From assembly GCA_022705745.1 (NCBI GenBank), contig JAKJDW010000010.1, forward strand, positions 1 through 37,179: a stretch of DNA of 37,179 bases, written 5' to 3'. The notes beneath the pieces are model-generated. The model was not told the origin of the DNA. It saw only the letters and a program-made list of their open reading frames with translations, and ran no database searches. How positions within the stretch are numbered: the stretch's first letter is position 1; each line of letters starts with the position of its first letter. A program made the position numbers and the translations under genes. Source of the DNA: Patescibacteria group bacterium. Lineage in GTDB: Bacteria; Patescibacteriota; Gracilibacteria; Absconditabacterales; Absconditicoccaceae. Shown piece after piece: positions 1-37,179 of the stretch.

Positions 1-325
1 TTCACCTAATTGTATATCCAATTTGTTGATGAGTAATTATTGGATTGATTTCTTTAACATCCCATCAGTCATCAGCTAGTTGTAATGCACATTGAAGATG
101 ATAAATTCAAGTAGACTCTAATACAAAAGGAACGGTTTTCAAAAGCCCATTTTTAGTCAAATCTGTTGAAAATTGATAAATAGCTTGAGAATTGTTGGCT
201 ATTCTGTAAAATAATGACTGCTGGGATGAAAATAAGCAAATGTCTATTTTCTCCTTGGCAACATCAAGTCCAATAGCTTCAATGCTATTGAGATTTAACC
301 CTGTTAAGGATGATAATCTTTTCAT
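1..325 (-). mobile_element. IS110-family transposase, N-terminal part (cut by window edge)
   Basis: N-terminal RuvC-like (DEDD) domain of an IS110-type DNA recombinase, which moves the element through a circular intermediate. Visible: the beta-strand motif IGLDVAKEKID with catalytic Asp21, then VLEST with acidic Glu70 and GIYHLQCALQLADDG, matching the family's ESTG-Y pattern. The frame has TGA at residue 73 and again near the left edge, both read as glycine, so the frame stays open to base 2 and the gene continues outside the window. The start is the ATG at 323-325; no Shine-Dalgarno is seen. The C-terminal catalytic-serine (transposase_20) domain is not in the window, so intactness cannot be judged. 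Confidence 0.85.
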
Positions 326-740
326 GCTTAATGGAGGTAATAAAATAAAACGAAGGTCAATATCTATTTATGGAATAACCTACTTAGTTATCAAAGCTTG
401 TATTTATACAGCCTAACCAATTAATTAATCCTGTAAATAGATAGAGTGGAATAGGAATGGACTTCCTTTAAATCTTTATAGATTTAGGGGGATCATAAAT
501 TCTCTATTCCACTTGATCTTCCTAATAAATTATAACCAATAAATATATATTTTTCAATATATTTCTCATAGTAGGGGGGATTTAAGAAAAATGAAGGTGT
601 TTATTTAATTCCCCTTATTTACGGGAAACTGTAAGTAAGCGAGCCAAAAAAACTAAACCCCACTATTAGTCTAAAATCCCCCTTAATCCCCCTTGTTAAG
701 GGGGATGGTTGTCAACTTTATAAACTTTCAACTTGTAATT
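326..740. other. non-coding stretch upstream of the IS110 gene
   Basis: No open frame of convincing length is seen on either strand. It holds the candidate structured RNA described separately, an AT-rich spacer (about 530-600), a palindromic C-rich repeat at 686-706 and a short AACTTT/AACTTG-type tail (712-745) that runs up to the stop codon of the M15 peptidase gene. The right boundary of the IS110 element is not visible from sequence alone. Confidence 0.5.
446..512 (-). ncRNA. candidate IS110 bridge-RNA-like fold
   Basis: Upstream of the IS110 transposase start, the arms GTGGAATAG (446-454) and CTATTCCAC (504-512) form a 9-bp outer stem. Inside lie two smaller hairpins: AGGAA/TTCCT with a five-base loop and AAATCT/AGATTT with a four-base loop. 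In the IS110 group the 5' non-coding end encodes a bridge RNA with internal loops that choose target and donor sites. Position and multibranched shape fit, but sequence pairing to target and donor was not tested. The innermost stem and the outer stem share two bases. It could also be an ordinary element-end palindrome. Confidence 0.35.
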
Positions 741-745
741 TTACA
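671..745. repeat. dispersed palindromic repeat (CCCCTTAATCCCCC type)
   Basis: A perfect hairpin ATCCCCCTT-GTT-AAGGGGGAT lies at 686-706, preceded by AATCCCCCTTA and followed by AACTTTATAAACTTTCAACTTG-like sequence. Relatives occur at about 26065-26096, 29360-29395, 29420-29450 and 33255-33410, always between genes. The stem could act as a terminator-like structure, but it lacks a T-tract. Confidence 0.75.
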
Positions 746-1517
746 AACTTAACGCATAATACTCCGCAAAACTTAAATCCTTTTCAAACAATTCTGTAGC
801 CAAGTATTTTCAAACATATCTTCGATGCCAAACTTCTGCCATTTTCCCATCTATTTTAGCTCATTTACGATATGTGTTGATAAATCAATATTTATGTGCA
901 TTTTGATTTAATCGCTCCAAATATTCTCCTCATAAAATATTGTATCAGTTTTTGGTCGCCAAATGGATATCTACCGCCAATCAAAGCTGATGCTCACTAG
1001 CTCACAATCTAGCGCATCTATTCAAAGAACAACCTCATTCAAACAAAGTAGCTTGATCATTGTAGGATCTATAAGCACTCATCAAATAAAGTTGCTGATT
1101 ATTTGTTGAATAAAAATCCTTTGCCATAGCTTCAAAAGCAGTTTGAGCAGACAATCTCAGATAAGGTCTACCCGCTCTATTTACAATATATTCGGAATCT
1201 ATTTGCGATAAATCAGCTGGGACATATTGTATATTTTCTAAAACCAAATCATCTGAAATATATTTTTGCAAAGAACAATCTGAATTAAGATCAAAGTTTT
1301 GTTTGTAGTCATTTTGTGAAAAGGCCAAGGCTTCACCAAAAATAGAAACCACTTTATTATCTACAAATTCTGACACACTATCTACTCTTTCAAAACCACC
1401 TTTTCTAATAATGTCTGCTTTTGCTGAATTTTGCCGAACAATAAAAAGAAAAACAAAAATACAAACAAAAATAAATATATTTCAAAACGAAGTGATCTTA
1501 TTTTTTATAAAACTCAT
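741..1517 (-). CDS. D-alanyl-D-alanine carboxypeptidase, peptidase family M15B (VanY/DacB-like)
   Basis: Zinc carboxypeptidase that trims the terminal D-Ala of peptidoglycan stem peptides outside the membrane. 258 aa. Residues about 9-28 are a hydrophobic anchor or signal (FGNIFIFVCIFVFLFIV). The family blocks are clear: SAYRSYNDQ near 148, SEHQLGLAVDI with zinc ligands His176 and Asp183, and EVWHRRYV with catalytic Glu228 and third ligand His231. In-frame TGA codons occur in the N-terminus, after TLFE and within the zinc motif region, all at glycine positions. The start is the first ATG that leaves the anchor intact; stop is TAA. It starts 17 bases after the ftsK stop on the same strand, so the two are probably co-transcribed. 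Confidence 0.9.
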
Positions 1518-1533
1518 TTTTTAGATCTAAATT

Positions 1534-3735
1534 TTATATAAATATATCCCTAGCTTTTGCTCATTCTTGTGGTCAAATAACACCTCTTTCTTCAAGTTCA
1601 TCCATAATTCTAGCCGCTCTAGCAAAACCTATATTAAGCTTTCTTTGCAATAAGGTAGCAGAAGCTTTTCTAGTTTCTAGAATAACTTGGATAGCTTGTT
1701 CTACAAGCTCTTCATCAGATCATCACACTCATCCAGAAAACGATCATCAAGCAATCTCCAATTTACTTTCCAAAGCTTTGATAATATCTGGATTGTATAT
1801 ATCATCCTCTGATAATCATCTCATATATTTGTCTTTTAAAGTATTTACTACCAATTCTATCTCCGATGTTTCTACAAATGGAGCTTGTATTCTAATAGGT
1901 CGTTTTGTACTTGGATCCATATAAAGCATATCTCATCTTCATACCAAATCCTCAGCTCATTTTCTACCCAAAATAGTCCTAGAATCAATTTCTGAAACAA
2001 CTCCAAATGCTATTCTAGTAGGCATATTTGCTTTGATAAGTCAGGTGATCACATTTACAGATGGTCTTTGTGTCGCCAAAATTAAATGAATTCCAATAGC
2101 ACGAGCCTTTTGAGCTATACGAGTAATGTAGGTCTCTACTTCTTTTTTGTTTTTGTGCATCATCATATCTGCCAACTCATCTATCACAAATACTATACGA
2201 TACATTTTATCTCACATTACTTTTTGATTGTATTCTCCTATATTTTTTACTCTTCTATCTTTGAGCATACCATATCTCTTTTCCATCTCATCTACAGCTC
2301 GTTTTAATAATTTTAATGCCTGTTCTGGCTCACTAACTATTGGAGCTAACATGTAAGGCAGTCAAGAATATAGTTCAAGCTCAACTTGTTTTGGATCTAC
2401 CATCAAAAACTTTAATTCTGATGGAGAATTTTGATACATCAAAGATATAATAAAGTCATTTACTCATACAGATTTACCAGATCAAGTAGCTCAAGCAATA
2501 AGTAAATGAGGCATATCTTCCAAAGTTTTTGTAATAATTGATCCATCTATTTGTCTCCCCAAGGTTAAGTTTGTATTGGATTTTGCCATTTGAGACTGGA
2601 ATTCTTTTGAACTCAACATGTCTCATACCCTAACTATTGTCGGTTTTTGATTTGGAATTTGAATTCAGACAGAATCTGTTCACGGGATAGGTGCAATAAT
2701 TCTCAAAGATTTTGATTTTAATGACAGTTTAATATCGTTTACCAATGATTCAATTTTTGATATAGCTATCCCAGCTTCCGGTTTAATTCTGATTTGAACG
2801 ATAGTTGGCCCTATATCAAATCATTCAATACTCACAGCAACATTGAATTCCATCAACTTATCTTGCAATGATTTTGCCTTCTCCATCAAAAATTTTTCAT
2901 CAATCGTAGTTACTTCTCATGTATTAGATTTTAAAATAGATGTATTAAATGTCGGCTTATCTCAAGAAAAATTTATGACTGGTCTAGGTCTTTTTTCTTC
3001 GATTTTTTCTTCTACTTTTTGTTTTATAATAGTTTTGATAAAAGAATCAGAAATTGGTCTATTTATTCCGCTTCTGGTCTCATTTATTTTTTTAGCAATA
3101 TCATCCGTTGTTTGTCTTTCTATTTTTAACTCTCTAGTAGCTCAAGCTGTTTTTGGTTTAGCATATTTTTCCAATTTAAAATTAATTTTTGGTAAAGAAA
3201 AATTGAATGTATATAAAATCCACACAAGAGTAGCTATAAGCAAAACTACTATAAAAGATTTTACTGCCGTAGCTTGAGAACCAAACATTAAGTTTAAAAG
3301 CTCAATAAGAGGCCAAGATAAGTATCCACCAAAAGATTGATATTTAGAAATTTCTCAATCTATTATTGGAAAGTTTAATACTCCAGAAACTAACATCATC
3401 ATAATCAAAAATTGTTTGATGAGTAAGTTCATCAGATAACCTTTGTACAAGATCAAAATTCATACTAAAATACACAATCCAAAAAACACATTTAATCATA
3501 TTTCTCAAAAAGCCACACTAGCATAATTGGTCAAAAGTTCAAATATTGGTGATCATTCAGCTAAATACAAAGAAAAAAAATACAAACCCCCAAGAATAAT
3601 CATACCAGCTCATAGCTTATATTTACTCAAAATTACTGTTTTTTTGCGTCTTTTATATTTTCTTCTAGCCAAAATATTTTTTTTCAAACAATAAAAATAT
3701 ATATATTTTCAATAATTAATTGATAGAGATTTCAT
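1534..3735 (-). CDS. ftsK: DNA translocase FtsK/SpoIIIE
   Basis: Septum-located dsDNA motor that clears and resolves chromosomes at division. 733 aa. N-terminal third: several hydrophobic membrane segments (roughly residues 35-165) after a basic KYKRRKK stretch. Then a short linker and the alpha/beta motor domain: Walker A GATGSGKSVG near residue 413 (three of its glycines encoded by TGA), [12 protein letters not shown], Walker [27 protein letters not shown] and ANMPTRIAF. The C-terminal gamma winged helix has [18 protein letters not shown] and ends [13 protein letters not shown]. Start ATG 3733-3735 follows AAAAAGGG on the minus strand, a weak but visible ribosome site. Stop TAA. The linker is short compared with E. 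coli FtsK, closer to SpoIIIE size. Confidence 0.95.
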
Positions 3736-3853
3736 TCCCTTTTTCAACTAAAAACTTATTGAAGATTAATCATCACAAAAATTATAAATATTTTAATTGC
3801 CTAACCTTAACGAAATTATCATAGAACTCATTACATACAAAACATAAACAGCA

Positions 3854-4858
3854 TTAGTACAGACTATATTTTCAAGGAGAATTTTGGTATATATGATTAT
3901 TTATTTCTAACAAAGTAATATGTTGCATAACAGTATCTGTATCCAAACCTGTAGCTTGCATAATAGCTCACAAAGACATTTCGCCATTGTCAGACAAAAG
4001 TCAAATAATATCACTTTGAGGAGCTGGTAAATCCAATATTTTTGTACTAACGGTATGTTTTACCCCAAATTTTTTGAAATTTTGATCAAAGAAATCCTTG
4101 AAATCAATTAAGACATTCGCTTTTTGTTGAGAAATTAGCTGATGCACTCCAAAACTAGTAAGAGAAAAAATATCGTTTGGAACAACATATACCGGTCTAC
4201 TTGAATGGTTGGCAAAATCAACTGTAATTAAACTTCAAGAATTTTCTCAAGCTTCCGGCAAAACAACTATATCAGACAAACCTGCTATAATACGATTTCT
4301 TTGCGGAAAACTATATTTTGTAGGTACGAAATTTATCTTGTATTCGGACAATACCAGTCATCCATTGTCCACTATAGATTGGACAATATGACGCTCTGCT
4401 CATTTCAAAAAATAATTTAGTCATCATCACAAAACAGCAATGGTGGGTATTTTGTGCTTGATAGAAAGCGCATGAGCCAGCTGATCTACTCAAGCTGCCA
4501 TGCCGGAAATAGTTACCAAATCATAGTTTTCAGCATGTTCAAAAAGCTTCTTTAAAACTTTATGAGAATAAACACTCGGCTTTCTAGGCCCAACTATCGC
4601 CAAAATATTTTTGTCCAATAAAGATAAATCTCATATGTAATGGACAATATATGGTTTGGATGGTATTGAATGAAACTTGTAATGATAATCATCTTGTCAC
4701 ATCATAAAAGCTCCGATATTGTGCTCTTGAAAAATACTTTGTATATTTTTTAGTTCAGATGCTGGAATATCATACTTATCAAAATCTCAAGATTTCAAAT
4801 CTCAAAAAGTAATATCAGGATGAGCAGAATACTTAATAATTTCAGGATGAATAGACAT
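3854..4858 (-). CDS. dprA: DNA-processing protein DprA
   Basis: Loads RecA onto incoming single-stranded DNA during natural transformation (cytoplasm). 334 aa. The Rossmann-like domain shows LAIVGPRKPS, TISGMAAGVDQLAHALS, AVLGGGLNYF, FPQRNRIIAGLSD and VVLPEAGENSGSLITVDFA, followed by VYVVPNDIFS. The C-terminal about 60 residues look like the winged-helix DML1-type domain (SDNGEMSLGAIMQATGLD). TGA codons sit on the conserved glycines. The frame passes a final TGA and ends at TAA 3854-3856, so the last residues are GKYSLY. Downstream on the same strand comes ftsK after a 118-base gap; upstream is a repeat block. It pairs functionally with comM and ssb in this window. Confidence 0.93.
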
Positions 4859-4861
4859 GAG

Positions 4862-5060
4862 AAAATGTTAAAGTGATAAAATGATAAAGTGTTAAAATGA
4901 TAAAGAGATGAATTGATGTAGGGGCAGTTATCAACCGCCCGTTATTAGAGTAAAAAACATTCGTGATAAAATGTTGAAGTGATGAGGGGAAAATTCCTCC
5001 CTAGGGGGAGGTTGAATGTCCCGAATTTATGAGGGACTAGGTGGGGGTTTTACCCCCAAC
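4862..5060. repeat. composite intergenic repeat block
   Basis: Three elements in a row. (1) 4862-4912: degenerate copies of GATAAAATG/TTAAAATG-type units. (2) 4914-4963: a palindromic element containing GCAGTTATCAACCGCCCG, related in inverted orientation to 28415-28475. (3) 4994-5060: a 67-bp element with CCTCCCTAGGGGGAGG and GGGGGTTTTACCCCC palindromes that is identical, in inverted orientation, to 19860-19926. No coding frame is seen. The remaining 5061-5334 is AT-rich spacer with nothing recognised. Confidence 0.85.
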
Positions 5061-5334
5061 TACAACCTCCAACTCTCCCAATTCCCATTAATAAGGAACA
5101 AAATTATTAATTGTTAATCACTCCTCGTTCATTTCAAAATTTCTTATAACAAATTTTTTCATAAATTCAATACTTTATTGTAATTTTAACTGGTGTCAAA
5201 AAATATTTGACAACAAAGCACAATAGTGAACTGGAAATTTTTCATAAACAAAAATTTCAAAAATCCAATTGAAAACAAATAATATAATCTTATATTATAA
5301 AAAATGAATGAATTTTATATTGTCAAAAAATATT

Positions 5335-6729
5335 ATGTCTTTAGCCAACAAATATCGTCCGAATACATTTGATAAAATTATATGACAAGATCATATTACA
5401 CACATACTCAAAGCTCAAATGAAAAATGAGCAAAGGAACAACCACAACTATTTGCTTTTTGGACCTAGAGGTACTGGAAAAACTACAGCAGCTAGAATTT
5501 TGTCCAAAGCCATAAACTGTTTGGATCTACAAGATGGAAATCCTTGTAATCAATGTGCAAATTGTAGCACAATAAACAAATGACAAACTTTTGATTATGT
5601 AGAAATAGATGCAGCCAGCTACACAGGAGTAGACAATATTAGAGAAGAGATTTTAGACAAAGTACCATATCCTCCTACTCAACTAAAAAAGAAAATATAT
5701 GTAATAGATGAGGTACATATGCTCTCCAAGTCTGCATTCAATGCTCTTTTAAAAACCATAGAAGAGCCAAATAGTGCTGTTTGATTTATTTTTGCCACTA
5801 CAGAAATACACAAAGTCCCAGAAACAATAGTTTCTCGTTGCCAAGTGTTTAATTTCAAAAAAATTTTAAAAGAAACAATGACTCCTCATTTACAAAACAT
5901 TTGTAATTTAGAGTGACTATCTTTTGAAGATGAGGCATTAAATTTAATTTCAGACATATCTGAATGATGTGTAAGAGATGCCGTAAAGTATGTAGACCAA
6001 ATAAGCGTGTTTGGAAGCATTAGTATGGAAAATGTTAGCAATTTTTTGGGAATAGCTGGTGAAGCCATGATCAAAGATTTTTTGGAATTAATAAAGTCAA
6101 AAGATAGAGAAGCTATTTTCAAAAAAATAGACGAAATTCACGACCAATGAATAGACTTATTGCAATTTGCAAAACAAAACATTATGTACATAGACAAAAA
6201 TATAATGTCAGATATCGACTTTTTTATCTCTGTATCAGAAATTTTTTCAGAAATAATAGCAACAGCAAAATATTATCCATACCCTACTATCTTGTACAAA
6301 ATTGCGATAAATAAATTTTTATGACAAAACAATCAGGTCGTCAACTATCAGGAACCAGTAAAACAAGAAAACAAAATCAAAGAAAACAAAACAGAAGAAA
6401 GCGTCGTCACAGAAACTCCAATTTCAGAAGAAAAAAATCAAAACGAAGCACCAGGCGTAGAAAGCAAAGAGAAAGAAATTTTGAATCAGCTAATTGAAAA
6501 AGTAGAAAGCAAAACCTTAAAAGATAGTTTGAGAGACCACATATTTATAAAAAACATTTCAGACTGAAAAGCTTACTTTGTAGTAATAAATAAAATAGCA
6601 GAAATTGCTTTGAATAGAGATGATACAAAAAGTAATTTAGAAGAAATGATTTCCGAAATAGTATGAGAAAACATCACCATAGACATCCAATTTCAATCCA
6701 AAGAAGATTACTTTTCAAGTATACTATAA
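5335..6729 (+). CDS. dnaX: DNA polymerase III subunit gamma/tau
   Basis: AAA+ clamp-loader subunit of the replicase. 464 aa. The N-terminus matches the family ([19 protein letters not shown]). Walker [10 protein letters not shown] at 42-50; zinc-binding cysteines in the NCLD...CNQCANC segment (about 61-78); Walker B with VIDEVHMLS; sensor 1 [15 protein letters not shown] then the SRCQVF arginine finger block. Then a lid domain and a lysine/glutamate-rich tail (about 345-400) before a small C-terminal domain. Glycines at IIGQ, NKGQ, SAVGF and SEGC are TGA. Start ATG at 5335 is chosen because MSLANKYRP is canonical; an in-frame ATG at 5308 would add nine residues. Stop TAA. Confidence 0.95.
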
Positions 6730-6961
6730 AATGATGAATGCCTGTCCCCGCCACAAACGAAGTGAACTTTGTGCACAATAAAATGTTGAAATGTTAAAAT
6801 GATGAAACAAAAACAATGTAGCCCCGCAATTCTGCAGAGCTGCAAGCAATGGAGGGAAAAGAGACTCCCTTTAACAAGGGAGGAGAACTCTATAAGCTTG
6901 ATCTTGAAAAAAATCAAACAATATTTACTAATAAATCCACTATTTAACTATTCAAAAAATT
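6730..6961. other. intergenic spacer with repeat fragments
   Basis: Contains a CCCCGCCACAAACGAAGTGAAC fragment of the GC-rich dispersed family, AAAATGTTGAAATGTTAAAATGATG units (6780-6806) like those at 4862 and 30006, and a CTCCCTTTAACAAGGGAGGAG palindrome near 6866. No supported gene. Confidence 0.55.
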
Positions 6962-9385
6962 ATGAGCAAGTACAATCCAAAAGAATCAGAAAAAAAACGA
7001 CAAGATTTTCGAGAGGAAAATAAAATTTACACTTTCGATCTAAATTCAGACAAGGAAGTTTTTAGTATAGATACTCCTCCACCTACAGTCAGCGGGAAAC
7101 TACATATCTGACATATTTCATCATACACTCAAGCAGAAATTATTGCTAGATACAAAAGGATGAAATGATACAATGTTTATTACCCTATGGGTTTTGACAA
7201 CAATGGGATTCCTACCGAATTATTAGTAGAAAAAGACCTAAAAATAAACATCAAAGAAATGGAAAGAAAAGATTTCATTCAAAAGTGTTTGGAAGTAAAT
7301 CAAAAATATGTTAAAATATATGAAAGTTTACGGAAAACAATGGGATTATCTATCGATTGGACAAAAATTTATAGTACCATAGACCCAAAAACACAACAAA
7401 TAGTACAAAAAGAATTTGTAAAATTATACAAACAATGACATATAGTTGCCAAAGAGTTCCCTGCTTTACGATGTACAAAACTACAAGCTACAATAGCTCA
7501 AGCAGAGACAGAAGATCAAGAATTTGAAGAATACTTCAATGATATAGAGTTTACTCTAGAAGATGGGACAAAATTGACTATTGCTACTACTAGGCCAGAA
7601 TTACTACCAGCATGTAAGGCTGTTTTTGCACATCCAGATGATACCAGATATCAAAAATATTTTAATAAAAAAATTACTACTCCATTGTGAGATACTGTAC
7701 CTTTACTACCAGACGATAAGGCAAAAATCGACAAAGGAACATGACTTGTAATGTGTTGTAGTTACGGAGACGAAACAGATGTATATTGGTTTCAAAAACA
7801 CTGATTAGAGGCAAAAATCTGCATAGATAGATATGGTAAAATGCAAAATACTGGACTCACAGAAATAAATGGACTAAAAGTAAATGAAGCTAGAGACAAA
7901 ATAATGGATATTTTGGAACAAAAGTGAGTAGTAAAAAACAGGACAAAAATAGTTCAATCCAAATCAATTTCAGAAAGATGAAAAGTACCAGTAGAAATAA
8001 TTCCAGTTCATCAGCGATTTGTAAACATTCTAGACAAAAAAGATATATTATTGGAACAAAACGATAAAATGAGATGGTTTCCAGAATTTATGAAAAAAAG
8101 ATCCAACGATTGGATAGAAAACCTACATCGAGATCGGAACATTTCTAGAAACAGAAAATTTGGTATTCCTATTCCTGTATGGTATGATATAAATAGTTGA
8201 GATGTAATATTACCATCGATGGAACAGCTTGAAAAGTGACCAGTAGATCCGTCTGTAGATTTACCAGATGGATATACAAAAGAACAAGTTAGATGAGAAA
8301 CTCTAGTATTAGATACTTGGTTTACATCAGGACTTTCTCCTTTGATAAACAAAAACCTTTTAGACAAAAATTGATTTGATACAAAAGATTTTTTTCCAAT
8401 GAGCATGAGACCACAGTCTCACGATATTATCAGAACTTGGCTTTTGTATACCACACTACACTCCTATCTAAGAGACTGAAAAATACCATTTCAAAATATT
8501 ATGATTTCTGGATTTGTTATGGCAGAAAAATGACAAAAATTTAGTAAATCCAAATGAAATGCTTTTGATCCAGAAGATTTAATCAATCAACGATGAGCTG
8601 ATGCAATTAGATACTGGACAGCGTGAAGTCAACTATGAAAAGATATATTATTTGAAGAAAGCGAGATCAAAAACGGACAAAAGCTCATCACAAAGCTTTG
8701 GAATGCTTCAAATTTTGTACAAATGCTTACTCAATGATTTGATCCAAAACAAGAGTTTGACACCAATAAGTTACTAGCTACAGATCAACGAATTATAGCT
8801 AGAACAAACGAAACTATAGAAAAAATGACAAAACATTTAGATAAATTTGAATATGGTCTAGCAAAGATAGCTTTTGAAGAATTTTTCTGGGCAGATTTTT
8901 GCGATAACTACTTGGAATTAGTAAAACTTAGGCTGTACAAACCAGAGTTATTTGAAAACGGTGAAGAAAAAAAGTTAGCATGACAATGGACCTTATATCA
9001 CATTCTATTTGATACTTTGAAACTAATAGCTCCATATTTACCACATATCACAGAAGAAATATACCAAAACTATTTCAAACAGTATGAAAACATTATATCA
9101 ATCCATAAAACCGAATTCCCTACACAAATTTTGGAAATAAATAATCAGGCAGAACAAATAAAAGAGTTTGAGAAAATCAAAGAAATAATAGAGTCTGTAA
9201 GAAAATTCAAAACAGAAAATCAAATTTCAATGTGAGCAGAATTGAAAAGTTTAGATATACATTGATCAAAAGAATTTTTGGAAATAGCAAGAAAATACTT
9301 AGACGATATTATTTGAGTAACAAAAGCTCAAAAAGTAGATTTAATAGAAAGTAATGAAGAAAATTTTATATGCAGTAAGTTATAA
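6962..9385 (+). CDS. valS: valyl-tRNA synthetase
   Basis: Class I synthetase that charges tRNA-Val and edits mischarged threonine. 807 aa. HIGH motif in [17 protein letters not shown], then [14 protein letters not shown]. Editing (CP1) domain with [19 protein letters not shown] and DTWFTSG. Catalytic KMSKS loop as MAEKGQKFSKSKGNAFDP, with GADAIRYW after it. Anticodon-binding domain from about residue 570 ([10 protein letters not shown]...[14 protein letters not shown]). The [10 protein letters not shown] block and the length resemble the archaeal/Rickettsiales type of ValRS rather than the common bacterial form (which reads PGTDHAGIATQ); the C-terminal coiled-coil arm of the bacterial type is not evident. 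Many TGA glycines. Start ATG 6962; stop TAA. Confidence 0.95.
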
Positions 9386-9414
9386 GTTGAAAGTTACAAG
9401 TTGAAAGCTACATT

Positions 9415-9467
9415 CCTACCATCCGGGTGCGATTGGTTAGCTCCGCGAACAGCACCCGGGTGGTAGG
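9415..9467. repeat. long GC-rich hairpin after valS
   Basis: Sixteen-base arms CCTACCATCCGGGTGC (9415-9430) and GCACCCGGGTGGTAGG (9452-9467) pair with one mismatch around a 21-base loop. It is flanked on both sides by AAGTTACAAGTTGAAAG-type repeats (9383-9412 and 9475-9502), with an AAC/GTT symmetry about the hairpin. There is no T-tract directly after it, so it is more like a dispersed repeat element than a classical terminator, although it could still stop transcription between the convergent genes. Confidence 0.75.
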
Positions 9468-9504
9468 AGAATACAACTTTCTAACTTGACGAACTTTCAA
9501 CTCA

Positions 9505-9948
9505 TTAAACTCACTTCAACACAATTTCTCAGATTTTAATCTCATCTAAAACCTTTTGGATTAAATCTTGTATTTCAAGGATAGCCATACTATAGATATT
9601 ATTAAAATTATTATCACTAATCAATAAACAATTTAATTTACTAGATGTATTCTGTAGTCAAGAAATTAGATTTTCTAAATCTAAGGTATCAGAAAGCAAT
9701 TTTTGGTTGTTTAAGCCATCTTTCAATTCTCCAAGATGAGTTTTTATAGAAATAATATTTTTTACAACCAAATCAATAAATTCTGAATTAACATTCATCC
9801 TATCCACAATAGTCATATTGTAGCTAGAAACTTTTTCAGAATTAATTTCCAAAGCAGAAATCAAAGCATCACAAGTAGCATTAATTTTATCAATCAAAAC
9901 ATTAATTCTATTAACTGATTGAGGAGAAAGGGAGTTTAATGTGTTCAT
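9505..9948 (-). CDS. hypothetical coiled-coil protein
   Basis: 147 aa, not recognised. The composition is helical, with long stretches that fit coiled coils (INVLIDKINATCDALIS, FIDLVVKNIISIKTHLGEL, AILEIQDLIQKVLDEIKIG). There is no signal peptide or membrane segment. Three in-frame TGA codons (before LQNTSSK, in KIGEIV and in LKGV) are read as glycine; the frame ends at TAA 9505-9507. The start is the ATG at 9946-9948 (MNTLNSLSPQS); a GTG farther upstream is possible. It is convergent with valS and separated from it by a hairpin. The C-terminal EIQDLIQKVLDEI is faintly like the CheZ tail, but that is too weak to name. Confidence 0.7.
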
Positions 9949-10237
9949 TTTGTTAAAATATAATATAAATGTTTTTTTAATATACACTCAAACTATTTTA
10001 CTAATATAATTATAGTCCAAATTTTCATTTTTACCAAAAAAATGAATAAACATTTCAAATATTTTACCTACAAATATCAATTATAGTAAAAAAATATTTA
10101 CATATTAAAAAATTTACCATTTTTTGAAAACACTTAGTTATCAGCTCAACAATTTTTCAAAAAAAATCTCTATTGATTTTAGTAACAAAAGGAATATTGT
10201 TCAACAACAAAACATTTTTTACATTATACGATCTCAA
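9949..10237. other. AT-rich divergent intergenic region
   Basis: Separates the divergent coiled-coil (-) and methyltransferase (+) genes. Long A and T runs, no palindromes above about 8 bp, no supported gene. A promoter must exist here for each side but no convincing -35/-10 pair stands out. Confidence 0.4.
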
Positions 10238-10774
10238 ATGACTGTCGTTATCATTGTCCTTGTTATCGTACTTGCTGTAGCTTGAACTTTTTCATTCTTT
10301 ATGTTTAGATCTCTGCTAAAACCATCAAAAATAGCACCATATGTTTCATCATTCAACAGACACTTAGAGCTGATGAAAAAAATAGAAATCAAAAAATGAG
10401 CAAAAATCTTGGATTTAGGATGTGGGGATGGGAAAGCACTCAGATTTTTTTCACAACAGTTTGATGTAAAAAGTTGTCATGGTTATGATTTAAACTTGTA
10501 TGCTATAATATATTGAAAAATATTAAATTCAATTTATTGACATAAAAATATCCACATAAAACAATGAAATTTCTTGAAAGCTGATCTAAAATGATATGAT
10601 TATATATATGTTTATCTATGGACAAGTCAGCTTGCTGAAATAGAAGATCGACTGCGAGAAAACAAAGATAAAGACACTATTATTATATCAAATTCATTTG
10701 AATTCACTAAACATAAAGAATTTGATAGTATCAACAATTCAAAAGGCAAAAAAAGTATATTTTTATATAAATAA
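10238..10774 (+). CDS. membrane-anchored class I SAM-dependent methyltransferase
   Basis: 178 aa. Residues about 2-25 form one hydrophobic segment (VVIIVLVIVLAVAGTFSFFMF), so the enzyme is probably tethered to the inner face of the membrane. The methyltransferase fold is shown by motif I ILDLGCGDGKALRFF (residues 57-71), HGYDLNLYAI for the acidic motif II, and DYIYVYLW for motif IV. Its substrate cannot be told: short SAM enzymes of this form act on many targets. TGA glycines at VAGTF, KKGAK, YGKIL, YGHKN, KQGNF and LKGYD. Start ATG 10238, no Shine-Dalgarno; stop TAA. It is followed by a strong shared terminator. Confidence 0.8.
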
Positions 10775-10783
10775 ATTTTATAT

Positions 10784-10838
10784 AACAAAAAAAGAGAAAA
10801 CACTAAGACAAATAATTTATAATTTTCTCTTTTTTGTT
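10784..10838. terminator. bidirectional A/T-flanked hairpin terminator
   Basis: Left arm at 10784-10800 (AACAAAAAAAGAGAAAA) and right arm at 10823-10838 (TTTTCTCTTTTTTGTT) are complementary, giving a stem with A-rich and T-rich sides. It lies between the stop of the methyltransferase (10774) and the stop of the convergent FnIII-like gene (10847), as expected for a terminator serving both. Confidence 0.7.
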
Positions 10839-10846
10839 ATCTATTT

Positions 10847-11755
10847 TTAAGCTTTTCTTCTAACAATCTTGTACACAAGATATAATAGTATAGTTCAAAT
10901 AATTACAGCTAAAATATTTTCTTTTGGTCACACAACTACAGGCTTGATAGGCTTTGGTATGGTAGGCTCATCAGCTTTCTTTTCTGCTAAATAATTAAAT
11001 GTATAATTAACTTCTGTTCATCAATTATTTGGAATAAATTTTACAATATATTCTCAATCTCTTGTCAAAGTAAAAGTATACGATTCAGCCGACATATTAA
11101 TAGTGGTAAGTTTATTAAATGTCTCCTCTTTATCATCTCGCAAAAACAAATCTACAGTATTGCTACCATTTACTGCAATCCAGCTTAAAGTAACTTTATT
11201 ACCATCTATAGTATGCGATATATTTGCTAAACGCATATCTGCTCATGCAGCGTGCACACTTCCACATTCATCTCATGTTCAATAAAGTCTATCCTTCAAC
11301 CTAAAACACAATTCATTTGATACTTCTCATAAAGTATTAGCTGAATCTTTTGGTATAGATACCAAATAATAAATAATATTAGGATCTAAATTATCCGTTA
11401 CAGTCAACTCCATTGTAAAATGACTACTCGTTAAATTGAGATTTGTAAAATTTTTTTCTCTTGTAAGAGAAATTAATGCAGGATCTTCTATTAGTTGATT
11501 GAGAGTCTTTGGTCAATATAACAAGGTATAATCAGTAATTTTATCACCAAACTCATCTTTCAAAACTGGTGAATTTATCGTTATTGAATTAGATGTAATA
11601 GTTTTTACCGATATTTCATCAATATTCGGCCTATAACCAAATAATATATCATCTCAAATAGTATTTAAATAATCCAAAATACTATCAGAAAAAGAAATGC
11701 CAAACAAAGTAAGAGCAAAAGTGCATCACAAAACAAAGCTAACTAATTTTTTCAT
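10847..11755 (-). CDS. secreted, C-terminally anchored protein with FnIII-like domains
   Basis: 302 aa. An N-terminal signal peptide (MKKLVSFVLGCTFALTLFG) is followed by extracellular beta-rich sequence. Two fibronectin-III-like units can be traced: about residues 40-130 (ISVKTITSNSITINSP...YYLVSIPKDS) and about 170-255 (LANISHTIDGNKVTLSWIAVNG...YTFTLTRDGEYIVKFIP). Then a Pro/Lys stretch (TIPKPIKPVVVGPKEN) and a C-terminal membrane helix ILAVIIGTILLYLVYKIV ending in RRKA. The layout is that of a surface protein held by a membrane stop-transfer segment, with the basic tail inside; no LPXTG-type sorting motif is seen. TGA glycines throughout. Ligand unknown. Stop TAA; start ATG 11753-11755. Confidence 0.8.
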
Positions 11756-11868
11756 AGCAAAATTTATTTGTAAATAAATAATCAACAATATTGTAACAAA
11801 ATATATGTATATTTTAATAGTATTTTCAACATTAAATCAACAAAAACCTTGAAAAAATGTCAAAAAAT

Positions 11869-11896
11869 TTGACAAACCCCGTTTTTTTGATATACA
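11869..11896 (+). promoter_or_regulatory. candidate sigma-70 promoter for thyA
   Basis: TTGACA (11869-11874), a 16-base spacer and TATACA (11891-11896, followed by AT) stand about 98 bases before the thyA start. The -35 is also the right half of the inverted repeat TGTCAAA-AAA-TTTGACA (11858-11874), whose left half gives a TTGACA facing the FnIII-like gene on the other strand, although that side lacks a good -10. Confidence 0.5.
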
Positions 11897-11993
11897 ATGG
11901 TTATCACATTTTAATAAAAAAATGAAATAGTATGGATTTTTTTTAATTATTTATTATATTATAAAATAACAGTTTATATTTAAATTAACACAA

Positions 11994-12860
11994 ATGAAAT
12001 CATATTTAAACATTGTAAAAAACATACTAAACAATTGAATCTTAAAAGAAAATAGGACTTGAATAGACACTCTTTCTATACCTTGAGTCTTTTTTGAACA
12101 CGATATGGCTGATGGATATCCTCTTCTGACTACAAAACAAGTCCCATTCAGATTAATTGCTTCTGAATTAGAATTTTTTATAAAATGAATTACGGACAAA
12201 AACTGGCTAATTGAAAGAAACAACCACATCCGAGACGAATGGTGTTCTCCAGATAAGGTAAAATACTGACACGATGAACAAACTAAGCAAAAAATGATGG
12301 AAGAAAGAGAACTTTGACCAATATATTGATATCAACGAAGAAATTTTTGATGAGAGTACATTAGCCGAGACCAAGAATCTCAAACCAAATGAGTAGATCA
12401 ATTAAAAAAAATGATAGAAACATTAAAAACAGACCCAAACGATAGAAGAATGATTGTTATGGCTCGAAATCCTCAATTTTTACATAGAATGGCATTACCT
12501 CCTTGTCATTATGGATTTCAAGTTTTAGTATCAGATGGTAAATTACACCTATTACGAAATCAAAGGTCTGTAGATACAATGCTTTGATTGCCGTTCAATA
12601 TAGCTAGCTACGCATTACTACTACATCTACTAGCCAAAGAATCTTGATTAAAAGAAGGAAAACTAATTGGATTTTTAGCTGATACCCACATATACACAAA
12701 CCACATTGAATGAGCTAAAGAACAAATCAACAGAACTCCATTAAAGTTACCAACAATAAAAACTGAAAAGTTCACTTCAATATTTGACCGAGAATACACA
12801 GATACAGTAGTAGAAAACTATGAACATCAATGAAAAATTAAATTTGATATAGCCGTATAA
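11994..12860 (+). CDS. thyA: thymidylate synthase ThyA
   Basis: Converts dUMP to dTMP using methylene-tetrahydrofolate, releasing dihydrofolate. 288 aa. Motifs in order: NRTGIDTLSIPGVFF (phosphate-binding Arg and entry loop), YPLLTTKQVPFRLIASELEFFIKG, LGPIYGYQRRNFGGEY, PNDRRMIVMARNP, the active site LPPCHYGFQVLVS with nucleophile Cys171, QRSVDTMLGLPFNIASYALL and DTHIYTNHIEGAKEQ. Length fits the ThyA family. TGA encodes the glycines at NNGIL, RTGID, IPGVF, LGLPF and others. The dihydrofolate made would be recycled by folA at 29527. Start ATG 11994, no Shine-Dalgarno; a sigma-70-like promoter is visible upstream. Stop TAA. Confidence 0.97.
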
Positions 12861-12904
12861 GCGATATATAATTTTATAAAGTTGCAAATTTCTATACCAC
12901 CTGT

Positions 12905-12920
12905 CCCGTAGTACTACGGG
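12905..12920. repeat. 16-bp perfect palindrome CCCGTAGTACTACGGG
   Basis: Perfect palindrome 45 bases after thyA, followed by GCGGAGC. A diverged relative (CCCGTAGGACTACGGGGC) lies near 20153-20171. It belongs to the GC-rich intergenic repeat network; a role in transcript ends is possible but no T-tract follows. Confidence 0.6.
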
Positions 12921-12957
12921 GCGGAGCTACATTTTATAGAGATTAAAACCATAAACT

Positions 12958-13337
12958 GTCATTTCGACTAAGTGAACAAAGTGAACGCACGGAGAAATCC
13001 TTTTATTAAAAAATTTCATTATATAAATCCCTCCATTTAGGATTTAATAAGTTAATCAAAAACTCCTTTTTTTTCCTACTCCATTTTTTCAATTGCTTTT
13101 CTCTCATTATAATATGACTAACATCGTTACCTATTTCATAATATACCAATTTCTTACATCAGTATTTTTTAGTAAATCAATCTAATAATCATTCTTTATG
13201 CTCGTATATTCTTCTTTTTAAATTATTTGTCATACCAATATATAAAGTGCCAGAATCACTCGCCAGCATATAAACATAATATTCTTTCATTCTTATGGTG
13301 GGAATATAAAGGATTTCTCGACTTCGCTCGAAATGAC
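12958..13337. mobile_element. inverted-repeat cassette carrying a GIY-YIG gene
   Basis: Left end GTCATTTCGA (12958-12967) and right end TCGAAATGAC (13328-13337) are exact inverted copies. Inside them a second pair, GAGAAATCCTTTTAT (12992-13006) and ATAAAGGATTTCTC (13306-13319), is also inverted. The spacing differs (about 24 against 8 bases) because the left side has an extra GTGAACAAAGTGAACGC stretch. Almost the whole interior is the GIY-YIG nuclease gene. The structure suggests a small mobile unit, or a MITE-type repeat pair around a gene. No target duplication was identified. Confidence 0.55.
13006..13290 (-). CDS. GIY-YIG family endonuclease-like protein (UhbY/UPF0213 type)
   Basis: 94 aa, one domain. 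Begins MKEYYVYMLASDSGTLYIGMTNNLKRRIYEHK: YVYML and LYIGMT are the GIY-YIG strands, and the Arg in NNLKRRIYEH is the expected catalytic Arg. FTKKY, LVYYE and a REKQLKKW helix (the Glu is the metal ligand) follow, ending NPKGRDLYNEIF. Small stand-alone members of this family are common, and their cellular role is poorly known. TGA glycines occur (EHKEGLL, NPKG). It sits within inverted repeats only a few bases from its ends: the stop TAA overlaps the inner repeat. Start ATG 13288-13290. Confidence 0.9.
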
Positions 13338-13347
13338 CGGAATGGCC

Positions 13348-14886
13348 CTACCTCTCTACGAACATACTCTTACTCCTATATTGCATCGCTTCTGCTAAAT
13401 GCTTAATTTCTAAGCTTTCTACTCACTCCATATCAGCAATAGTCCTAGCAAGTTTGATGATCCTATGAACAACTCTAGGAGATAAAACTAATCTTTCTGA
13501 AGCTGTAGTCAAAAATTCCTTAATCTCATCAGACAATGGGATATATTTTTCAATATCATTACTACTCATATCAGAATTGGAAACTATATTTGTGCCAGCA
13601 AATCTTTTTTTCTGTATTTGCCGAGCCTTTATAATTTTTTCTCTAATAGACTGACTACTTTCTGATTTTACATTATCCAGTAATTTATCTATATTTTCTC
13701 TAGGAATTTCTAAAATCATATCTATCCTATCCATCAAAGGACCAGAAATTTTGTTTTGATAAATTTTGACTTCATTGATACTACAAGTACAAGCCCTTTC
13801 TGGATCTTTGTAATACCCACATTTACAAGGGTTCATACTTGCTACAAACATAAAATTTGCAGGATAATTGACACTACCAGATACTCTAGAAATACTAATA
13901 TTTTTATCCTCAATTGGCTGTCTAAGCACTTCCAATGTCTCTCTAGGAAACTCTGTAATTTCATCAAAAAACAAAACTCATTTATGTGCTAAGCTCACTT
14001 CTCATGGAGTTAAATTGGATCATCCTCAAACTATAGAAATTTTGGATGCCGTATGATGAACTTGTCTAAAAGGTCTTTGGACTATCAAAGGGTGATCTTT
14101 GTTTAATTTTCATACTACAGAATAAATCTGTGATACTTCCAAAATTTCTTGAAATCAAAGGGGCGGTAAAACACTTTTTAGAGCTTTACTCAACATAGTT
14201 TTCCCACTTCATGGAGCTCAAATCATAAAAACATTGTGTAATCCAGCAGCAGCGATAGATAATGCTCTTTTGGCTAAAATATGTCATTTGATATGTTCAA
14301 AATCTATCTCAAAATCATATTGAACATTGTACAAACTTTCTACATCTTTTGATTGAGAAACACACTGTAAATCTTTTCAATCTACGAAATATCAAACTAA
14401 TTGTAAAAAGTTATCCAAAGGATAAATAGTAATTCACGAAATATACTCTAACTCATATAAATTTTCACTTGGAACAAAAAAATCTTTGTATCATTTTTTG
14501 ATAGCAGAAATTACGGATGGAAGTAGTCAATTTACTCTTTTGATAGTACCGTCCAATCCCAACTCTCCAAAAAACAAATATTTTTCAAGATCTTTTTGGT
14601 GATGAACTCTTCATTCTTGTAAAAGAACCAATATAGCTACTGCCATAGAAAGATCAAAGGAAGTACCAACTTTTCTAATATCCGAAGGAGATAAATTTAA
14701 AACAAATCTTTTATTTGGTAAAATTATACCCACATTGCGAAAAGTGGCTCTGAGTCTTTCTTTGGACTCTTTGATAGCCGCATCTGGAAGTCAAATAATC
14801 TCTATCCCTGGTAAAGACTTGTTTGCATCTGCTTCTACTAAAATCTCGTAACCTTCTAGTCCAAGGTTTGTGAATGTTTTTGTCAT
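13348..14886 (-). CDS. comM: YifB/ComM family Mg-chelatase-like AAA ATPase
   Basis: 512 aa. ComM is a hexameric branch-migration helicase that helps integrate DNA taken up by transformation. N-terminal S5/Lon-like domain: TNLGLEGYEILVEADANKS, LPGIEIIGLPDAAIKESKER, VLNLSPSDIRKVG. AAA core: MIGAPGSGKTMLSKAL (Walker A near 222-230), VLFFDEITEFPRETLEVLRQP (Walker B), FMFVASMNPCKCGYY with the typical Cys cluster (CKCGYYKDPERACTCS), GPLMDRIDMILEIP. C-terminal helical MgCHLI_C domain: SPRVVHRIIKLARTIADMEG. Start ATG 14884-14886 (MTKTF) fits the family; in-frame ATGs at 14893 and 14971 would add 3 or 29 residues. Stop TAG. Confidence 0.92.
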
Positions 14887-15034
14887 TCGTACCATTTTCT
14901 TGTTCAAATAATAATTAAATATCAACTTTGAATTTCCCTTAGATTGAAATAATGTATATTTTTTATAATACAAAAATCAAGAGATTTTTTGACAAACAAG
15001 AAATGGGCCATCAAAAGCAAATATTGTAAAAATA

Positions 15035-15068
15035 AAAAACGGGGAGTAGTTACTCTTCCCGCTTTTTT
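15035..15068 (-). terminator. hairpin terminator downstream of the UGA-free gene
   Basis: CGGGGAGTA (15040-15048) pairs with TACTCTTCCCG (15051-15061) with a two-base bulge. An A-run lies on one side (AAAAAA, 15034-15039) and a T-run on the other (15063-15068). It lies six bases after the stop of the minus-strand gene at 15075 and is one of the clearest intrinsic terminators in the window. Confidence 0.75.
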
Positions 15069-15074
15069 GTTTGT

Positions 15075-15626
15075 CTAGAGAGAATAAAATCTCTCTAATT
15101 CAAACAAATTTTTTTGATATTGTTTCTTTTGTTCATCCTCAAAAGAAACAATATTTCTATTAAATTCTCTCCAAACCTCACACCTATTGCGTGGAAGTTT
15201 GTGTACAATTCTATTATATTGACCCTCTTCATTATTTGTTGAGAGCCAAGCAAAGAATCGCAACACCCCAAGCATGTGAGGTGGAGAAGAAATATATGCT
15301 TTAGCATCATTGTTGAAAAGAACTTTCAAACTCTTTACAAAGAGCAATATTGGTTCTTTTCTTTTTAAATAGCGTCTTTTCCACCTTCGTATGTGGAAAA
15401 GATGAAACATGAAACAAATAAACATCACTATTAGAGGGAACTGTATAAGACTCATTCCCAAATAGTGAAGTCTCATAATAATCAATATTATTACCATAGT
15501 AAATAATATTGAAATTATGGGAGCAGAATTCTTAATCGATAGATCTCGATTTTTTATCGAGACAATATCATCCACGATTTGCTCCAAAAGCGTGGATTTG
15601 GGTTTGAAGTAACATTTTGTATTCAT
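15075..15626 (-). CDS. hypothetical two-helix membrane protein lacking UGA codons
   Basis: 183 aa, not recognised. After a basic N-terminal stretch come two closely spaced hydrophobic helices (about 36-53, ISILFTMVIILIIMRL, and 58-78, MSLIQFPLIVMFICFMFHLF), then the positive HIRRWKRRYLKRKE and a soluble C-terminal half of about 90 residues with EVWREFNRNIVSFEDEQKKQ. Unlike nearly all neighbours it has no in-frame TGA: its three glycines are all GGN, while its tryptophans are TGG. It is a single-gene unit with its own strong terminator (15035-15068). This fits recent acquisition from a standard-code donor, or selection to be readable in one. Stop TAG, start ATG 15624-15626. Confidence 0.75.
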   Translation of the reverse strand: MNTKCYFKPKSTLLEQIVDDIVSIKNRDLSIKNSAPIISILFTMVIILIIMRLHYLGMSLIQFPLIVMFICFMFHLFHIRRWKRRYLKRKEPILLFVKSLKVLFNNDAKAYISSPPHMLGVLRFFAWLSTNNEEGQYNRIVHKLPRNRCEVWREFNRNIVSFEDEQKKQYQKNLFELERFYSL

Positions 15627-15753
15627 AATTTTTTTATTTTTATTATTTTTTTACACTTATGAATATATATTTTTTCCAAAAGAAGTCAAACTTAGTTTTT
15701 TCACAAAATCATTAATCTAAATCTTTCTTTACAATTGCAAAATTTTTTAATCA

Positions 15754-15791
15754 AAAAATAGCAGACACAACAATTAATATCCGCTATTTTT
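15754..15791 (-). terminator. terminator of the kbl transcript
   Basis: AAAAATAGCAGA (15754-15765) and TCCGCTATTTTT (15780-15791) form a 12-base stem with one mismatch. On the minus strand it ends in a run of U directly downstream of the kbl stop at 15816. Confidence 0.6.
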
Positions 15792-15815
15792 CTATAAATA
15801 AGATAAATCTCTATA

Positions 15816-17003
15816 TTAGATCACTCATAATTTCTTTCAAATCTTTTCAAAAGCTGATATAGCTTTATCCAAATGATGAATCTCATGTGCTGCAGAAAGT
15901 TGAATTCTAATTCTAGCTTGCTCTTTAGGAACAACTGGATAATAAAATCCTATCACATAAATTCATTCATCCAAAAGCTCTCTAGCAAAATCTTGAGAAA
16001 GTTTTGCATCATAAAGCATCAAAGCACATATAGCTGAAGCTGTAGATTTGATATCAAAACCGAGTCATTTCATTTTTTCTACAAAATACTCAGTATTTTG
16101 ATGCAATTTATCTTGTAATTCTGCTGTACTAGCCATCATATCAAACACTTTTATTCCTGCTGCTGCTACTACTGGTGGTATAGAGTTTGAGAATAAATAT
16201 GGTCTAGAGCGCTGTCTGAGTAATTCTATGATTTCTTTTTTTCAGGTAGTAAATCCTCAAATGGCACCACCAAACGCTTTTCATAAAGTTCAAGTAATAA
16301 TTTCTACTTGTCATCTTATATTGAAATACTCAGTAACTCCCCTACCTGTAGCTCAAACAACTCAAGCAGAATGACACTCATCTACCATCACCATAGCATC
16401 ATATTTGTTTGCAAGTTCTACTATTTTATCCATTGGAGCAATATTTCAATCCATTGAGAAAACTCCATCTGTTACTATAAGTTTGAATCTAGCATCCTTT
16501 GCTTCTATAAGTTTAGCTTCCAAATCTTCCATATTTGCGTTTTCATATCTGTATCTTTGTGCTTTACATAATCTAACTCCATCTATAATAGAAGCATGAT
16601 TTAATGAATCAGAAATAATAGCATCTTCAGCTGAAAGCAAAGGCTCAAAAACTCAACCATTAGCATCAAAACAAGCCGCATAAAGTATCGTATCTTCTGT
16701 ACCAAAAAATTCAGATATTTTTTGTTCAAGTTTTTTGTGTAGGTCTGTTGTTCCACAAATAAAACGAACAGATGACATTCCATATCAGTGAGATTTGAGA
16801 GCTTCTTCAGCTGCTTTTTTTAATTCTGGATGGTTGGATAATCATAAATAATTGTTTGCACAAAAATTTAATACTGTTTGACCATTTTCAAGTTTGATTT
16901 CTGCTTCTTGTGGTGAAACAATAATGCGTTCGTTTTTGTAAAGTCACGCTTCTTTGATAGAGTCCAACTCTTTTTGTAAATAATGCTTAATGTTTGAGTA
17001 CAT
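15816..17003 (-). CDS. kbl: glycine C-acetyltransferase (2-amino-3-ketobutyrate CoA ligase)
   Basis: PLP enzyme of the alpha-oxoamine synthase family that interconverts glycine plus acetyl-CoA and 2-amino-3-ketobutyrate. 395 aa, close to E. coli Kbl (398). Motifs: [82 protein letters not shown] (the Asp binding the PLP ring nitrogen), and TGTLGKAFGGAIGG with the Schiff-base lysine. Ends FEKIGKKLGVI. The threonine dehydrogenase partner (tdh) is not next to it, so threonine breakdown cannot be asserted; other AOS family members (KBL-like SPT/AONS) remain possible. Start ATG 17001; AGG lies about nine bases upstream. Stop TAA. Confidence 0.92.
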
Positions 17004-17088
17004 TTTTAGCCAACCTAAAAAATAAAAATATTATTTAACATAAAAATAAATAATTTTTTACATTTCATTTTTTATTCGTAAAATTAAT

Positions 17089-17382
17089 TTAATTTTTTTT
17101 GTTCACAAAATATCAGGTAACAAATAGATATCCAATAGCAATTAAAATTAATCCACCAACAATTGTACGCAAAACATATATTCAAATAATCAAAAGGATG
17201 ATTCATAAAATCATATAAATTCTTTCTTCCCATGTAGATTTAATCCACCAATCTCCAATTTTAGAAAAAAAGTTTTTTGAATGAACTTCAACTTTTTTAG
17301 CAGTTTCTTTTGCTACACCTTTTACCTCATCTACCTTTTTTTCTAAATCAATCTTTTTTTTAGTCGTTTTTTTAACAGCCAT
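17089..17382 (-). CDS. small membrane protein with N-terminal charged helix
   Basis: 97 aa, not assigned to a family. Residues 1-38 are a Lys/Glu-rich helix that could be a coiled coil (KKKIDLEKKVDEVKGVAKET). A middle segment (FFSKIGDWWIKSTWEERI) precedes two hydrophobic helices, about 58-74 (MILGIILLIIGIYVLR) and 76-92 (VGGLILIAIGYLFVTGYFV). The form is like small YtxH/DUF883-type envelope proteins but the match is by shape only. TGA glycines in both helices. Starts at ATG 17380-17382 and ends at TAA; it stands between hsp20 and kbl on the same strand. Confidence 0.75.
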
Positions 17383-17447
17383 TTTTATTTTAATATAATA
17401 ATAAAGAGAATATTTAAAAACAATTAGTTAACATCAACAAATAAGCT

Positions 17448-17789
17448 TTAATGTCTCTCTACTTCCAATTGAATTTTTTCTGGAACAATAGATTTTGGTA
17501 TTATTATTTGCAAAACATTATCAGATGAAAGCTTACTATGTATTTTATCAAAATATGCCTGTGGGGGCAGATCCAAAACCTGTTCAATTTTTCCCCAATA
17601 ACAGTCCTCTCTCAATGGGATTAAGTCATCCTTTAATAAAACCTTTTTTCTAAGTCATTTTACGATCAGTCTATAATCTTTAATACTAATATCAAGAGTT
17701 TCCTTTTCTACTCATCACAAAGGCATAACCACCACCATTTCATTTGGAGATTCATATATATCATAAGGAATTTTTATTATTTCTTTCAT
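17448..17789 (-). CDS. small heat-shock protein, Hsp20/alpha-crystallin family
   Basis: 113 aa. ATP-independent holdase chaperone. The alpha-crystallin domain fills most of the chain: MVVVMPLGGVEKETLDISIKDYRLIVKG, then the PLREDCYWGKIEQVLDLPPQAYFDKIHSKLSS block (the family's F.R...LP...D.I.A), and LQIIIPKSIVPEKIQLEVE. The C-terminal IXI anchor is not obvious: the sequence after IIIPK is short. A Trp-Gly (YWGK) stands in place of the usual F-R. TGA glycines at GGVEK and VKGLR. Starts at ATG 17787; 12 bases separate its start from the upstream gene's stop, so it is probably part of the ssb-lepB transcript. Confidence 0.83.
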
Positions 17790-17801
17790 TATTTTGTATA
17801 G

Positions 17802-18383
17802 TTATTCATTAAATATTTTGGATAAAAACTCATTAATCTGTTTACTATAAGCTTCTGGATTATAAAGATTGCGAAAGTTGATTTCTCAAGCTCTTAGTTT
17901 TTCATCTTGTTCTGCTTCTCATCACTCTGAAACAACTAATAGTGATCAATTATTAAATATACTATTCCAAAAGCCTCTTTTTCTAACAGATATTGACCTA
18001 ATTTTTTTTAGATCTATAGTTTTGGAAACCCTTTGAAACAAACCATCTTGATCGTATCTTATAAATGATCTGGGATTCACCACTATAAAGTCCATTTCAT
18101 AGTCCAAAAAATATTGTAATGTCTTTATGTTTGGGGCAATCCACAAAAAACATGATAATACGATAAGTGACCATAACAACCAAGAAGTGGAAATGTGTTT
18201 GATAAGTAGTACCAGCACCACAACCAAAATTGTTGTCCAAAACAAAAATGGAATCAATACTTTTGTCCACAAAAAAAACTTACTTTTCCTAATTACAATC
18301 ACATTTTCTTTTCAATATCTTTCTATTGATTCATTTGCTATTCTTTTTTGAAATCCAAACTCAAAAGTAGACAATATCCCCAT
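17802..18383 (-). CDS. membrane protein with PH-like domain (YdbS/bPH_2 type)
   Basis: 193 aa. N-terminal cytoplasmic segment (FGFQKRIANESIERYGKENVIVIRKS), two membrane helices (about 42-63, WTKVLIPFLFWTTILVVVLVL, and 70-88, WLLWSLIVLSCFLWIA), then a beta-rich region: DFIVVNPRSFIRYDQDGLFQRVSKTIDLKKIRSISV..., followed by SLLVVSGVSEAEQ. This order matches the bacterial PH-domain (DUF304-like) membrane proteins, whose function is mostly unknown. C-terminus: YNPEAYSKQINEFLSKIF. Stop TAA, start ATG 18381-18383; it begins 26 bases after the lepB stop, in one operon. Confidence 0.75.
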
Positions 18384-18408
18384 TTTATATGCCAGTTATT
18401 ACATAAAA

Positions 18409-19008
18409 CTACTCATTAAAACTAGTAGCGAAATTGGGAAATACCCTAAACAAAACCCTACCTATTATATCTTGATTCCCAACCTCATAGTTTGCTCCAT
18501 CATAACACCCCAAACCAAAGCAACACAAAGAGTCTGTACTAAATCACCTATTATCTCACAAAACAAAATATCCATTTTCTATTTGAAATTCTGTTTTCCC
18601 ACATCTAGTTTTAGTTTGTAAATCTTCTGGTAAGTACTGTTCCATTAATTGTTCACAGTTATTTCATGAAATATCACAAATAAAGATAAGTCAATCTTGT
18701 ATTTTAACCATCTCCCCTGGCAATCAAATTATTCTTTTGATATACGGTGTTGTTTTTCATTCTGGAACAAAAACTATTACATCTCACCTACTTAATATAT
18801 CAAATCTTTTGGATATTTTATCTACTATAATAAAATCATTTTCATGAAAAGTGGGAGCCATACTTGCTCAAATCACAGTATACGGATTTGCTATAAAAAA
18901 CCTCACAAATAAAACAGCACCCAATACAAATACAAAAAATGAAAACATATCAAAAATATCCAACAAGATATTCTTAAACTTTACTCTAACATTATCCGAA
19001 AATCACAT
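18409..19008 (-). CDS. lepB: signal peptidase I
   Basis: Cleaves signal peptides from exported proteins at the outer face of the membrane. 199 aa. A single N-terminal membrane helix (residues about 22-40, FSFFVFVLGAVLFVRFFI). Box B GASMAPTF carries catalytic Ser49; HENDFIIVDK follows; box C SRGDVIVF; box D YIKRIIGLPGE carries general base Lys91; box E FVLGDNRGFSTDS. An unusual Cys-rich loop (LCCFGLGCYDG) lies after box E, where many family members have only Ser/Asp-Arg. C-terminus RVLFRVFPNFATSFNE. The export substrates in this window (lipoproteins, FnIII-like protein) would depend on this or signal peptidase II. Start ATG 19006; stop TAG. Confidence 0.93.
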
Positions 19009-19152
19009 CGTCCAGTAAATTTATTTAATTAAAGTCTAAATTCATCAACAAAAACAAGATACAACAAAAACCATCACAGTTTTTATATACATAAACAAAA
19101 AATCCGTACATAAAAACAAATAACCTTCACTTTTATTTTTATTTCATTCAAA

Positions 19153-19551
19153 TTAGAATGGCACTTCTTCATCAACGATATCTGCTGAAGGTTCTTCTAT
19201 TTCACCAGCAGTTTCAGGAGCCTTAGAATCCAAAAAGATAAAGTTGTCCACAATAATCTCTGTCATGTACCTGTCTTTTCCTTCTGTGTCTTGCCATCTT
19301 CTAGTTCTCAACCTTCACTCAACATAAATTCTCTTTCATTTTGTAACATACTGTCCAAGAATCTCCGCTCATTTCCCATAAGCAACACATCTGTGATACT
19401 CGGCTTCTTCAACCATGTTTTCGTCCCTGTTTTTGAACTTTCTGTTTGTAACAATGGTAAAGTTTACAACAGCAGTACCAGAACTTTCGATGGTCTTTAC
19501 TTCTAAATCACTAGTAGATCTTCCAATTAACTGTACTTTATTCAAATCCAT
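19153..19551 (-). CDS. ssb: single-stranded DNA-binding protein
   Basis: 132 aa. OB-fold protein that coats ssDNA in replication, recombination and transformation. MDLNKVQLIGRSTSDLEVK begins the fold; VVNFTIVTNRKF, EEAEYHRCVAYGKGAEILGQYVTKG and IYVEGRLRTRRGQDTEGKDRYMTEIIVDNFIFL follow the family pattern. A short acidic linker leads to the protein-binding tail DEEVPF, equivalent to the classical DDDIPF. TGA encodes several glycines (the AYGK-G and RRGQD sites). First gene of the minus-strand series ssb, lepB, PH-like, hsp20; 144 non-coding bases follow before lepB. Confidence 0.95.
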
Positions 19552-19639
19552 TTTCTAATTTTACATTCTAAAAATTTTTGGTGAATAGTTCACCTCAACA
19601 TAACTAATAATTAAAAATTATTAAAAATCAATTGATTTT

Positions 19640-20345
19640 TAACTCTATATTTTTAAAAGTTCTTTCGCTACATCAAAGTGGTTTATAAAGCTAGCCTACG
19701 GCGAGTTTATCAAGCCACAAGAAGTTATCAAGTTACAAGTTTATAAAGTTAAAAATTATAAAGTTAAAAGTTGCAAATAAAACATTCTTCCCTTGCGAAG
19801 CGAATCTTGTCGGGAGCGGGAAGTTGTTCTAGTGCTGCGTCCCGCAGTAGTGCGGGGTTGTTGGGGGTAAAACCCCCACCTAGTCCCTCATAAATTCGGG
19901 ACATTCAACCTCCCCCTAGGGAGGAACTTTATCATGAAATTCTTCCCTCGGGGGAAGTTGCTCCCCCGCAGTATTGCGGGGTAGTTGGGGGTTGTTGGGA
20001 GTTGTTGAGAACAAAAACCCCACCTCCCCAATGAAAGGAACTTTATCATAGAATTCTTCCCGCAGAAGAATATTGTAGTTGGGGCAATCATCCTACTCCA
20101 AAGAAAGAATCCTAATAGGGAACTTTATAAACTTTACGAACCCACCTACCCCGCCCGTAGGACTACGGGGCTGGAGCAGGCTTGATAAACTTTTAACTTA
20201 ATTATGCCCAGATGATGCTCCAAGATTGTGTTGATTTTACGAGCGAAGCGAGTAAAAATCAAGGACAAGATTGAAAGTCCCGCTGAATAGCGGGAGAATT
20301 GTTCCAAGATTGTTGATAAACCACGCGTAGCGCGGTAAACCACGA
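19640..20345. repeat. repeat-rich intergenic region
   Basis: No gene supported. Contents: AAGTTATAAAGTTAAAAG-type units (19676-19770); the 67-bp element 19860-19926, an exact inverted copy of 4994-5060; a direct-repeat element 19939-19993 containing GCAGTATTGCGGGGTAGTTGG, shared with 26001-26054; a CCCGTAGGACTACGGGGC palindrome near 20153; ATTATGCCCAGATGATG at about 20203-20218, a fragment of the tRNA-Leu 5' end; and CCACGCGTAGCGCGG hairpins from 20321 on. The GCGAAGCGA and GGCGAG motifs recur. The region looks like accumulated repeat insertions next to a tRNA. Confidence 0.8.
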
Positions 20346-20418
20346 GTAGCGTGGTAAAACTCAAAATCTGATAGATACAATTAAAAAAACATTATGCCCA
20401 GATGATGGAATTGGTAGA
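20346..20418 (+). repeat. 73-bp direct repeat, copy 1, with tRNA-Leu 5' fragment
   Basis: Identical to 20471-20543, 125 bases downstream. It contains an ACTCAAAATCTG segment that also occurs at the anticodon loop of the tRNA, an A-rich spacer, and then the first 22 bases of tRNA-Leu (20397-20418). After the repeat the tRNA-like sequence stops and a CCCAG-CTGTG-CTGGG hairpin (20423-20437) follows, so this copy cannot make a tRNA. Confidence 0.85.
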
Positions 20419-20470
20419 TTTACCCAGCTGTGCTGGGCATGCTATCCACGCGTAGCGCGGTAAACCACGC

Positions 20471-20543
20471 GTAGCGTGGTAAAACTCAAAATCTGATAGA
20501 TACAATTAAAAAAACATTATGCCCAGATGATGGAATTGGTAGA
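20471..20543 (+). repeat. 73-bp direct repeat, copy 2, running into functional tRNA-Leu
   Basis: Exact second copy of 20346-20418. Its last 23 bases are the 5' end of the intact tRNA-Leu gene. Upstream, the similarity extends with one mismatch through the CCACGCGTAGCGCGG hairpins (20444-20470 against 20319-20345). Confidence 0.85.
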
Positions 20544-20604
20544 CATGCTAGACTCAAAATCTGGTGGCTTCACGGCCATGTGGGTTCAACTCCCACTCTG
20601 GGCA
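20521..20604 (+). tRNA. tRNA-Leu (anticodon CAA)
   Basis: Class II tRNA, 84 bases without encoded CCA. Acceptor arms GCCCAGA (20521-20527) and TCTGGGC, discriminator A at 20604. D-arm region TGGAATTGGTAGACA. Anticodon stem CTAGA/TCTGG around loop CTCAAAA, which places CAA at positions 34-36. Variable arm TGGC-TTCACG-GCCA. T-arm GTGGG-TTCAACT-CCCAC. The long variable arm and loop sequence match bacterial leucine tRNAs. Confidence 0.95.
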
Positions 20605-20618
20605 AATTATTTAAAATC

Positions 20619-20648
20619 AATCTGTACTTAAATGTTCAGATTTTTTTT
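20619..20648 (+). terminator. terminator after tRNA-Leu
   Basis: AATCTG (20619-20624) pairs with CAGATT (20637-20642) around a 12-base loop and is followed by an uninterrupted T-run (to 20648), 15 bases after the tRNA 3' end. Confidence 0.6.
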
Positions 20649-20738
20649 ATTTTTTTTAATCAAAAAATTTCAAGTTTAATCAATCCAATTTTCAAAAAAA
20701 CTTGTTTTTTACTGAATATTGAATATACAAATATCAAT

Positions 20739-22130
20739 ATGTTTTTACTTTTAAATCCTACTAAACTGAAATTAGTATTAATATGAGCATGATGAACAGG
20801 AATGTCAGGAGTAGCAGGGATGTTACATGATTTATGATATTCCAACATCATCTGCATCGATGCTAATCAAAGCGAACTTACAAACAAGCTAAAAGCCAAA
20901 GGTCTAGAAGTTGTCATCGGCCATGGTAAATACAAAATCCAACCAAACGATGTTGTAATTTATTCTGAAGCAACGGCTAGTTCTGTAGAAGTTTTAGAAG
21001 CAAAAGAAATCACAAAAGCAAATAGAAAAAATATGATTATTTTAAATTATTTTGATTTCTTATGAGAAATTTCAAAATATTTTACCACCATTGGAATCAC
21101 CGGTACAAATGGGAAAAGCAGTACTACAGCTCTCTTATTAAGCACAGCAAAAAAACATTTAGATAATTTATGACTTGGGATATTGTGAGCTCTTGTTCCT
21201 GAATTAAACAATGATAACTATCACATAAATCCGGATAAAATAGCAGAAATCAAAAACATTTTTGATTATATTTTTACATGAAAATGACTAGACTACTCTT
21301 TGATCAAAAAAAATATTTTTATACTAGAAGCTTGTGAATACAAAAGACATTTTTTGAAGATTGACTTAGAACGATGAGCAATTACAAATATAGAGCTAGA
21401 CCATACTGATTATTACAAAGATCTAGCGGATTACAATTCAGCTTTTCAAAGTTTTGCAAATAAAACAAAAAACAAAGTTTTCACAACAAGCAATCTTGAT
21501 ATAAAAAATGTAGAAAAGATAAAAACAAATAATTTTGATTTCAAGTATTTACTTGGTAAACACAATCAAGAAAACTGAACTTTAGTTTTTGAACTGATTA
21601 AACAGCTAAATCCAAAAATTAACACAGAAAAACTAAAAGGAACTATTGAAAATTTTAAGTGATTATGGAGAAGATTAGAGTTGTTGGAAACCACAAAAAA
21701 CGGTTCATTATTGTTTTCAGATTACGCACATATGGCTAGTTCAATCAATTTATGATACCATGCTATCAAAGAAAAATATCCAAACAAAAAAATTACAGCA
21801 ATTTTTCAGCCACACCAAATAAATAGAGTTTTGAGAGAACGAAATGAGTTTTGAAAAGCATTGAAATTGTTTGATAATGTTTTTATTTACAATATTTATG
21901 CTGCTAGAGAAAATTTAGCAGAGCAATTGGAAAATTTCAAACATTTGAACATACAAAATGCAAACACCATAAGCGAATTTTGAGATTTATTTGCTAAAAA
22001 CTGTGGTTGAAAATACATAGAAAATATTGAAGAAATAAAAAAAACAATAAATAATGGTAATGAAAACGATATTTTTATAGTTCTTTCCGCATGAGATATC
22101 GATTTTTTATTAAGAAAAAAGAATATATAA
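20739..22130 (+). CDS. murC: UDP-N-acetylmuramate-L-alanine ligase (MurC)
   Basis: Adds L-Ala to UDP-MurNAc in cytoplasmic peptidoglycan synthesis. 463 aa. N-terminal Rossmann domain LVLIGAGGTGMSGVAGMLHDLG; ATP-binding loop TIGITGTNGKSSTTALL near residue 117; ILEACEYKRHFLKID and TNIELDHTDYYKDL in the central domain; C-terminal domain with FSDYAHMASSINLGYHAIK and FQPHQINRVLRER. The EACEYKRHF and DHTDYY blocks point to MurC rather than MurD/E/F; Mpl is a less likely alternative. TGA glycines are abundant (for example at IGAGGTG). Start ATG 20739, no Shine-Dalgarno; stop TAA, followed by a clear terminator. Confidence 0.92.
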
Positions 22131-22136
22131 AAAAAC

Positions 22137-22166
22137 ACTTATTAAGGAAAATAAGTTTGATTTTTT
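22137..22166 (+). terminator. terminator after murC
   Basis: ACTTATT (22137-22143), loop AAGGAA, AATAAGT (22150-22156), then TTGATTTTTT. It lies seven bases after the murC stop codon. Confidence 0.65.
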
Positions 22167-22220
22167 CTCCAAAAGTCTTATGGTAAGAAACAAGATTATT
22201 TATTAAATAATTTTTATAAT

Positions 22221-22481
22221 ATGAAAAGAAAGCTTGCACTTATGTTTTGAATTTTAATCATAAGTATACTTATACCCGCCTGTACCACAAGCAAAGAAAA
22301 ACACAACAATGTCTGATTAGCCAATCCTGCATCTGTATACTGTGAGGAAAATGGATGAACTTTGGAATTAGTTTCCAAACCCGAGTGAATAGTTTGAATT
22401 TGTAATTTTCCAGACTGAAGTTATTGTGAAGAACGAGCTTATTATCACGGAGAATGCACAGTAAAAACTAATAAAGATTAG
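22221..22481 (+). CDS. DUF333 domain lipoprotein
   Basis: 86 aa. Signal peptide MKRKLALMFGILIISILIPAC with a lipobox ending in Cys21 (IPAC), so it is probably a lipid-anchored secreted protein. The mature part is one DUF333 domain: LANPASVYCEENGGTLELV, EGIVGICNFPDGSYCEERAYYHGEC, with the four conserved cysteines. The family is found in many bacteria and its function is unknown. Glycines at GLAN, ENGG, EGIVG and PDG are largely TGA. Ends with TAG. First of a plus-strand run of small envelope-protein genes. Confidence 0.88.
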
Positions 22482-22605
22482 ATTGAAAACAATGATACTA
22501 TAAATGTCAGATACAAACCAAAGTCAATACAACTAACAAAACAGGCGCTGATTGCTCAAACGATATCTCAGCCACTATTTACTTAACAATAATAAAAAAA
22601 TAAAA
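22482..22605 (+). other. spacer with a start-less open frame
   Basis: Between the DUF333 gene and the next start. Frame 22475-22603 can be read through two TGA codons as LDGKQGYYKCQIQTKV...KTGADCSNDISATIYLTIIKK and ends at TAA, but it has no ATG. It may be a decayed reading frame or chance in AT-rich DNA. Confidence 0.3.
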
Positions 22606-22887
22606 ATGAAAACCTTTTTTGAAATACTGAAATGATTCTTTTTTTTTCTAACTATCATGGTTTGACTATTTTTTCTTAGAGGACAGGCAATATTATCTCC
22701 CAATCTTCATGAAATTATAAAATTTTTCATCATGCCAGCATATTTAATATTTTGCGGGATAATGGTAGGATATCTTGTTGCTCATATTTGGTCTCAAAAC
22801 GAAAATCCAATTAAAATTTATACAAAATCTTTTATTATTTGAATTATTGTGGGAATTGTTTTATCAATCACTTATATGTTTATTTAA
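22606..22887 (+). CDS. hypothetical three-helix membrane protein
   Basis: 93 aa, not recognised. Three hydrophobic helices: about 9-27 (GFFFFLTIMVGLFFLRG), 38-62 (IIKFFIMPAYLIFCGIMVGYLVAHI) and 75-92 (SFIIGIIVGIVLSITYMF), with a short polar stretch WSQNENPIKIYTK between the last two. TGA read as glycine in KGFF, VGLF and IIGII. ATG 22606; stop TAA three bases before the next ATG, so it is translationally close to the following lipoprotein. Confidence 0.7.
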
Positions 22888-22890
22888 AAA

Positions 22891-23421
22891 ATGAAAAAAA
22901 AACTATTTATTGCCATCATATTTATCTGAGTCTTAATAAGCTGATGTTCCGACAAAGGTAATTTCCAATTTGAGTTTGATAACTTTTATTGATATTTTTT
23001 TACCGAAAAGACTTTCGCATCCGATACAAAATTAAGTTGATTATGATATAATCTACTAAAAAATGAAATTTTGAAAATATACAAAAGCGACTCATCTTCA
23101 TGATATACTGATAGTATAATTATTACAAAAAAACAATCTAACAACAGTCTAGATGATTTTGTAAAAGAAGTAATTAAACAAACAAAAATTAAATGATATA
23201 AAATAGAATCAACAAGACAAATAAAAATAAACTGTTTGTGAGAAAATATAGACTGAAAAACAATAAACTCAAAATTTATATGAAATCTCAATACAACTTA
23301 CTTTTCTCATTCTTTTCTGAAACACAATAACAACATATACATCATATCATATTCCACACAAGATAACAAGGAAAGAAAAACATTTTCATCCGATGTGAAA
23401 AACATAAAATGTAAAAAATAA
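22891..23421 (+). CDS. hypothetical lipoprotein
   Basis: 176 aa, not recognised. MKKKLFIAIIFIGVLISGC is a lipoprotein signal with lipobox LISGC, cleaved before Cys19. The mature chain is rich in Lys, Ser and Asn, with predicted mixed alpha/beta sequence (SLDDFVKEVIKQTKIKGYKIESTRQIKINC, KTFSSDVKNIKCKK). The layout resembles small periplasmic or surface lipoproteins with a PsbP/DUF1795-like fold, but this is only an impression. Glycines are mostly TGA. It begins three bases after the stop of the preceding gene. Confidence 0.75.
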
Positions 23422-23444
23422 TATTTTATAAAAAATAATACTCC

Positions 23445-23843
23445 ATGAGCAAATTAAATCTCAAGTTTTATTATTGGGCATCAATAGCAAAAATAGTGCT
23501 AGGACTATTTATTGCTTTTATCACTTACACATCAATAAATATTTATGAAGATCCAGCAATCGCTGTTAGCTTGGGATTTATATGAATATTTATTTGAATA
23601 CGATGAGTGAGTTTTTATTTATTTTTGTGGGGACAAAAGATTTTTCGTAAAGTAGAAAACTCTCGCATACTAAAAGATAGCTACAAACTCTCATTATTAT
23701 TTGGGATATATATTATTATCAACATTCTCTTATTAATACTCTGATGATGGACCAAACTTCGATGAGTTTTATTGCTCGTAGGATTTATTTTAATACAAAC
23801 TTTATTACTAGAAAGTAATCACGAAATAAACAATGAAAAATAA
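23445..23843 (+). CDS. hypothetical four-helix membrane protein
   Basis: 132 aa, not recognised. Four hydrophobic segments at about 8-29 (YYWASIAKIVLGLFIAFITY), 41-63 (AVSLGFIGIFIGIRGVSFYLFLW), 80-98 (LSLLFGIYIIINILLLILGGW) and 103-121 (GVLLLVGFILIQTLLLE). Cytoplasmic loop GQKIFRKVENSRILKDSYK is basic. TGA glycines inside the helices. The last codons overlap the start of the next gene by 11 bases, indicating coupled translation. Confidence 0.72.
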
Positions 23844-24135
23844 AATTATAGATTGTCTAAAAACTGTTTATGACCCAGAATTTCCGATGATAGACTTATA
23901 TACCTTAGGTCTAATTTATGACATCAAAATAAATAAAAAAGATAAAATCATTGATTTGCTGATGACCTATACTACTCCATCTTGTCCAATGTGAGAACTA
24001 CTACAACAATTATGTAAAAATGCTATCAATGAAAAATTCCCTGATTTTGTGGTAGAAATAGAAATCACTTTTGATCCTATGCGGAAGGTGTCTTTTATAA
24101 GAGATAAAGATTTACAAAAACTATTCCAAATATAG
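23833..24135 (+). CDS. MIP18/PaaD-like (DUF59) iron-sulfur assembly protein
   Basis: 100 aa. DUF59 proteins (SufT, PaaD, MIP18) help insert Fe-S clusters. Family pattern: CLKTVYDPEFPMIDLYTLGLIYDIKIN, LMTYTTPSCPMGELLQQLCKNAI with the conserved cysteine in TTPSCP, and VVEIEITFDPMRKVSF (family V.I..DP). It starts inside the end of the preceding membrane-protein gene. No other Fe-S assembly genes are seen in the window, so the client is unknown. One TGA glycine (PMGEL). Stop TAG. Confidence 0.85.
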
Positions 24136-24162
24136 AAATTTTATTATATAACAACCATATTT

Positions 24163-24888
24163 ATGAAACACAAAAGCAATATCCGAGTCACTATCCTAAT
24201 GTTAATTTTTATTTGAATAATTGTCTTCTTTGTTTGTCCTTTCAATGTAAACGCTCCAGTCAATTCTCCAGCAGATGATGCTGTAATAACCTACAACGAA
24301 GAAAGCCGAAAAACCATGATTCCATCAGATTGTATATTCTTTTTTGATGGTTGCAATAGTTGTGCTAGACAGGAAAATTGAGAAATTGTTTGTCATGAAC
24401 TATACTGTGAAACCTATAAAAAACCAAGATGTACTGATAATGAAATAGTACAGTATAATGCAGACTCTCGAAAAGAGATAATTGCTGAAGACTGTCAGTC
24501 TTTCTTTGATGGATGTAATAATTGCAATAAGACTAAAAACTGAGAAATTATCTGTACTTTAATGTATTGTGAAACTTATGCAGAGCCAGTTTGTACAGAT
24601 ACAGAAGGTATCGATAACGAACAAGTACAACCTAACTGAATATGAAGAATTTGGATTGAACAACCCGATATCAGAGATCAAGAACCAAAAGAAATTTCAC
24701 GAGAAGAAGCAAAAAATCTAATCTTAGCATGAAAAGTAAAGTCTATTTTTCAAACACACAGTCTAATAGTAGGATTAACTACCGATGAAGGATGGTTTAC
24801 AACAATTGAGCCAATAATTGATGAAGTTTTTGAAATTGTTGAACAATGCTGAGATGTATGTAAAAATATTCGTCTCGCAACGGAGTAA
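24163..24888 (+). CDS. secreted protein with two identical-spacing six-cysteine modules
   Basis: 241 aa. Signal or anchor helix at about 9-27 (VTILMLIFIGIIVFFVCPF). Then two tandem modules of 54 residues: cysteines 57, 64, 67, 77, 82, 90 and 111, 118, 121, 131, 136, 144, with exactly the same spacing (7, 3, 10, 5, 8). Shared core C..FFDGCN.C......GEI.C...YCETY..P.CTD, and even the linkers match (ITYNEESRK, VQYNADSRK). Three disulfides per module are likely. The C-terminal domain (about 178-241, EISREEAKNLILAGKVKSIFQTHSLIVGL...IEQC) looks soluble and has a CGDVC pair. Function unknown; an extracellular interaction protein is the simplest guess. Confidence 0.8.
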
Positions 24889-24933
24889 AATTGTATAATA
24901 ATCACAAACTGTATTTAGCCCCTAAAATCTTTT

Positions 24934-25533
24934 ATGCTTTTTTTGAACATATCTAGCGATCAAGTAAACATAGAAATCCAAAATGAAAAACTCAAATTAG
25001 ATCGTGATAAAATAGAAAATAAAATTTGACCAACTCTAGTAAAATTATACAGAACATATAGTTTTGATAAAATTTTTTTATTAAACGGACCTGGCTGATT
25101 TACTAATCTAAGAGTGTGAACACTGGCCATCAATTTATTGAATACTCTAGAAGGATGAAATATTGATATTTACTCAATAAGTAAAATAGATTTTTTTAAG
25201 TATTTCATAAATCAAAACATTCTTCCAAACAAATGAATAATATATATCTGACAAAGAAAAAATGTTCGGTTGTATGATTTTGAGAAACAGAAATATGAAA
25301 CAATCAAAGTAGATAATATAAATAAAAAAGAAGATATATTCTTTGATTTAGTTTATGAAAAAAATTATTTCGATACAGAAACTATCGATATTTTTTCTAA
25401 AAACAATAATATAATCTTGAAATATAAATGAAAAGAATTTGAAATTAGCTTAGAAAACTTAGATATCAAAGCTCAAAAAATGGTAGAAGCAAACTATTTT
25501 ATTCAACCAATTATGTGAAAACAATGACAGTAA
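24934..25533 (+). CDS. tsaB: TsaB-like tRNA threonylcarbamoyladenosine synthesis protein
   Basis: 199 aa. TsaB is the inactive ASKHA-fold partner that, with TsaD and TsaE, puts t6A on ANN-decoding tRNAs. The marker block is FLLNGPGGFTNLRVGTLAINLLN (family GPGSFTGLRIG), preceded by a diverged N-terminal strand MLFLNISSDQVNIEIQNEKL. The rest is weakly conserved, as usual in TsaB, and is Lys/Ile/Asn rich. Nine of twelve glycines are TGA, the highest proportion counted here. Its last ten bases overlap the start of the yqgF-like gene (ATGACAGTAA). Start ATG 24934; stop TAA. Confidence 0.82.
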
Positions 25534-25928
25534 AAACTCAAAATGTTTTGGGAATAGATCGATGAAGTAAGTATATTTGATTAGCCTATGGCATAATATG
25601 ACAAAGTGTTTTTTTCCCAATTTGATATTTATTGAATGATCAAATGATTTACTTCAATATTTCTGAAATAATTCAAAGGCAATATATCAAAAAAATTGTA
25701 ATTTGACGACCTAGTAAACAAAAAGATATACAAGAGAAAATAGAAAACTTTATCAAAAGTTTGGGGTATATCATCGACAAAAGAAACATTACAATAGAAA
25801 AAGTAGAAGAAGATTATACAAGTGTCCAATCCGGCGAGATAGTCTCCAATTTCAAAAAAAATGTGGCTGAAGATACAGTTAGCGCTATGCTTATACTAGA
25901 AAGACGACACAAACAAAATCAAAAATAA
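25524..25928 (+). CDS. ruvX: Holliday-junction resolvase-like YqgF/RuvX
   Basis: 134 aa. RNase H-fold protein of the YqgF family, needed in E. coli for 16S rRNA 5'-end maturation. Sites: LGIDRGSKYIGLAYG (first catalytic Asp), KKIVIGRPSKQKD, VEEDYTSVQSGEIV (equivalent of the DER.TT motif, here EEDYTS) and EDTVSAMLILERR (last acidic residue in D..SA...L). Five of nine glycines are TGA. Translationally coupled to tsaB by a ten-base overlap. Stop TAA; the next gene is on the other strand beyond a repeat region. Confidence 0.85.
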
Positions 25929-26217
25929 TTTTATTTTGTCGTTTTCACATATACCACCACTATTATTTCATCTATTAACTTTACGAACTTTATTAAAAAA
26001 ATTCTTCCTTTGGGGAAGCTGGGCCCCCACAGTATTGCGGGGTAGTTGGGGGTTAGATCCCCCTTAATCCCCCTTATTAAGGGGAACTTTACTCCCACCA
26101 TTAAAAACCTTATAAACTTTATGAACTTTACGAACCCCGCCCCGCCCCGCAGCCCCGCAATACTGCGGGGCGGGCTATGTGGCGGGGCAGGCTTTCTAAC
26201 TTGATATGAACTACTCA
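25929..26217. repeat. repeat-rich intergenic region between yqgF and efp
   Basis: Three families in tandem: 26001-26054, shared in direct orientation with 19939-19993 (GCAGTATTGCGGGGTAGTTGG core); 26059-26090, the CCCCCTTAATCCCCCTT palindromic family; 26135-26200, a GC-rich palindrome CCCCGCCCCGCAGCCCCGC...GCGGGGCGGGC followed by GTGGCGGGGCAGGCTT, shared with 30152-30223. AACTTTACGAACTTTA units connect them. No coding frame is supported; an apparent open frame on the minus strand here consists of repeat sequence. Confidence 0.8.
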
Positions 26218-26772
26218 CTAATTCACCTCTCCAGTAACAGTATTTACAATCACAGTCTCTCACTCATTTTTATGTAAAGGGACTTGTATTTCCAATCCTG
26301 TCTCAATAATTGCTGGTTTTGTACCAGACTGAGCTCTATTTCATTTTACCCCAGGAACAGTAGATACAATAGTATAAGTAATAGCATTAGGTAAAATTAC
26401 ACCGATAACCTCTCACTCAAATATCATAAGATAAACATCTAAATTTTCTTTTAAATAATCTATTACATCATCAATTTTATCCTTTGGCAAATCATACATT
26501 TCTCATGTATCATTTTCCATAAAAGTATAAAAATCTCATGCAGAGTACAAAAATATTGCCATATTTGTCTGGACTTCTGCTTGTTCCAAAGTAGTTCCTG
26601 CATTGTAAGTAAAAACATTTGTCTTTCAACTCACAATATCTTTTACTTTAAATGTATCAGTAGCTCCTCCTCTACCCATATGAGTATGAGAAGTATCTAT
26701 TACTTTAAAAAGTTTGCCATCTATTTGCAAAATCATTCATTTTTTCACCTTTGATGTTTCTATTTTTACCAT
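26218..26772 (-). CDS. efp: elongation factor P
   Basis: 184 aa. Enters the ribosome E-site to relieve stalling at polyproline stretches. Domain I: KGMILQIDGKLFKVIDTSHTHMGRGGATDTFKVKDIVSG. Domain II: YNAGTTLEQAEVQTNMAIFLYSAGDFYTFMENDTGEMYDL. Domain III: GTKPAIIETGLEIQVPLHKNEGETVIVNTVTGEV, which matches KPA..ETG...VP.....GE.I.VDT..GEY. The tip residue that is Lys34 in E. coli and beta-lysylated is Arg34 here (HMGRGG). TGA glycines. Start ATG 26770-26772; stop TAG. No EF-P modification gene is seen nearby. Confidence 0.93.
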
Positions 26773-26970
26773 CACAAAAAATAAAGAAATAAAACAGTCA
26801 TCGACTCCGACTTTTCGGAATAAAAAACTTAAAAAAATTTCACATTATGATAAATAACATATCCACTTACTAATGATTCTACCAAAAATAGCAAGCAGAA
26901 CAGAATTTTTTAAAAAAACAATCAAAACAAGTGGTTCCAACAAATTTATTTAAGTTTATATCAAGTTATT
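26773..26970. other. short AT-rich spacer
   Basis: Separates efp from the upstream CorC/HlyC-like gene on the same strand. A small CCGA-CTTT-TCGG hairpin lies near 26807-26818. No gene seen. Confidence 0.4.
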
Positions 26971-28278
26971 TTAATCAGAAACCCAAGCTTTTACATCTCA
27001 GATTATATTTTTTTTAACTCACATCACCTTTAAATTTAATTTCGAAAACTGATCTTGTTCCTCATCTCAATATTTTTGTATCACAAAACTTATCATATCT
27101 CACCTTTTCGGGAATCTTTCTAAATAACTCATAATAAAGTATCAGATAGTTTCCCCAGAAAAAACAGATTCTTCCATTTCTATATCATCAAACTCCAAAT
27201 CAAATCTTCCCAAAACTTCCTCCACTCTTACCTCAGAATGAAACAAATATGAACCATTTTCATAAGCTCTTATAGAATCGACTTCATCGTCAGTTTCATC
27301 CCAAATTTCACCAAACACCTCTTCTACAACATCTTCCAAAGAGACTAGTCAAGCTACTCAACCATACTCATCTATAACTATAGCTATATGCTTGCGAGTT
27401 CTTTTGAAAATATCTAATAACAAATGTATTGGTTTTGTCAGAGGAACTTTTATCAAAGTACTCAGATTTAGTTCAGATAGCTTTTTTTCTCACATTCCTT
27501 TTCTTTGCACTTTAAACAATTCTTTGAGAGTAACTACCCATTCAGAATTATCAACATCTCAACTGTGAACTAATATACGAGTATGTGAAAATTGTAACAA
27601 TTTTTCTATTGCTTCATCTACAGACAAATCACAAGATATAGCATCTATTTTGACTCTAGGAGTCATAACTTCTTCACAAGTAATCTCATAAAAATTTAAC
27701 ATATTTTTTATCCTTTCATGTTCTCATTTTTCCAAAACTCACATATCTTTTCACATATCTATAAATGCCTCCAATTCTTCATCAGTCATGGAGCGTTCTT
27801 TTTTTGTTTTTTGAAGTTTTTTCATCAAAAGCTCTATTGAAATAATGATAGGATAGAGAATTATTTGTAAAACAACACAAACTTTTGAAACAGATAATGC
27901 TATTTTGTCCGCGTAACGATTGGCTAATGTTTTTGGGAATATTTCTCAAAACAAAAGCAACAATAATGTAACAACTCAAGTAGTAACTCATACCGCAGTA
28001 CTTTGGGCAACTCATAAAGAATTTGCAATATTTATTGCAATACTAGTAGCCAAAGATGCGGTAAAGATATTTACCAAATTATTTCAAAGTAATAATGTAA
28101 TAAGCAGTCTATCCTTGTTAGATTTGAGTTTTTTCAATTCAACAGCTCAAAATTTTTTTTGTCTTATAAAAGCATCTACTCTATACTCAGGAATAGATGT
28201 AAAAGCGGTTTCACTACCAGAAAAAAATGCTGACAAAAAGAATAAAACTAAGAAAACTAATATTAAGACGGGGTCCAT
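26971..28278 (-). CDS. CNNM/CBS-domain transporter of the HlyC/CorC family
   Basis: 435 aa. N-terminal CNNM (DUF21) membrane region: MDPVLILVFLVLFFLSAFFSGSETAFTSI with the hallmark SGSETA, then TLLLGNNLVNIFTASLAT, and FGEIFPKTLANRYAD. A CBS pair follows: EEVMTPRVKIDAISCDLSVDEAIEKLL and HSGDVDNSEGVVTLKELF, then [35 protein letters not shown]. A C-terminal CorC_HlyC domain: VRVEEVLGRFDLEFDD...VSGETIGYFIMSYLERFP (read from the sequence around 27000-27250). The family includes Mg2+/Co2+ efflux proteins. TGA glycines throughout. Start ATG 28276-28278; stop TAA. Confidence 0.9.
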
Positions 28279-28299
28279 TATGGGTAATTCCAAATGACG

Positions 28300-28621
28300 A
28301 ATTAAAATTTTGTATTGAAAGTATTATAATGTTCTATATAAGTTTTTCAAGATGATTTACGATTTTAATGCTCCCATCACCCCTACACCTATTTTGATAT
28401 TTAATACTTCATTACGAACATTTTTTACTGTAATAACGGGCGGTTGATAACCGCCCCTACATCATTTTATAATTCACCCCGCTAAGCGGGGTTTCAACAC
28501 TTTATCACTTTATCATTTTATCACTTTATCATTTTATCACTTTATCACTTTATCATTTTATCATTTTATCACTTTATCGTGAGCGAAGCGAACTTTTTAA
28601 CTTTATAATCTCTCAGTACAC
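28300..28621. repeat. intergenic repeats before truB
   Basis: 28415-28475 carries the palindrome GGGCGGTTGATAACCGCCC with its flank, in inverted orientation to 4914-4963 (a few mismatches). CCCCGCTAAGCGGGG lies at 28477-28491. From 28498 to about 28579 comes a tandem array of eight-base units ATCACTTT and ATCATTTT, about ten in a row, followed by GTGAGCGAAGCGAAC. The array runs to within about 40 bases of the truB start. Confidence 0.85.
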
Positions 28622-29335
28622 ATGCTTATCGCAGTAGACAAACCACAGTGACTAAGTAGCTTTGATATAATCCGTGCCCTAAAAAGAGAACTTGGAGAAA
28701 AGAAAATTTGACACAGTGGGACATTGGATCCCATGGCTACTGGACTACTTTTGATATGAACAGACAAAGATACCAAGAAATTACATGAACTAACTGGGCT
28801 TGACAAAGAATATATTACCACAATAGACTTCTCAAAAGAATCAGACACATGGGACTTGGATTATCGAGAATATTTTGAAAAATATAAAATAAAAGATAAT
28901 TGAATTATCATACAAAATAATTTTATTTCAGGTCCCAAAATTGAAGACATAAAACTTAAATTAGACTCAATTATTCCTCATTGAGATCTACCACTTACCC
29001 CATTTAGCGCAAAGAAAAAAAATGGTAAAAAATTATATGAATTAGCCAGAGAATGAATTCAAGAAATAGAATACAAAACCATGAAAATAAATTGATATGA
29101 AATATTGGAGTATAATTTCCCCGAATTGATTCTAAAACTAGATGTATGATCCGGAACCTACATTAGATCAATATGATACCGACTTTGAAAAGAGTTTTGA
29201 ACTGGATGAATTCTTACAAAGCTTAGAAGAATAAGTATGTGAAAATATAATTTAGATGAAATTGAACTGGATAAAAAATGAACTTTCTTTATAAAAGACT
29301 GATGAGAAATAGATTTCAAATACAAAGTAGTTTAA
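28622..29335 (+). CDS. truB: tRNA pseudouridine-55 synthase TruB
   Basis: Makes pseudouridine 55 in the T-loop of tRNAs. 237 aa. MLIAVDKPQGLSSFDIIRAL opens the family core; KKIGHSGTLDPMATGLLLIG holds catalytic Asp36; KEYITTIDFSKESDTWDLD follows (family KTY....LG..T.T.D); TPFSAKKKNGKKLYELAREG is the PP.YSA.KV.G...Y..AR.G equivalent; and LDVGSGTYIRSIGYRLGKEFGTGGILTKLRRI ends the catalytic fold. The usual C-terminal PUA domain is short or absent. TGA glycines common. Starts at ATG 28622 directly after an AACTTTATAATC sequence with no Shine-Dalgarno. Confidence 0.94.
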
Positions 29336-29526
29336 AAGTTTGTAAGGTTGCAAGTCGATGGCCATCCCCCTTAGTAAGGGGATTAAGGGGGATCAAATAA
29401 AAACCATCATTTATCACGAAATCCCCCCTCCCCCCCCCTTAAAAAAGGGGGGCTATAACTTTATAACTTATAAACTTTATAACTTATAACTTTATAACTA
29501 ACTTTTAACTTTTAAACTAACAGCTT
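29336..29526. repeat. intergenic repeats before folA
   Basis: ATCCCCCTTAGTAAGGGGATTAAGGGGGATC (29364-29394) and a C8/G6 palindrome (29424-29452) of the C-rich family, then tandem AACTTATAAACTTTATAACTT units (29455-29515) ending 11 bases before the folA ATG. Confidence 0.8.
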
Positions 29527-29988
29527 ATGCTCATTTCACTAATAGCCTGAATGGCAAAAAATAGAACAATTGGTAAGGACAATAAACTTCCCTGGCATTA
29601 TCCAGAAGATTTACAATACTTCAAAAAAACAACTAGCTGATTCCCAATAATTATGGGATTAAACACCTATTATTCTATTGGAAGACCACTACCAAATAGA
29701 AGAAACATAGTACTAAGCTCTCAAGAAATCCAAATAGAATGAGTAGAAATTTTTCATTCAATACCAGAACTTTTGGAAACAGTAAAAGATGAAAAAGAAA
29801 TTTTTGTAATATGATGAGCTAGTATTTACAAACAATTCTTACCGTTAGCAGACAAAGTATATCTCACAGAAATAAAAAAAGAATATGATTGAGATACATT
29901 TTTCCCAGAATTTGAAAAAGATTTTTCAGAAATTTCTAGAGAAAAACACGATGATCTAGATTTTGTAGTCTATCAACGCAATAAATAA
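29527..29988 (+). CDS. folA: dihydrofolate reductase
   Basis: 153 aa. Reduces dihydrofolate to tetrahydrofolate with [39 protein letters not shown] (substrate-binding loop, acidic residue in the PEDL helix), [25 protein letters not shown] (NADPH site), [26 protein letters not shown], then YDGDTFFPEF. The length and motif order are those of bacterial DHFR. TGA glycines in AGMA, SGFP, IGGAS and YDGDT. With thyA at 11994 it forms the dTMP cycle. Placed between two pseudouridine-synthase genes on the same strand. Start ATG 29527; stop TAA. Confidence 0.95.
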
Positions 29989-30255
29989 TGAATGCTCACG
30001 GTGTTCGCGATAAAATGTTGAAATGATAAAATGATAAAGTGATAAAATGTTAAAATGATGAAATAAGTATTTATCACTTTATCATGAGCAAAGCGAATAT
30101 TTGCCATTTTATCATAAGCGAAGCTAACTTTATAACTTGTAACTTTATTAACCCCGCCCCGCCCCGCCCCGCAGCCCCGCAATACTGCGGGGCGGGGCGG
30201 GCTACGTGGCGGGGCAGGCTTTCAACTTTACAAACTTTCTAACTTAACAAACTTT
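29989..30255. repeat. intergenic repeats before truD
   Basis: GATAAAATGTTGAAATGATAAAATG units (30008-30062) and their inverse TATCACTTTATCATGAGCAAAGCG (30069-30100), then AACTTTATAACTTG units, then the GC-rich palindrome at 30152-30223 shared with 26135-26200, and AACTTTACAAACTTTC units ending at the truD ATG. No gene supported. Confidence 0.8.
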
Positions 30256-31449
30256 ATGCTCTTTCAATTCAAATCCAAACCAGAAGATTTTATAGTAAAA
30301 GAAGAATTATGATTCACACCAAGTTGAAAAGGTGATGTTTTTTTTGTAAACTTTCAAAAAACTGAGAAAAACACAATGGATATAATTGAACATTTATGCT
30401 ATGAGCTAAAATTGAAAAGAAACGACTTAGGAATAGCAGGGTTGAAAGACAAAAACGGAATCACAGAACAACGAATAAGCATATATAAAAAAATATTAAA
30501 TCAAATTGGATGAGAGGAAAAGTTTTTGGAAGTATTATGACAAAAAACAATTATATTAGATACAACATGGCACCATGAGCCACTAGCAATAGGTAAAAAT
30601 GCATGAAATTACTTCAAAATAAAGCTACAAGCAAAATCAGTAATTAGTCCTGAAATCAAAGAAAAAATAGAAAACAACATCAAAAAAATACAACAAAATT
30701 GATTCCCAAACTGCTTTGGGAAACAAAGATTTGGTAAATGATATAGAAATTTTTTTCGTGCAAAAGAAGTTTTTGAAAGCAATTCTACAAATAACCCAAC
30801 AAAACTAAACAAAAAAAATCCACAAAGTGAGTTTGAGATTCGTTTCAAACTACAAGCATACGCCAGCATGTACTTTAACGAATATACAATGAATAGGCGA
30901 AAAAGATGACAAATATTTTTATGATGAGATATTATGGTGGACAATAATAGCGCTTTTTGAACAAGAGTAGGAATTTATGGTGAATGAAAAGTGATGTTAT
31001 TCAACTATGCGAAATGTAAAAAAGAATTTGAATGACAAAATTTAATACAACCATATTATATCAGCGGAGAAACTATAGACTTGAAAAACAACAAAGAACG
31101 AATTCCTACATGACCAATGCTTGGCTTTAATATGCTAACTCCTCCATTAGAGTCAAAATCATATATCAAAGATTCTGAACTTTTGAAAAATACTGACTAC
31201 GAAAATCTGGGAATGAATGTGGCAAAGAAATACAAAATTTATGGTTTTAGAAGACCTTTGCGAACAATACCCAAAAACCTAAAATATTCGCGAGAAGAAA
31301 ACAAAAAAGACAAATTCAAAAAAGATCTAATCTTATCATTTTCATTACCTACAGGAAGCTATGCTACAGTATTTCTATGAACAATTTTTGATTGAATAGA
31401 TGAAAAAACAATCATAGAAAACTGATTAGAAATACCTTTGATAAACTAA
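30256..31449 (+). CDS. truD: tRNA pseudouridine-13 synthase TruD
   Basis: 397 aa. Modifies U13 of tRNA-Glu. SKPEDFIVKEELGFTPSGKGDVFFVNFQK and KNTMDIIEHL form the start; GIAGLKDKNGITEQRISI holds catalytic Asp65; HEPLAIGKNAGNYFKIKL; NGFPNCFGKQRFGKG is the family NYFG.QRFG; the insertion domain runs from about 180 to 300, with FGTRVGIYG and RIPTGPMLGF. The C-terminal FSLPTGSYATVFL matches the family end. TGA for many glycines. Length is somewhat above E. coli TruD. Start ATG 30256, no Shine-Dalgarno; stop TAA. Confidence 0.93.
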
Positions 31450-31555
31450 ATAACACTTAAAATCAAATTAAAATTACTAATTCCTATATTTTTATTACAA
31501 AAAATAGAAATATTACTACACTAAATATGACAAATTTACATTAAACTGTAAAACA

Positions 31556-31735
31556 ATGACAACAATTAAATTTCAGAATTCTCGTAAAACTCAAAAAAAA
31601 ATCAAAATTATGGAAAAAATTTTTGATAAATGAATTTTAGAATATCTAAAATCTCCCAAAGCAAAAGAAACAACCACACAAATCAATAAGCATTTGGAAC
31701 AAATAATAGATGAAGAAGACAAATACTTAGTATAA
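31556..31735 (+). CDS. small basic/acidic hypothetical protein
   Basis: 59 aa, not recognised. MTTIKFQNSRKTQKKIKIMEK is very basic; the C-terminus (KHLEQIIDEEDKYLV) is acidic. One TGA glycine (DKGIL). Its last nine bases overlap the end of gatA in convergent orientation. Start ATG 31556. The even charge split and open frame make a small helical protein likely, but with only 60 codons it could be spurious. Confidence 0.5.
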
Positions 31736-33109
31736 TCTCTCTATTTCTCTACCTACAACAAACAAATCATCTTCTTCCCATTTATTTGCCATTAAATGAA
31801 GTCCTACTGGCATTTGTTCCATAACAAAATTAAGTCCTGATTTATCAGCAAGCTCATCTTCTACAGTACCAACAGGAATAGAAATCGCTGGTAATCAAGC
31901 TAAATTAGCTGGAACTGTATATATATCTGCTAAATACATTTTCAAAGGATCGTTAATTTTTTCTCAAATTTTCCAAGCAACTTCTGGTGTTGTAGGAGTC
32001 AAAATTAAATCATATTTTTGAAAAATATTATCAATATCCTGAGTTAATTTTTGTCTAGCTTTTTGGGCTTTCAAATAGTATCACTCATAATTTGAGCTAC
32101 TAAGAACATAAGAACCAAGCAAAATCCTCCTTTTTACTTCCTCTCCAAATCACTCTGATCTAATAGCAGAATAATAATCTTGAATGTTATCATAATCCAT
32201 TGTATTTTTCTGTAAACCAAACCTAATCCCATCAAATCTAGATAAATTAGTACTAACCTCTGCTGGCATCAAAGTATAATAAATAGGAAGAGCATACTCT
32301 AAAACTGGCAAATCTATTTCATCTATTTGTACTCATTTAGAACGAAGTTTCTCTACTACTTCTAGAATTCTAGCTTTAATTTTGGGGTCTAATCATTCTC
32401 AAAAAGCCTGTTTTGGTAAAGCTATCTTGTATTCATTTATTTTTTTAGTAGATTTTAGCAGTTCATCAGCTCTTTTATCTGATTGAGAATCCCTTGGATC
32501 AAATCACATAATAGCTTTTAATAAAGTTTCTGCATCATCTATGGTTTTGGTGAAAATTCAAACCTGATCCAAGCTACTTGCCATAGGTTGAACCCCATAC
32601 CTACTGATTCTACCATAAGTTGGCTTGAGTCAAACAAGTCCACAAAATGCTGCTGGTTGACGAACACTTCCTCCTGTATCAGTTCATAATGCTACCATAC
32701 AAAGATCTTTTGCCACAGCTACAGCTGATCATCAACTAGAGCCTCCTGCCACTCTATTTGTTCAAAATGGATTTATCGGCGTTCCAAAAAAAGAGGTTTC
32801 ATTGGTAGATCACATAGCAAATTCATCCATGTTTGTCTTTCATATCACAATTCATCAATTTTTTTGTAAATTTTCTATACAAGTCGCTGTATATGGAGCT
32901 ACATAATTTGCCAATATCTTTGATCCACAACTAGAAATATTTCATTTTGTCATAATATTATCTTTAATTCCAACTATCATTCATCATAAAATTCAGTCAG
33001 GATTTTTGCACTCAATATTATTCTCCAATCTCAAAAAAATATTTTCTTTGTTTTTGATACTGTTTTCTATTTTATTTTTATATTCTTCCACAAGATTTTG
33101 TTTAGACAT
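31727..33109 (-). CDS. gatA: Asp-tRNA(Asn)/Glu-tRNA(Gln) amidotransferase subunit A
   Basis: 460 aa. Amidase that supplies ammonia for Gln-tRNA (and Asn-tRNA) formation, with GatB and GatC. Catalytic Lys in MIVGIKDNIMTKGN, the amidase signature RVAGGSSGGSAVAVA (cis-Ser), and [24 protein letters not shown] with the nucleophile serine. LPKQAFGEGLDPKIKARILE, ALPIYYTLMPAEVSTNLSRFDG and LTPTTPEVAGKI follow family order, ending PAISIPVG...MPVGLHLMANKGEEDDLF. GatB and GatC lie outside the window. TGA glycines dense in the signature. Start ATG 33107-33109; stop TAA. Confidence 0.95.
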
Positions 33110-33491
33110 AAAAAGATTTTGTTTTGAAATAAAAATTTTTTACTAACATCAACTTAATAAATTAACCCCTCAAGGGAATAAGAGCTTCTATATTTGATCC
33201 ACAACCAAATACATCAATTTTTAATTCTAAATCACCACTATCCCCTCTTCTTCAAATATAAATCACCCCCTTAATCCTCCTCTTTTCCCGACTTATCTCG
33301 AACAAAGTGAGATCCCGATCCATCGGGAGAGGACTCCTTTCAGTCAAAAAAAGAGGGGGATTTGGGTAAGTAAGCCCCTCTTTTTCAAAGAGGGGTTTGG
33401 GGTGATTTAAGCCACAAAGGGGGTGAGGGATGATTTAGAATCAATTTAATAACCAACACTACTACAAGACATGCTTTATAAACTACACTTT
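33110..33491. repeat. intergenic region with C-rich and palindromic repeats
   Basis: AAATCACCCCCTTAATCCTCC (33250-33275) and its inverse AGAGGGGGATTTGGG (33352-33366), and CCCCTCTTTTTCAAAGAGGGG (33377-33397). Between them are hairpins CCCGATCCATCGGG (33316-33329) and TCTCGAACAAAGTGAGA. The overall shape is a nested inverted repeat about 160 bases long. No gene supported. Confidence 0.7.
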
Positions 33492-34067
33492 CTACTTAAA
33501 CAAATTCCCAAACACATTTACAATCTGTTGATAATCAAAATCACTCAAACTTCTTGGTTTTTTTGTGGTAGTTTTAGATGGTATAATTTCTTTTTTTTCA
33601 TCCACATTTAACACTTTTCAAGCATTTTCTTGTCCTCAACTAGTTTCATCTTCTGAAATAATATCCACTCAAGTATAGGCAATGGGTTCCAAATTTTCAT
33701 CTACATCCACTACAACCAAATCTCCTGTTTTTGTATCTATATCAATCAAAACATCTTCATCCACATGAAGCTCAGACTTATCTTTTTTTCACAGAATCTC
33801 TTCAATCTCCTTATTTAGTGATTCCAACCGTCCAAAATCATATTCTTCGTTTTCATCAACCAGCTCTTTTTGAACATCACCAGTAATGGAAGTTGTTTCT
33901 CATTTCAGCTTTATTTTATTCTTTGAAACAATCCCAATACTAGTCGGAATAGACTTAATTTTATCTATTAATCTATTCGCCCCATCTGGATTAATAAAGC
34001 GATAAACAACAAAAACAACCAAAAGCAGAATCAATACAATAAACACTCTTCTAAGAAATTTTAGCAT
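33492..34067 (-). CDS. hypothetical acidic protein with one N-terminal membrane helix
   Basis: 191 aa, not recognised. N-terminal anchor LRRVFIVLILLLVVFVVYRF (residues 5-24), then a long acidic, low-complexity chain rich in Asp, Glu and Lys (DENEEYDFGRLESLNKEIEEIL, HVDEDVLIDIDTKTGDLVVVDVDENLE), a Ser/Thr/Lys tail (IIPSKTTTKKPRSLSD) and a short terminal segment DYQQIVNVFGNLFK. Most likely a single-pass envelope protein. Glycines mixed between GGN and TGA. Start ATG 34065; stop TAG. It is divergent from rsmA with 159 bases between starts. Confidence 0.68.
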
Positions 34068-34189
34068 TTTAAAAGTTTAAAAAATAAACATCGTAAATGT
34101 TATAAATATTAGCACAATTATATCAATAATATTTTATATAAAAAATTTCAACAAAAACAATATTCTATTTTTTTTTGATCCAGAAACAG

Positions 34190-34195
34190 TATAAT
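34190..34195 (+). promoter_or_regulatory. candidate -10 box before rsmA
   Basis: A consensus TATAAT stands 31 bases before the rsmA start. No good -35 lies 16-18 bases upstream (a T-run is there instead), so the assignment is weak. Confidence 0.3.
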
Positions 34196-34226
34196 GATTA
34201 CATATTTTATTTATGAACAAGTTTTG

Positions 34227-35000
34227 ATGGGAACACATCTTTGACAAAATTTTTTGATAGATACCAAAGTCCAAAGCTACATAGCAGATAAGATCAGCAA
34301 AATCTACAAAAAAAACAATCTAGAAGCAATTATTGAAATCGGCCCCGGAAAATGAGCTATCACAAAAAAAATTTATCAAATTTCTAATAATTTTTGTGTA
34401 ATAGAAAAAGATCCCACTATGAAAGAACATCTGGATAAAATTCTATCCAAAGAACAAATAAATTTTGCTGATGTTTTAGAAGAAAATATTGAAAACAAAT
34501 TAAAAAACATAAATCCAAAAAAAACTTTAATTGTAGGGAACTTACCATATTACATCACTTCTCCAATTTTCAGGAAATTTTTTGGAAATGGGAAACAAGA
34601 GTTTTTTGGGGGATTTTTTATGATTCAAGACGAAGTAGGAGAAAAAATAAAGACTGATAGCAAAAAAAAATCATTCCTTTGGTGGTTGGTAAACTACGCT
34701 TACGATATTATATATTGGAAAACTGTTTGAGCAAAATCCTTCAATCCAGCACCAAAAGTAAAATCTTGTTTAGTAGAATTTAGAATAAAAACAGAAAAAA
34801 TAGGTTTAGATTTTGATAAATTGTTAGAATTTTTGGACTTATATGCTCCTTTTAGTAGAAAAACATTATGAGCAATAGAAAAAATCTTAATCAAACAGAA
34901 TAAAAAAACATTTTCCATACCGGAAGACTTAAAAAAACATAGATTAGAAGAATTGAATTGGAATAATCTGAAAAATATTATAAACAAATCGCATAATTAA
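34227..35000 (+). CDS. rsmA: 16S rRNA (adenine1518/1519-N6) dimethyltransferase
   Basis: KsgA/RsmA, which dimethylates two adenines in helix 45 of 16S rRNA. 257 aa. MGTHLGQNFLIDTKVQSYIADKI (family LGQ.FL.D), motif I AIIEIGPGKGAITKKI, acidic motif VIEKDPTMKEHL, motif IV TLIVGNLPYYITSPIFRKF, then FFMIQDEVGEKI and a C-terminal helical domain FNPAPKVKSCLVEF...YAPFSRKTLGAIEKIL. The ATG at 34213 is out of frame with the family; ATG 34227 gives the canonical N-terminus. The last 31 codons start with a 54-bp stretch repeated exactly at 36677-36730. Ends SHN at TAA; a terminator follows. Confidence 0.94.
34905..34958 (+). repeat. 54-bp direct repeat in rsmA 3' end, copy 1
   Basis: Codes in the rsmA frame for KTFSIPEDLKKHRLEELN. 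Identical to 36677-36730, 1772 bases away. After the repeat the two ends differ but stay related in protein (this copy: WNNLKNIINKSHN then stop; other copy: QTDIIQIINT then stop). Confidence 0.95.
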
Positions 35001-35009
35001 CATTTAAAA

Positions 35010-35033
35010 AAGGCCGATAAAAATATCGACCTT
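35010..35033. terminator. bidirectional terminator between rsmA and the UGA-free gene
   Basis: AAGGCCGATA (35010-35019), loop AAAA, TATCGACCTT (35024-35033) with one mismatch (GU-tolerant on one strand). A-rich on one side and TTATGTTTT on the other. Serves rsmA and, on the minus strand, the gene ending at 35039. Confidence 0.7.
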
Positions 35034-35038
35034 ATGTT

Positions 35039-35632
35039 TTAACACATAACTTCATATTCTAAATTTTTACAAATTCCCAATTTGGGAACTTGCACATCAA
35101 AACTAAAGAGAAAAGAGGGTCTTTCAGGGTAATTATCATATTTTACATCATTTAGTGTGTATATGAACCCATCTTTTTTCACTACAATTCTCCTAGTAAA
35201 AGTGATACGAAAACCAGCCCAAAGAAATGCCTGATACCAATTAGAATGGTATTCAAGCTTACAACTCTTTATAAAATCATCATCACTCATCTGTATCTCA
35301 AAATTATCACGAGCTATATTCACCATATCAGTTAAAAATGTTTTTTTAGCAAATAATCGTGATGGTTCATCTAATTCTGATTCTATAAAACACCACCTTA
35401 TGAGTGCTTCAAGTATCAGTCCTATAAAGAGACCAACGCTCCCACAACAAACATAAAGAAGAATTTTTTCACAGACACGAGGAACATTATCAGAAAAAAA
35501 TAGAGCACTTCCCAAAACACACAATAAAGGGAAAATAAGTAGGAATATAGTACGATTCAAGCGAAGACGAAATGATACCTTGCCAACTAAAGCCTTATTT
35601 TCCTCTTCAAACATTTTTGCATAATTTTTCAT
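35039..35632 (-). CDS. hypothetical membrane protein lacking UGA codons
   Basis: 197 aa, not recognised. After MKNYAKMFEEENKALVGKVSFRLRLNR come two hydrophobic helices: about 29-47 (IFLLIFPLLCVLGSALFF) and 55-80 (CEKILLYVCCGSVGLFIGLILEALI). The soluble C-terminal 110 residues have mixed alpha/beta sequence (MVNIARDNFEIQMSDDDFI, FRITFTRRIVVKKDGFIYTLND). All eight glycines are GGN and its tryptophans are TGG; no in-frame TGA. It shares its layout (two close helices, soluble tail, private terminator) with the gene at 15075 but little sequence likeness. It lies divergent to the TrmB-like gene inside the rsmA duplication. Stop TAA; start ATG 35630-35632. Confidence 0.75.
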   Translation of the reverse strand: MKNYAKMFEEENKALVGKVSFRLRLNRTIFLLIFPLLCVLGSALFFSDNVPRVCEKILLYVCCGSVGLFIGLILEALIRWCFIESELDEPSRLFAKKTFLTDMVNIARDNFEIQMSDDDFIKSCKLEYHSNWYQAFLWAGFRITFTRRIVVKKDGFIYTLNDVKYDNYPERPSFLFSFDVQVPKLGICKNLEYEVMC

Positions 35633-35821
35633 AACTATAATTTTTTTGTTTCTGCTTACTTATAGGCATCAGCTTTCCTATTTTTATTTTTATTTTATAA
35701 TCATAATACCCATAACACACAATAAGTCAATTCGCTTTAACAAAAACATATTTAGAAAGAAAACCCACTTTATTTAAGCAATCTTAAACAAATAAAAAAT
35801 GTTATATTTAATTAACAAAAC

Positions 35822-35849
35822 TTGACTTTATAAAATATTTTAATATGCT
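35822..35849 (+). promoter_or_regulatory. candidate promoter of the TrmB-like gene
   Basis: TTGACT (35822-35827), a 16-base spacer and TATGCT (35844-35849), 33 bases before the ATG. The -10 is imperfect. It lies in the 249-base divergent region shared with the UGA-free membrane gene. Confidence 0.35.
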
Positions 35850-35881
35850 AACACCATATTTATTTAATAAAGAACATATTT

Positions 35882-36667
35882 ATGAATAAATCATATGATC
35901 GAAAATTAATAGAAATATTGGAGAATTTAGGACTGCATAAATCCGAGGCAAAAGTTTTTATAACATGATTACAAATAGGCGCAGCTAGTATTCAAGACCT
36001 CTCCAAATTCGCCAATATCAATCGTATTACCACACATGTAATAGTAAACAAACTAATAGAAAAAAAACTTTTCTTAGAAACAAGATCTGGAAAAAAAAGA
36101 TTAGTTTATCCAAATAAAATAGACATTTTAAATACATTATTACAAGAAAAAAAAATTGAACTCAACAAGGTTGAACATGACATTCAGTCCATAAAATCAA
36201 TAATGAATCTAATTCAAATCAAAAAGGACACCTATCCCAAAATCAGATTTTTTGAATGACGAGAGTGAATCATCCAAATGTTAAAAGAAGTTATTAGGGA
36301 CAAACAAGATATGTTTGGAATATCCAACAATTCTTTTGGATGATTTTTCAACATTGAAATCACAAAAAAATCCTATGAAAAAAGAATTCCTATGGGAATA
36401 AAAACAAAACTAATCTTAGAGCCATGATTTAATGATATCCGATATAATGACAAAAAGAAAAGCAAATATCTAATAGAAATACGTCTTTTAAAGCAAAATG
36501 GAATGTTTGATTGATGAATAAATGTATGGGGAAATAAAGTTGCTCTACATTCTTATAAAGTAAACTCTGTAATTACTACAATAATTGAAAATCCAGAAAT
36601 AGCAAAAATGATAAAATTTTTGTTTAACACTTTACGAGCAGAATCTACAGAATATGTGAAAAAATAA
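35882..36667 (+). CDS. TrmB-like transcriptional regulator
   Basis: 261 aa. N-terminal winged helix-turn-helix: YDRKLIEILENLGLHKSEAKVFITGLQIGAASIQDLSKFANINRITTHVIVNKLIEKKLF, as in TrmB/PadR-like regulators. Then a helical linker (LQEKKIELNKVEHDIQSIKSI) and a sensor-like C-terminal domain: PKIRFFEGREGIIQMLKEVIRDKQDMFGISN, typical of the TrmB family C-terminal region seen in many CPR genomes, ending FLFNTLRAESTEY. Uses TGA for several glycines, in contrast to the divergent neighbour, so it belongs to this code. Start ATG 35882; stop TAA. Confidence 0.78.
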
Positions 36668-36676
36668 AAAACAATT

Positions 36677-36763
36677 AAAACATTTTCCATACCGGAAGAC
36701 TTAAAAAAACATAGATTAGAAGAATTGAATCAAACTGATATCATACAAATTATAAATACCTAA
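36677..36763 (+). pseudogene. duplicated 3' end of rsmA
   Basis: Twenty-eight codons in the rsmA frame: KTFSIPEDLKKHRLEELN, encoded by the exact 54-bp copy, then QTDIIQIINT and TAA. No start or upstream rsmA sequence. Either the displaced original end of rsmA after an insertion brought in a new end, or a local duplication. Confidence 0.85.
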
Positions 36764-36822
36764 AACATAAAACCAAATTTTCTATCTATAATAATCTTTC
36801 AAAAACACTTGACAAACATGTA

Positions 36823-36839
36823 TTAATTGCTGCAATTAA
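36823..36839. promoter_or_regulatory. palindrome before the terminal transposase gene
   Basis: TTAATTGC-T-GCAATTAA, perfect 8-base arms around one base, with TTGACA just upstream (36809-36814) and TATAAT at 36861-36866. The -35/-10 distance (46) is too long for one promoter, so this may be an element end or an operator. Confidence 0.35.
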
Positions 36840-36899
36840 GTTCGTTTTTTAAGAAATGAGTATAATTAGATTAGTTTTTATATACTAATCAATACTCAG

Positions 36900-37179
36900 A
36901 TGATATGATTTGATAGTGAAGATATCAGAGAAAAACTGATACAAGATGTAGCAGAAAAGAGAAGAAAGACAAAGGAAGTATCACATCTCCTGTGAATAGG
37001 AATAAGAGCTGTACAGAAACAGGTATGGAGGTACAAACATTATGGGAGAGAGGGGATAATGCGCAAGAAACCATGACCTAAAGCATGAAGTTCATATAAT
37101 AGAACACCAAAAGAGATAGAAGAGATAGTGTGTCTATATGGGTTGAAATATAAGAGAGAATGACCACAAAGACTAAAAC
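36900..37179 (+). mobile_element. transposase N-terminus, IS481/IS3-like (cut by window edge)
   Basis: Open frame from ATG 36900 to the right edge. Helix-turn-helix region VAEKRRKTKEVSHLLGIGIRAVQKQVWRYKHYGREG, then KKPGPKAGSSYNRTPKEIEEIVCLYGLKYKREGPQRLK, which follows the pattern of integrase-type transposases (GRP...LT..E...I..L......GP..L). TGA is read as glycine at LLGIG, KPGPKAG and REGPQ. The catalytic rve domain would be beyond the edge. IS481 is preferred to IS630 because of the GPQRLK block. Confidence 0.7.

Follow-up and report, generated by a model that had tools for sequence, protein, structure and literature searches.

The 3′ end of rsmA in the DNA stretch analysed here (37,179 nucleotides, hereafter the window) is present twice, as an exact 54-bp direct repeat that brackets a small two-gene module, and this locus is best explained, with a probability of about one half, by a one-time insertion that homology guided to the end of rsmA. 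According to this reading, the module, a membrane gene and a divergent gene for a TrmB-like regulator, would have been acquired horizontally and would have joined the chromosome via rsmA 3′-end homology. The incoming DNA would have supplied a new rsmA ending (tail A) and thereby kept the gene whole, and the recipient's original ending (the 54 bp followed by tail B) would now lie beyond the module. What can be observed directly is the repeat, two RsmA-like tails, an abrupt boundary of identity, the foreign affinity of the module, and a set of competence genes.

The two repeat copies, at 34905-34958 and 36677-36730 on the plus strand, are identical at 54/54 positions, as had been claimed in the original prediction. 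Their ungapped alignment extends to 80 bp at 88% identity, and the longest exact repeat arising by chance in 20 order-1 Markov copies of the window measured 15-18 bp. The left copy encodes RsmA residues 226-243 (counted from codon 34230) and continues in frame into tail A (WNNLKNIINKSHN; 34959-35000), whose stop at 35000 closes a full frame of 268 codons (34194-35000, plus strand) for the 16S rRNA dimethyladenosine transferase RsmA (PF00398, E 4e-34), with a probable N-terminal start at or near 34227. This frame is read with UGA as glycine, the codon accounting for 358 of the 640 glycines in the annotated frames of the window. The right copy starts 9 bp behind the trmB stop and continues in frame, with no rsmA body upstream, into tail B (QTDIIQIINT; 36731-36763), which has its own stop at 36763. 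The presumably displaced rsmA ending sits 1.8 kb from the intact gene, with a module of 1.77 kb between. The left boundary falls within homologous rsmA, the right joint being that 9 bp past trmB. An rsmA paralogue, which had been considered as another source of the fragment, is absent, rsmA being single in the genome.

Both tails were scored against a profile built from 34 RsmA tails of the family, which typically show RLEEL, then W or R, and then a hydrophobic helix of about 10 residues, with random in-frame genome sequence serving as the null. Tail A, which is homologous to the C-termini of RsmA in relatives, scored with P = 7e-5, and tail B with P = 9e-4, inside the spread of real RsmA tails. 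Judged by these scores, the two are probably genuine ends of RsmA, with less certainty for tail B, whose resemblance is modest, and the earlier view of two distinct but related C-termini with their own stops is borne out. Across the core boundary, identity between the two copies falls from 54/54 to 18/33 (Fisher P = 4e-8), an abruptness that rules out plain duplication followed by drift. It can instead be reconciled with recombination between two rsmA alleles, or with a core kept identical by its use as a site; 54 perfect base pairs beside diverged tails require either re-copied recipient sequence or the latter, which would favour an integrase. RsmA residues 1-225 are closest to those of G001, the sole other genome of the genus (156/225 identical), while the core matches G001 at 6/18 residues versus 13/18 for G016; because the RsmA C-terminus of G001 itself deviates from the family pattern, no conclusion is drawn from this mismatch.

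Between the repeats lie a hairpin terminator, the minus-strand membrane gene and the divergent plus-strand TrmB-like gene, with no further gene present, so that the predicted content of the module, including the absence of an integrase inside it, agrees with our analysis. The terminator (35010-35033, z = -3.6) lies where rsmA and the membrane gene converge; a 27-bp segment 96% alike is found behind the membrane-gene homologue of G033. As it has only one copy in the genome, it was rejected as a shared recombination site. The membrane gene (35039-35632, minus strand, 197 aa) encodes none of its 8 glycines by UGA (P 0.001-0.002), and its one recognisable homologue, in G033 (30% amino acid identity), is likewise UGA-free. 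Profile searches gave no family match for the protein, none was found in phages or plasmids, and a scan of the genome collection with the two-sequence membrane alignment returned nothing beyond the known G033 genome. The predicted structure had a mean pLDDT of 53, which made it unusable for a fold search.

The regulator (35882-36667, plus strand, 261 aa, 7 UGA-encoded glycines) scores 22.0 bits against PF01978 (E 1e-4), just under the cut-off of 25.6, and matches NF047390 with E 2e-6, far below the TrmBL1 equivalog cut-off. As in the TrmB family (PF01978, TrmBL1-like), it combines an HTH domain with an orientation divergent from its presumed target and a palindromic candidate site in the shared promoter; unlike in that family, apart from the sub-threshold score, the presumed target is an orphan membrane gene rather than a sugar operon. 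The protein is 71-72% identical to its counterpart in G031, which belongs to another genus, compared with 51-55% for well-covered orthologues including RsmA (four further weak or partial matches being lower than that range); for core proteins of the two genomes the figure is 51-56%. Furthermore, this similarity spans the entire divergent promoter region (35703-35849), comprising AAAATGTTA-N8-TAACAAAA and flanking TTGAC/TTGAT boxes. The promoter elements are TTGACT-16-TATTAT on the minus strand (35730-35703) and TTGACT at 35822 on the plus strand, and the region contains an inverted repeat, TGTTA-N8-TAACA, that is kept in G031 (L085 6494-6790) despite a different cargo gene. Likely, the TrmB-like protein controls both itself and the divergent membrane gene via this putative site, which lies within the candidate operator AATGTTATATTTAATTAACAAA (35798-35819, plus strand), itself conserved in the G031 alignment. 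The exact operator motif occurs once in the genome, and as a regulon marker it was discarded, since near matches were no commoner than in a reversed control. A similar motif with a spacer of 9 precedes trmB in G009.

In G031, trmB is located between pcrA, 17-25 bp from its end, and a CoA-binding gene, with UGA-free genes on its other side; in the genome studied here, pcrA is followed by a Y1-transposase gene and then by that CoA-binding gene. Homologues of trmB at this level (E < 1e-30) were detected in 5 of 49 family genomes, including this one, and were absent at that similarity from the other 44, G001 among them. G009 carries a 32% identical homologue directly at the rsmA 3′ end, in opposite orientation and without a duplicated tail. 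No relatives of either module gene were found in viral contigs. The outlier similarity of trmB, its different locus in G031, its patchy distribution and the UGA-free membrane gene make the module look horizontally acquired, that is, foreign or mobile. In addition, trmB homologues of G009, G071 and G064 (L086, L139 and L140) adjoin arrays in which paralogues of about 500 aa follow one another in tandem.

Gene integration at a 3′ end with restoration of the interrupted gene is a known kind of event, exemplified by restoring islands and prophages such as SCC elements at rlmH, SGI1 at trmE/mnmE, and the icd and guaA islands. Our locus resembles islands of the SCC/SGI1 type in its direct repeat derived from a gene 3′ end, in the intact frame next to the element, in the displaced original end on the far side, and in the foreign cargo. 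It differs from them in that there is no integrase or ccr-type recombinase, the module has only 1.77 kb, the core is not reused in relatives, and the target is rsmA. A literature search for rsmA/ksgA as a known integration site found nothing, one paper having ksgA as prophage cargo; a paper on BD1-5 hypervariation concerns a repeat gene and is unrelated. Unusual here are the small size, the absence of any enzyme, the choice of rsmA as target, and the pairing of exchangeable cargo with a regulator and promoter that are conserved.

Either a single crossover with a circle or a one-sided homologous join with an illegitimate second joint would leave the whole gene with tail A, the cargo, the 54 bp and tail B in this order, and so would an integrase acting on an attachment core. 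The latter, a non-autonomous integrative element using the rsmA 3′ end as its core and mobilized in trans by a Xer or a plasmid- or phage-borne integrase, is a tentative alternative that we regard as possible. The classic geometry with a restored frame and two tails speaks for it, as do the perfectly identical core and the position of module genes or homologues at other gene ends (pcrA in G031, rsmA in G009). However, no integrase lies in or beside the module, and the genome has a single Xer-like tyrosine recombinase (PF00589, contig C3) and a single small resolvase (PF00239, contig C11), large serine integrases having been covered solely through the PF00239 domain. The core, moreover, occurs just twice in the genome, with no third copy, and is absent from viral contigs; the proposed look for it at other cargo modules gave nothing. 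Among about 42 rsmA loci scanned in relatives, no duplicated rsmA tail was found, and neither an empty site nor a donor locus was detected, contrary to the empty site that the comparison had been proposed to reveal; no relative uses the rsmA end in this way, and the loci of G031 and G009 have no duplicated gene tail. Hence, the original idea of an integrated element is supported in part: the geometry, the RsmA-like tails, the lack of a paralogue and the foreign or mobile cargo stand, but an element with an attachment site stays hypothetical, given the missing integrase and the unused core. An extension of the same idea seems to us quite doubtful. In it, a very small cassette of these UGA-as-glycine bacteria, devoid of an integrase, would keep its TrmB-like regulator and bidirectional promoter constant while exchanging UGA-free (standard-code) membrane genes; mobilized in trans, it would enter conserved genes at their 3′ termini and restore them (rsmA; pcrA in G031; beside rsmA in G009).

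We consider it unlikely that the arrangement arose inside the genome, by a partial tandem duplication at the end of rsmA, one tail of which was subsequently converted or replaced while the module had long resided downstream. The genome does contain other local gene-end duplications and tandem paralogues with one identical half, yet duplication with drift does not account for the step in identity at the core boundary, both tails are RsmA-like, and similarity as well as codon use mark the module as foreign. Still less credible is an assembly artefact in which two strain variants of the rsmA end were merged in one contig, although the feature lies near a contig end in a fragmented draft (66 contigs, 1,056 kb, 94% complete, estimated contamination 2.9%). 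Contig ends of this assembly repeatedly overlap by 77 bp in an end-overlap comparison, which indicates a final assembly word of 77, and single words therefore span the 54-bp repeat, which was read through directly and is no typical k-mer artefact; an overlap artefact of the form 54 = 55 - 1 is thereby ruled out as well. The joint between trmB and the rsmA fragment also lacks a long overlap able to create it.

Homology-guided insertion is ranked above an integrase on account of the missing module integrase, the few recombinases, the lack of core reuse, and the presence of ComEC, DprA and ComM. ComEC is recognized by PF03772 (E 1.5e-36), and dprA (3854-4858) and comM (13348-14973) lie in the window, both named from their translations. 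Homologous recombination, a secondary option in the original prediction, thus moves to first place. From this constellation we infer that tail A came from the donor, and also which way the event ran and by what pathway: recA-type recombination could have inserted a circular molecule through one crossover, or alternatively a homologous join at one end could have been combined with an illegitimate join or a template switch-back at the other, plausibly after DNA uptake. The second of these, homology-facilitated illegitimate recombination (HFIR), is an established route in competent bacteria (PMC3240628). The present locus would share with HFIR in naturally transformable bacteria a homologous anchor confined to one end, the additive foreign DNA and the independence of a dedicated enzyme, ComEC, DprA and ComM being encoded; the illegitimate joint is putative here.

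Comparable duplications occur elsewhere in this genome (G000), as seen when it was read in stretches (about 630 kb, with some overlap, of 1,056 kb; within contigs C25-C47 only C33 and C44 were covered). In one (L148, contig C6 of G000), a CopG-type antitoxin gene has its 3′ end duplicated in truncated form over 158 exact base pairs (4142-4299 and 6270-6427), the copy sitting behind two genes, one of 74 aa and a SIR2-like one of 478 aa, which is the rsmA geometry with another sequence. In another (L154, contig C12 of G000), two hicB-like genes with different N-termini have an identical 3′ end and downstream region (129 bp; 9985-10113 and 10830-10958) with a hicA-like gene between them. Both repeats are longer than the assembly word and hence less secure. 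Since these duplicated gene 3′ ends around small cargo differ in sequence, general recombination is favoured over a dedicated site; comparable truncated 5′ ends were hardly seen. Tandem paralogues with one identical half also belong to the repertoire of the genome. In G001, of the same genus, direct copies of a repeat of about 140 bp flank rsmA, followed by two UGA-free Bacteroidota-like genes (L088 4789-7192); foreign genes may use the stretch downstream of rsmA as a landing site in this genus.

The locus offers a concrete case of how a bacterium of a lineage with few detected enzymes dedicated to integration might add foreign genes without breaking an essential gene, and the conserved regulator and promoter beside exchangeable UGA-free cargo suggest local control of standard-code genes after transfer. 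Across 580 kb, 13 UGA-free frames with at least 4 glycines were counted versus 0.9 expected, about 10 of which look like genes and a few of which are repeat-derived, so that gene import from standard-code organisms seems general in this genome. Among long UGA-free genes, one of 1054 aa (0/47 glycines as UGA; L147 4414-7578, contig C5 of G000) and one aquaporin-like gene of 225 aa (0/30; L153 7349-8026, contig C11 of G000) are probable recent imports, since UGA encodes over half of the glycines in this genome.

Shortly after the module, the contig ends inside an insertion sequence, whose left end with an HTH transposase (36820-37179, plus strand) recurs at both ends of contig C4 and which is probably a later, separate insertion. 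TTGAC and about 5 bases precede all three copies (window 36809-36820 and the C4 contig ends), as if the insertion sequence targeted or completed a promoter -35 box. Elsewhere in the window, a 98-bp direct repeat (20321-20418 and 20446-20543, 99% identical) places a second copy of the initial 24 nt of tRNA-Leu (20520-20605) ahead of that gene.
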